Below are positions 1 to 64,000 of a stretch of DNA of 64,000 nucleotides, piece after piece. Below the pieces are notes generated by a model, which was not told the origin of the DNA, made no database searches, and saw only the letters and a list, made by a program, of their open reading frames with translations. Position numbers and translations under genes: made by a program. Source of the stretch: Sipunculus nudus (taxonomy: Eukaryota; Annelida; Sipuncula; Golfingiida; Sipunculidae); the NCBI GenBank assembly GCA_026874595.1, contig CM049313.1, positions 46,384,159-46,448,158 of the forward strand, read 5' to 3'. Each line of letters opens with the position of its first letter. The stretch's first letter is position 1.

Positions 1-487
1 CTGTCTAATTCTAAATAATAGGTTGTTCAAGTAGGGCATTACAGAAAATTCAAAATGTATGTTTTGTAATAAAAAAACAAAGAAATGATTTCTAGAATTT
101 ATTAACAGTAGACACCTGAACACTTGATATCCTCGTTTCGCCTGTTTGTTTATGAGTATGTCAGACGACCTTAACCCTGCAAACCTGAACCATACACAAA
201 TATGCGCAGTGCACATGCTCGTGGTAAAGGTCTATTGAAACACAGCTTTACCATTGAAAACTTGATAGTGTAACATTATATAATAATCACATCTTATTGG
301 CATAGACAGACCAGTAGTTTGATCTTACGCTCTTTCCTTATATTATGAGTCCTATCAATGTAAGCCTCATTAACAAATTAAGGCATCAGTATTTTGATTT
401 GAAAACTCTTTCTCAGTATTAAGTATTTCAGGGTAACCCAGTGTTCAGTTCCATGTTCAAAGCATGTCTTTAAATTACAGTAATATA
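1..487. other. Intronic DNA, no gene recognised
   Basis: AT-rich unique-looking sequence inside the DMXL gene, downstream (minus strand) of the last exon seen here. No exon with homology and splice sites was found. The next DMXL exon, which should encode the conserved HWLNNKE-type segment, is not in the window. Confidence 0.6.
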
Positions 488-1528
488 CAGTAAAACCTGG
501 CTGTGTCAAACTCGGTTAAGTCGAATTCCCGCCTGTGTCGTATTTGAATGTGGATTCCCTGCAAAAAACAGTTAAAAACTTACTAATTTAACTCCTTTTG
601 TGTCTAACTAGGATGTGTCGAAAAAACCAGATGTGTCAAGGTGTTTTGTAGGTCCCAAGGTAGTATTTCAATCGCTTAACTTGAAGTCATGTCCCTTGAC
701 TGTTTGGATAACAGTTGTGTACGGCCTGTCAATTCTGATTGGGCCAGTATTACGTTATTAATTCAGGCAAGTTTTTTAGTCATCAAATGGATGGCTCTGA
801 CGCACAGCTCGAGGTCATGCCACTTTTTTTTATAACAGCTGTGCACACTCCATCAATCATACCAGTTACATAATCAAGCGCGTTAATTAATACATCAGGT
901 CCATTGTTTACCTGTGTTGCCAAATAGTCACTCATGATCATGCCTTTCTTCTGTTGCCGACAAAGCATTAATCCAAACCGAGAATTAAATTATTAATAAA
1001 CCAAACATAATGGAATCAATAAGAGGGGCTTGTGTGATGTGCCGTAAGTTGCTGCAGCTATTACAGTTGTCAGAGAGCACAGACCACTGCTTCAAATTCC
1101 TGTCAGGAATTGAGAACTTTGTTGCTGACCAGGAGCGTGCTCGTATAAAGCAAAGGACTATTACTGCCTTTTATATATGTTCTGATATGTAGAACTGAAA
1201 ATGATCTGAGCCAATCATTTGATGATCTATGTGCTTTAATAGATGTATGTGCTCTTATTTCACTTTCTTGATTTACTTAATCCTATTTTTTGTGGTACTT
1301 ATGTCCTTTTTTATTATTTTAAATAAATTTATCATAGAATTTGTGTTGAACTTTCATGCAAAGATTTGTGAGAACTATATAATATAGCCCCAATACATAT
1401 GCAGTATCAATCGATAATAATTAAGGCTGGAGAAAGTTTAATATAATGCATATGGGTTGTCTCAAACTCTGGTTGTGTTGAGGTAAATTCACCAGTCCGT
1501 TCGACTTCGACACAAAGAGGTTTTAATG
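488..1528 (+). mobile_element. Tigger/pogo-like DNA transposon, internally deleted
   Basis: The left end reads CAGTAAAACCTGGCTGTGTC after a TA. The reverse complement of the right end reads CATTAAAACCTCTTTGTGTC, giving imperfect terminal inverted repeats of the CAGTRAAACC type used by Tigger/pogo elements. At about 1.04 kb it is far shorter than an autonomous Tigger (2-3 kb) and keeps only a transposase C-terminal remnant at 1010-1192. It lies in a DMXL intron. Confidence 0.65.
1010..1192 (+). pseudogene. Tigger transposase C-terminal remnant
   Basis: A 60-codon open frame ends with a segment containing IENFVADQERARIKQRTITAFY. Tigger-family transposases commonly end this way: an acidic helix, then a KQ-T-I-T-FF-like tail. 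The position near the right terminal repeat and the plus orientation both fit. The DDE catalytic core is absent, so this cannot be active. The assignment rests on recalled family pattern, not a database search. Confidence 0.45.
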
Positions 1529-1852
1529 CATTTTGAATTTCACTTTATTCATCTTGCATTGTTTTTTTAATGGATTATTGTGGTAATTGGACTACATAGA
1601 GGTAACTAATCTCTGTTACAATTGTCTCATCTATCTGCCAACCTCCCAAATATATCAAAACTTTAGGTATCTGGTAAACCTAACATTTCAATTCAAAGAG
1701 AAAAATTCAAACAAAAGTGAAATTTACATTATAAAGTATAAAATTTCTCTGTGACCCCAGCATGTCCTTTAAACCTCTTTACTTAATAACAGTTTCACAA
1801 TACCACAGCACGATACTGATCTCCAGATAAAGATGTTTCTGGTATAACATAC
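1529..1852. other. Intronic DNA, nothing recognised
   Basis: AT-rich sequence between the Tigger remnant and DMXL exon 10. No gene or clear repeat was seen. Confidence 0.6.
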
Positions 1853-2013
1853 CTGTTGACAAGTTGATATTTCCAGCCAGATGGAAGTGAACCACAGGAG
1901 GAACTTTCATCATCTGTGAGTTGAATTTATGGTTGTCATGGACATTACTGCTGTCAATCGATGTATCACTAGCGTGTGCTGACAGAGGCTTCTTTCTGCC
2001 TGGTATAGAACCC
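1853..2013 (-). CDS. DMXL2: DMXL exon 10
   Basis: Encodes GSIPGRKKPLSAHASDTSID through VVHFHLAGNINLST, matching the ALCHFHIAASINPAT block of DMXL proteins. Acceptor TTCTTGCAG|GGG and donor CAACAG|GTATGT. The first half is low-complexity linker. The reading frame continues beyond the window. Confidence 0.88.
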
Positions 2014-5000
2014 CTGCAAGAAAGAGATTCAGCATGACAAAGGTAGCCTCAGCCCTGCAAGACAGAGCTAATATTTAGCCCCAGCACATCAAAGATAACA
2101 TTTAGCCAAGCAAGATACAGTTAATATTTGGCCCTGCACATCAGCAGATAACGTCTAGCCCAATAAGACAGCTAATATTTAGCCCAGCACATCAAAGATA
2201 ACATTTAGCCAAGCAAGATACAGCTAATATTTGGCCCTGCACATCAACAGATAATGTCTAGCCCAAAAAGGACAGCTAATATTTTAAGCCAAGCACATCA
2301 GAGATGACATTTAGCCCAGGAAGAGAGCTAATACTTGGCCCAGCACATCAGAGATAACATTGAGCCCCGGCTAATATTTGGCCCAGCACATTAGAGATAA
2401 CAGCTAGCCCAAAATGATAGCTATAATATTTAACCCAGCATATAAGAAATAACATTTAGCTCAGCAAGATAGATCTTATATTTGGCCCAGCACATTAGAG
2501 ATACTGTTAAGCCTGGAAAGACAGAATGAAATATTTAACCTAGCACATCAGAGATAACATTAAGACCAGCAAGCCTTAGGTAGCATTAGGTCCTGCAAGA
2601 CAAAGATAACTAGATGTGGTTGTACATTTCTGGTAAAGCTCGACCAGTTTATATATTGGTGAAAATTTTAGCTTATAATTTTAAATATGACAAGCAGAAA
2701 CAGTTCTTTATCAATGTGCATGAGGGAACAAAAATCCTAATGGTTCTAATCATATTAAAGAAGATATGTTCAAATTAATGTGTGCAATACAAAATCACTG
2801 ATTGTAATCTGACCGCCAAACTTAGTTTTGAGGGGTCTGTAATTTGATAGGGATAGAGTCCTCATAGAAACCAATCATCCCTGTGAATTTGATAAAGATT
2901 AAAGTCATTCTGTTCGTGAACTGTGTTTGACAGAAAATCCCCAATTTTAGTCTTTTTGTCATAATATGCTTATATATCATCTTCTGGGGGCCATATTTGA
3001 TTTTGACAAGTCAGTATTCAATAGGGATGGAGTCCTCATGGGCACCAATAATCCCTGTCAATTTGAAAAAGATCAAAGGTACTCTTTTTATAAAAAGTTT
3101 GCCACAGAAAATCTCCAATTGTGGTCGGGTGGCCATACTGGATTTTGGGCAGGTCTTTTAATTTGACAGGGATGAAGTCCTCATGAGCACCATTGATCCC
3201 AGTGAATTTGTGAAAGATCAAGCATGTTCTTGTTAAAATACTGTGCGTGAAAGAAAATAAGTGAAGTACTCCGGTGGCCATATTGGAATTCTCACAGGTC
3301 TCAAATTCAATAGGTCTGGAGCCCTCATAGGCCCCAATGATCCCTGTGAATATGATAAAGATTAAGCATGTTCTTGTTGAGATACCATGTATGAAAGAAA
3401 ATCACTGATAGTGCTCTGGAGGCCATATTGAAATTCCCACAGGTCTGTAATTCTATTGGTATGAAGAAAATTAGAGACTGTGCTCTGGTGACCAATTTGG
3501 GAGGCCGATATGTCAGTAATTCAATAGGTCTGGAGCCCTCACAGGCCCCAATGATTCCTGTGAATTTGAAAAAGATTTTATTTAAAACCAAGGCACATGG
3601 ACACTTGCTGACACAGAGCATTGTAAATGCACCCGGTGGGGTGTCAGGCATATCTGTCTTAGCCTCTGGTCTATCACAGCAGGTTACTCGGCTGGATATC
3701 TGTGAATCAAACAAAATGTTACCACATTGGCACCCTGCTGGGCACTTCTGGCTGGGCTGGTATCCATTTTTCTTGTAATGGATACAAGGCTACTTTAAAA
3801 TAGTCTTAATGTCATAAGAGGTCAGTGGATCGGGATCACAGTTGGAGCAAAATTTAACCTATTATTTAATAGAAGTAACCTTAACTGGTACATTTTGACA
3901 TGCAACCTATATAACTACCTTGTGAATACGACTTGTTTTATGTATGTGTGTCCATGTGCCTCGGTTTAAAAAAAATTACATGTCTGATACATGTTTATAC
4001 CCTGATGGTACATATTGATATGTACCAGACATGTGAATGTGAGTTGTTGCATTTATGCGTCTCAATGTGCCGTTGTTTTAAATAAAATTCAGGTCTGATA
4101 CATGTTCATACTTTGACTGGTACATTTTGACATGTGACCTTTGTACCTGACATATAAATGTGAGTTGTTGCATTTGTCTCAAAGAACTCTTTGTTTTAAA
4201 TAAAATCCAGGTTTCACACATGTCCATACCTTGACTGTTATATTTTTAACATGCAATCTATATAACTGCCATGTAAATGTGAGTTGTTTCATGTATGTCT
4301 CCATGTACCCTTGTTTTAGATAAAATTCAGGTCTGATACATGTATACCCAGATGATTCATTTTGATATGGAACCTATAAACCTGACATGTGAATGTGAGT
4401 TTTTGCATGTATGTGTCTCCATGTTCCCTTATTTTAAATAAAATTCAGGTCTGATACATATTTTTGCCTTGGCTGGTATGATATGTAACCTGAACTCTTG
4501 ACATGTGTATGTGCATTACTGTATGTGTGTCTATGTACCTCGGCTGTGTAGCGTGAAGCATCAGACTGTTCTGGAAGGCCGCTGAGCCTGCTGAAGGTCT
4601 CTTGTGGTCACCGAGGAATCCCGTGTTAACCTGGGTCTCACTCCAGATACGACAAACGTTATCACAGCATGATGTGATCAGGACGTTCCCAACCACACCT
4701 CTGAAAGTCAAGTCACTATAAACTTTAATTTAAAGTTAAAGTAAACCTTATATTACATTACATGGACAATACACGTACTGTATTTCCTTGATCAGACACC
4801 GGGGATTTAAGTAGTCACCTGCCTTATTCAGTGACCCGGGCAAAACAAACAATGTCACAGAAAAAAAACGCTGGCTTTAAATTGTTGCTTGATTGTTCAT
4901 CGGCTGGGTACCAGAGTAGTTTCCATTTTTGGCTTTTTCTGTCACTATAATGTGTGCATTTACATGTCAAATTGACCAGGGAATATAGTATGAATTTTTG

Positions 5001-8000
5001 TTTTTGTGGGTGTTAATAAAACATTAATTCCTCTAGAAATCTTTTTTTCATCTTACATGTCATGTCTATTTTTCTATAAAAAGCAACAGCTAGGAACTGA
5101 AATTAACACTGATTATATTAATAATACTTTTGACTGCTTAGTATCAACAAAACATTAATATAACAAGAGCACCACAAACGTACATAATACACCCGTCATG
5201 TATCTGGTGACCTCTGACCTCATTAAATATGCATGAATTTTTAAGAGAAGGTATTTCAGGTGAGAAACTCTATTGGTAAATATTTATAATGAGTTCCATA
5301 AAAATCCATAGGATTTTTGGTAAGTCACCAATGTACCTCCAAAGTGCAGTGAACTCTGATCTCATTAAATATGCATGGATTTTGCTGAAAATTGAACTTA
5401 GGCAAGTTATTTTATTGATTAACATTTCTCATGAGTTTTATCAAAATCCTTCATAGCCTTCATAATTTATCACTGTGACACCACAAATATGCCTGGATGT
5501 TGCCCATAATCGAACTCGGGCGAGATAATCTGTTGGTAAGTAGTTATGGTGAGTTTTGTGAAAATCCATCAAAGCCCCGGTGAGTTATCGAGGCAACACT
5601 AAATATTAATGGACAGACAGACTGCACGACAGACAGAAACATGGATGGTGGGTATACAATAATATGATGGGCGTATCATAAAAAACAAGTGACCCAGGGG
5701 TCATGAAGCTCAGCTAACCAGGAAGACATTCACAAAAGGAAATTTATCATCTGAATGCCAAATTTTGTAGATGGTATCCCAATTCAACTGAAAATAGCTC
5801 AGAGGATATGGGAAACAGAGACCTAATTTCAGGTTTCCAAGGAAATTTTCATGGACCTCCCTTGATGACAAGTTAGAATATTCTAGGTGCATTGTTACGA
5901 TTCGTGTCCTGTTAAAGGACGACTGCACCTTTGAAGGACTCAAAAATAAAAATTTAATGAAAATGTGTAATAATTTGAAAATACCCAAGTGCTACCAGTC
6001 TGCAGGAACTGATGAAACACTCCTTGATGAATGTGCATGCAAAGAATCATGGTGATGAATGCGTGAGTTGTTAAGAAGATGGAGGTTTTGTATGAAATTT
6101 TTAATTAGACTTAAGGGCTATTTACAAGTTATACAGCTCAAAGGATATGGGTAACAGAGACCTAAATTCAGGTTTCCAAGGAGTTTTTTCATGGACCTCC
6201 CTGGATGTTAAAATAGGTTTTCTAGGTTGAATGGTTACTACTGCATCTTTGAAGGTTTCAAATTAAAGAAAAAAAAAAGCGTAATAATTCGAAAAAAATT
6301 CAGGTGGTGCCACCAGAATGCAGGAACTGATAAAACACTCCATGATGAATATGCATGTAAATAATCATGGTGATAAATGCATTAGTTGTTCATATTCTGG
6401 ATCTTTTGAATCAAATCATTTATTATTCTAGGGGTCACTGCTGAGCCCCATAGTTAGAAGGATATGGGTAACAGAGACCTAATTTCAGGTTCTCATGGAA
6501 ATTTTTCATGGACCTCCCTGGATATCAAGTGAGAAGTTTCTATGTACAATGGTTACTATTTGTGCCCTATTAACAGGTGAATACATCTTTGAATGTCTCA
6601 AAAATAGAGTAAAAAATGTGTAAGAATTCGAAAAAAAAACAAGTGGCACCACCAGTCTGCAGGAACTGATGAAACATTTCATGATCAATAAGCATGCAAA
6701 AAAATCATGGCCATCATTGCATTAGTTATTCCGATACTGGAGCTTTTATATAAAATTTTTAATTGTTCGGACGGGGGGGGGGGGGGGGGGGGGGGTACTT
6801 TGTAGTCCCATAGCTAAAAGGATATGGATAAAGGAGACCTATTTCAGGTTTCCCAGGAGATTTTTCATGGACCTCCAAGGATTTCAAGTTAAAATTATAA
6901 GGTTCTAGTACAGCGGTTAAGATTTGTGCATGGTTAATGGACAAACAAATGGACAAGGGCTTTCAGTCAGCTGGCTAAAAACAATAAAGTAGAGCAAACT
7001 TTGGTATTATCAAAGGGGGGGGGGGGTTTAATTTAATTAGGCAAACTTGCCATCACTGAAATTACAGCAATGATTATTCAGATAATAATCTGTTGGTCTC
7101 TGAGGTGTTTAATATTGACTTTGATGATCAGTAAGAACAAAGAAGAGCTGACCTCGGCATATACAAACTTGTTCTCCTCCACGAGAACCCCGTCACAGCT
7201 CTGGGGTGTCTCACATAGATAAACGAGAAGTGCAGCTCTTCTTTCTTTGGGCTCATGCTGTCGTTTCTCATCAGCTGGTGCTGAGCTGGATGATAAAGCA
7301 ATACCATAAGTATGGTATAATAATTCCATAAGCATGGTAAAAAAGTACCATAAGCATGGTAAAAAATAAAATACATACACAACATAAGTGTTAAAAGGGC
7401 CTATTCAGCTTCCTTTTGAAAATGAATTTATTTGATTTCTGGCTTCCTCTGTGTATATATTAATGATCTAAAGGTAATACTGGTTATGTAAATTTCTTAT
7501 AACGCCTCTGCGGAGGATGTATGAACTTGTTTATCAACATGTTTGTAAACACAGCAACAATGACAGATGAAAAAACATGTAACCAGAGGTGGTAGGTTGC
7601 ATATATGTGGCGGTAGAAAGGTCAAAGCTATGGCTTATCTGACTTGCTGCTAGATGCCCTTGTTGAATTTATTTTATTTTGGCAGGCCCACACATTTTAT
7701 AAACTGGTTGATATAAACAAAAACAAGCAGCCTGGCTGTGGTGATTTTTATAAAAGCTGCAAGTCATTACCTTTGTGGACTTTTCAAAATGATGTGTGCC
7801 ATTTTGGAATAAAAATAGATAAATCTGATCAATTATTAAATAATTTTTACATAATAACACTTTTCAAAATGATGTGTGCCATTTTGGAATGACAAAAGAC
7901 AAATCTGATGATTTTTTCAATACCTTTTACATACTAACAGTAGACTTTTCAAAATGATGTGTACCATTTGGAATAGTAATAGACATATCTGATGAATTAT

Positions 8001-11000
8001 TCAATACTTGTTTACAAATAAACTTTTCAATAAGGCAATCAATAAAATGGGTCAAATTATTCTAGGGAAAAATATATTATACTAAGAAATAAATAAAAAC
8101 TAGACATTTCTTGGCACCGCAGGTGCCAGAGTATCCCCAGACATAATAGCCCCCCCCCCTTCAAGAATAGACCCCCATTTTTAGCAGCATATACTGACAC
8201 TTGGCATATTTATTGTTTCTTCCATCTAACAATCAACAATCTTGTTGAAGATGTTGGTCCTGTGACCTTGATCTTTTTAAAGATGTGTCCTGTGACCTTG
8301 ACCTTTGACCTCATGACCCCAAAATCAATTTGGGTCTTGCTTTTCCAATGGGACATATGCAAGTCAGGGTTGAAATCTATACATCAATAAAGCAGGAATT
8401 ATCATCCAGAAACTAATTTTTGGACAGATGGCTCCTGTGACCTTCACCTTTGACCTTGTGACCTCACAATTGATAGTGTTCTTCCTCTCTTGGCAGGAGA
8501 ACTATATGTGCAAGATGAAAGATCTGAGATGAAATGTTTGGTTGAAAATGCATCCACATCTTTTTAAAGATGTGTCCTGTGACCTTGACCTTTGACCCCA
8601 AAATCAATTTTGGTCTTGCTTTTCCAATAGGACATATACACGTCAAGTTTGAAATCCATACATCAATAAAAGTAGGAATTATCATCCAGAAACTAATTTT
8701 TGGACAGATGGCTCCTGTGACCTTCATCTTTGACCTTGTGACCTCAAAAATTGAAAGGGGTCTTCCACTCTTGGCAGGTGAACTTTAAAATACAAGTCAA
8801 GTTTGAAATCCATACATCAATCAAAGTAGGAATTATCATCCAGAAACTAATTTTTGGACAGATGGCTCCTGTGACCGTCACCTTTGACCTTGTGACCTCA
8901 ACATTTATAGGGTTCTTCCTCTCTTGGCAGGTGAACTATATGTGCAAGATGAAAGATCTGAGATGAAATATTTGGCTGAAAATGCATCCACAATCTTTTT
9001 AAAGATGTGTCCTGTGACCTTGACCTTTGACCTCATGACCCCAAAATCAATTTGGGTCTTGCTTTTCCAATGGGACATATACAAGTCAAGTTTGAAATCC
9101 ATACATCAATAAAAGCAGGAATTATCATCCAGGAACTAATTTTTGGACAGATGGCTCCTGTGACCTTCACCTTTGACCTTGTGACCTCAAAACTGATAAG
9201 GGTCTTCCTCTATTGGCAGATGACTTATATGTGCAAGATGAAAGGTCTGAGACGAAATGTTTGGCTGAAAATGCATCCACAATCTTTTTAAAGATGTGTC
9301 CTGTGACCTTGACCTTTGACCTCATGACCCCAAAATCAATTTTGGTCTTGCTTTTCCAATGGGACATATACAAGTCAAGTTTGAAATCCATACATCAATA
9401 AAAGAAGATATTATCATCCAGAAACTAATTTTTGGACAGATAGCTCCTGTGGCCTTGACCTTTGACCTTGTGACCCCAAAATTTATATGGATCATCCACT
9501 ATTGGCAAGTGAGCTATATATTCAAGATGGAAGACCTAGGATGAAAGTTTTGCTTAAAATGCATCCACAGTATCTTTTAAAATGCCAGTCCAGTGACCTT
9601 GACCTTTGACCTCATGACCCTAGAACCTATAGGGTTCTTACTTTAATGGTGGGCCATACATAAGTCATGTTTGAAACCCATATGGCTATCAACACTGGAG
9701 ATATCATAAGAGGTGTGTGATTTTCACCATATATGGCAATATTCAAGGTCAAGGCCACTATCATAGGAAAGGTCATGACCCCAATTTAAATAAACATCAT
9801 CCCATAACCCGTACTTATGTATATGCATAATATAAAAGAAATCTGTCCATTAGTTTTTGACTTATAATGCTCACAGTACTGTAAGGTGGCAATTTTGGGG
9901 GTATTAAACGGCACGAAAACAAGTAAAGAATAATAGGTGGCACCACCAGTTTCTGGAATATGATAACCCTATCCATGATCTTCCATCAACTTGATTTTGG
10001 GATAAATCCATGCAAGATTTCTTGAGATATAAAAGAATTTGTGTGATTTTCCCCAAAATTGGACCTATTCAAGGTCAAGGACACTCTCCTAGTAAAGGTC
10101 ATGACCTCATTTTAAATAGGCGTCGTCCTCTTACCCATATCTATACATATACCAAGTTTGGTAAAGTTCCGTGAAATATTTTTTGGGTTATCGCGCCAAC
10201 AAGATTTATATGCGGCTGCGGCGGCGGCGGAGGGACCGGTATGAAAACATAGTATCCCCCGACTTTGTCTGGGGATACAATAATATTTTAAATGTCCTTG
10301 AATTTTTACAAATAATGTAGGTTTTTATAAGCACACTTTTTATCTCAAATCAATAATCCTGGTATATAATGACCACAGTTCATTCATTAAATTATAAATG
10401 TCTGGTTGTTTCATTATCTGATATTAAAATTCAGTACTAAACTGCAACTGCAAGCAATAGCCTAATATGGGATGACATAACTGGTCATAAAACCATACTT
10501 CATGGCCCTCAGCAGGATTTTTTTAAATGTTTAACATTTTGATAATGAAGTTCATTAGTAACCTTTTTAAATCTCAGCATGTCATGTATATCAGATGTTT
10601 TATGAGACTTAGATGTAATGTTTTGTATCCAAGGTGATCATGTGGACATTAAGTGGCTGGGTCACTTACCAGTTCTGTTTTCATACCAGATCTTCACCAG
10701 CCTATCATTCTGTAAGGAACAAAACTAATGCATACATACAATAAACAAAGACGAAGCTGCAGTTCCCTATCAGTATGCCTGATATGCCTAACCTCTGTCT
10801 CTGAGACCTAATATCTATATTCCAACCATGGCAAATGGACACTATTCCATTACTTTCTCTTCACTTACAGTCAGTATTTATACTGTTAATTGCAACAAGA
10901 TGTCAGCACTTGACATCAAACAAGGGACCTATGGGTCATGGCGCTCAGCTGGTTTATATGATAAAAAAATATGATTTAGAAATGAGGCACATGCTGGTTT

Positions 11001-14000
11001 TATGTGGTAATAAAAATAAGCTGTATGATGAGTTGTTGTTGTTTAGCTTATGTATGATTTTGATAGTACCTTTGGAGACAGGAAAGAGGATTAATTTCAT
11101 TTATTGTATCCACCAAAACAGAGTTTTATGGATACTATGTTTTCAGCCCACCGCCGCCGCCGCGTAGGTGTCCGGAGAACTCCTCCGTAACCGCTGGGCG
11201 GAATTTTCCGAAACCCTAGATTATGTTCGGGTCACATGTGAACTGCTGCGCCCCAATTTTGTTTTGACCTCTGACCTTTCCCCTGTGCTCTGCGTCTGTT
11301 TGTGCGTCTGTTTCCACACATAAACCCACATATCTCGGGAACCGTTTGACCGATCAGGAAAATTTTTTGCACAAATGTAGCCCTTGGAGAGCTTTATAAC
11401 ATACACAAAAAATGGTGGCGCCACCTGCAACCATGTTTGCACAGTGTCCATCCGTTTGTCTGCCTTGGGTTAAAATCACTCGTATCTCTGCAGTGACTTG
11501 ACTAATTCACCTGAAATTCGGCATGCGAATATCCAGGATAGCTTTTCTGATTTTATGACAGGTGGCACCACCTACATTCACGTTTACGCTGCAGACATCC
11601 AAGCTCATATCTCGGGAACCGTTTGACCGATCAGGAAAATTTTTTTGCACAAATGTAGCCCTTGGAGAGCTTTAAACATACACAAAAAATGGTGGCCCCA
11701 CCTGCAACCATGTTTGCACAGTGTCCATCTGTTCGTCTGCCTTGGGTTAAAATCACTCATATCTCTGCAGTGACTTGACTAATTCACCTGAAATTCGGCA
11801 TGCGTATACATCCTGCATAGCTTTTCTGATTTTATGACAGGTGGCGCCACCTACATTCAAGTTTATGCTGCAGACATCCAAGCTCATATCTTGGGAACCG
11901 TTTGACCGATTGGGCCAAAATTTTGCATGTGTATAGATCTCACATAGCTCTTTATCATACGCAAAACTAGTGGCGCCACCTGCAGCCATTTTTGCACAGC
12001 TCCTGTCTGTTTGTCTGCCATGGGATAAAATCACTCATATCTCGGCAGTGGTTTGACATATCTGCCTAAAATTTTATAGGCTTATACATCCCCAACAGCT
12101 CTCTTGATTTTATGACAGGTGGCGCCACCTGCATTCTAGTTTATGCAGCAGACATCCAAGCTCATATCTTGGGAACCGTTTGACCGATTGGGCCAAAGTT
12201 TTGCATGTGTATAGTTCTCACATAGCTCTTTATCATAGGCAAAACTGGTGGCGTCACCTGCAACCATTTTTGCTCAGCGTCCATCTGTTTGTCTGCCATG
12301 GGCTAAAATCACTCATATACATGTAGTGGTTTGACTTATCTGCCTTAAATTTTGCAAATGTATACAACTTGGACGGCTTTCTGGATTTTGTGGTAGGGGG
12401 GGCAACCTACATACACAATTTGGCTGCAGACATCCATGCTAATATGCAACACTTCACTCTATTTCCCCTTGCCACTCAATCCATGCCTCACTTCACCCGT
12501 TCCACTCTGATTTAGGCGGATACACGTAGTCGCTTGTCGACTACCAGTATTCTAGTTTTATTAACAAATGGAGTGCGATTGTCACACAGATTTTGTCTTG
12601 GCCATATAACTTATAAGCAGAACATATAATATAAGAGTTTAACTATTTATTAAAAAAATTACAAATATTGTCCCAAATATAATTTTTATTAAAAATAATA
12701 AGAGAATAGTATGATTTTTTCAAATAAAATATAACTGAAATGATTATTAAAATAATATTAAAGAATATATTCATTAATGCATTCATTAATACATTTTGAA
12801 AGTATTTGCACTGGTATTCATATACTTTCATTTTTACCTGAATTCCCATTCTTATGGGCGGAGATAAAACTGACCGAACGGAAAGAATCGGCGGCCCAGT
12901 TAAGAGGGCCGTGGAGAGAAGCAGCGGCACGAGAAACGATACGGCGAGACGTAAGAAAGGAACAAATCCGTGTCCTGAGCTTGAGAGCAAATGCGCTCGG
13001 TAGAGACACAGTCCCTGACGCAAAATCGAGAGTCACACCCAGAACCTGTGAGGACGGGGCGGGAGGGAGCTGGGACAACACTTTATAGACAAGACAGCCC
13101 AGGTTCCTGAGGAAACGAGAACTGGGGAGCGGAGCGCCAGTAAGAAAGAGCGATCAGCCGCATGGATAAACCAATCGTCGAGGTAAGGGAGCACAGATAG
13201 GCCCGGGAGCAGAGGTTACGAGCGACCATGTGGACGACGGCGCTATGCCCTGCAGTGTAAAAAGCCAGGGCTCACATTGAACCCGAACGGAAGGCCACGG
13301 AATACAGACACGCGGTTCTGGTAGGCGAATTGAAAAACGGTAGGGACGACAGATAGAACGGAACGTGACACAAAGTATCCAGAAGGTCTAATTTTGAACG
13401 CCCAATCCCTCCGACTGATAATGTGGAGAACCGCATGAATATGGAACATGCGAAAGGGCGGCGAGGTAATGACCTAACAGAGATGCTGTAGAGCGATAAG
13501 CTTGCGCCCCCACCCGTGCGGTTGTGGAACCAGCAAAAGACGAGAGTAAAATCCCTGGGGGAAGGGGGAACCTCGAGAATCGCCCTCGGGTCGAGCAGAC
13601 CGAATGGCTGCCACCAAAGCGAGACGTTTTAACGGATCGGTGTAAGGCTGAGGGTAGAACGGGTGCAGGGTGACTGGAGGAACGTGCAAAAACGTAAAAC
13701 GGAAAAAGAATCACTACTTACAATTCAGTTGGCAAACTCGACTGTACAAACCAAAACAGTGGACGAATCGCGCAGAGCTTGATCACACGTCCATCATGGC
13801 TGATGCCAGAAGAAAAATGTGATTACAGGAAACGGAAGTGTGACCTAGATACACGGGAACGAGGCGGGATGGGCATTAATGGGCCCAATAAGGGAAAATT
13901 TTCGGTTGGCTTACTCTGGCGTATAAACTTTAACAGAGAAAATTCTCATTAATACAGAAACAGCTCACAATTATGTTAACGTAATAAAACAATGATGTTG

Positions 14001-17000
14001 AGAATCCAGAATATACAAAATTCACACATTTAAATAATGATCATAAGTACCTGGTTTTATGGCTTTTACTTATATTAAAAAAAAATGTAATATATTCATT
14101 TTAGACTAATTTCACATCAATGTACTAACTATAGACACAGTAGGAATCTAGATAATAATATTATCAACTGCATCTTTGTCTAACATTAATTTCCTTCATA
14201 TGATCCCTAATGATTAGTAATGAATAATATTATTTACTTTTTTATCATTTAAATTGAACTGAAAAATACCATAGGTGACTGCATGGTGTTATTTGGAATA
14301 CGTGACATTCTATCCATCGATACAAGATTCTTATATTATCGGTAACTGCAAGTTAATTTCCTGTTATTATCAACTAACAAATTCCTTTTCTATTTTTCTT
14401 TAATTTGTTATTAAAAACCAATAAAAATTTATTAATTTATTGTTTATTGTTATGTTGTTGGTTAAAACTACTAGATGAGTTGGGTTGGACACCTGGATCA
14501 ACTGCGGCTGGCAATTATATAATAAGCTGCCTGGAGCCCCAGTTTATGCCTCGCCTCAAGCATGCATAATTTGCTGAAAGTTCAACAAGGTCAACAGACA
14601 GGTGACTCAAGAGGTGCTACAGAGAGCCAAGGTCTGTCATGGTCTCATAAAAACATTAATATAAGCTAGAATTTTGGCCAATTTCTTTCAGCTTTTTAAA
14701 CTAAAAAGCTGAAATCTTTATGTGATATGAAAATTATATCAACAGTGCTCACAGGAAACAAACATGCCATGGTCAAAGTTGGGCAAAATTTAAGGTACTA
14801 ATTTTATATGTATACTAATAACTTATAAAATTTGAAAAATTCAGAACTAATTTTGGGTATTCAATTGAATCTTGATTAAATAATGTTACATCCCTGACAA
14901 AAAATCTCTAGCTTCAGCAATCCTCTTGTTAAGGGAGTAAATATATTTCTTGATTTTTTTTCAAAGTGCATTATGTTTGGGCCCATAAATTAAAACAATT
15001 ACGCAATACTGACATCATTTCTGGCATGTGCATAGAGAATGTATAGAAAAATATGTATATTATATATGATTAAAGTCAGATCAGTGGTTTTGATATTAGG
15101 CAGTCTTGAAGTGTTACAATGGGTTTTTAATGGAAAAATGAAGTTTTTCATTAATATCTCAAAGGTATTAAGTCCTAGTGACCAAATTCTTGGCATGGTA
15201 GGGGATTTTTGAGACACCTAATTGCATGCCAAATTTTAGGAACTGAGAGCTGAAGCTGGGGAGCTGAGCACTTGCAAACTGCATGACACTAGCTTGATGT
15301 AAACAATACATTACATGGTGCTTGAAAACTTGAATAAAATCTACAGTTTTTGATCAACTGGTTTCAAAATTTTGGTGTTTACAGACAAAATGCTAAAAAA
15401 AAACATGCTGTGAAAATTAAATCCACAGTACTTACAGAGAAAAAGTGCCATTCTCAAAGTTGGGCAAAATTTAAGGTACCAATTTTTTATTTTTGTTATA
15501 TTTAAAAAATTTAAAAGATTTTGATCTAAATTTTGGTATACAATTTAATTTTGATTAATTAAAGTTATATTACTGGAAAAAAAATTTTATAGCTTTAACA
15601 TATTTTGTGTTAAGTGATCAAATATCTTTCCTGATTTTTTACACAATGCATTATGTTTGGGCCCATAACTTTTTAAATTTACATAATACAGACATAATTT
15701 CTGGCATGTACATAGGAACTATATAGAGGAATAATTATGGTAAATATGAGGAAAAACAGATGAGTGGTTTTGATATTAGGCAGTCCTGAAGTGTAAAAAT
15801 AGGTTTTTAATAAAAAATTGAGGTTTTTCCTTAATTTTTTAAAGGAACGAAGTCGCAAAGACCCAGTTTTCGGCTTGGTAGGAGATCTTGGGGACATCTA
15901 ACATTATGCCCAATTTTGGATTCCTAGGTCTTACGGTTTCAAAACGTGCCACATCTACTGACGGACGGACGGCACGACGGACAGACCGACGGACGACGGA
16001 CAATGGACCACGACTATAGCTCAGATGACTTATAGTCAGCTGAGCTAATAACCCTAGACTTGTACCCTGTGCTATTTTTGTGTCAGTAAACCACTATCAA
16101 TGGCAATCACCTCTAATCTCATAACGCATGTTGTACTAAAAGAATTCAGTTTAATAGTTTCACACTTCAACTTAGCACAATACAAACCAACATGGGTATC
16201 CTTTTTTTGAATACAGGTATAACACTGTAATTAATGTTACTGCAGTATATTATAAATCTATTATCATGTGATATGCACTGTACATTACCTGAGCAAATGA
16301 CGCAAAATAAGCACCATCTGGGGAGAAAGCCAACTTAGTGACTACACACGCAGGTCTGCAATAAATAAAATGGTCATGTCACTACAAGGATAACAATATT
16401 AAGCAGGAGTTACCCTTCTTTTCCAAATTAATTTTGCATCTTGATTAAAATACAAACTGCCATAAAATTAGTAACATGTTTTAATTTACCAAGCTGATCC
16501 TTAAATTAATGCAGACAATGGAAAGCTTCACAAGAAAATATTATCTATATGTGATGGAAAGATCTGTTAATTAATTGTCATAGGAAGGGATCTAAAATTT
16601 ATAGGCCTGGCAGATCAGAAAAACCTGTAGATCAAATGTTTCCTCATTTCCCACAACACAGCCTTAATTCTAAAGTTACCAATATTTTACATGGGCACTT
16701 CGCACTCAAGCTTATCAATATTAGCAGGGATAATTTCCTGAAAGCCAATCTAGTCTGTCATTGCAGCCCAAAACAATAAAAATATAATTACTGAGTAGGT
16801 GTGCTCCTTAAAATTTAAATCCTTCAATAACTTTGCTTGAAATGATGGCATATGAAACAGAGAGGCCCAAACAGAGTGATCAAAGACTGACAACTTTAGA
16901 TTATAAGCAGATTTATTCTGAATAAGTCTAGTTATGGTAGAATAACTGAATAATTACAAACCTTGCATGCCATACACAAGTCCACTCTGGTGGATTATCT

Positions 17001-20000
17001 GCTTGATCTAGATAGAAATCATCCACCTGCGTATGACTGGGACCTGTGCCCACCTGCCACAGCTGTAACACCTGTCCACCTGTCAGAAGCCTGCTCCCTG
17101 TCAAATAAATCAAACAGTTGTAACACCTGGCAACCTGTCAACAGTCTGCTCGCTGTCAAATATATCAAACAGCTGTAACAGGTCAACTTGTCCACAGTCT
17201 GCTCGCCATCAAATATATCAAACAGCTGTAACACATGTCAACCTGTCCACAGTCTGCACTCTATCAAATATATCAAACAGCTGTAACACCTGTCCATGTG
17301 TCAGCAGAAGATGATGCTAGAGAGCAATCATAAAAGGAGCGCTGAGCTTGAATTTAAAACTAAATGCAACATGAAAACTCTTGTTTTTATTTTGCATGAT
17401 TATATGTCTCTATGGTTTAAATATATACTGAACAGCTAATTATTCACTGTCTAATGCCAGTTTCGGGCTTGTAACATAAAACCAGTGTGTTTAAACATGT
17501 ATTATCACAGGAGAAAAACACATGAATGTTTTTTCGGCGTTGTGATAAAACATTAGTCATGAATATGCATAGAATCTCATTGTTACACATCTAAATAACA
17601 CATCAATAATAATATTATAAATAAGACATAAAAGAGACCTTTTATATCTTCATCTTTGTAATAGTCTGGGGCTAAAGCACTACCTACCATCATGGTTCCA
17701 GGACAGGACGCTGACGGGAGACTCTGCTGTTATTGTCCCTGCATTCTTCCAGGTGTATCCAAAACTGCACTTCTGTTGCCCAACATGAAAAATATCAGAA
17801 AATTCTGTACATCTTACAAAATTAATATAACAGTAATTAAATGCAGAACACATTTTAGACCTTAAAGGGAGAACTAATGACAGATTTCATGACATTGCTA
17901 ACTTATATGCTTGATCATTCAATGTATTAATCAGAGATAAATAAGCGTATTATTTTAAAGACAGGATTTACTATGTAAACAGCCTGGTTTCAAAAACAGG
18001 ATCATCTATAAGAACAGAGATGAGGATATTTTATATATAATCTTTTTCATGTACACAAACTAAACCATGTGTTTTTTATACATAAATTGAAATATAACAA
18101 GGCCTACAGGCCTAATGTGAGCCTATGCAGTGGTTTATGCACCAGGTATAATGCTTCAATGTCTTGTAATCGACAAAGGTATCTGAGATGTATACATATG
18201 CCCTATTTCAGGCTGTAGCCCCTCCTGAGAAATAAGCAGGGACATACACTGGGCAAAAATTATTGCAGGTGGCACCACCAGTCTTGTATATGACAAAGCT
18301 TTACGATATGTATAAATTTGCCAAATTTCAGGCTGATATATCAAATTCCTCTGGATAAATAAGCAGGCACATACACTGTGCAAAAGTCATTGTAGGTGGA
18401 GACACCTGTCTTTTGAACGAGAAAGCCTTCAAAGATGCATACATAGGTCAAAATATCAGGCCAATACAACAAACTTCTCAAGTTTGATGCACTGGGCTGA
18501 CCAGGCTTAGGTGAGAAAGGCAGTTGCCCCCAGCAAATTGTGACAAATTGCTGGCTAAAGGTACTGCACTGAGTGAACTCTTGCCCTGCACCTGGTTAGA
18601 ATGAGTGAACTTTTGACCGATACCTGGCTGCACTGAGTGAACTCTTGACCTGTTGCATTATCTGACACAGTTGGCAGTCTGCCAAAGCTATAAATAGATC
18701 CAGGCTGAATTTTAGTGCCAAATTTGATGCAGTTGGCAGTCAGCCAAAGCTATAAATAGAATCCAGCTACTGCATTGATTGAACTCTTGACCTATACTTG
18801 GCTGCACTGAGTTAGATCTTGACCTGTTGCATTATCTGAAACAGCTGCCAGTTTGCAAAAGCTATATATAGATCTAGGCTGGCCTTTGGGCTTCTGCAAA
18901 ATCTGAAATATTTGGCAGTCTGCCAAGCTATTATTCTAAAATCCAGTAGCATGATGTTATAGATGCTGATAAACTGGTGCCAGGCTAGATGTAACTGCTT
19001 CACAAAGCTAACATATATATGATAAAATGAATCAATTTAATCTCCATAATTCAGCCAAAAATCATTCATGTGGAACCATAATGAACAATTACTATAAGAA
19101 TTATTGTAGGGATTATTCTTGTGAAATATTAAACAAATTGGCTTCAGTGGCATCAGTCGAAAAATAATTTGCAGGTTTAATCACTCATATAGGAAGATTT
19201 GCAGCAAACTGGCTAAGTTAAGCTCCCGTAACTCAACCAAAATGCACTGAACCAAACCATTTGAATAAACCTGAATTATCAACATCTGAGGATAATTAAT
19301 GTGTGATATTTAAGAATTTGGCCGAGTGGCTTTGAGAAGAAGATCTCTTTGTAGCCACTGAGCTAAAATGGGTTGTTATGGTATATGACTATATTCAGCT
19401 TTCCATAACTCAGTCAAAAGTCACTAATCAGAGACCACTTGAACAAACTTCAGAAAGCACTACCCTAGGATCATTTCTATGTGATATTAAACATTTTGGC
19501 CATATGTTTCAGAGTAGTTCTTAGTAGCCCTCAGTATGATACAGGCACTGATGACCCCCGTACAAAAAGGGTGATGCAGGTGGCGCAACCAATACCTAAA
19601 TTTCAGATATGACTCATGTGACCAACTTTGGCTTAAGATTTGGTGATGATAGCTCCAGCCATATCTGAGACTGAAATTTTGGTATGCTTTTTTTGACAGA
19701 TGACTTAGTTCAACTTCCTGTAATTTGGCCAAAAATCAAAGAACTGGAATTTTTCGAACAAAATTGAGAGAGATGGTATAGGAGATTATTTCTGTGAAAT
19801 ACTGAACAAGTTGGCTAGATCGTTTAGGAGAGTAGTTTTTAAAAGTTTTTTAACTTTTTCTCTATAAAATCCAAGAAAATGCAGTTAGCCAAAAAATAAG
19901 CGAAATCGGATTGAGTTATTCAGATGGCTAATTTTTTGCATAAAATTCTGTGATGCTAGGTCGTTTGCCTGTCGTTTTCGAGATAGAATGGGTTAACGTA

Positions 20001-21594
20001 GAGAAGACAGACGACGGACACTGGACGACTCCACACCATTGCATTAGCTCATAGGTTCGCTAAAAATGAAAAAGAAGAACATGAAACGTGAATGGTTTTC
20101 AGGGGAGGCAAAAAATGACAAGCACAAACCAACCTGCTCTTCCTCTGGTCTAGGTGGAACTGGTTCAAACACCTGAACTGTATTGCCACATGCTGCTGCC
20201 ACCTAGTGTCAACAAAATAAACAATTAAGACAAATACTGCAAATGTATCTATTTATTAGTCTTTCAAAATACATCAATTATTCAGCTTGACAGCGAACTA
20301 CTCTCAAACCTGGAAAATTACACAATCCATTCTACAGACTGATAAATAAGAATAAGGTAAGATGCTACATCTGACATTTGAAAGTTTAAGTGAATGAGCA
20401 CTAAATCCTTTAGATACAGTTTGGCCATTAGCTTCACAAAGGAACCTGACCCAACCAATTCCTTCCTTCATCCCTTTAATCTCCTCCCAACTTAGCGACA
20501 GCTTGTCACCATAAACGTCGATTTTAGATGAGCTGAAGACGATGGGGTGACAGTACAAGCTATTGGGTTCGCATCTATTCTAGTATGTGCAGATGTGCAC
20601 GCCATTTCTGACACTACTTTTTCATTTTCATCTACTTCTCGAACTGTCATTTTCCTGAGTTAAGACAAAAAGTGACGTTATTCTGTTGGGGAAAATAATA
20701 ATTATTACATCCACGGTTGACTTACGTGTATTTGTGCAGCAGTTTTTAATACCGAGGCTGGTTTTACTCGAAAAACTTGTCTCCACGTCTGTCAGCGGGA
20801 GAACCATAACTTCCGGTAGGGGATTCCCAAACGGCTATGTGTAAAACTCGGAAGTCCGAAGTCGGAACCAAGGATTTTTTATAATAAAGCAATGATCGAA
20901 GCATAATTGAAATGGTACTACATCCATGGAAAGAACCATTTAATTTTTATTGATAGAATAAGGTCTTTTCTATCATTATGTAAAAAATCAAAGTTATCCA
21001 TCCGAAGTTATGGACTATTTTTTGCTCGGAAATGCCCGGTTATGGTCAAAATGTGTAAAACTCGGAAGCCAGTAATGGCTAATGCACTGGTCATCATATC
21101 GTCAGCAAACGTGTCAAGCATTTTCAATTTCTTCAACATGACATATTTTTCATAAACTCATTCTGTTTTGTAACATTCATGATGCTGTTTTCTTAATAAT
21201 ATATTATATTGATATTGTATTTCATTTTGTAAAACAAGATTATATTAACTCATCAATATTTTACGCTGTTACCGAATTTTATGTTTGGTGGAAACATGAA
21301 AAAAAATAAAGGTTGGATTATATTTTATTCACGTTACAAATGTGCCCCTATAAAAATTACCCAGATAATATCATAGAGACTTAAACAGGAAATTTGACAG
21401 AACCACAAAACGTCCAGTAACTGTTTTTACAAGGTTGTTTCGAACAAAATATTTTATTTTTCATGTATAAATTGAAAAACCTTTACCTCTTCCATTGACC
21501 AAAAAATTTCATCAGGATTATGAATCTCTTACACTCTTATCTATTATGTAATACTTTTTATGCCAAATTATATTTTACATTTCATGGTCAGGTT

Positions 21595-21634
<40 letters not shown>

Positions 21635-23930
21635 TTAATCACAATGTGATTTTTTTTATGCTGTTAGGTACAATATTCATCAAAGTAATGTTCTGAAAAT
21701 TTGCAAAACCACAGGACACAAATATTTATACTTTATATATATATATATATAAATATAAATATAAATATATATATATATATATTCATATATATATATATAT
21801 ATATATAGTAAATACGTCAACTGAAAAATCAATAAAACATTAAACAAAACATTTTGTATAGCCAAAAAAAGTTCAGTTAATGTTTAAAAATAAATTGTTG
21901 CAGAGCAAATATTATAGATATAAAAAATTCTGTTTAATTATAGAACCTGATACCAGCAACTATTATGTCCAGAGAGAAGGAGGTCCGAAAGCGCACGGTA
22001 CTACTGTATCGAGAATTCAGACTATTGTCCGGTTAATTTTGTTTCTGAGGATAAAAATATAAGAATCAAATAAAAATAGTGAGTATACACGGAATATTAA
22101 GATGCATGGATTTTTATAAAGATAAAAAAATTACTATGCAGCAAAAATAGAATGGGAATAATTAATTTTTGTAATTGAAATATTTATCTTGGCGGAAAAT
22201 ATCCAACTTGATTTATCAAAACGGTTTGGTTCCAATATTGCATGGTGTCATAATTTTTATGTGGAATTTCAAAGAATGAAGCATATAGATGAGCAACAGG
22301 TTCAATAAAAATGCCTATATCCCGTAGAATCTTTAAGACACCAGGTCACCTCTAGACAGACTTTTACTTGAAGCCCCAAATGTCTTGCGTATCGATAAAG
22401 ATTCTATATGGTTATTATCAATGATTTTACATTCAACGATCTCCTCTTAAAACAAAATTGTAATGTCTTATCGAGGTCCTTGTAATCGTACAGTAATCCG
22501 AAGTTGAAGGGAGCACATTCTGTTAAGATGCCTTTATCATGTACATATTATAACGTTTGAGAGTGAAATCAGTTGCAAATGTACTTTAAAATATTATTAA
22601 ATATCCATTTATTTGAAGTTGAAATGTGATTTTGAAACATCAGGAGTGATTTTTTTATATATAAATATCAAGATGGAGAAGGTTTGAAAGAAAGAGTTAA
22701 AAACTTGAAAAAGAATTAATTTTAGTTAAAAAAATTATTTGCTTAAATATACAAATCGATCAGATTTTATAATCACACATGTATTATTATTTTATATATT
22801 ATCTGGACTGTTGTGTCCATTTTCTTAGATATATTTTAACATTTTTTTTTTAAATATCATAGAACTCTAACATTTTGAAAGACATTTCGTTTTGTATATG
22901 ATACATGTATGTTTGTTCCAGCGATGACCTACTGGGATATATGGAATTTTCATATTTGTTCCACGTATGGAAAATATATTACTCTTTTTATTTTGAATGA
23001 CATCATAATTTATAACTTATTTTTAATGCCTTAATATTTATTATTCAGTGGTGCATCCATAGAGGGCGCAAGCCCATTCAGACGTAATATCTCTCATTTT
23101 ATTGAGTTCTTTTCCCATTTATTCGTAATCAATTTTCATTTCTTTTTCAGATTACTTTTTATATTCCTTAGCAATTTCATTATTATATTTATTACTTTCA
23201 TAATTCATAGGTTGGTGATTTACTCCACTGAGAGAGCATCCAAGTATATACTAGTATATTGAGAGAGGAAGTCTTTCAGTTATCACACTTTTCTCTGTCA
23301 TAACACCGATAAATCTCCATCCCCCCCCCCCCCCCCCCTTCGCATTACCATGTGAGTCATGCACGGTCTCCCCACTAAGCGAGAGCAGCTTGGGGTGGGA
23401 TCGACTGTGAAAAATCTCACGGCTCCTCGGCTGATACTCAGACTCCCGCACTGTGCTCTGCTGTCCGAGCCTGTGCGCTCACAGATCACAAAAGTCGGTA
23501 AAATGCAAAGATTGTCATAAGACTTAAACATTAAATTATTTTACAACGAGTACTACATTTAAATAGTGACATTTTGCAAGTTAAATAATAAATGTAAATA
23601 CGCGCATTTCATCATTGACATTAACATATTACGAACTTTTGAATATTTGTACATTCCAGTTTATACCGTAATTTTATAGAAATATAAATATTAAAGCCCA
23701 ACCACCTAAAGTTTGAATACTTTGTTCAAAAACATGTAGGAGAATAGTTGCGGAACAGAAAATCCTCATAATCTTTTGTTTAAGGTGTCTCAAAATGTCC
23801 TCTTTACATTGCATATTTTAAAATTAATCCCTTCCCATACCCTCCCCATGTAAATATAAATATGTTTAACAAAAACATGGCTCTAGATGAGGTAAAATAT
23901 ATTACGTTAAAATACACCCACATATATGTT

Positions 23931-23961
<31 letters not shown>

Positions 23962-26900
23962 TTTACAAATAAAAAAATTAAGAACTTATAGTTTTCCAAT
24001 TATGTATCATGTATTGTATTATACACTCATTAAAAGCAGAATCATGCACAAGCAATTTTAATAAATGCATGCAACTATAACTATAATGAAACTACATTTG
24101 GGCTGTGGCTCTTAACTGACCACAGGTTTACCAGTGCGTCTCTGTGACTTCCGAGTTATACACATTGGATCACATCCAAGCACTTCTGACTGACTTCCGA
24201 GATGGCTTCCAAGGACAAAATCGTCCATAATGTTAAGATTAAAGAATGGATATCTATTATTCTTCACAGAATGATAATAAAGATCTTATTATCGGGGGAA
24301 AACGGTATTGAAACGTTAGCATTTTGTATATGCTTTAAACTGCTTTATTTATAAAACAATTCATTGGTTACCGGCTTCCGGCTTCCGACTTCCAAGTTTA
24401 CATACACGACCGCGCCATTACACCTTCAGTTTTGAATGAGAAGTACCGCTTCACGTGAATCAGTGCCACAGTGATGAAAGGAGATAATAAATGTAATTAT
24501 TTTTGTGTAACAACATTTTTTCTTCGATATTAAGCACATATAATAAGACTATATAAGCCTGTGATGCAAAATAATACCAGACAGGAAATATTTTGATCCG
24601 ACCCTTAGAATGGGTGTTCTGTTGTGACTGCCATCATGACTCCAGGCCCTATCAGTTTATTTCCGAAAGCCTGAGTGTCATGTTGTCATGGCTACTCCCA
24701 ACTACACACATACACAGTTTCCCTTTTTCATTTGTGTCATTAACATTTTAACATACATAAATTTTATGGTATATATATGCTACAGTTTTATGTAATATCA
24801 CTAATATACAATGCTATTTTCATTTACTCGCAAAAATTAATTTCTGTTATGCCTGGATTATTTCAACCAAAAATGGCCTTAAAAATTAAAAGAAATATTT
24901 CTTGTCAGAAGAGACATGGAAAAGGCTGTCCAGTGGAAACTGGTAATTCTATAGACCTTTGGAAACAAGATTTTTTTTTTTTATTGAGATATTGCTCTGT
25001 TACAAATGGAAGATACCAAGGCTTAAGGGCAAATAGGAGATGAAGCAAATATCTCAATTCTTTTTTTTTTTTTGCTGTAAGTGCCCATACTTTCATATTG
25101 ACATATTGATCATTTGGCAATAATTTGGTTCCAATGTAGTCTGAACATCTTTTTTAATTATGATAATCAGAGGTTATTTGATGTCTTCATGCTACACAAG
25201 GAATATATTTGCCAAGATGTATTTGAAAAGTTCTGTCTAACGATCCATGCTTAAGGTAAACTCTCTCCGTATCCCTCTGAAGTGCTTGCTTCAAATGGGA
25301 CAAACAGTACATACTCTTGCTAGATTTCCAGTTCAGCAAATAAGCACTGTTTGAAACACAAGCATGCCTACAAATGTGGACCTATGGTGTGGATAAAAAC
25401 ATGAAAAGGATGAGAATATTCAGATTTAATATGTGCCACAGTGCCACCTTACCTTTCCAGTAAAATGGGAACAGTCCACACAGAGAACAAGCTGCCCTCC
25501 CTGGTTGCTCCCAAATGGAATGATCTGAACCCTGTCAAACTTTCCATCCACAATCACAATGCTGGTACCCGAAGCATATGCCTAAAAAGAAGAGATGAAA
25601 AAATCATAACTGTGCAATGCATTAAATCTAGGTTCTTTCATATGTTTGTCAAATGCAGGAAAAGTCTGTGGGATAAAATACCATAGACCTATATAAGAAC
25701 AAGTATTACTTTAAGCCTGTATTACCTTATATCATTGGCATATCAGTTACTGTCATAAATTTTCAGGAATTTTATCCTCCATTTAAAAAGTTGTCTTTGC
25801 ATAGGTGGACAGTGTACCTCAAAACTGGAAAAGGAAAAGGATCATAAACAAAATGTATTTTTTAATATCCTGGAAGATACAGCAGTTACCGTCTCCAAAG
25901 ATAATCTGCTACCGTGGAAAATCTGCACCCCATTTAGAGCCACAATTCTGGAGGAAAAACCAATAACCTGTGTAAAATATGCACCCATTTCTAGCCTAAA
26001 TCAAAGTTGAGTATATTGTTTTTCTGAATGAAGTATATTGTATTTCCTATAGTCATTGCAGAATTTATTGGGTCAGAGGCAGTGAACTTCTGAGAATGAC
26101 AGTTGGACTGACTTAATGAAGTTTCTTTGATCTAGCACAGCTACTAGATTGTTACAATTGTAATCATAGCAAATTGTCTATTCTCCTTTGGTTGTAGTGT
26201 TAAATAAATGTGCTCCATCGGACCAGAACAGAATTGTTTTATGTAAGATATAAGTTAAAGTGCAAGTGGCAGGGTGCACAGAGAACACCTGACAGCTGTG
26301 CCACCTGTGAGCAATGCCTGTAACATTGTTAAGACAGGGCCTGACTGCATTTCTGCAGCATACATATCCAGGATCCTGTAGGGAGCTAGAGGTGGCTGTT
26401 ATCACATAACTGATCAATCTGACCATTATGCTGTCACGTGTAGGCCAGTTATAGCTTATGAAGCAATGACATTCAGTATTTCTAACTTGGGTCAAGTTGT
26501 TTTGAAAGTAATTATTGTGTCAGTTCCCCCAGACAGAAATTCCATGCCCCTTACGGTCCCAAATGTCTGCGCATATAGCACAATCTTCATTTAACAATGT
26601 TATCAAATGATGTCAACAAGCGGCCCTGTCATGCATATTCCAGTTGGCAAATCATGTTTTCTGGGGTTGCAAGCCATATTAAAGGTATAAATATAAAACA
26701 TATTTTGAAATGAGAGTAATAATCAAGATCAAAATATGTTATCTAATTGAAAATTAAACCAATACTGTTCATTTATTAAAAAATTCCTTCATTATCCCAC
26801 AACATAGGCAGATATTTTGGCTGTCTTACAGCTTTCCAAACAATGTTCAATGTAGCAGAAAATAGCAGTGATATTATACCTTGAAGTAAAATATTGTGGA

Positions 26901-29900
26901 AGTGGTTTTGTTAACGGGGTTTTTAGTTTTGCCCTTTTTGCAGGAGCGTGCATTGCACTTAATTAAAAACACGCTTTATTTCGAACACGAACACATTTGA
27001 ACACTGACATATGTCAGTGTATTTCACTTCTTTAACCATCAGGTGCCAAGACTATTGTAAGAAACATGTAAAGAGTAATGGCAAATGGAATAGACGATCC
27101 TGTGTCATGTAGATCCTTAATGTTTGATGGGACACTGGGAAAATGAACAACATATTTTTATATACAAAATTTATTTTGTGTGTACAAAAAGAGTAGTTTT
27201 TATCGTTGTTTTGGTATTCGCCCCTCGGCATATTGTGATGTTGCTAGCTGATCATGCTATCTTTCAGAAGACTGTAGCGTTCTTGCCTGACACACAGTCA
27301 AGTGGGTCTTGTAATTCCTCCTTGCAGAGTCGCTTGAGTTGAGGCTTCTCCAACAATCGAGGATGTTAGAGTAATGTTAGTCATGTTGCTCATAATAAGA
27401 TTTCATAGCAAGTGATAACTGATATCTAAGCTGAAAACCACTTTGCTTAACTTTGATTCGTAGAAAAACTGTGAAACAAATAGCGTTTGGAGACTTTTAG
27501 AACCCCCTCTAAATGTCTTTTAAGTACGACAGAGAGCCAGAAGCTAGTATGGTCAGGTCTGTTTGTTGTTTGCACATAGCGAGCTGCTTCTAGTTAGTAA
27601 TCACAGTTGCTCGTGTTGAGCAGGTCTATAATTTACTCGTTTGTCAAACAGTGTGTCTGGGTGCAGTATAATAACATCATCAAACTTGATTACACTCGGT
27701 TATTAGGCCCTGAGTATTGTTTGCCCTGTGCAATCACAGTACTCACTAGCCTGTAGCATGTACGCATGCAATCACCTAAAGCTTGTTGGGATGGAATTTT
27801 TGTTGCTGTACAAAACTAAATTTTATTTAATTGTTTAAAAATTCTGATAATTTGATACAAATCATTGAATTCCCCATACATACTGATTTGCGCTAAAATT
27901 CAAACTGCCCTATTACTGTAAAATGAAAAAAGCGCGAAAATTCAGACGCGCCAAAATAACCACTTCCATAGTACACACCAAGGTTTTTAGTTTAGATTTC
28001 ATTACATAAAATGAAGGATTATCTTTGGGGAAGACAGTATCTGTCAAACTGACACTGCAAATTTACTTTTTCAAAATGAACTTCAGGATTAGAACTATTT
28101 CTTATTTTATTTATAGGCTGGAGAATGTTTTATTTCATCCATTTAATGATTTGTTTGGATCAGCCTTAGGTAAAAAATGTCTATAAGAATCTGTATACCA
28201 TAATCAATTCTGAAATCCCACTACCCCTGTCCACTTTTTTTCACAAAAATTTTTTAGAATGCATTAAAGCAAGCTTACCTTTATTTACCTCAGACATAAA
28301 TCAGACAAATGTGACAATTATCTGACAACATAATAATACTTCCCCTTGTGTGGATTCCATATGCTTAATCCAGAAAGAAATATGTTTAAACAGATGTGTG
28401 GTCTCGTGACATATCAGTGACGACCTAAGCTGACAATCTTAAACCACATTTGACAATTCATAGAGATGAGGTCACAATGGTATTTGTACTTAAACATTTG
28501 TTACATCACACATATGTCCCTCCTATATTACAAGGTGAACAGATAATGGTCAAATGAAATTACACTGGGTCATCATTTCTTCAGCTCTTTCTAGATAGGT
28601 TAACACTGTCCTGGCATTGCAAGGTGGACATTTTTATTTCATACTTATCTAAATCATCATAAATTGATACATTACCTTCTCTGATAAAAGCTAATTAATT
28701 TGTAGAAGCAAACATGTGAGGAGTGTGTTCAGAATCCAGTCCACATATTGAGACATGAAAAGACATGTTATCTCCTGTTTATTTCCTCATATTTATTTCA
28801 TCTGTACTCCACTAGATGTCTCTGTTTTCCGAACATGATTTGTCATTGAATGTCAAAAGTTGTCTCTTTCCACAAGCTCATTCATTCTCAAATGAGCTGT
28901 GGAAGACATGGTACCAAAAGGGCTGATTTAGGTTTATTTATGTCAAGCACCATCCCCCAAGTAAACAGGAAATTACTTTTATATTTACATTAATACATAC
29001 ATGACAACCCTACTAATTTAAGTTGGCCAACTGATTAAGATGCAACTACAATGCCTAAGAGCGATCCCTTCCATTTTTCTATCCTTGCTTCTGATGTCAG
29101 GGTTACAGCTAGACAAATCTTAGTGCTGACTAAATTTACAGATATTGGTGGACTATAACACTATACTATACCCACACTAGTGACGAGTCCACTTTTATTT
29201 AGTTCATAGAAATACTTAATCATGCACGAAATAATAATAACAAGTCTTTTATCAGTGGAAAAACATCCTAAGAGTAATATGGTATAGGTTTTCAAGCGAT
29301 ATTAATGTTTATTTTTTTACTATCAATTGTATCAAGGAGATTATAGACTTGAGTATCAAGTGAGAGTCTGGCCGTGTCGAATGTTGCTGATGGGGGTCAT
29401 AAAACTCGCTACTTAAAGGCACACAGAGATGCCGCTGATAAGCCCGGCGCTAATTGATACAACGCAAGAGACCCCACTTTGACATGGCTTCGGAATATCT
29501 TGTTAATTCCTGCCTGCGGTAAACAAGGGCAATAATATGAGAACAACACCGTCAGAGACAGAGCAGGCGATGGCTCACTGTTGTCCATCAAAATGAAAGT
29601 CATCCGGTCATAAGAGTCAAAATATTTAGTTATCAACGGAATACTATAATACATGGCTAATTACATATATATGTCAGAAGTGTGGGAACTGATGGATATT
29701 TTTATAATTCCGAAGTTATTCAGGGAAAAAGTTATTCATCTTAACATTTTACTACCCTCATTCATTTTCAACTAGTTACACCTAGTGATTGATTTGGTGT
29801 TTGTACGAAGTCACTGATCACATGATCATGACTCCTGGTGAAGTAGTATCCCACAGTGTACCATGTGATCACAAGTTTTAATCCAGGTTTAAATACCCCC

Positions 29901-30719
29901 ATTTTCCCCAATTCTTTAACATGTTCTGTGTGGCATACTGGTTATGCAATGGGACTTGTATGCTACCAGTCAGTGGTTCGAGACCCGATCCAGTATACTG
30001 TCTTTGCATGTCATGTCAATTGTACTAATAATTCATGTATTTCATCTCTTCCAGGTACATTGACGCAGCCGAATTCAGGATGTCACATGAACAAATATCA
30101 CGAGTCAAACAGGAGACAGTAAACAGTTGTTATATTTGTAATGAAAAACTCCCCAAAAAACTGTACCCCATTTTTCTTTATCGCCATCAACAATATCGCC
30201 CTCTTTACCTTCTTTGCTAACCAGGAGTGATTCAACATTTGCTCCTAATTTATTCCATATTTATATGCATACATACATGCATACACACACATACATACAT
30301 ATCTTTAATATATCACTGAAGCACCATATCAGTACTAATTAATCAAGCAGTTCAACTAATTGCCATTAGGGTGTCTGGCTCGTCCTCTTCTCGAGCTTGG
30401 GGAAACCACCACCCTGCAGAAGTCCCTTTATATAAAAATTACTATGCACAGCCTCAGTTGATCAAATCCTGGAACCAACTGGTGCTATGGGAGCCAACTG
30501 CGGGAGTACTGGGGAAAGGAGCGCCTCGGCTACTATTGCTTATTGGTGTTGTCAGTTGTATTACTTGTAACTGAATCAAGTGTATGATGGTTGTACTTGT
30601 AGTGCTATGGCCAGTATGGGGGTTCCGCCTACCGTAAAATGCAAGCCGTCAACCGCTCCTGTGGCAAACGTGTGATCACCATTGTTGACAGCTCCGCTAA
30701 GGACTTGGTGGCGATTCAT
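1853..30719 (-). CDS. DMXL2: DmX-like protein / Rabconnectin-3 alpha, N-terminal ten exons (3' end outside window)
   Basis: Ten exons join in phase with canonical GT-AG introns and encode the first 356 codons. Exons (high to low, minus strand): 30633-30719, 25453-25581, 20134-20202, 17688-17772, 16962-17097, 16289-16355, 10670-10709, 7153-7285, 4539-4700, 1853-2013. The protein starts MNRHQVLSGAVNNGDH, matching the vertebrate DMXL start. It continues through YASGTSIVIVDGKFDRVQIIP, the WD40 repeats (LAFSPDGAYFASF, NDRLVKIWYENRT), HPRAVTGFSWRRTSLYMPR and NVLITSCCDNVCRIW. Family knowledge: DMXL proteins are about 3000-residue WD40 scaffolds that work with WDR7 in V-ATPase assembly and act on synaptic and endosomal vesicles. 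Only the N-terminal beta-propeller part is here. Invertebrates usually have one gene, so DMXL1 versus DMXL2 is not resolvable. Confidence 0.93.
2025..2600. repeat. Minisatellite of about 52 bp units
   Basis: About ten degenerate units of the form CTAATATTTAGCCCAGCACA, TCAGAGATAACATTTAGCCC, AGCAAGA fill the intron directly upstream (minus strand) of DMXL exon 10. On the minus strand the first and last units read TGTCTTGCAG|GGC and TGTCTTGCAG|GAC, resembling the exon's own acceptor TTTCTTGCAG|GGG. Confidence 0.8.
2810..3600. repeat. Tandem repeat of about 145 bp monomers
   Basis: The motif AG(T/C)CCTCATRGGCACCAATG followed by ATCCCTGTGAATTTGATAAA recurs at about 2860, 3029, 3175, 3319 and 3533, giving four to five diverged monomers, mostly 143-168 bp apart. 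It looks like the core of a tandem-core mobile element whose ends were not identified. Sequence from 3601 to 3944 shows nothing recognisable. Confidence 0.7.
3945..4538. repeat. Tandem repeat of about 112 bp abutting DMXL exon 9 donor
   Basis: Five units contain TCAGGTCTGATACATG, ACATGTGAATGTGAGTTGTTG and TGTATGTGTCTCCATGTRCC, spaced about 112 bp. The last unit runs into the exon 9 splice donor: the exon edge TGTCTATGTAC|CTCGGCTG resembles the unit text TGTCCATGTGCCTCGGTTT at about 3948. Confidence 0.75.
4539..4700 (-). CDS. DMXL2: DMXL exon 9
   Basis: Encodes GVVGNVLITSCCDNVCRIWS then ETQVNTGFLG and ends LHATQPR. The WD40 core matches NVLLTSCHDGVCRLWAET. Acceptor GACTTTCAG|AGGTG and donor CCGAG|GTACAT, phase 2 both sides. 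The donor region resembles the tandem array on its intronic side (3945-4538). Confidence 0.92.
4701..5161. other. Intronic DNA, nothing recognised
   Basis: AT-rich intron between DMXL exon 9 and the first dispersed element. No exon or clear repeat. Confidence 0.6.
5164..5680 (-). mobile_element. Dispersed repeat family F1, copy 1 (HINE-like)
   Basis: About 520 bp, repeated at 63129-63641 in the same orientation. Shared blocks include GGTGACCTCTGACCT, CATTAAATATGCATG, GGTAAGTCAC and GTTGCCCATAATCGAA. On the minus strand it ends with CTCTTG|TT. Short inverted ATACRCCC/GGGCGTAT sequences lie near both ends. It contains about three internal sub-repeats starting TCATTAAATATGCA. It is immediately followed by an F2 element in the same orientation. 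Confidence 0.65.
5684..6985 (-). mobile_element. Dispersed repeat family F2, copy 1, four monomers of about 330 bp (HINE-like)
   Basis: GGGTAACAGAGACCTAATTT recurs at about 5811, 6140, 6468 and 6826. A second copy with two monomers is at 60393-61036. On the minus strand the 3' end has hairpin TGACCCCTGGGTCA followed by CTTG|TT, with CTGAGCT just inside. A matching GCTCAG lies at the 5' end of copy 2. A 23-base G-run sits at 6773-6795. Confidence 0.7.
7153..7285 (-). CDS. DMXL2: DMXL exon 8
   Basis: Encodes QHQLMRNDSMSPKKEELHFS and then HPRAVTGFSWRRTSLYMPR, nearly identical to the vertebrate HPRAVTGFSWRKTSKYMPR block. The acceptor TCATCCAG|CTCAGC is chosen over the AG five bases downstream because only it keeps the frame from exon 7. 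The donor is CCGAG|GTCAGC. Confidence 0.93.
7303..7365. repeat. Short tandem repeat upstream of DMXL exon 8 acceptor
   Basis: Three to four copies of about 21 bp (CCATAAGCATGGTAAAAAAG) begin some 18 bases from the exon 8 acceptor, in the region where branch point and polypyrimidine tract are expected. CCATAAGCATGG is partly palindromic. Confidence 0.7.
7391..7760 (+). mobile_element. Dispersed element M1, copy 1
   Basis: Begins TTAAAAGGGCCTATTC and contains GGCTTCCTCTGTGTATATAT, GTTTGTAAACACAGCAA, GGTAGGTTGCATATATG, CTATGGCTTATCTGA and ATGCCCTTGTTGAATTT. Other copies: 55925-56400, 60230-61300 (interrupted) and an end fragment at 48920-48990. The left edge resembles the reverse complement of the right edge elsewhere (CAGGCCCCTTAA), so short terminal inverted repeats starting TTAA are likely. 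No coding capacity. Confidence 0.65.
7775..8030. repeat. Tandem repeat of about 80 bp
   Basis: CTTTTCAAAATGATGTGTGC followed by CATTTTGGAAT and an AT-rich spacer recurs at about 7781, 7861 and 7946, with a fragment near 8022. It directly follows M1 copy 1. Confidence 0.75.
8100..10279 (-). mobile_element. HINE-like element F3a with tandem core rich in TGACCT motifs
   Basis: Read on the minus strand: the 5' end has hairpin GTATCCCCAGACAAAGTC / GGGGGATAC and then a CCGCCGCCGCCGC tract. The core is a dimeric tandem repeat (about 288 bp made of two related 144 bp halves). Near the 3' end TGTCTGGGGATAC is an exact 13 bp inverted match to the 5' GTATCCCCAGACA. Hairpin TGGCACCTGCGGTGCCA follows, then AGAAATGTCTAG against TTTTT. 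Family knowledge: subterminal inverted repeats, a 3' hairpin, a CTRR-like end, T-rich target and tandem core are features of non-autonomous Helentrons. No protein is encoded. It lies in the intron between DMXL exons 7 and 8. Confidence 0.75.
10280..10669. other. Intronic DNA, nothing recognised
   Basis: AT-rich sequence between F3a and DMXL exon 7. Nothing was identified. Confidence 0.6.
10670..10709 (-). CDS. DMXL2: DMXL exon 7 (40 bp microexon)
   Basis: Encodes NDRLVKIWYENRT plus one base, completing the WD motif begun in exon 6 (family KDDCLLKVWYP). Acceptor CCTTACAG|AATGAT and donor AACTG|GTAAGT. It is too short to be found by open-frame length and is supported by phase and homology. Confidence 0.88.
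10710..11103. other. Intronic DNA, nothing recognised
   Basis: Intron upstream of DMXL exon 7. A 110-codon open frame crosses into the next element but has no recognisable domain and ends in the CCGCCGCC tract of F3b. Confidence 0.6.
11104..12555 (+). mobile_element. HINE-like element F3b with palindromic GGTGGCGCCACC core
   Basis: 5' hairpin GTATCCACC AAAACAGAGTTTT ATGGATAC is followed by CACCGCCGCCGCCGC, parallel to F3a. The core consists of dimers (about 290 bp) with alternating blocks CATATCTCGGGAACCGTTTG and ACTCATATCTCTGCAGTG, each block ending in a GGTGGCGCCACC-type palindrome. The 3' end carries GGATACA (inverse of the 5' TGTATCC), hairpin GTAGTCG CTTGT CGACTAC, then CAGTATTCTAG against TTTTA. 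No coding capacity. Confidence 0.75.
12818..13720 (-). pseudogene. DIRS-type retrotransposon reverse transcriptase, frameshifted
   Basis: Minus-strand frames give, in order, GFYSRLLLVPQPHGWGRK (family GFYSRLFLVPK-GGWRPVIDL), IISRRDWAFKI (family R-GDWA-SIDLKDAYFH), FAYQNRVSVFRGLPFGFNVS (family FRLLPFGLS-AP) and VLGVTLDFASGTVSLPSAFA (family FLGF-LDS--MTV-LP). These are consecutive motifs of DIRS-like tyrosine-recombinase retrotransposons. They fall in different frames with stops between them, so the copy is dead. The catalytic YLDD region near 13200 is scrambled. The GC-rich composition stands out from the flanks. No recombinase domain was found. Confidence 0.75.
13721..14645. other. Intronic DNA, possible flank of the DIRS copy
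   Basis: Up to about 13920 the sequence stays GC-rich and may belong to the retrotransposon's upstream part. From 13920 to 14645 it is AT-rich and featureless. No gene seen. Confidence 0.5.
14650..16050 (-). mobile_element. Dispersed element F6 with two monomers of about 678 bp
   Basis: CATTATGTTTGGGCCCATAA recurs at about 14970 and 15650, and CTTGGYATGGTAGGRGAT at about 15188 and 15866, giving a 678 bp period. On the minus strand the 5' end is a strong hairpin: TAGCTCAG C TGACT ATA AGTCA T CTGAGCTA. It is followed by a run rich in CCGTCCGTCGT. A partial copy is at 40721-41187. The far end is only approximate. Confidence 0.65.
16289..16355 (-). CDS. DMXL2: DMXL exon 6 (WD40 strand)
   Basis: Encodes PACVVTKLAFSPDGAYFASF then AQ, a textbook WD40 segment (family LMEWSPDGEYFATAG). 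Acceptor TTGCAG|ACCTGC and donor GCTCAG|GTAATG; enters in phase 2 and leaves in phase 0. Confidence 0.92.
16356..16961. other. Intronic DNA, nothing recognised
   Basis: Intron between DMXL exons 5 and 6, AT-rich, with no repeat or exon seen. Confidence 0.6.
16962..17097 (-). CDS. DMXL2: DMXL exon 5
   Basis: Encodes GSRLLTGGQVLQLWQVGTGP through to EWTCVWHAR. The acceptor ATTTGACAG|GGAGCAGG enters in phase 1 and the donor GCAAG|GTTTGT leaves in phase 2. This acceptor and the first bases of the exon are copied in a tandem array immediately upstream (17098-17310). Confidence 0.9.
17098..17310. repeat. Tandem copies (about 54 bp) of the DMXL exon 5 acceptor junction
   Basis: The exon 5 start is repeated upstream on the minus strand at about 54 bp spacing (exon at 17097, copies near 17153, 17208, 17262). 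The polypyrimidine region TTTGATATATTTGACAG and the first exon bases (GAGCAGACTGTTGACAGG) are both included. The AG is intact in the first and third copies and changed to GG in the middle one. Confidence 0.8.
17311..17687. other. Intronic DNA, nothing recognised
   Basis: AT-rich intron between DMXL exons 4 and 5. No exon or clear repeat was identified. Confidence 0.55.
17688..17772 (-). CDS. DMXL2: DMXL exon 4
   Basis: Encodes KCSFGYTWKNAGTITAESPV then SVLSWNHDG. It ends in phase 1 at GATG|GTAGGT. The acceptor is GGGCAACAG|AAG. It corresponds to the CQWLKTGQF..VTYNLAWDPQ stretch of the family. Confidence 0.88.
18098..20066 (-). mobile_element. Dispersed element F5, uninterrupted copy A (HINE-like)
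   Basis: On the minus strand it begins AGCGAACCTATGAGCTAATG and ends with AGGCCTGTAGGCC hairpin then TTG|TT. Related copies lie on the plus strand at 41188-42500 and 44443-48849. In copy C the 5' GCGAACCTG has an exact inverse CAGGTTCGC just before the 3' hairpin. Internal blocks repeat, such as CAGGTCAAGAGTTCACTCAG with GCAGCCAGG, and GCCACC-containing motifs related to F3b. No coding capacity. Confidence 0.7.
20134..20202 (-). CDS. DMXL2: DMXL exon 3 (23 codons)
   Basis: Encodes VAAACGNTVQVFEPVPPRP, corresponding to IAASYGNAVCIFEPL in vertebrate DMXL. Acceptor GACACTAG|GTGGCA and donor GAGCAG|GTTGGT, phase 0 both sides. Confidence 0.9.
20492..20830 (-). promoter_or_regulatory. Possible nested or alternative first exon with ETS site
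   Basis: On the minus strand ACCGGAAGT (20817-20809, ETS consensus) is followed by a 5'-exon-like stretch ending TACAC|GTAAGT (donor at 20725). An AG acceptor at 20655 precedes GAAAATG, opening a 52-codon frame that starts MTVREVDENEKVVSEMACTS and stops at 20492. This arrangement resembles a small TATA-less promoter within the DMXL intron, on the same strand. No homologue was recognised and the implied 71 bp intron is short. It could be an alternative DMXL promoter, a nested gene, or chance. Confidence 0.25.
21599..21636. repeat. (CA)n/(TA)n microsatellite
   Basis: An uninterrupted CA run of about 14 units passes directly into TA repeats. Confidence 0.95.
21735..21807. repeat. (TA)n microsatellite
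   Basis: Several TA runs are interrupted by ATAAATATAAATA and a single TATTCATATA. The open frame reading through it, rich in YIYIYIY, is an artefact of the repeat. Confidence 0.95.
23934..23957. repeat. (TA)n microsatellite
   Basis: Twelve or so TA units in an AT-rich intron. Confidence 0.9.
24409..25452. other. Intronic DNA, nothing firmly recognised
   Basis: Intron downstream (minus strand) of DMXL exon 2. It contains T-runs at about 24970 and 25060 that may mark degraded retroposons. No exon found. Confidence 0.5.
25453..25581 (-). CDS. DMXL2: DMXL exon 2 (43 codons)
   Basis: Acceptor TTCTTTTTAG|GCATAT and donor GGAAAG|GTAAGG, phase 0 at both ends. Encodes AYASGTSIVIVDGKFDRVQI and ends SHFTGK. 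It matches the first WD40 strand set of DMXL proteins (YGSGCDIVIL..FECVQIIPG in vertebrates). Confidence 0.92.
25582..29339. other. DMXL intron 1, largely unannotated
   Basis: This is most of the 5.05 kb intron between coding exons 1 and 2. Open frames here are short and lack recognisable domains or paired splice sites. I saw no clear repeat family. Confidence 0.5.
29340..29660. other. Compositionally distinct block in DMXL intron 1, candidate conserved noncoding element
   Basis: A stretch of about 320 bp is more complex and GC-richer than its flanks. It lacks tandem structure and contains motif-like pieces such as GGTAAACA (forkhead-like) and TAATTACA just outside. Its minus-strand open frame (81 codons) resembles nothing known and lacks splice support. 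The noncoding-regulatory reading is inference from composition and position about 1 kb into intron 1. Confidence 0.25.
29925..30000 (+). repeat. tRNA-like SINE head
   Basis: TGGCATACTGG at 29931-29941 resembles a Pol III A box. GGTTCGAGACC at 29975-29985 is a perfect B box (GGTTCGANNCC). The 44 bp spacing fits a tRNA. The surrounding bases do not close a full cloverleaf, so a SINE head is more likely than a tRNA gene. Confidence 0.5.
30001..30632. other. DMXL intron 1 start, nothing recognised
   Basis: A few CATACATA repeats lie near 30267-30300. A 67-codon open frame at 30371-30574 lacks homology. Otherwise featureless. Confidence 0.5.
30633..30719 (-). CDS. DMXL2: DMXL exon 1 (start codon, 29 codons)
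   Basis: ATG at 30719-30717, followed by MNRHQVLSGAVNNGDHTF and ending GLHFT. The donor is ACG|GTAGGC, phase 0. The segment lines up with the conserved DMXL N-terminus (HQVLTGAVNPGDN in vertebrates), which supports this ATG as the true start. Confidence 0.92.
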
Positions 30720-30900
30720 TTTTTTACTTTTATCAGTATTTCAGACGGTCAAAACAGGAAGTTCCTTTCGTTTTACATTATGTTAATCTTTACCAAGTCG
30801 TCTGTCATCCGCCCCTGCAACGATCGATTGTCCTAGGTTTCACTTTCCCCAATTCAGGTGACATTTATTGCTGGTTTTCAATCCGTTATATTCCGTAACT
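30720..30900 (-). promoter_or_regulatory. DMXL2: Probable DMXL 5' UTR and proximal promoter region
   Basis: The 180 bases upstream of the DMXL start codon contain AGGAACTTCCTG (back-to-back ETS-like GGAA) and a GGGGCGG element, with no TATA box. The transcription start is unknown. An AG at the GTTGCAG|GGGCGG position could also be an acceptor from an upstream noncoding exon. Confidence 0.35.
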
Positions 30901-31894
30901 GTAGCAATGAGTTTGAAACCAGCGTTTGATTTGGGTAGGAGAGCAGAATATTTGCTTGCTGGGGGTCCAGTCAAGGTCAAGATCATAAAATGATTTTGAA
31001 AAAGAAATTAGAAAAAAGAACAAGTTTGATATTGATTGTTCATTCACAAATCATAATCATTTAGCGGATTTTTACTCTACAACATTTTTGGTCATCCCTT
31101 AATTTTAGAGTAAGCCTGACAAGATAATTTCGCATATTCTCTATGGTAATTGGTCTCGTACGGATTAAAATCCGGATGTTGGGAATCGGATGTTGGATGC
31201 CAGGTCAGATGCCTAGCTGGACGTGTATCTCGAATGCCATAATATCAGACCTAGAGTCAATTAAAAATTTTCAGTTCCAATTCAAGAATTTTTTTTATAA
31301 AACTTCAATTCCTATTCAATATGCTGGAGAAAAATATCATTTCCAATTCAATTCATATAATTTTTATTCAATTCATATATTTTTTATTCAATTCAAATGC
31401 TATTCGCAAATCAAAATGTTGCAATCATTTGAATAAATTTCATTGGTGTGTACCGAGTGTTATCAGAGGCGTTCTTTAACATATGTACAAGAACAAAACA
31501 TTCAGTTTTGTCCAGAATTGTTTGAATTTTCTCCAAAGCTGACTGAAATATCACTAATTATAAGTGTTACCATTTCATGTGGTAATTATAAAGCATATAA
31601 AGGCATATAAAGCAGCCAGATAGGTTTTACTTATTTTTTTAAGGGGGCAAAATTATTCCTTAAGATCAGATAACCTGCCTAAATTTTGATTACGGTTCAA
31701 ATGAGTGGCAACTATTACTTTGTACAGATAATATATATAAATGCAAATATTCTTTATTTTTGCATTTATATATATATTCTTTTATATATATTTATTTTTA
31801 CGGGGTGACAGAAAAGCGAACCGAACTGTCTCGCTAGTGAAGCTCGCTTTGCTGGATAATTAGTCTTGTTCTGATAGCAGAACGCTCTTAAGAG

Positions 31895-31975
31895 GGGGTG
31901 TGTTACGGGATGACATAAGCGGACCGGTTCGCCGGACTTAAGCGCCACCGACCTGGGTTCGACTCCCGGATCGGC
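31895..31975 (+). repeat. tRNA-like SINE head, second type
   Basis: CTGGGTTCGACTCCCGG contains a perfect B box (GGTTCGACTCC, 31956-31966). About 41 bases upstream, TAAGCGGACCGG is a degenerate A box. It ends in a run of C at 31985-31999. The sequence differs from the copy at 29925, so these are two SINE types. Confidence 0.5.
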
Positions 31976-32000
31976 TAAGGATTCCCCCCCCCCCCCCCCT

Positions 32001-33840
32001 CATCAATTTGCCTTCGTAACAATATATATAGTTAATCAGAACCACTGGTTACTACATAGATAACAGCTGGTGCAAAAACAACAGACCTGCGGAGCAGCTC
32101 CAGGGGCATTGGATGCTACACTAACAATATAGGTATATCCTAGAAAGTCTCTTGACCAAAACAAGTCGATTCAGCGATACATTTCTATTATCTGACCACA
32201 TGCTTTATGGCACAGCAGGAAATGGGAAGTAATAGTAAGTAATACATATTATTCTTATTTTATTATCATTATTATATTACAGCTCAATATTATATCTATC
32301 ATATTATTATTGCTTTGAGAAGCGGTAGATTTCTATTACTATTATCATATTATTATATTTGTATTATCCCACCTCTTGCGTGCTGAGACTGCTGATAAAA
32401 GCAGTTCATGAACAATGATTAGGTCTTTCAAGTTGTTATCATGCTCCATTTCACATTGTATTTCCCGTGAAAGGCATTTGTGTTTGATTTTAACCAAATA
32501 CTGCATGGTTGATCTTCCATCTGACATTGAGCAAATTCCAGTGAGCGACACTTAGGAAATATGAGATCTGGAACTTTTGTTCATCAATTCATATCAATTC
32601 AATGAAGACTGTAAACTTTATTTCCAATTCAAATCGAATTCATTTCATGTTAACTTTTTTTCAATTCAGAATTGACCCCAGGTCTGCATAATACATACCA
32701 GAGAAACAATGTACTGAAACTTACATACATACCCGTTTCACCGTTCAGGCAATAACTAGGGTTTTTACGCCACAGTTTTGCCTCTTCGGGTAACCCTCTC
32801 TAGGCACTGAGGTCGCCAGAACTGACACGCCAGCTAGCCAGGTCCGGTCCGCCCTCGCCTACAGTGTATACCACCGGGGAATCCCCCAAGTGTCCTGGGA
32901 GCCTGAGCCTCGCAACCTGCCAGTAATGTCCGAGCGCACCGGACTACCCCTGTACTTCCGCAAGTCCTGTCCTGAGCCTTGTCCCTGTCGGCCAGGTACA
33001 ATTTTCGTTCGATCGGAGCCTTCTCGGGAGCCTTCTCTGGTGCTTGTGCTTGTACTGAAACTTTTGTGTGTACATTCAGTGTTAAGACGTATTGATGTGT
33101 ATAAATATTTACAGGGACATTAAATTTAATATCATGCGAGCGGCTCACCGTCAATTAAATACAACAAAATACAATATTGTATTATATTTTTTCATTATTC
33201 TTTGATATAGATATCTGCAAGATACTCTGGGGCCTAAGAAAAATATATTAAAATATACCTAGTAATTTGACTTACGTTTGAGATTTTTAATAATTGTTAC
33301 TTTTATATACAGCTTACATATAGCATCGATGCAATTTAAATAGGTCCCTTTCCATATAATTTCTTGATGATATATATTTCACAGATGCAGTTAACTGAAA
33401 TATTTGACTTTATTGTTTATTGACTCATTTTTGTGATATTGTTTTATATATATTTCTTAAAATATAATAACAGATAAAAATGACAGAATCGTTGTAGCAT
33501 ACATTAAAACAATGAATAATACCATTTAATGGTACCTCGATTTCGCAAGGCTTAAATAGTTTTATATTTTTATAATAACCTTAAAGTATAGAAAAATGTT
33601 AATTTTATTATTCATATAATTTTATAATAGCCTTAAAGTATATAGAACATGTAAATTTAATTTATTTAAATTATTTAAACTGATTTATCTTAGATATGTA
33701 TTGTATACAAAAATAAAATTAATTATAAATTATTTGAAAATATCTCTGTTAAAGCGGCCTTGCGTAGTTGTAATTTCACTTTTATTGTAAATGTTAAATA
33801 GAAAGTGTCATTAGATAATTCAATTTAACACAAAAATCTT
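32001..33840. other. Intergenic region between divergent DMXL and MRPS30
   Basis: AT-rich except for a GC-rich patch at about 32810-33060, which has overlapping open frames on both strands and no recognisable domain. AATTCAAATTC-type low-complexity sequence lies near 32580-32680 and also at 31260-31440. Confidence 0.5.
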
Positions 33841-33922
33841 TTGCGAGTCTCGGCTCGGCATCAGACCAGGCATCCAACATCCGACATCAAGGTTTTAGTC
33901 CGTCTCAGTTGGTCCAGGCAAC
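33841..33922 (+). promoter_or_regulatory. MRPS30: MRPS30 5' UTR / core promoter
   Basis: The composition switches to GC-richer sequence (GCGAGTCTCGGCTCGGCATC) directly before the start codon. No TATA box is seen. The start context CAGGCAACATGG has A at -3 and G at +4, a good Kozak match. Confidence 0.4.
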
Positions 33923-34687
33923 ATGGCTGCGCCCTTGGTGGCAAGACGCTTTGCTGTAGGCAACATGAAACTTGTACGGAGTCTCTTGCGCAGGGCAAAA
34001 CCTGCCATTAGCCTCCGTTACCGAAGTACCGCTCTCTTACAAGATGAATTTGTTGATGTGGCAGAATATCCACCAGTAAAGCCAATGTACCCCCCTGGAC
34101 AGTGGGGTCAAATGAAGCCGGAGAAAGCATGGCAGTGGTATGAAGAGGCTGAGGAGATACTCCAGATCAAAGACCCCCGGTGGCGGCTTGAAAAATACCC
34201 TGGACAAGAGCAGATCTACATGTGGAAGATCAATCACAAAGATGTAAAACCTCGCTCACTTCCACACAAACAAGCAGTGACTAAATCTCATATAGTGGAA
34301 GCACTGCCAGAACATTATTCTCGAGTTGACGTCACATCATTTATTCCCAAATTTTCAACAATGGTAGCTGATGTTATAGCCCAGGAAAATGAACGATTAG
34401 AATACCTAACTTCACATGGTCTTAGTAATCAAAGAAAAGGCAGATCTCGAGAAAAGGGGACTCAAATGATGATACGTCAGATCCTGGCAACGATTCAGTC
34501 AAGTCTGACCCAGGAACTGAACTATTTGTCCAAGGCACAGTTTGACGAAAATGTAGATGTTATTTCATTTTGGTACAGATGTGGTTATGAAGATTACAAG
34601 ATCAAGGGAAAAAGAAAAGACAATCTTGTTTTCCAGTCTCTGGGGAAAGCTAGTTTCCAAGTCAGAACAGATTTGCCACTCCCAGAG
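33923..34687 (+). CDS. MRPS30: MRPS30 exon 1 (255 codons)
   Basis: Starts at the ATG in good context and ends LPLPE at CCCAGAG|GTAATT, phase 0. It carries the presequence, a YPPVKPMYPPG proline motif, KAWQWYEEAEEIL, and a basic stretch NQRKGRSREKG. The frame stays open for 15 codons into the intron. Confidence 0.93.
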
Positions 34688-37600
34688 GTAATTTATATGG
34701 AAGTATCCAGATTGATGTTCAAACAGAACCAGTAAAACATACTGGGTGCTGTACATTTAGCTGCTGAAATGCTGCAGTCAGGATAGCTTCCCTAAGATTA
34801 CCTAACTAGCATATAAGCTACCTTTCATTAGTGGCATGATCTAAAGCAAGGTAACCAGATGGACAACTGCCTCCCAGTGCCTGTGAAGTAACCCTAACAG
34901 ACAGTTACCCTATCATCCCCCCTCCCCCCCCCCCCCCCCCCCCAGTGCACTAATGTTGCCCAATCAGACTGCCACTTCCCAGTGCCCATGACTTATTCTT
35001 ACCAGACTGTGACCTCCGTTTGCCCATGATAGTTACCTTCCTGTCCCCCTAATGTAACCAAACAAGACGCTTACCTCCTTGTACCCATGATTTAACCCCA
35101 CCAAAAAGTCATGTCCCAGTGCCCATGGTGTACCCCAACTGAAGTTACCTCAAGGCTCAAGCTCCCAGTGCCCTTGATGTAACCCAATCGATAGTTACAT
35201 GCTCATGATATCATCCCACCAAACATTTACCTCCCAGTGCCCAATATATAACCCTACCAGACAGTTACCTCCCAGTGCCCATGATATAACCCTACCAGAC
35301 AGTTGCCTCCCAGTGCCAATGATTTAACCCCACCAGACAATACCCTTAATACCCATGATATAACCCTACCAGACAGTTACCTCTCAGCGCCCATGATATA
35401 ACCCTATCAGATAGTTACCTCCCAGTGCCAATGATTTAACCCTTCCAGACAATATCCTTAATACCCATGATTCAACCCTACCAGACAGTTACCTCCCAGC
35501 GCCCATGATATAACCCTACCAGACAGTAACCTCCCAGTGCCAATGATGTAACACCACAAGACAATACCCTTAGTACCCATGATGTAACCCTACCAGACAG
35601 TTACCTCCCAGTACCCATGATATATCCCTACCACACAGTTACCTCTAGTGCCAATGATGTAACACCACAAGGCAATACCCTTAGTACCCATGATATAACC
35701 CTACCAGACAGTAACCTCCCAGTGCCAATGATGTAACACCACAAGACAATACCCTTAGTACCCATGATGTAACCCTACCAGACGGTTACCTCCCAGTACC
35801 CATGATATATCCCTACCAAACAGTTACCTCTAGTGCCAATGATGTAACACCACAAGACAATACCCTTAGTACCCATGATGTAACCCTACCAGACGGTTAC
35901 AACCCAGTACCCATGATATAACCCTACTAGACGGTTACCTCCGAGTGCCCATGATATAACCCTACTAGACAGTTACCTCTAGTGCCAATGATGTAATCCA
36001 ACCAGAAAGTCACCTCCCAGTGCCCATCATGTAACCCTACCAGACAGCTACCTCCCAGTGCCAATGATTTAACCCCACCAGACAATACCCTTAATACCCA
36101 TGATTTAACCTTACCAGACAGTTACCTCTCAGCGCCCATGATATAACCCTATCAGATAGTTACCTCCCAGTGCCAATGATATAACCCTACTAGACAGTTA
36201 CCTCTAGTGCCAATGATGTAATCCAACCAGAAAGTCACCTCCCAGTGCCCATCATGCTACCCTACCAGACAGTTACCTCCCAGTGCCAATGATTTAACCC
36301 CACCAGACAATACCCTTAATACCCATGATTTAACCCTACCAGACAGTTACCTCTCAGCGCCCATGATATAACCCTACCAGACAGTTACCTCCCAGTGCCA
36401 ATGATGTAACACCACAAGACAATACCCTTAGTACCCATGATGTTACCCTACCAGACAGTTACCTCCCAGTACCCATGATATATCCCCACCAAACAGTTAC
36501 CTCTAGTGCCAATGATGTAACACCACAAGACAATACCCTTAGTACCCATGATGTAACCCTACCAGACAGTTACCTCCCAGTGCCCATGATATAACCCTAC
36601 TAGACAGTTACCTCTAGTGCCAATGATGTAATCCAACCAGAAAGTCACCTCCCAGTGCCAATCATGTAACCCTACCAGACAGTTACCTCCCAGTGCCAAT
36701 GATTTAACCCCACCAGACAATACCCTTAATACCCATGATTTAACCCTACCAGACAGTTACCTCTCAGCGCCCATGATATAATCCTATCAGATAGTTACCT
36801 CCCAGTGCCAATGATTTAATAATTCCAGACAATACCCTTAATACCCAAGATTTAACCCTACCAGACAGTTACCTCCCAGCACCCATGATATAACCCTACC
36901 AGACAGTAACCTCCCAGTGTCAATGATGTAACACCACAAGACAATACCCTTAGTACCCATGATGTAACCCTACCAGACAGTTACCTCCCAGCACCCATGA
37001 TATAACCCTACCAGACAGTAACCTCCCAGTGCCAATGATGTAACACCACAAGACAATACCCTTAGTACCCATGATGTAACCCTACCAGACAGTTACCTCC
37101 CAGTGCCCATGATATAACCCTACTAGACAGTTACCTCTAGTGCCAATGATGTAATCCAACCAGAAAGTCACCTCCCAGTGCCAATCATGTAACCCTACCA
37201 GACAGTTACCTCCCAGTGCCAATGATTTAACCCCACCAGACAATACCCTTAATACCCATGATTTAACCCTACCAGACAGTTACCTCTCAGCGCCCATGAT
37301 ATAACCCTATCAGATAGTTACCTCCCAGTGCCAATGATTTAATACTTCCAGACAATACCCTTAATACCCAAGATTTAACCCTACCAGACAGTTACCTCCC
37401 AGCACCCATGATATAACCCTACCAGACAGTAACCTCCCAGTGCCAATGATGTAACACCACAAGACAATACCCTTAGTACCCATGATGTAACCCTACCAGA
37501 CAGTTACCTCCCAGTGCCCATGATATAACCCTACTAGACAGTTACCTCTAGTGCCAATGATGTAATCCAACCAGAAAGTCACCTCCCAGTGCCCATCATG

Positions 37601-40600
37601 TAACCCTACCAGACAGTTACCTCCCAGTGCCAATGATTTAACCCCACCAGACAATACCCTTAATACCCATGATTTAACCCTACTAGACAGTTACCTCTAG
37701 TGCCAATGATGTAATCCAACCAGAAAGTCACCTCCCAGTGCCCATCATGCTACCCTACCAGACAGTTACCTCCCAGTGCCAATGATTTAACCCCACCAGA
37801 CAATACCCTTAATACCCATGATTTAACCCTACCAGACAGTTACCTTTCAGCGCCCATGATATAACCCTATCAGATAGTTACCTTCCAGTGCCAATGATTT
37901 AACCCTTCCAGACAATACCCTTAATACCCATGATTTAACCCTACCAGACAGTTACCTCCCAGCGCCCATGATATAACCCTACCAGACAGTAACCTCCCAG
38001 CGCCAATGATGTAACACCACAAGACAATACCCTTAGTACTCATGACAGTTACCTCCCTGTACCCATGATATAACCCTACTAGACAGTTACCTCCCAGTGC
38101 CAATGATTTAACCCCACAAGACAATACCCTTAGTACCCATGATGTAACCCTACAAGAGGGTTACCTCCCAGTACCCATGATATAACCCTACTAGACAGTT
38201 ACCTCCGAGTGCCAATGATTTAACCCCACAAGACAATACCCTTAGTACCCATGATATAACCCTACTAGACAGTTACCTCCCAGTGCCAATGATTAAACCC
38301 CACAAGACAATACCCTTAGTACCGATGATGTAACCCTACCAGACAGTTACCTCCCAGTACCCATGATATAACCCTACTAGACAGTTACCTCTAGTGCCAA
38401 TGATGTAATCCAACCAGAAAGTCACCTCCCAGTGCCCATCATGTAACCCTACCAGACAGCTACCTCCCAGTGCCCATGATGAAAACCTACCAGACCGCTA
38501 CCTCCCAGTGCCCATGATGTAACCCTACCAGACAGCTACCTCCCAGTGCCCGTGATGAAACCCTACCAGACAGTTACCTCCAAGTGTCCATGGTGAAACC
38601 CCACGATACAGTTACCTCCCAGTTCCCCTGATGTAACCCCACCAGACAGTTACCTCCCAGTGTCCATGGTCTAACCCCACCAAACAGTTGCCTCCCAGTG
38701 CCCATGATACAATCCTACCAGACAGTTACCTCTCAGTCCACCTGATGTAACTGTACCAGACAGTTACCTTCCAGCCCCCAAGATATAACCCCATCCGACG
38801 GTTACCTCCAAGTTCCGCTCATGTAACCCACCAGACAGTTGCCTTCCAGTGTCCATTGTCTCACCCAAGCAAACAGTTGCCTCCCAGTGCCCATGATGTA
38901 ACCCAACTAGACAATTACCTCTCAATCCCCCTGATGTAACTGTACCAGACAGTTACCTTCAAGCCCCCAAAATGTTACCCCATCAGACAGTTACCTCCCA
39001 GTGCCCTTTATGTAACTGTACCAGACTGTTACCTCCTAGTGCCCATGATATTTTTCCTCCAGACAGTTACCCCCCAGTGCCAGTGATATCACCTTACCAG
39101 AAGTGTGTATTGCCTATGAACTGTTATTGATCAGACTCTCTGGACAAGATATTTTTTTCAGTAATATCAACAATTCCCCTCTTTCTTTAATTAATAAATG
39201 GCTTTTAATAAAAAAATATTTTAAGTCTAGTTGCCAGCATTTTAAATGTGGACATCTTTTATGTGAATCAGTCTAAGTTACTGTTGATTTATTCTTTCAG
39301 TTTATTGGTACAGACAATGAGCTGAGCATTGAAGCACCAGTACCTGCTATAGAATATGCACCTACTCAAGTGGGATTTCATTACATGGTTGGTCGACCAA
39401 CCTCACTTGCAGGTAATTTTGTTTCAATCCTTAGTTTCACATAAGTAATTTCACATAGGAACTATTTCTTAATATCGTTTTGTACTAAAAAGCCAGTTGG
39501 GCATTATGTGGAGACATCCCAGTCCATTGAAACCTGTCACAGCAAGAAACAGCACATTTTCAAGATTTAAATGAGGGCTTGGTTTAATTGACTCTGAAAT
39601 AATGTTTGGTCATGCTGACAAATCAGATTTAGTGATGATTGGTCAGTTAATTAATTTAATTGGATTTTTATGTAATAAATCACAAATGATTCTGTATGCT
39701 TATCATGACAAATTACACAAATAATCTGGAAAAAATCTCTTTGACACTGTCAAAAAATAGCAACTAATGTTAAAATGGACAACCTGACCTTTTAGCATAA
39801 CTGCAGAGAGATGTATTGTAACTAGTATTCACTAGTTAGCCACTTGTCAACATTTATTAGACACAAACTATAGCAACATCTGTATGCAGGTGTGATTAAA
39901 GTGTACAAGATTATCAAAATTGTGACTTATTCAGTCTTCACAGACACACTCTAAATTGTGAAATTTGAAAATATGCTGGTGTTGTAAGAATGATTATAGA
40001 TGCCTCTGTTAATTGTTAAAAAAATCTATTGCAAATGATGAAAATCAAGTTCATCTGCATAATGGAGTATGGCACACTTTAACTCTAGAATGGTAATGTA
40101 ATCCGTACTGGAATTTGAATCTGGTACACTCTTGCTTTTGACTGTTTGTAATCTTCCATTTTAGGATACTGGATAGGTGATCCTTGTGAATTCACACAGA
40201 TGGGAGTGTATTGTAATGATTACGACTACAAATGGGCGCTGCAGAATTACGGCAAGAAACATGCAGATGAGAGTGTTGTTGGATGTGGTCTGGTATCATC
40301 TTTCAGCAGTTGTCTAGCTCAGGCCTACAATCAGGGTAAAATCATTTTCATTTACCAGTTTATATAACGGAACATATGACTTTTACATATTTAATCAGCT
40401 GTATCTGTTCAGAGAACATAATACTTTGTAAGACAAAATTGTAGAATTTAAACACAAAATTTGCACTGAATACCTTAAAATTTGAATCATATCAATATAC
40501 ATCTATTTTTCTGTAACATAGACAAACATTGAACTGCAGTGGTCATGTTTTAGAAAAGTATAATTGTGCATATGATCATTTGTTGTCTCATATTTTGTAA

Positions 40601-43600
40601 TTATTCCTTTTTGGGATTGTGATTTTTTATTCATGAGGCATATATCGTCTGTAAATGAATTAACTCTGCTATATTAATATAATATCAATGTAATATGTTT
40701 TTACATCCAGTTGAATTTTTAGCTCAGCTGACTTTAGATCATCATAGCTATAACAATTGTTCCTTTGTTGTTTATAATCTGTCTGTCGAGGGCATGTTTT
40801 GAAACTGTTGGACCTACAAAACTGAAATTTGGCATACAGTTATATGTCCCCGAAATCTCCTACCATACCGAAAATTGGGTCACACCGACTTCATTCTTTT
40901 GAGATATTAAGGAAAAAACCTAAATTTTCCATTGAAAACCTATTTTTACACTTCTAGGCTGCCTGTAGATATTCTTCTATACATTTGCTATGTACATACA
41001 AGAAATTGGATCAGTATTGTGTAATGTCTTGAATGTTTGGACATGAACATAATGCACTTTGTGGTAAATCAGGAAATATATTTCCTCATTTAACATGAGA
41101 ATTGCTGAAGCTAGAGGCTTTTTTCAGGGATATAACCTTATTTAATCAAGATTCAATTGTATACCCAAAATTAGATCTGAATTTTTAGCAAACCTGTGAG
41201 GTTATGCGATGGTGTAGCGTTGTCCGTTGCCCGGCGTCCGGCCTTTGTACGTTAAACCATACTATCTTGACAACAGCAAGAGTTAGCAATACAAAATTTT
41301 ATGCAAAAAATTAGTCATAAAAAAAAAACTCTATCAGATTTTGCTTATTTTTTGGCTAACTGCATTTTCTTAGATTTTATTGGGGAAAAGCTTTAAAAAT
41401 CTTCTTCTCCGAAACTGTTCAACGAAATTGTTTAATATTTCACAAAAAATGATTCCTGGAACAATCTCTCTCACGTTTATCGTATGGTTCTATTTTTGTG
41501 ATTTTTAGCCAAGTTACAGGAAGTTGAACTTAGTCATCTGTCCAAAAAATCATACTAAAATTACAATCTCAGCATCGCCTGGAGCTATCATTACCAAATT
41601 TTTAGCCAATGTTGGTCACATGAGTCATATCTGAAATTGAGATATTGGTGGCGCCACCTGCATCAGCCTTTTTGTAAGGGGATCATCAGTGCCCGTATCA
41701 TACTGACGGCTACAAAAAACTTCTTCTGTGAAACCATAGGGCCAAATTGTTTAATATCGCACAGAAATGATCCAATGGTAGTGCTTTCTGAAGTTTGTTC
41801 AATTGGTCTCAGTTCAGTGACTTTTGGCTGAGTTATGGGAAGCTGAATTTAGTCATATGCCATAACAGCCCAATTTAGCTCAGTGGCTATAAAGATCTTC
41901 TTCTCAAAAACCACTGGGCCAAATTCATAAATCTCACACACTAACTATCCTTAGATGTTGATAATTCAAGTTTGTTCAAATGGTTTTGGTTCAGTGATTC
42001 TTGGCTGAGTTATGAGAAGCTTTATTTAGCCATTTTGCTGTATTTTCCCATATGAGTTATAAACCTGTAAAAAGTTTTTTGACTGAGGCCACTGAGGCTA
42101 ATTTGTTTAATATTTTACAAGAATAATCCCCTGAATAATTCTTATAATAATTGTATTTTATGGTTCCAAGGAATGAATTTTGGCTGAATAATAAAGATTG
42201 AATTGAGTCATTTTACCATATATGTAATCTGTGTGAAGTAGAAACATCTAGCCCGGCACCTGTTTATCAGCATCCATTACATCATGCCTCTGGACATTTA
42301 GATTTTAGGTTATTTATAGTTAATATTGACAAGAATGTTTTTTAAAAGCTTTTAAAAAATGTAGATTTATGATTTTAGTTATTCCTCATGCCAGGCAATG
42401 TTTACAATCATAGGTATACAGCTCTCTGTGGGTATATAAAGACGGCTGTACATGGATTATAAATAATAAGTATCCATACTCAGTTCAAGATTTTGCCATT
42501 TTTTTTTTTAGATGTATCTACCGTATTTATGCGTGTACAGGACGACAAATTTTATCCTAAAAATATTTGGCAAAGAAGGGGGGCCGTCTTATACAAGGGT
42601 ACAAGTTTTTCGGTGTCCTCAGGGCCGCCGAGGATAATTGACGGCAATCAGCATTATTACGTCGGTTGAACTGGACGGCGTGAATATCGGTGACCATGTC
42701 CGTATGGTGGTAATGTACACTCAGTAAAGAACATTACAGTGCTTCGTTTTTGTTTAAATTTATTGTTTATACATCAGATTTACATGCGCACATAGTTAAA
42801 TAATTGATAAGAAAAGGTTTGCCCTTGCCGCATTGACACAGGAATTTTAAACGGAATCAATATATGAAAGCCCTTATGACAGTAGAGCCAGTGATTTCCC
42901 GCGATAGCTGACGGAATCGCGGAACTGACAGACCGAAACGGAATTCCCAATCCTGAAAATATATAAGTTTTAAAGTATATTTTGCCAAACATTTCTTGGC
43001 AAATCACTTTAAACAGATACGCAGTGATATAATTGTCGATGCCGCTATCAGATTGCAGGGCTTACCCATGTACTCAAGATCCGAGAGTACAGCGCTCGCG
43101 CAAGGGATGCTGGGAACTTGCTAATGCCATCCAGTAGCACGTAATATGCATATTAATACAAGGATGATTTTTTCATATGGTGCTGTATTTACCGCGTAAA
43201 ATGTTCACGAGTCCAGTGAATGCGGACGCTGTCAGCTGGCTTGCACATTATCATACATGGAAACTCGCACATGGCACTTCGATTACAAGACAACCAGTAG
43301 CGCGTTATAATTATAATAAGAAGCAGCCTTTCCTCAGATGATGCGAAATTCAATGTTTGTCAAGCTTGTATTATTGGACTACGCCAAGAAATGAATATAT
43401 TATAACGGGTCAACTGAGTTCAAGAAAGGGACCGAGTTTCTGCGGGATATATATGACGAATTTCCTCACAATTTTATAACGAAACCCCGGATTTGGTGCG
43501 TATATCCTCTTAGGAAATGATCTTTTAAATAGTACCCGAATGGAAACCCTAGTTTCTACAAGGTAGCATTGAACTTGCACACAGTTAAATGTCGTAAAAT

Positions 43601-46600
43601 AATGTAGTTCACGAAAGTCCTACTGGGTCATTACCTAATTACGTTTTTCCTTCCTCACTGGTACAGCGGAATAAATTCGAACCTGACCGACGTCGTTTAA
43701 GCAAACGTGATACATTTTGTGGGAAAATTTGGTGACTGTGACATGGTTGTGGACAGGCCAGGAAAATGTAATTTTCGATAGTTAAAGATTAACACAGAAT
43801 AATAAATGAGGTAGCCTAGTTAAGTAGAGCATCATGGAAGCCTTGGTTTCGTGCGCTGTCACTTGTCTACCTTAAGCCACTTATAAACGTGGACGCTGAA
43901 ATGCAATGGGTGTTTGGGGTGATCTCCCTCAAATTATGCAGAAGACTGACATTTCTTTGAAATAAATTTATCTTTTTTAAAGAGGAAGTTTTCAATGCCC
44001 TGTAATGCACATTCTCTTGACATTAATTCTTAGTGGCTGCCATTTCCTGGATAATAATTTATTACCCAAATTTGGGCCCTAAAATTGACCCTTTGATGTC
44101 TCTTATGATATTAATTTGAATTGTTGCATAATACTCATTCTTTGATATGTTTAATTAATTCCATTTTGGTCTGCTCCAAACCTTTCTATATTACTTTTCT
44201 GTTTTCACTTGTAGCATCATAAAAAAAATATACCACTGACCATTTTAAGAATCAAAAATTTCAATCATCAGTGTTAAAGTGATCATTATGCTAACAAAGT
44301 GATCTTCAGTAGCTGGCAGCTCCAACTTAAGATGCTGAAAAATAATTTGAACCAAAATTTGAGGCTCAACATTGGGGGTCGTCTTATACACGCATAAATA
44401 CGGTATATTATAATTTTGCATTCAATATGCATCTGTAGTAATTTTGAGCGAACCTGTGAGCTAATGCGACCGCTGTCTGTATGTTAACCCATACTATTTA
44501 AAAATGACTTGAGCTAGCATCATGAAATTTAATGCAAAAAATTAGCCACCTGAAAAACTCTGCTTTTTCTTAGATTTTATAGAGAAAAAGGTAAAAATCC
44601 TTAAAAAATCTTCTCCGACGAAACGGTAAAGCCAAATTGTTCAATATTTTAAAGAAATAATCTTTTATACCATCTTTTTCAAGTTTTTTTTTTAATGGTT
44701 CAAGTTCGGTGAATTTTGTCTTCTGTCAAAAAAGCATACTAAAATGACAATCTCAGAAACGGCCGGAGCTATCATCACCAAATGTTATGCCAGTGTTGGT
44801 CACAGAGTCATATATGAAATTCAGGTATTGGTGGTACCTGCATTGACCTTTTGTTGTACGGGGGTCATTGGTCATCTGTACATTAACCCATAATTTCTCA
44901 GGAATGGCAGGAGCTGCCATCCCCAGATTTTATGCAATAATCTGTCACATATCAAATGTGGGATTCAGCTTATTTTTATGCCCCCGCCACAAAGTGGCCG
45001 GGGCATATAGTTTTACCCATGTCCGTCATTCCGTCCTTCTGTCCTTCCGTCATTCCGAAATCAAACAGTTGTACGGACTTTTTTTCGCAATGCCTGCAGA
45101 TATTGGCCTGATTTTTGGTGTGTGGGCAGATATAGACCAGTTACAGATTGAGTTCGCGTTTCGTCCTGGTTGACCTACTTTTGACCGTTTTACGGCTCCA
45201 AAACTTAGAAAATTTCATGAAAAATAGAAATTTCATGACAAATACACATGTACGGACTTTTTTTCGCAATGCCTGCAGATATTGGCCTGATTTTTGGTGT
45301 GTAGGCAGATAATGACCAGTTACAGTTTGAGTTCGTGTTTTGTCCTAGTTGATCTACTTTTGACTGTTTTACGGCTCCTAAACTTAGAAAATTTCATGAA
45401 AAATAGAAATTTTCATGCAAAATGTACACATGTACGGACTTTTTTTCGCAATGCCAGCAGAAATTGGCCTGTTTTTTGGTGTGTGGGCAGATATAGACCA
45501 GTTACAGATCGAGTTCGCGTTTCTCCTGGTTGACCTACTTTTGACGTTTTACGGCTCCTGAACATAGAAAATTTCATGAAAAATATGAAATTTCATGACA
45601 AATACACATGTACAGACTTTTTTTCGCAATGCCTGCAGATATTGGCCTGATTTTTGGTGTGTAGGCAGATAATGACCAGTTACAGTTTGAGTTCGTGTTT
45701 CGTCCTAGTTGACCCACTTTTGACTGTTTTATGGCTCCTAAACTTAGAAAATTTCATGAAAAATAGAAATTTCATGACAAATACACATGTACGGACTTTT
45801 TTTCGCAATGCCAGCAGATATTGGCCTGATTTTTGGTGTGTTGGCAGATATAGACCAGTTACAGATCTAGTTCGCGTTTCATCCCGGTTGACTTACTTTT
45901 GACCGTTTTACGGCTCCTGAACATAGAAAATTTCATGAAAAATATGAAATTTCATGACAAATACACATGTACAGACTTTTTTTCGCAATGCCTGCAGATA
46001 TTGGCCTGATTTTTGGTGTGTGGGCAGATATTGACCAGTTACAGATCAAGTTCGTATTTCGTCCCAGTTGACCTACTTTTTATTGTTTTACGGCTCCTGA
46101 ACATAGAAAATTTCATGTTAAATATAAATTTTCATGACAAATACACTTGTACAGACTTTTCTTCGCAGTACCTGCAGATATTGGCCTGATTTTTGGTGTG
46201 TGGGCAGATAATGACCAGTTACAGATTGAGTTCACGTTTTGTCCCAGTTGACCTACTTTTGACCATTTGACGGTGCTCTTACATTGAAAATTTCATAAAA
46301 AAGTGCACATGTATGGACTTTTTTTCGCAGTGCCTGCAGAAATTGGCCTGATTTTTGGTGTGTAGGCAGATAATGACCAGTTACAGATCGAGTACTTGTT
46401 TTGTCCCAGTTGACCTACTTTTGACCATTTGACTGCTCCTGAACATAGAAAGTTTCATGAAAAATAGAAATTTTCATAACAAATGCATATGTACTGACTT
46501 TTTTCCTCAATGCCTGCAGATACCACCCTGATTTTTTAAGTGTGGGCAGATAATGACAGTTACAGATCGAGTTCGCGTTTCGTCCTGGTTGACCTACTTT

Positions 46601-49600
46601 TGATTGTTTTACGGCTCCTAAACATAAAAAATTTCATGAAAGACAGAAATTTTTATGGAAAATGCACATGGATGGACTTTTTTTCACAATGCCTGCATAT
46701 ACTGGCATGATTTTTGGTGTGTTGCTTGATAATGACCCGTTACAGATCGAGTTTGCATTTTGCCCTTGTTGACCTACTTTTGACCATATGATACCTCCTG
46801 AACTTAAAAAATTTTTCAAAATTTTACAAATGTTTCTAATTTGCCCCAGGCGGGGGCATTCGTGTCGTTCCAACACATCTAGTTTTGCTATCTGCGTTTA
46901 CTTAGATTTTATAGGGAAAAAGCTGAAAAACCTTTAAAAGTCTTCTTCTTGTAAACGGACCAGCCAAATTGTTCAATATTTTGCAGAAATGATCCCAGAG
47001 GCAAGCCCTCTCAAGTTTGTTCAAATGTTTGCATTTGATGAATTTTGGTGGAGTTACATGAATTTGAACAGTCATTTGGCCAAGTAAGCATACTGACATA
47101 GTAATCTCAGAAATGACAGAAGCTAGCATTACCAGGTATTGTGCAAATGTTGGTCACATGACTCATATTTGAAGTTGCAGATTTTGTGGTGCCACCTACA
47201 TTGACTTTTTTTATGGGCAAAAACCTCATAATTTGAGCCTCTTTCAGCTTGAAATGTTCATGATGAAACTGTCAAGTTGAATTGTTAAATTTTTCAAAAG
47301 AATTATCCTAGGACATGGTTCTTTCAATCATATTAGAAAAGCTTATGTTGGTCTTATGGCCATTATTATGTCTAACTCAAACTCAGGACTGCAATACTGT
47401 TCTTCTAAAAAATTATTGTTTCAATTATAACTTCTGTAACTTGGCACAAAAATTATTCTTAGGTGGCCTTTGTTCAAGTTTACTTGAATGATTTTTTGGC
47501 AGAATTATTGGACCTTTAACAGTGAAAGAACTGCATCTTTTATTATTCTAGGTATTTTGATAAAAAATTTATGAATATGTCAGCTTGAAAAAAAAAAAGC
47601 ATTTGGCCAAAGTCTTTCAGTATGTGTAAACAGATTCACCAACACTCCAAGATTGTGTCTGCCTCTTTAAATAGGTTGAAAAACTGCCAATTGTTTCAGA
47701 TTTGGCAACAGATCAAGAGTTCATTCAGTGCAGCCAGATTTAGGTCAAGAGTTCAGTCAGTGCAGCCAAGCACAAGGCATGTGATCACCTCATGGGTGAC
47801 ATGTGATCACCTCGTGGGCGACATATGTCATGGGCACCATGTGATCATCTATGGGTGTCATGCCCCTCAGGGCTGCATATGGAACCAATCTGTGAGCTTA
47901 TGCAATGGTGTGGCTACTATTTCAGACTTGCAAAAGGCTAGAGGTCAGTCTCGATCTATTTATAGCTTTTGCAGACTGCCAACTGTATCAGATTAGGCAA
48001 CAGGTCAAGAATTCACTCAGTGCAGCCAGGTATGGGTCAGGAGCTCACTCAGTGCAGTAGCTGCTTTCTATTTTTCGTGTAAGCAGACTGCCCACTGCAT
48101 CAGATTTGTCACCAAAGTTCAGCCTTGATCTAATTATAGCTTTGGCAGACTGCCAACTGTGTCAGATTATGCAACAGGTCAAGAGTTAACTCAGTCTAGC
48201 CAGATGCAGGTCATAAGTTCACTCAGTGCAGTAGCCTGAGCAAGCAAATTTGTGACAGTTCACTCAGGCAACTGCCTTTCTCACCTAAGCCTGGTCAGCC
48301 CCATGCATCATACTCAAGGTAATTTTTATGTATTGGCCTGATATTTTGACCTGTCTATGTGTCTTTGATGGCTTTCTCGTTCACAAGACAGGTGTCGCCA
48401 CCTACAATGACTTTTGCACAGTGTATGTGCCTGCTTATTTCTACAGAGGAATTTGATATATCAGCCTGAAATTTGGCATATATATACATATCGCATATAG
48501 CTTTGTCGTATACAAGAATGGTGGTGCCACTTACAATAATTTTGCAGTGTGTGTGTCCCTGCTTATTTTCAGGAGGGGTTTGATATATCAGTCTGAAATT
48601 GGGCATATGTATATATCTCTGATAGCTTTGTTGTATACAAGACTGGTGGTGCCAGCTACAATAATTTTTGTGTTGTGTGCACCCATGCCAGAATTTCAGC
48701 AGTGATGTTTGTGTAATTGTTTCTTATTCAAAATGTTAAGTGTATACTTGCATTGTTCATATACATGAGAAGTAATGGTCCAGCATTGAACCATTATACC
48801 TGGTGTATTTCCTAATGCACAGGTTCGCATTAGGCCTGTAGGCTTTGTTTATAAAAAACCTCATAATTCTGTCCTTATAGAATTCAGCTGAGCATCGAGA
48901 CCCATGGCTCCCTAATTATAAAAGGTCCAAGGGATTACCTTTAGTTTATAAAGGTCAAACAGCTGATTGGGCCCCTTTAATAGTGTAATACAGTGAAACT
49001 TGTGTAATAAGACCACCCATTGGACTGGCTAAAGATGGTCTGTGTAATACACAGGTCAGTTAAAACTTATTTGGAATGTGTTCTGTGCACTTAAGGTTGA
49101 TTAGAATAGACAGGTGGTCATTTGATGGGTGAACCTACAGGGTAAAAGTGCAGTTCAGGTGACCTGCTGCAAACTGGCTTTACTCAAACTGATTTTTTCC
49201 TTTGAATCAAGCTTGATGTCTTATTTTTATGTGGATTTTATAAACAAAATGTAAATTTTGATGAAATCTTCAAGTAAGCTCCATGTTAGGGCAAGAAAAT
49301 ATGGACAGACCATCAGTAAGGGTCCAGTTGTAGGCAGGTCATTTGTACTGCACTTTTACCACATTCAGGTAGATTCCACTGCTGTTTAAAAGATTTAGAT
49401 TCCACTGCTGTTTAAAAGATGTATAAAACAGCAGCAGTGCACCTGTATTCTCTGTGGTTGTTTATTTGCAGGGTTCAGTATGCACCATGATGTAACATAC
49501 CCCATTACTACACAGACTGTGGTAACAGATGGCCGGCAGTTCAGGTTCTTTGTGTACCAGCTGAATACAATGCAGCTTTGGAAGGAGAATGAAATCAACC

Positions 49601-49875
49601 CATTAAGAAATATCCTGTGGGCAAGTGAACCTATGAGTTTATACGACACCATAGAGGGCACCACCGTCAAGGGGTTCAACGAAGAGACATTAGCAAACCT
49701 GCTCAAATTTGTGTGCACTGAACCATGCACAAGGAATGTTGAACTACGTCCTTACCTTCAAGAACATGAAGCACCCAGAAACCAGAGTTCTTTCATCAAG
49801 AACTTGGGTGAACCTACGCCAGAATACCCTCCAAGGGAACGCTTTTTATATCCAAAGGATGCTGTATATTTTTAA
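33923..49875 (+). CDS. MRPS30: Mitochondrial ribosomal protein MRPS30 (mL65, PDCD9), complete
   Basis: Four exons (33923-34687, 39301-39412, 40165-40335, 49472-49875) join in phase with GT-AG introns to a 483-codon frame; human MRPS30 is 439 residues. The N-terminus (MAAPLVARRFAVGNMKLVRS and following arginines) is a typical mitochondrial presequence. Recognition rests on the C-terminal block: VVTDGRQFRFFVYQLNTMQL, NILWASEPMSLYDTIEG and VKGFNEETLANLL match human [37 protein letters not shown] and VKGFNDDVLLQIV. Family knowledge: despite its S name, it is a metazoan-specific component (mL65) of the mitochondrial large subunit. Failure to splice at 34687 gives only fifteen more codons before a stop (34735). 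Intron 1 is mostly satellite; intron 3 is mostly mobile elements. Confidence 0.95.
34850..39100. repeat. Satellite-like 37-38 bp array filling MRPS30 intron 1
   Basis: Roughly 100 units of CCTACCAGACAGTTACCTCC followed by CAGTGCCCATGATATAAC. Several unit classes alternate: one with ACCACAAGACAATACCCTTAG, one with CTACTAGACAGTTACCTCTAG, one with CCAACCAGAAAGTCACCTCC. Multi-unit blocks recur with spacings of about 150, 226, 410 and 525 bp, showing block-wise duplication rather than one fixed higher-order repeat. Units at both ends are more diverged than the centre. A C-run lies at 34924-34943. Confidence 0.95.
39301..39412 (+). CDS. MRPS30: MRPS30 exon 2
   Basis: Acceptor TTCTTTCAG|TTTATT and donor TTGCAG|GTAATT. 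Encodes FIGTDNELSIEAPVPAIEYA and ends RPTSLAG, leaving in phase 1. Confidence 0.9.
39413..40164. other. MRPS30 intron 2, nothing recognised
   Basis: AT-rich 752 bp intron with ordinary donor and acceptor. No repeat identified. Confidence 0.7.
40165..40335 (+). CDS. MRPS30: MRPS30 exon 3
   Basis: Acceptor CCATTTTAG|GATAC and donor ATCAGG|GTAAAA, phase 1 both sides. Encodes YWIGDPCEFTQMGVYCNDYD and ends SSCLAQAYNQ. The WIGDPCEF element corresponds to the SKTADPCCYGHTQF region of the human protein. Confidence 0.9.
40721..41187 (+). mobile_element. F6 element, partial copy 2
   Basis: Starts TTTTTAGCTCAGCTGACTTT and follows the minus-strand sequence of the 14650-16050 element (AGATATTAAGGAAAAA, GACATTTCTTG-like text, GTATACCCAAAATTAGATCT). 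It stops at CTGAATTTTT, where an F5 copy begins. 40336-40720 upstream is unannotated intron. Confidence 0.65.
41188..42500 (+). mobile_element. F5 element, copy B (3' part lost or diverged)
   Basis: Starts AGCAAACCTGTGAGG and matches the minus strand of 18098-20066 over most of its length: GCTAACTGCATTTTCTTAGA, CAGGAAGTTGAACTTAGTCA, GGTGGCGCCACCTGCATCAG, CATCTAGCCCGGCACC. Similarity fades after about 42320, before the next insertion. Confidence 0.7.
42521..44403. mobile_element. TIR DNA transposon, non-autonomous, TA target duplication
   Basis: Left end CCGTATTTATGCGTGTACAG; the reverse complement of the right end reads CCGTATTTATGCGTGTATAA. The first 17 bases are identical and both sides are flanked by TA. 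Length 1883 bp. The interior is partly GC-rich with no long open frame. GACGACAAATTTT and GACGACCCCCAATG follow the two ends. I recall similar terminal sequences in animal DNA transposons but cannot name the superfamily confidently. Confidence 0.7.
44443..48849 (+). mobile_element. F5 element, copy C, split by an F4 insertion
   Basis: Begins GAGCGAACCTGTGAGCTAAT, continues to 44976, is interrupted by F4, resumes at about 46883 (GCTATCTGCGTTTACTTAGA), and ends GGTTCGCATTAGGCCTGTAG then GCTTTGTTT. The 3' portion (47620-48849) matches the minus strand of 18098-18900 closely. 44443-44976 matches the F5 start, but 44750-44870 contains downstream F5 sequence before a second start-like segment, so this copy is internally rearranged. 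Confidence 0.65.
44977..46882 (+). mobile_element. HINE-like element F4 with ten 180 bp monomers
   Basis: The 5' end is hairpin ATGCCCC CGCCAC AAA GTGGC CGGGGCAT. Ten monomers follow, starting GTACGGACTTTTTTTCGCAA, with starts near 45072, 45251, 45432, 45611, 45790, 45970, 46150, 46312, 46491 and 46671 (spacing 179-181, once 162). The 3' end carries GGCGGGGGCAT, an exact inverse of 5' ATGCCCCCGCC, then a GTGT/ACAC hairpin and CATCTAG against TTTT. The flanks rejoin an F5 element, so both boundaries are well defined. Confidence 0.82.
48920..48990 (+). mobile_element. M1 element, end fragment
   Basis: GGATTACCTTTAGTTTATAA and GGGCCCCTTTAATAG match the right-hand end of M1 copies (GGATAACCTTTAGTTTTTAT and CAGGCCCCTTAA). 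Confidence 0.5.
48991..49471. other. MRPS30 intron 3 end
   Basis: ATACAGTGAAACTTGTGTAA and GACCACCC near 48998-49016 look like a degraded Tigger-type MITE end. A short direct repeat (TTTAGATTCCACTGCTGTTT) lies at about 49370-49415. Otherwise unremarkable. Confidence 0.4.
49472..49875 (+). CDS. MRPS30: MRPS30 exon 4 (terminal)
   Basis: Acceptor TATTTGCAG|GGTTC, then GFSMHHDVTYPITTQTVVTD, the most conserved part of the protein. It runs to PKDAVYF and TAA at 49873-49875. The tail after the conserved block is about 45 residues longer than in the human protein. Confidence 0.94.
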
Positions 49876-49925
49876 TCACATCTGGAAAATGCGAGTCTCC
49901 ATTTTGTTGAAAACTGTAGACTATA

Positions 49926-49931
49926 AATAAA
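49926..49931 (+). terminator. MRPS30: MRPS30 polyadenylation signal
   Basis: Canonical AATAAA 51 bases after the stop codon, within CTATAAATAAAGT. It implies a very short 3' UTR. Confidence 0.65.
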
Positions 49932-52432
49932 GTAAATTACAGGGGGCTTGGACTTGATAGTCGTTTTGCGCCAGACAGTTGTCCCCCCAGATAGTTGTCC
50001 ACTGAAATAATGACCTGCTAAGGCACTTAAAAATTACATATTTTTTTATAGTGCATAGATTGAAATGAAATTTAATAGAACTTTGTTTAGAAGAATAAAA
50101 TTCCATGAGATTTCAGAATCATTGCAGCTTCTGCACAGGCCATATCCAAAGTTACCGGTAGAAATATTTATGTGAAATTAATGGATCTGCAACGTAATCT
50201 TAAACGAGTTAAAAAGGAGACATGTATGGTATTCTTCAGCTGGCCTATATCAGTGCCGTCGGGATAACTGTTACCACAGCATGGAATCTGGATCATGTGA
50301 TTTCAGGAATAAACAATTAGATATATATTGAATGCTCTCCTCTTGTATGTTACCAGAAACACAAGCTCATCCCCTCATGGAAAATGTGATCACAAAGATC
50401 ACTGGAGGCTTTCTCTTTAAAATCATGGGGTTATGTAATATATTTAGAAGTGCGGTGATGCATGGTTTGATATATAAAATTCTGAAAGAAACAAGGCAAA
50501 ATGTGTATTTGATAAGAGTTTAATCATGCTTCTATTACACAAAAGCTAATACTGTCAACAAATAAAAACTTGGTATACATAAAGTTGTATTTTATGATGA
50601 TAATGATACTCTTCCTTGCAGAATATGGGAGATTAAGACATTTTGTGATTCAAAATATATGATGTATTCAAGGAACTTCTATAATGTGAGTCACCAAGTC
50701 TGATAACTGTGGCTGCAGGGAAAAGTTTATGGCTGAGCAACTTTTTGAGAGAAAAAACCTGGATCAGAACTGTCAGAATGGTGACTCATAAATTAAGCAA
50801 CCTTTCAAACCATGTTACTTCTGAGATAGCAGGTAAAATACAATCTATAGATACGTAAAATGTGTGTTTGTTCAATTCCCATACAAAAATGGTTAAACAA
50901 TGCAATATAATTGTTTAGCAATGCAAAACAATCCCAACTAAACTTTTCAGTGTAATGATAATATGGAAATCCATGTTTACTGTTAATAAATTAATGAACA
51001 ATTATTAATCAATGCTTTCTTTGTAACTCATAACTTACCATTATTAATCCATAAAAAGTATAAATGCAGTAATCCTGTGATTGGTTTATTTTGAGAATAT
51101 TATAAAATCCTTGAGATAATATCAAATATTTAAACATTTCAATTTACATAATTTATATTACAGTTACATGAACGTATAGGTCACTAGCACCAAGATTCAA
51201 ACAACCTGCTTACATTGTTCATATCTAAATCAAGATTTCCTAAATTGTCTTAAAAGAATATAGTAAAGTCAGGAGCCCTCACCACTGGTAAGACTAGGCC
51301 GTCAGAACCATAAATACACATGGAATGTGATGTTGGAAAGTAAGTTAATATAAAGAATATAGGTATATAGTACTTTTGATATAATTGGCATATGTATGCA
51401 TGTATTATGAAAACAAAGCTCACAACAGAATTAAGTTTCATTTCATAATTTCCAGTATACTCATTTATGTGTTCCATCATTCAACAAAACTTGTATAAAA
51501 TAAATTAAAGGGACCTTTCAAACTCAGGGTGCAGCTATAAATAGATGTGCACCCAATAAAAAGAGGATCTACAGTAATATACAAGCAAGGTCTTAATAGA
51601 GTACTGAATATAAACAGAAGAAGGTACATCTTTTTGTAATTGGCAACAAGAAAAATAGTTTTCTTATAAAAGTGCCAGGTTAACTTTTAAATTAATGATG
51701 TGTCTGACAGTCTATAATAAGGGAAATTCACTGATTTAACAAAGACGATACCTCTGCTTTTAATTCAAACAGAGGGATCAAAATACCAAAGAGCTGATAA
51801 AGTCAATACATGTAAATGATTAGACAGTGTACACTGAAAGGATCCACTGTGCCAATGTTTGAGGCAGTCATGGAGATAATTTTCTGAACCAGCAAATATT
51901 TGTTTAACACCTTTGTTGCAATCAGTCCCTAAGGAGACAAACGGATAACATTTTCTTTCAAATATTTAACAGAGAGAATTAAGTATGACCATTATTATAG
52001 TATCACAAATGCTTTCACATGCTAATAAATACAGTTACAGGGTTTGGCACTGAATGACACAGCAAGCATACACAGGTTTTTGAAAATTGCAGCAGATGCT
52101 GTGGCAGGCACCTTAACAATACTTACAATATAATTACTGCAGCATCTGGCCATAATGGTATACAAGGTTTCCATCACAGTGATATATATATAATACCAGC
52201 AACAGTATTGGCTGGATGGATTTGGTGTACATGTTTGCTTTCATAATTGCATCACTTCTGGCACAATATGTTGCAATGGACGTAATTGGTGACTAAGGAT
52301 GACATTAAATTAATTAAATACAATAATTGGCACGTTTCTTTTGCAAATTGACCACATGATGGTAGCAATAGTGTGGTTTGCACAGCCAATAATAGGTGGC
52401 AGCACTGATTGGTGTAATTTGCAGATCCACCA
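49932..52432. other. Convergent intergenic region and CCDC87 3' UTR
   Basis: 2.5 kb between the tail-to-tail MRPS30 and CCDC87 genes. Short AT-rich open frames only. The CCDC87 poly(A) signal was not fixed; TTTATT at about 51085 (AATAAA on minus) is one candidate. No repeat family recognised. Confidence 0.5.
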
Positions 52433-52597
52433 TTAGATGGCGACAGTTGTTGGTGTAATGGGCTGCAGGTGAGATAAACTGCTGCTTGATTTGCGAGTAT
52501 GCGATTCATAAGATATGACTTGTTGCTTGCGTTCCTCTTGCAACCAGTACAGCATCTCTGTCCGATCCCACTGCATCTTATCTCTGTAAGGTCGCCC
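52433..52597 (-). CDS. CCDC87: CCDC87 terminal exon l
   Basis: Acceptor TTTCCACAG|GGGCGA, then GRPYRDKMQWDRTEMLYWLQ and EERKQQ, matching GRRYLDKMKHDKVEMLYWLQ. A polar tail follows, ending TPTTVAI with TAA at 52435-52433. Confidence 0.93.
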   Translation of the reverse strand, partial: GRPYRDKMQWDRTEMLYWLQEERKQQVISYESHTRKSSSSLSHLQPITPTTVAI

Positions 52598-55500
52598 CTG
52601 TGGAAATAATATTTGACATTCAGATATTAAAATTTCTCATAATACTCATAAGATCATAATTTTAAGGTCCAGCATTACAGCTTGGATGCATTAAATAATA
52701 ACTGCATAGCTACACAAAAAAATTAGGAACACCAAAAAAAAAAGGACAGAATTACTGCTCCTATTTAACAGGGTTAAATTTTTATGGCCCAAGTCCTCCA
52801 TGTCAATCTTGTCAATCACTCCTTTAGTCTCAGTCAATATGTGTGTATTGACATTGCAAATTTTTTTATTGCCTCCTCCAGATGTATGCCTCAGTTTCAT
52901 TGTTTTTGTGTGTGTATGTTCACAAATTGATTAATCATGAACAGAATATGGGAAATTTTCAGGGCATTTTGAGAAAGAGCCAATGAAGAATAAATTAGAT
53001 TTTAGTGTGGATCGGCGCATGATCCATATCCAGGAACGTCCTCATGGAATATTCACCAATGTACAGTCACTTATGCACAAATGAACCTTGGAATAAGGGC
53101 CAAAAAGTGAATGGTGGAGGCATTCTAATTTAGAATGCAGAATTCTACTTGGCAAATTTATCTTTGATAAGGGATGATAAAACAATGTAGATTTGCACCA
53201 TTTCAAGAATGTTCATATATTTTTTAATCTTTCCTGTAAGTTAGCAGAGTTTTCATTTGATCCCAAGTGATTCATCTTCCGAAGAAAAAAAAAAATCTGC
53301 CACTTGTTCCCTAATTTATGTCTCAGATTCTGTTATACTTTTTGGTGTGGCCTTACCAGGTCCCCTGAACTGAATCAAGGCCCTTGATACATGCTGCTTT
53401 GTCACATGACAATGGATTTTAATGGACTGTTTCCAGAATATTTTTGTGTAAATACACTGATCCCAGGACTTTTACTGAATTCACTTTTAGTACAGATGCA
53501 CAGTTATTGGAACACAGAATGTTATATTGTACTGAAGATGTTTAATACCTCAATATCAGCATGTTAGTTGATGTAATAAATCCCCCCCCCCCCCCCATCT
53601 GAGCTATTTAAAAAAAAAAAGACTATAGCCAAATCAGGGGATATTTCAATATTCACCCTTGAATCATTCCCCCACCTTTGAAGATGAATTGATGCCACTG
53701 AATATCAGGTCTGTAATTCTGTGATGTTATACAGATACAGATCTTTGTAGTCAGCAGACATACCTCATAGGTGACTACATCACTAAAGTTGTTCTCCATA
53801 TAATCCAGCTGTTTCATTATGTCCTTTTCTAACTGATCAATTCTCTGAAAATAAAATAACAGATAACATGAACTATGATAAAGTACATGAATTAACAGAA
53901 TAAAATTGATGTTTCAATTAACTTGGTATGTGGTAATATTTCAACATTATATCTTCCCTGAATTTCTTTTACTTTATTTTCCTGCTGACTATATCAACTA
54001 AGCTACAGTGATTGTCCTCTTCTTGTCCCTCTGTCAGTCAGTATGTTGGTTGTACATAAATAATCTGAAGGCATCTTTTGAATCTTTGATGATGACAGCT
54101 GAAGTCACAATTAGCCAATATAGTCCCTTAAATGCTGTAGGAAGAATGAAAAAGCTACAACAAACTAATTCAACTCTGTGCAATAAGTAACAGAAATAAT
54201 TTATGTTGATTTGTATCACTTCTACAAAATGGAGTATAATTTTCAGTCAGCAGAATGCAGGTACTGGATCAGCTTGGGGTCTATATGGATTAATAACAAA
54301 ATACTGTTAGGTTACACTACAACAGTTTCAATTAATATTGTTTATCAGTGCTACCTGGTGTCCATTCATCTAAACAAAATCTTCAGTCCTAATATGAATA
54401 TTAACCAATATATTACAGGCTCTGGCCAGAAATGATTGAACTTTGCAGAAGATAAAAAAAATAACAAAATATATTAAAAATAAAGCATGACAAAGAGAGG
54501 TCTCTTACACTGTAGTAGGTGCTTCTTGTCTTAGCTTCTTCTAAACGAGCAACTGAGGATCCCCGGTAACCTGGTCAAAACACAATGTCAAAACACAAGG
54601 TGTAAACACAATGTCAAAACACAAGGTGTAAACACAGTGTCAAAACACAAGGTGTAAACACAGTCAAACCTCACCTGATGACCACCTCAGTTTAGTGACC
54701 ACCTCAAAATAAGCACCACTATTTTCACAGTCCCAATTCTTTTTGTTCTTAATATCAGACCTTACTTGGATGACCACCACCCGTCGGTGGTCGTATTTTC
54801 GGGGTTTCACTGTACATGTTGAACAATGCTGGCATGACTTTGACAGGATCTGACTGTGGTGTATAACATACAGGTCATAACTGTTACAAATTAGTATATG
54901 ATGCCCTAGCACGTCATTTATGCATGCTCATTACAGGCAACTTCCTTGAAACTGCTGGAACTACTGATGATCTTAAATGGTTGCATTCTTTTTCTTGAAT
55001 AATTATGTGAACACAACAAAACAGAAGAACATTGGGTTGGAACTTCATAAGGTGAAAAACCTCAATGGTCATTCAGATTTATGGACTTATTTAATTAAAG
55101 CCATCCAAGCATTTCCTCTTTATATGTCTTACTTGAGAGATTTTTGTTTTTTCATCTCTAAGGTTATGAACCAAAGCCTTCATTGTTTCATTTCAAAATC
55201 TGAAACAAAAAGTGAAATAAATGGACTTGATTATACAGGTCAGGTCAAGCAAAATCTATTTTTTGACTTATATCATACAGAATTTTTAAATACTTGTGAC
55301 AAAAACAGCAAAATTTAATTCTAATTTAAAGTGTGTTGAAGTCTTTTAAACTTGTGACATTAGAAACATACCTTTTTCGAAAAATCTGTTTGGGTCAGAG
55401 GCATATCGCTCAAAATGTTCCAGTTTAGCCAGGATTATTTCTCGTTTCTGTATCATACTGGTCACCTCTTCCCAACTTGATATGGCCTGCAAAAACCCAT

Positions 55501-58500
55501 GAAATAACAAGCACCCTGAGAAAGTTCACAGCATTACACAAAGAGAATTTTTTAGCATTCTTGAGATCTTATGGCACATTAACTGTCAGAAGTATACACT
55601 TTCTCATGCCATGTGCTTAATATTTTTAATTAAACAAAGTTTTATTCTGTAATTGTAAAAGGAATAGAGACAACACAAAATTATTTGGAACATTTTTAAA
55701 ATTCATGAATTCCTGAAAGCTTGCACATTTAAAAAGCTTGTATGTTACTGTTTTGGAGTAAACAAATATGACTATAACTGAGCAATAAATCTACCTTTAC
55801 CCACAATTATCATAAACTACAAAGTAGTGCATTTTGTGGGTTTTTTTTAAGTTTAAATAAATGGGAAGTCTTAATCTCAACCTGTGAAGACTGTGAAAAA
55901 ATGCTGTACACACTTGATCCAGTGTTAAAGGTGCCCATTCTCCTTCCTTTTGAAAAACAATTTAAGTGAATTCTGGCTTCCTCTGTGTATATATTAATGA
56001 TCTAAGGGTAAGTTTGGTTGTGAAAAGTTCTTATAATGCCTTAGTGAAAGATGTATCAACGTGTTTATTGATAACGTGTTTGTAAACACAGCAATGTTGA
56101 CAAACGAGAAAAACATGTAACCTAAGCAGGTAGGTTGCATATATGCAGAGGTAGAAAGGTCACTTGTTGCAAAACGTCAATTGCAAAGCTATGGCTTATC
56201 TGATTTGCTGCAAGATGCCCTTGTTGAATTTGTTTTTGATTATTTTGGCAGGCCCAGACATATTATAAACAGGTTGAAATAAACAAAAAGCGCAGCCTGT
56301 GTGTGGTGAATCCTCATTTTCTGGCCTATCTTTATAAAAGCTCCAATGGATAACCTTTAGTTTTTATAAATGTCAGATTTCAGCACTTTAAGGGTACAGA
56401 CTAATGTCCAACTACAGAAAAACTTACTGCAGCCACCTAAGGACTGGCAGTATTGAAGACTGTGAAGACTGTTAGGAACCTACTTGTTCCAGCATGGAGA
56501 AGTACTGGTCTGAGCTGTACTTTATGGCCATATCCAGACGCTTGCCGTCAGGCATTTTTAACATGGCCCACACCTTCTCAAGGCGGTCCTGGGTGGCGAG
56601 GTTCTGCTCCTGGGATATTTTCACCTGGAAAATATTACCAAAAAAAATATTAAAATTATGTGATTTCATGGAGATTCTATAATTTTAAAATTCCTAGCAA
56701 TGTTCTTTTTTCCATTTTCAAGGTCATTTAAAGGTTTAAAAGGACATAAATTTGGATTTTTTGGGCAGCCTAAACCTTCACTTCAGAGTCTAATTCTTCC
56801 CCCATTTCCTGTCGCTTATACTCATCATGCAGAAACAAATTCAATGAGATCTTTATCAACAGATTAAAAGCAGGATTATTCCTCTTGGTCTGGAAAAATT
56901 TAGTTTAATATAATGCTTCAATACTGATTTAAATGAAATTAAACTGTGAAGCATGTTTGTCATATCATAGAATTTCATTTAGTTAGATGTGATTATAGAC
57001 AACACCTACCTCTGTCACTTCCCCTATTGTGTTTGAGTCACTCTGTGCTGTGTTAGTTCTATTGACTGACAGACTCCCTGTGTTGTCACTTAACCTAAAA
57101 CAATAACTTCCCAATAGTTATTTTTTTATTTAAGAATAAAAACAACTAAAAAACCCAGTAGATTGCTTAGTATGCCTAGTCCTTATCAGATATTTCAATA
57201 AAACAAATATCTTATGTTTCAGCTGCTTTTTACATTTTTTCTCCATATCTGATCATCAATTCTTTAAAGAGCTGGGTGAAAGGTTAGCTGTAAAACAACT
57301 GGTATATTTTGGCACAAACCTGCAACAATAATATGCAGACAATCCAGAAATTACTGTAAGCAACATAAAAGACTTAGACTTCAAACACACTGATTTTTAT
57401 CAAAGATATAGTTTAACTATATATCTTAAAACTAAAACAAACTTTATATACACATGCATTTACAAAAAATGCTTGACTATAAATCATTTTGATTCTGATG
57501 AAATAATAAATATTTGAGAATTGAAATACCACCTTAACTGATGTACTAACGAACCTTGTCCTGTTTTTGCTATCCCGGTCAAGGTCATCCATGGCTGACC
57601 TCTGTGACCTCCTGGATATGACTGTTGTTTTCCTTGGTGTCCTGACCTTCAAGCTTTCATCAGGGACAACTAATTTGACTGTAGGCTCCACTTCTGTTCA
57701 TGAAAAAAGTAGCAATTTGATTGGAGAACTGAGTTCATGAACTCCTACATTTCATGAATAAATGTTTTACTAAAACTAGCTACCTTGAAACCATACAAGT
57801 TAAACACCTACAATATATAACTGTAATAATTATTTTGAAATGAAGTCACACTGACCCTACTGTTACAGGCCAATATTTTGTAATAGGTTTCCCCATGGGA
57901 TATTTCAGACTTAGCTATATTATTTGAATACCTGTACATACAACAAAATATGACAGCTACTACTAGTTCATATTCAAGTACTGCAATATGTTATTGTTCT
58001 CCATAAATTTTATAGAATGGTTAAGGTGCATTACATTTTCTGACAGTGAAGTTAAAGGGAGGCTATATTTTCTCCTATATATGCATAACTCTTTGTTGAT
58101 TTGTCAGTGTACAAGACTGAAAACAAATCAGTATTTTTAACAAGGCTTGTACAGTATTGATTAATTAATGACACTGTATAAGGCCAAAAAAAAGTATGGT
58201 TCTCAGGCACTTTTTTTCAGAAATCAGTGTGGTTGGGCGATATTTTATTTTTAACCTTTTTTTTGTATGTTTTGATTAAATATCATATGATCAGGGAAAA
58301 GCATAAAAATAACAGAATTTTTTGCTGAACAGGTAAAAGCACTATGTAACAAAGGAAATCCTATCAAAACTGTATTATTTATCTTCTTGAAAGATGAAAA
58401 TCAAATCAAAATGTCTGATATGGGAGGTTAAATTTGATGCAAAATTTTTTTTTGGCCTTATGATTTTTGTATTACCTGGGGTAGGATTCTTGCCCAGGCC

Positions 58501-61500
58501 TCCAAGCAGCACAGAGTTCACGTTCCACATTCCTTCTTTAAACTCCGTCTTCTGCTTCCACAGCTCAGTTTTCTTCTCATCCTCAGCAGATTTGATGGCA
58601 CTGTTTATAACAAGGTAAAATAGTAACTTTTAATATATCAGTCCCACCTAACCATAAATTTACCTGTCTGGCCTTTTGTGCCTGTCCATTCTTGTTTTCT
58701 CAATTCCCTTGGAAGCATGCAACTAAAGTTTCCAAACTGATGGTTATTCTTTCTGCACTGGCCTGCCATCCAGGACCAGTACACATTCATTCTAGGTGAA
58801 GAGGGCATACCCTTGTGGTTAAGACCTTGGCTTGGGGTCTTAGCACACGAGTTGTCAGAATGGGATATGAATTCACAATGTCATAGGCACAAATCAAGAG
58901 ACCTTACAATTACATAACTATTCTCCAGAGTGATAAGATCTATACTAGTTGTCATTCTTTCACATTTCTTTAATTATTTGGATAAATTAAATAAAATTCC
59001 TCTTTAAGCCATGTGATGGTTAAAAATATTTCTATCTGTTTTCTTGTTCTAAAACCAATGAGTTGAAATTTCAAACTATTTTGCTTTAAAGCAAATTTAA
59101 ATTTCTATACAGGTCATTTTTTCCCTCCAAAACTGAATGTTCATGCATTTTGTTTTTCTGTATGGCTGCATGAAAAAAGAAATTTTTTTATCTATATCAA
59201 GCTGTATGTATTAAAATAAGCAACCTTCAATCAAACTCAAATTTTTCTTTGCAGCCAATTTCTTCATGGGAGTTTCCATTTTTTAAGGTTACCCAGACAA
59301 ATTCTGCTTACCCGGGTCTCCGCTCCTCTATCCGACCAGACAGACCAGTGTGTCGTGACATTGTGTTATCACCGGTGGTCGTCTCGTCCTCATCTGGCCC
59401 TTCCTCATCAGAGTCGTAGAAGTGGAAGATGACGCCCATGTAGTCTGTCTCCTGTTGATAACAGTCAATCATGATTATACAATGAAACATCAAAATTACG
59501 GCCACCAACAAGACCTTGATAAAGTGGTCACATTTTCAAGGTGGTCTTCTAGGCTAGGTCTGATATAATGAGTAAAAGAAATCTGGGACTGAAAAAGTGG
59601 GTGTTATTCTGAGGTGGTCACTAAACTGAGATAGTCATTAGGTGAGGTTTTACTGTTAGAAAGCATAAAATGTCACAATGATCATGGTATAATACAATGA
59701 CAGGTGCAACCTGTGATCAGCATCAAATCAACCAGTAACAGGAATAAGGAAAATCAGTTCAATACAGATAAAAGAGATTAAATGAAAACATGATTTAGCA
59801 CAAGATTTATTAATCATGTACATTTTATAATACATATGATTCATTAAACAGAATCATAACTACAAAATCATAACAGCTGAAAATTTAATTATTGGGAAAT
59901 GGTAATCCTACTTACTCATTTTAAGATCTATATGAAGATCATGGAGAAGATCATTAATACAAAATATTCCAATGCTATGCTTTATAACTACAAAGGTATA
60001 CGGGTATGCATAATTAATATGGTTTTTGCCATAATGAAGTCAAATTTCTGGATTAATTAAAGACTTGATTGATGAAGCTGACTGTATAACTCAGGATGTT
60101 CATTTTCTAATTTGAGTTTAACATGCAATACCGGTAAACTAAAAATAAAAGTCATTTACTGATAAAATACTACACAGTCTACACGGTGCCAGTGACCACT
60201 TACAATTGTGGTTAAAAAAATTTGTGAATTATAGAATTGATGGATTTCTGGCATACTCTGTGTACATATTAATGGACTGTAGGTAATTCATGTTGAGAAA
60301 AGTTTTGATTACGCCTCTGTGATGGAAGCTTGAGCATGTTTATCTTTGAGTTGTCTGTAAACATTGTACATGGGTCAATGTGACAAACAGAACAAGTGAC
60401 CCAGGGGGTCATGAAGCTCAGCTAAATAGGAAGACATTCACAAAAGGAATTTTAACATCTGAATGCCAAATTTGTAAGTGGTATCCTAATTTAACTGCAG
60501 CATAGCCCAGAGGATATGGGTAACAGAGACATTTCTAGTTTCCAAGAGGATTTTTCATGGACCTCCCTGGATGTCAAATTAGAAGATTCTAGGTGCTATG
60601 GTTACAATTTGGGCCCTTTCAAATAGAAAACCAGATTTTTGAAGGTTTCAAAAATAGAGAAAAAATGTGTAAAAATTAGAAAAAAATCCAGGTGGGGCCA
60701 CCATTCTGCAGGAACTGATGAAACACTCCATGATGAATATGCATGCAATGATTCATGGTGATCAATGCATTAGTTATTCAGATGCTGGAGCTTTTGTAAG
60801 AATTTTTAATTATTCTGGGGGGTACTTCTGAGCCCCATAGCTCGGAGGATATGGGTAACAGAGACCTTAATTTAGGTTTCCAAGGAGATTTTTTATGGAC
60901 CTCCCTGGATGTCAAGTAATAAGATTCCAGTATCAGCAGTTGTGATTTGTGCCTGGTTATGGATGGACAGACAGATGGATGTTGGAGAAAGAGTGATCCC
61001 TAAAGTTTAGATGATTTTTAGTCAACTGAGCTAAAAATCATGTTAGCTATTGTGGTTGGTTGCATATGTGTGGATGTTTAAAAGTCACTTGGTGCAAAAC
61101 GCCCTTTGCAAAACTCTAGTTGATCTGATTTGCCAACAGAAGTCCTTGTTTACTGTTTGGAATATTTGGCATGTGCTGCCCATGTTATAAGCAAGTGGAT
61201 ATAAACAAAATGGACAGCCTGTGTGCTGTGGGACGTGTGTATTTAGGTCTATTTATCTTCAGTTAATAGACTTCAAATATCGGAACAGGCCCCTTAAATC
61301 ATATAAAATTTCAGTCAAATACTTTTACCTGTGTAGAGAGGTACTTCATGTAATATTTTTACCTGTGTAGGCTGCTACTTCATGTAATATTTTTACCTGT
61401 GTAGACAGGTCCTTCATGTAATATTTTTACCTGTATAGACAGGTACTTCATGTAATATTTTTACCTGCGCAGACAGGTACTTCATGTAATATTTTTACCT

Positions 61501-63899
61501 GTGTAGACAGGTCTTTCATGTAATATTTTTACCTGTATAGACAGGTCCTTAATGTAATATTTTTACCTGTGTAGGCAGGTACTTCATGTAACATTTTTAC
61601 CTGTGTAGGCTGGTACTCCATGCAGTATTTTTACCTGTGTAGACAGGTACTTCATGTTATATTTCTACCTGTGTAGACAGGTACTTCATGTTATATTTTT
61701 ACCTGTGTAGACAGGTACTTCATATTATATTTTTACCTGTGTAGACAGGTCCTTCATGTAACATATTTACCTATGTCATCAGGTACTTCATGTAATATAT
61801 TTACCTGTGTAGACAGGTACTTCATGTAATCATCACTGTTGATTGTGTTCTTCCACCAGCTGAGCCAGGATGCATAAGACCTTGAGGCGACCTCTGCCAT
61901 CATTGGTTGACCTGCCTGCTCCATTCCTCCCATGTAATCAGCATTTGGTGGTGCCTTATAATCAATTAAATCAGGTTTTGTAGATGACTATAAACTAATT
62001 ACTGATAAAACAAATGTTTCTAATCAAAGTGTTAACACATAGGCCTACATATTTTTATGGATATTAAAAAAAAATATGTTAAATACAAAATGAAGAGAAT
62101 TAATGTATTAAATACAGTAAAATGCTATATGGCCATAAACCTGGGAATGTGTCTCATTCCTTGAAAAGAAATCATGCATGATTTACTAATAAGACTTTGA
62201 TGACAGCAGTAAAAGAACACAACAATCTCAATCAGCAAAGAGCCTCTCATATGGTCTGTATTTATGCCCTAGGGTGACATAACAAGAAAATTCTAGAACT
62301 CTACAGAGTTTCATATGGTGTCCACCTCTGGGAGTCATGCTGACAATTTCAGAGTATTACTTCTTGACGGTAAATCAGCTAATTCTAAAAATACTGAAGG
62401 AGTCTTCATATTTTCAAAAGAGATTATTCATACATAATCAAAAGTATGTGCATGCATTTTCAGTTTTTTTTATATCAATTACACTAATGGTGATCTTAAA
62501 ATGTAGTGAATATTAAAGCAACTGAATTTTTAAAGAAAAGAATCAGAGCAAACATAAAGGTGTAACGTGACCAATTTATGTTGATAATTTGTAAAAATTT
62601 GTGTCGCACCTGAGGTTCAAACTGTGGACGTCCCTTTGTATCCTTTGGTGGGCTGACAGGACTGCAAAGGAATGTCACAGATTTAATTAATAAACAAATA
62701 CCAAGAACTATCTAAAAAAAATATTTGGATGTCTATTTACACTGAAAATAGCATGGTCACAATAAGAATCTTATTTTAAAATATCTGCAAACAAGTACTG
62801 TATAAACATTGATATTACTTCCCTTGTAAAAAATTCAATCCTGTTTGATTTAAAAACAGATTGTCATTTTTTAGAGAGATGAGACTGCTGAATTCCTTAT
62901 ACAAACACTTTATTATTTAATAATTAATTGCTTTTTATGGCCTGTTGTTTCATGGATTGAAGGTGCCTCCTACTGAAATTGGATGAAGAAAACCATATGA
63001 TAAAGGTGACTCAGATAACTAGTCTGCTGAAAGCCTGGGTTCATGTGCATATGGCTGGGAATGATCTATAAATCATAAGCTGGTGAATTCAGTTATTCAA
63101 ATGTGGTTTCTGAATACCTATTATAGAACAAGAGCACTGCAAACATACATAATACGCCCATTGTGTATTTGGTGACCTCTGACCTTATTAAATATGCGTT
63201 AATTTTGATGAGAAGGTAATTCAGGTGAAAAACTCTATTGGTAAATATGCGAGATTCATAAAAATCCATTGAATTTTTGGTAAGTCACTAAGGTGCCTCT
63301 AAATTGGGTGACCTTTGATCTCATTAAATATGCACGGATTTTGCTGGATATCGAACTTAGGAGAGATATTTTACTATTTAACATTTCTGATGAGGTTAAT
63401 AAAAATCCTTTATATTCTTCATAAGTTATTATGACAACACCAAATAGCTCATGACCTAAATTTATAATCATGGATGTTGCCCATAATCGAAACCAGGTGA
63501 GATAATCTGTTGGTTAGTGGTTATGGTGAGTTTTGTGAAAATCCTTCAAAGCCCCGGTAAGTTATCGCAGAGACACTACAAGTTAACGGGCGGACAGTGG
63601 GTATACCATAATACTTCTGTCATATGAGGGGCGTATAATAAATTACATTTATAGTTATAAAATTTCCTCAGAAGGTTTCCACATAGTTCAGTTTTAAATC
63701 ATAATGACGCAATGGTGGTGCCAATGAAGTACACTCACGTTTTTGCCCATCCTCGGTGGTCCTGCTGCCCCCAGGGTGGGTCATCAGACTTATTTAGTTT
63801 CTTATTAATAATACGATCTGACTTCTTCCGTGATAGAGTGGATGATGCCAGGATGCCAGTCAAATTAACTGCATCTGCTGTTGGTTCAACAATGTCATC
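52433..63899 (-). CDS. CCDC87: Coiled-coil domain-containing protein 87 (CCDC87), C-terminal twelve exons (5' end outside window)
   Basis: Exons (minus strand, 5' to 3'): 63739-63899, 62610-62661, 61805-61954, 59312-59451, 58476-58600, 57555-57693, 57010-57094, 56484-56624, 55372-55486, 54509-54570, 53764-53844, 52433-52597. All join in phase with GT-AG introns, giving about 471 codons. Diagnostic matches to human CCDC87: DIVEPTADAVN (PLVEPAADKDW), WWKNTINSDDYMKYLSTQET (SWKTTLSVDDYFKYLTNHET), RLDMAIKYSS (QVDMTIKYSS), REIILAKLEHFERYASDPNR (REALLARLEWFEGQASNPNR), RPYRDKMQWDRTEMLYWLQE (RRYLDKMKHDKVEMLYWLQQ). Family knowledge: CCDC87 is expressed mainly in testis and ciliated tissue, and mouse work links it to sperm function. 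Biochemical role is unknown. The human gene is intronless or nearly so; the many introns here are probably ancestral, which is inference. Confidence 0.92.
52598..53763. other. CCDC87 intron, nothing recognised
   Basis: AT-rich with a C-run at 53582-53596 next to an A-run. No exon or clear repeat. Confidence 0.55.
53764..53844 (-). CDS. CCDC87: CCDC87 exon k (27 codons)
   Basis: Encodes RIDQLEKDIMKQLDYMENNF then SDVVTYE, a coiled-coil segment matching LHRKLNLMESSLVSLLEEIE. Acceptor ATTTTCAG|AGAATT and donor TATGAG|GTATGT, phase 0. Confidence 0.9.
53845..54508. other. CCDC87 intron, nothing recognised
   Basis: AT-rich. Short open frames on both strands have no homology or splice support. Confidence 0.55.
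54509..54570 (-). CDS. CCDC87: CCDC87 exon j (62 bp)
   Basis: Encodes YRGSSVARLEEAKTRSTYYS. Acceptor TTTTGACCAG|GTTACC and donor TACAGT|GTAAGA. The sequence just upstream of the acceptor is tandemly repeated (54571-54664). Confidence 0.85.
54571..54664. repeat. Tandem repeat of about 31 bp at CCDC87 exon j acceptor
   Basis: Three units of TCAAAACACAAGGTGTAAAC then ACA. On the minus strand the acceptor context TGTGTTTTGACCAG is repeated as TGTGTTTTGACA in each unit. Confidence 0.85.
54661..54812 (+). mobile_element. Tigger-type MITE, copy 1
   Basis: Begins CAGTCAAACCTCACCTGATG and ends GGGTTTCACTG, giving short CAGTSAAACC inverted termini. The body matches the reverse complement of 59505-59655 (TCAGTTTAGTGACCACCTCA, CAGTCCCA-TTCTTTT, TATCAGACCT). 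About 152 bp, no coding capacity. Confidence 0.7.
54977..55318 (+). other. Unassigned 113-codon open frame in CCDC87 intron
   Basis: The frame starts MVAFFFLNNYVNTTKQKNIG on the strand opposite to CCDC87. It has AT-driven composition, no recognisable domain and no splice partner. Most likely chance. Confidence 0.1.
55372..55486 (-). CDS. CCDC87: CCDC87 exon i
   Basis: Encodes AISSWEEVTSMIQKREIILA then KLEHFERYASDPNRFFEK, matching VNAWERALKPIQLREALLARLEWFEGQ of the human protein in the coiled-coil domain. Acceptor TTTTTGCAG|GCCATA and donor AAAAAG|GTATGT, phase 1 out. Confidence 0.93.
55925..56400 (+). mobile_element. Dispersed element M1, copy 2
   Basis: Begins GTTAAAGGTGCCCATTCTCC and contains GGCTTCCTCTGTGTATATAT, GTTTGTAAACACAGCAATG, CTATGGCTTATCTGATTTGC and ATGCCCTTGTTGAATTTG. 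It ends near CACTTTAAGGGTAC. This is the most complete copy and serves as reference for the interrupted copy at 60230. Confidence 0.7.
56484..56624 (-). CDS. CCDC87: CCDC87 exon h (47 codons)
   Basis: Encodes VKISQEQNLATQDRLEKVWA then MLKMPDGKRLDMAIKYSSDQ, matching LEQLWSVLEVPDKDQVDMTIKYSS of human CCDC87. Acceptor ATTTTCCAG|GTGAAA and donor GAACAA|GTAGGT, phase 0 both sides. Confidence 0.92.
57010..57094 (-). CDS. CCDC87: CCDC87 exon g
   Basis: Encodes LSDNTGSLSVNRTNTAQSDS then NTIGEVTE, a polar linker. Acceptor TTTTAG|GTTAAG and donor ACAGAG|GTAGGT. Frame continuity supports it; homology alone would not. Confidence 0.72.
57555..57693 (-). CDS. CCDC87: CCDC87 exon f
   Basis: Encodes VEPTVKLVVPDESLKVRTPR then KTTVISRRSQRS and MDDLDRDSKNRTR, a basic linker without a human counterpart I can align. 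Acceptor TGAACAG|AAGTGG and donor ACAAG|GTTCGT keep the frame with neighbours. Confidence 0.75.
57694..58475. other. CCDC87 intron, nothing recognised
   Basis: AT-rich, no repeat or exon identified. Confidence 0.6.
58476..58600 (-). CDS. CCDC87: CCDC87 exon e
   Basis: Encodes AIKSAEDEKKTELWKQKTEF and ends LLGGLGKNPTP. Acceptor TAAACAG|TGCC and donor CCCCAG|GTAATA, phase 1 out. Charged, probably helical. The EKKTELWKQKTEFKEGMWN stretch corresponds loosely to the FVPGEWDWNTVLEHRLGAG region. Confidence 0.82.
58795..58920 (+). repeat. Degenerate tRNA-derived SINE head
   Basis: CTTGTGGTTAAGACCTTGGC then GGGTCTTAGCACACGAGTTG and GGGATATGAATTC resemble an A-box/B-box tRNA head in which GGTTCGAATCC has decayed. 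Spacing and order fit, sequence match is weak. Confidence 0.35.
59312..59451 (-). CDS. CCDC87: CCDC87 exon d
   Basis: Encodes ETDYMGVIFHFYDSDEEGPD then DETTTGDNTM and RIEERRPG. The acidic stretch follows the conserved HETDFLHVIFQMHEEE equivalent. Acceptor TCAACAG|GAGACA and donor CCCGG|GTAAGC, phase 2 out. Confidence 0.92.
59505..59655 (-). mobile_element. Tigger-type MITE, copy 2
   Basis: The reverse complement begins CAGTAAAACCTCACCTAATG and follows the 54661-54812 copy through GTTTAGTGACCACCTCAGAA. It sits directly upstream (minus strand) of CCDC87 exon d. The distal terminal repeat is lost. Confidence 0.65.
59656..60229. other. CCDC87 intron, nothing recognised
   Basis: AT-rich, no exon or clear repeat. 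Confidence 0.6.
60230..61300 (+). mobile_element. Dispersed element M1, copy 3, split by an F2 insertion
   Basis: The left part (60240-60390) carries ATTTCTGGCATACTCTGTGT and TGTCTGTAAACATTG. The right part (61037-61290) carries GTTGGTTGCATATGTG, GATCTGATTTGCCAACAG and the right edge GGAACAGGCCCCTTAAATC. Removing 60393-61036 rejoins them in the order of copy 2. Confidence 0.7.
60393..61036 (-). mobile_element. Dispersed repeat family F2, copy 2, two monomers, nested in M1
   Basis: Plus-strand left edge AACAAGTGACCCAGGGGGTC (minus 3' end: hairpin TGACCCCCTGGGTCA then CTTG|TT). Right edge TTTAGTCAACTGAGCTAAAAA. Two units of about 333 bp share ATATGGGTAACAGAGAC and TTATGGACCTCCCTGGATGT. Confidence 0.75.
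61325..61804. repeat. Fourteen tandem copies (about 34 bp) of the CCDC87 exon c splice donor
   Basis: Unit ACCTGTGTAGACAGGTACTT then CATGTAATATTTTT. On the minus strand each unit reads CATGAAGTACCTGTCTACAC then AG|GTAAAAATA, that is, the last 20 or so exon bases plus a donor. The true junction (61804/61805) is the fifteenth copy. The exonic part varies at a few positions, while AG|GT appears intact in every copy I read. Confidence 0.92.
61805..61954 (-). CDS. CCDC87: CCDC87 exon c (50 codons)
   Basis: Encodes APPNADYMGGMEQAGQPMMA and ends WWKNTINSDDYMKYLSTQ, one of the most conserved CCDC87 segments. Acceptor TTATAAG|GCACCA and donor TCTACACAG|GTAAAT, phase 0 both sides. The last 20 or so bases and the donor are copied fourteen times in the following intron. 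Confidence 0.92.
61955..62609. other. CCDC87 intron, nothing recognised
   Basis: AT-rich, ordinary intron with no repeat seen. Confidence 0.6.
62610..62661 (-). CDS. CCDC87: CCDC87 exon b (17 codons)
   Basis: Encodes PVSPPKDTKGRPQFEPQ between acceptor CTTTGCAG|TCCTG and donor CCTCAG|GTGCGA. Supported by phase continuity with both neighbours; low-complexity linker. Confidence 0.78.
62662..63126. other. CCDC87 intron, nothing recognised
   Basis: AT-rich sequence before F1 copy 2. No exon or repeat. Confidence 0.6.
63129..63641 (-). mobile_element. Dispersed repeat family F1, copy 2 (HINE-like)
   Basis: Matches 5164-5680 along its length: AACAAGAGCACTGCAAACAT, GGTGACCTCTGACCTTATTA, GTTGCCCATAATCGAAACCA, CTTCAAAGCCCCGGTAAGTT, ending GAGGGGCGTATAATAA. 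On the minus strand it ends GTGCTCTTG|TT. GGGCGTAT and ATACGCCC lie near opposite ends. Confidence 0.7.
63739..63899 (-). CDS. CCDC87: CCDC87 internal exon a
   Basis: Acceptor ATCTTTCAG|GATGAC, phase 0; donor AAAAAC|GTGAGT, phase 2. Encodes DDIVEPTADAVNLTGILASS and then TLSRKKSDRIINKKL, matching the VEPAADKDWSTFLSSAFLR region of the human protein. Confidence 0.88.
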
Positions 63900-64000
63900 C
63901 TGAAAGATGTTATACCAGTTGATGCATTCAGAGTGACATAAATAAGTACTCAAAAGCACTCAAAATAACACATCTGCACATATATTTGCAATTTGGCATA

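Follow-up and report, generated by a model that had tools for sequence, protein, structure and literature searches.

The window, that is, the whole 64,000-nucleotide stretch of DNA analysed, carries on its minus strand a 50-codon exon (exon c, 61805..61954) that is in phase 0 at both ends. The intron that follows begins with 14 copies of a 34-bp unit (61329..61804), which bring a donor every 34 bases, the end of exon c being the first of the 15. Exon c ends in ...DYMKYLSTQ and is followed by GTAAAT, so that its own junction reads CAG/GTAAAT. TRF, run on the window, reports a tandem array of 34-bp period at 61318..61830 (minus strand; 15.1 copies, 88% matches, score 788), which includes the last 26 bases of exon c. 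The next exon, exon d (ETDYMGVIFHFYDSDEEG..., 59312..59451, minus strand), lies downstream, and two candidate upstream exons on the same strand, b (PVSPPKDTKGRPQFEPQ, 62610..62661) and a (DDIVEPTADAVN...GWAK, 63739..63899), were placed by reading only. The gene had been proposed to be CCDC87; no such model or structure was among its Pfam and Protein Data Bank matches, which comprised a sub-threshold Pfam match to MAP65_ASE1 (E 0.00033, 20 bits, cut-off 26.9) and, in the Protein Data Bank, weak unrelated matches only. Two other repeats lie elsewhere in the window: about 100 copies of a 38-bp unit at 35200-39101, with GC skew to -0.375, and an array of 180/359-bp period at 45070-46814 with about 10 copies of the shorter unit.

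We compared the copies with the end of the exon. The minus strand has 15 AGGTA sites spaced exactly 34 bases apart, namely the own donor of exon c and one in each of the 14 copies. Aligned with exon c, the copies (61804..61329) agree at 21-25 of its final 26 bases and at 22-26 of its final 34; when the exon end was shuffled 2000 times and compared with one copy, the agreement averaged 9.2 and never exceeded 17. The likeness is not due to chance. The original prediction of 14 tandem 34-bp junction copies, with the exon's own end as a fifteenth, is thus borne out, while the interval it gave, 61325-61954, holds the array but takes in exon c too. In a search of the assembly exon c occurs once, and the array finds its own locus and one weaker place on C10. 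That the copy number was inflated, or the copies misjoined, during assembly is extremely improbable, as the individual copies differ among themselves, the array is flanked by an ordinary exon and intron, and other genes show the same pattern (see below).

Donor strength was scored at nine positions against the consensus CAG/GTAAGT (CAGGTAAGT). The own donor matches at 8 of the 9, 13 of the 14 copies at 7, and one copy at 6. Twelve of the 14 copies have the same U1 duplex energy as the own donor, -8.3 kcal/mol, the remaining two being at -6.7 and -8.0. The expected series of near-equal donors in a junction-derived array is therefore present, as judged by the 34-base register and the U1 energies. 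The stronger claim that the copies are as good as the real donor holds by U1 energy for those 12, but by consensus every copy is one position or more lower.

The products of the donors differ sharply. Splicing from the own donor of exon c to exon d (59451..59312) leaves the frame open. Use of donor 1 of the array adds 34 bases and shifts the frame, as had been foreseen for a one-unit slip, and a stop is then met in exon d. Every one of donors 2-14 leads to the same TGA (61754..61756, minus strand; codon 67), which lies within the second copy, in frame with exon c. A three-unit shift of 102 bases had been thought able to preserve the reading frame; it does keep the phase, but the frame is not open, with this TGA at 61756-61754 in its path. 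The own donor is the only one that yields the full message. If it is the donor used, its position adjoining the exon is a likely reason; U1 energy gives it no preference.

A second 34-bp junction array, of 26 copies, lies at C10:37883681-37884653 (L003). It begins at an exon end reading ...IAVIHHLSTQ/GTAAGT, and a peptide joined by hand from this exon and the next matches Methyltransf_11 over residues 2-72 (E 1.5e-12), with the junction, at residue 50, inside this range. Of the AGGTA donors in this array, the first three past the exon's own (+36, +72 and +108) are open and in frame. The C10 and window arrays have an 18-base core, ACCTGTCTACACAGGTAA, in common, because both exons end in LSTQ codons.

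We surveyed the assembly for further arrays of this kind. Triplets of CAGGTAA at 21-51-base steps gave 3528 + 4406 matches against 447 + 357 for the reversed word; these are counts of matches rather than arrays, and a large array contributes many. We read the five loci at the head of the list, which all lie on C1. The array of L012 begins where a first coding exon (MATTRLQIYVDKEDPGS...) ends, an exon that we take to be securin-like and that had no Pfam or PDB match; a possible exon end stands at the array start of L016, and no exon was found at the arrays of L013, L014 and L015. Triplets of the full donor word CAGGTAAGT gave 265 matches; roughly 100 of them were listed, from C1 to C9:11.65 Mb, and these make up 19 arrays. 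We read the donor-side flank of all 19, unblinded, with the start of L029 taken in L045. An exon-like end (an open frame behind an AG) stands at the start of 13 of them: L018, L019, L020, L021, L022, L026, L027, L028, L029/L045, L030, L031, L032 and L035. The own donor of L030 is CAG/GTTTTA. No exon end was seen in the donor-side flanks of L023, L024, L025, L033 and L034, and L017 was ambiguous.

Homology is firm for two of the 13 exon-end arrays. The L021 exon matches ABCC2/MRP over all 56 residues (E 1.3e-9; Pfam ABC_membrane, 3.1e-6), and that of L026 matches XPD 556-586 up to its last residue (E 3.6e-7), with no Pfam match. It is weak for three more: L028 (DNA-PKcs at E 0.67, though all six of its matches are to DNA-PKcs), L020 (PH, 0.016) and L030 (Xan_ur_permease, 0.016, the PDB giving only an unrelated match at 1.2). 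The other eight were called from frame and acceptor alone. L018, L019, L022, L027, L031 and L032 had no homology match, and the exon ends of L035 and L045 weak unrelated ones only, that of L045 being presumably fibronectin III-like. The C6 array to which L045 and L029 belong is about 10 kb long with a 47-bp unit, running from position 4554 of L045 onward to L029, with triplet matches up to C6:27282774; its extent was pieced together from TRF results in the two loci and the triplet matches. Three further arrays were met among single occurrences of CAGGTAAGT: that of L042 begins where a TPR exon ends (E 1.3e-6, residues 1-44 of 72, short of the junction), and L043 and L044 showed no exon end. 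Separately, three neighbouring single CAGGTAAGT sites (L095, L096 and L097; C1:1777089-1793962) stand behind exon-like ends that resemble one another (...NDYIPVSYEQRY) and may belong to a gene that was duplicated locally.

Junction arrays also occur at the other end of introns. Triplets of the acceptor-side word TTTTACAGG gave 213 matches, against 59 for its reversed control, the latter counted as matches, not arrays. Among the matches listed, which reach into C8, nine loci were read, and two of these begin an exon at the last array copy: L064 (C4:41711000-41713000) and L065 (C7:77350800-77352500). The L065 exon is GidA/MTO1-like, matching GIDA over 43 of 43 residues (E 2e-19) and MnmG structures at 4.3e-15. 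Six of the nine had no exon start, and for L067 the reading covered the 5' end.

Two observations concern the assembly as a whole. It contains five mir-2 matches above cut-off, four of them within 2.2 kb of C11; the mir-2 family is found in protostomes. Small contigs (C60-C89 and C123), probably from bacteria sequenced along with the animal, carry ten long unbroken COX1 frames, nine of 577-578 aa and one of 489 aa.

We asked if the donor word forms arrays more readily than comparable words. The controls were a word of identical dinucleotides (CAAGTAGGT), the reversed word (TGAATGGAC) and a reversed shuffled word (TGGATGAAC). In C1 to C9:11.65 Mb, CAGGTAAGT forms 19 arrays, TGAATGGAC 4 and CAAGTAGGT 2. 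The contrast in raw genome-wide matches is smaller: 265 for CAGGTAAGT against 133 for TGAATGGAC, 24 (in 6 arrays) for CAAGTAGGT and 108 for TGGATGAAC, the last counted as matches, not arrays. Single occurrences genome-wide number 15,332 for CAGGTAAGT, which owes part of its abundance to being a donor, and 12,946, 6,252 and 13,292 for TGAATGGAC, CAAGTAGGT and TGGATGAAC, respectively. Per single occurrence, the donor word forms 4.0 times as many arrays as TGAATGGAC and 3.9 times as many as CAAGTAGGT (one-sided p 0.004 and 0.03). The six donor-word arrays without a junction call (L017 included) occur at the control rate (ratio 1.25, p 0.46).

The listed control arrays numbered 6 for CAAGTAGGT and 11 for TGAATGGAC, whose matches were listed as far as C12. 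We retrieved 16 of these arrays (C10:3600528 was left out); the C12 piece consists of array throughout, and the other 15 show one flank or both, with L036, L037 and C10:3592226 offering one flank only. By reading, none of these 15 has an exon junction within its unit. In three of the control arrays (L037, L041 and L055), whose units contain no junction, an exon-like end nonetheless lies about 100 bases away or less; L055 may be a decayed junction unit, given the very short distance to its exon-like end.

The chance of at least 13 of 19 arrays lying at exon ends depends on the share of single sites that are real donors, being 0.0003, 0.004 or 0.28 for shares of 0.28, 0.36 or 0.59. An automatic exon score, which misses exon c and the ABCC exon, was compared with a null of 514 sites. 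The 95% point of that null was exceeded by 6 of the 39 single sites scored and by 7 of the 19 array starts (p 0.07), and its 90% point by 11 and 8 of them, respectively; the single sites were the first 40 on C1 outside the three arrays there, less one. With this p of 0.07, and a probability of 0.28 if 0.59 of the singles are real donors, splice junctions are not established as a hot spot for array formation.

Arrays of this sort had been thought not to belong to a described class. There is reportedly a human precedent, by its title an interferon-induced transcript in which a minisatellite provides multiple splice donor sites (Turri, Cuin and Porter, 1995), and a 2002 paper by Canestro et al. 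is said to have founded the study of amphioxus mirages. Going by its title, the human case (IFI6/6-16 type) is likewise a minisatellite with several donors; there, however, the donors are provided to a transcript, whereas the window array is known from sequence alone, and we claim no kinship between the genes. The portions of two papers available to us (PMC3087553, PMC3902484) describe mirages as minisatellite-like tandem repeats across exon-intron boundaries, at either intron end and with many AG/GT copies, and name as amphioxus cases Adh3, the globins BflGb6 and BflGb9, troponin C and PGBD5. Together with the human title, these refute the view that the class is undescribed. In both mirages and the window array the tandem unit spans the exon-intron junction, and it is short, at 34 bp here compared with 10-72 bp in Adh3 and about 150-160 bp in the globins (PMC3087553, in part). 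The same excerpt places amphioxus mirages at both boundaries, like the donor- and acceptor-side arrays described above, and gives two haplotypes of the BflGb6 mirage, of 6 and 3 units, where the window array has 14 copies in one assembly. The hosts differ, being amphioxus there and, on the basis of mir-2, probably a protostome here. The literature we searched, with subscription journals thinly covered, yielded no genome-wide survey of junction arrays and no protostome report. What is new here is that they recur at various genes within one genome.

Could the copies work as a cluster of functional donors, competing for U1, with out-of-frame or stop products tuning the good message and copy number setting expression? 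The equal U1 energy of 12 of the 14 copies and the frameshift or stop that follows from every donor 1-14 would suit such a role, as would the title of the human precedent and the fold of the array RNA, which none of 100 shuffles equalled (z -4.0). Around the own donor, however, folding is ordinary, with 115 of 200 shuffles doing as well (z 0.20). The periods of 17 junction arrays show no frame preference, falling 5, 6 and 6 modulo 3. Nor are donor columns consistently conserved above the rest of the unit: the values are 0.969 against 0.917 in the C8 array, and 0.918 against 0.935 in the C10 array. The GT is intact in every copy of the C8 array, and its slightly better kept donor columns would also fit donor use, but C8 and C10 disagree in sign, and selection for spare donors was rejected. 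We compare only these two, as 11 of the 14 arrays in the conservation analysis were found through the exact donor word and are therefore biased in favour of intact donors, and in L028, L031 and L035 the analysis was anchored on another AGGT of the unit. Regular splicing is, moreover, reportedly undisturbed by amphioxus mirages (PMC3087553, PMC3902484, as far as the available text goes). The array copies look unselected, and a functional donor cluster is unlikely.

The window array is most likely a silent array of the mirage kind. In the origin that we consider probable, a short tandem duplication of a unit spanning the exon c/intron junction would have been multiplied by slippage or unequal exchange to 14 intronic copies; exon c would be spliced at its own donor, and the copies would be removed together with the intron, which makes the array most likely nearly silent. 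Were splicing to slip to a later donor, the message would be truncated and probably degraded. We infer the duplication route, the precedence of the exon at this locus and the use of the first donor.

The alternative direction is that the repeat came first and an exon end was captured from it by exonisation. It gains from the fact that no homologue of exon c was found, but at other genes homology reaches into the repeat or across the junction (XPD, ABCC and the C10 methyltransferase), and coding sequence therefore preceded the repeats there. Similarly, the repeated or adjoining stretch at the acceptor of the GidA-like exon is ancient coding sequence, and the units differ between genes. An array-first origin is thus very unlikely. 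As searches of Pfam and the Protein Data Bank gave no homologue of exon c, it is by analogy with these genes that exon c would have preceded its array.

We also considered hairpin seeding as a general cause. The window unit contains a 7-bp inverted repeat across the donor (TACCTGT-CTAC-ACAGGTA). The exact 18-mer with both flanking bases, however, is confined to the window array, with four occurrences against none for its reversed control; inspection by eye shows no comparable palindrome in the units of XPD and ABCC, and the own-donor fold is ordinary, as noted above. Hairpin seeding was therefore rejected.

These arrays bear on a model of Rogers, discussed in the part of PMC3087553 available, in which introns are gained when AG/GT sites are duplicated in tandem; PMC2812944 (in part) also deals with tandem repeats at exon-intron boundaries. 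The window array resembles the model in its tandem AG/GT copies at the border of coding sequence and intron, and differs in that the intron was already there and a new one is not demonstrated. A broader proposal, which we regard as possible but doubtful, is that splice junctions are preferred birthplaces of minisatellites, that hundreds of exons carry tandem copies of their junctions as a supply of AG/GT for alternative exon ends and new introns, and that some arrays, such as that on C10, already make protein length variants.

The recurrence of junction arrays is the part worth following. Many such arrays in one genome offer natural experiments on the choice among near-identical donors, and the same arrays bear on whether tandem duplication of AG/GT junctions feeds intron gain. 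If the placement of the animal among protostomes is true, mirages are not peculiar to cephalochordates.
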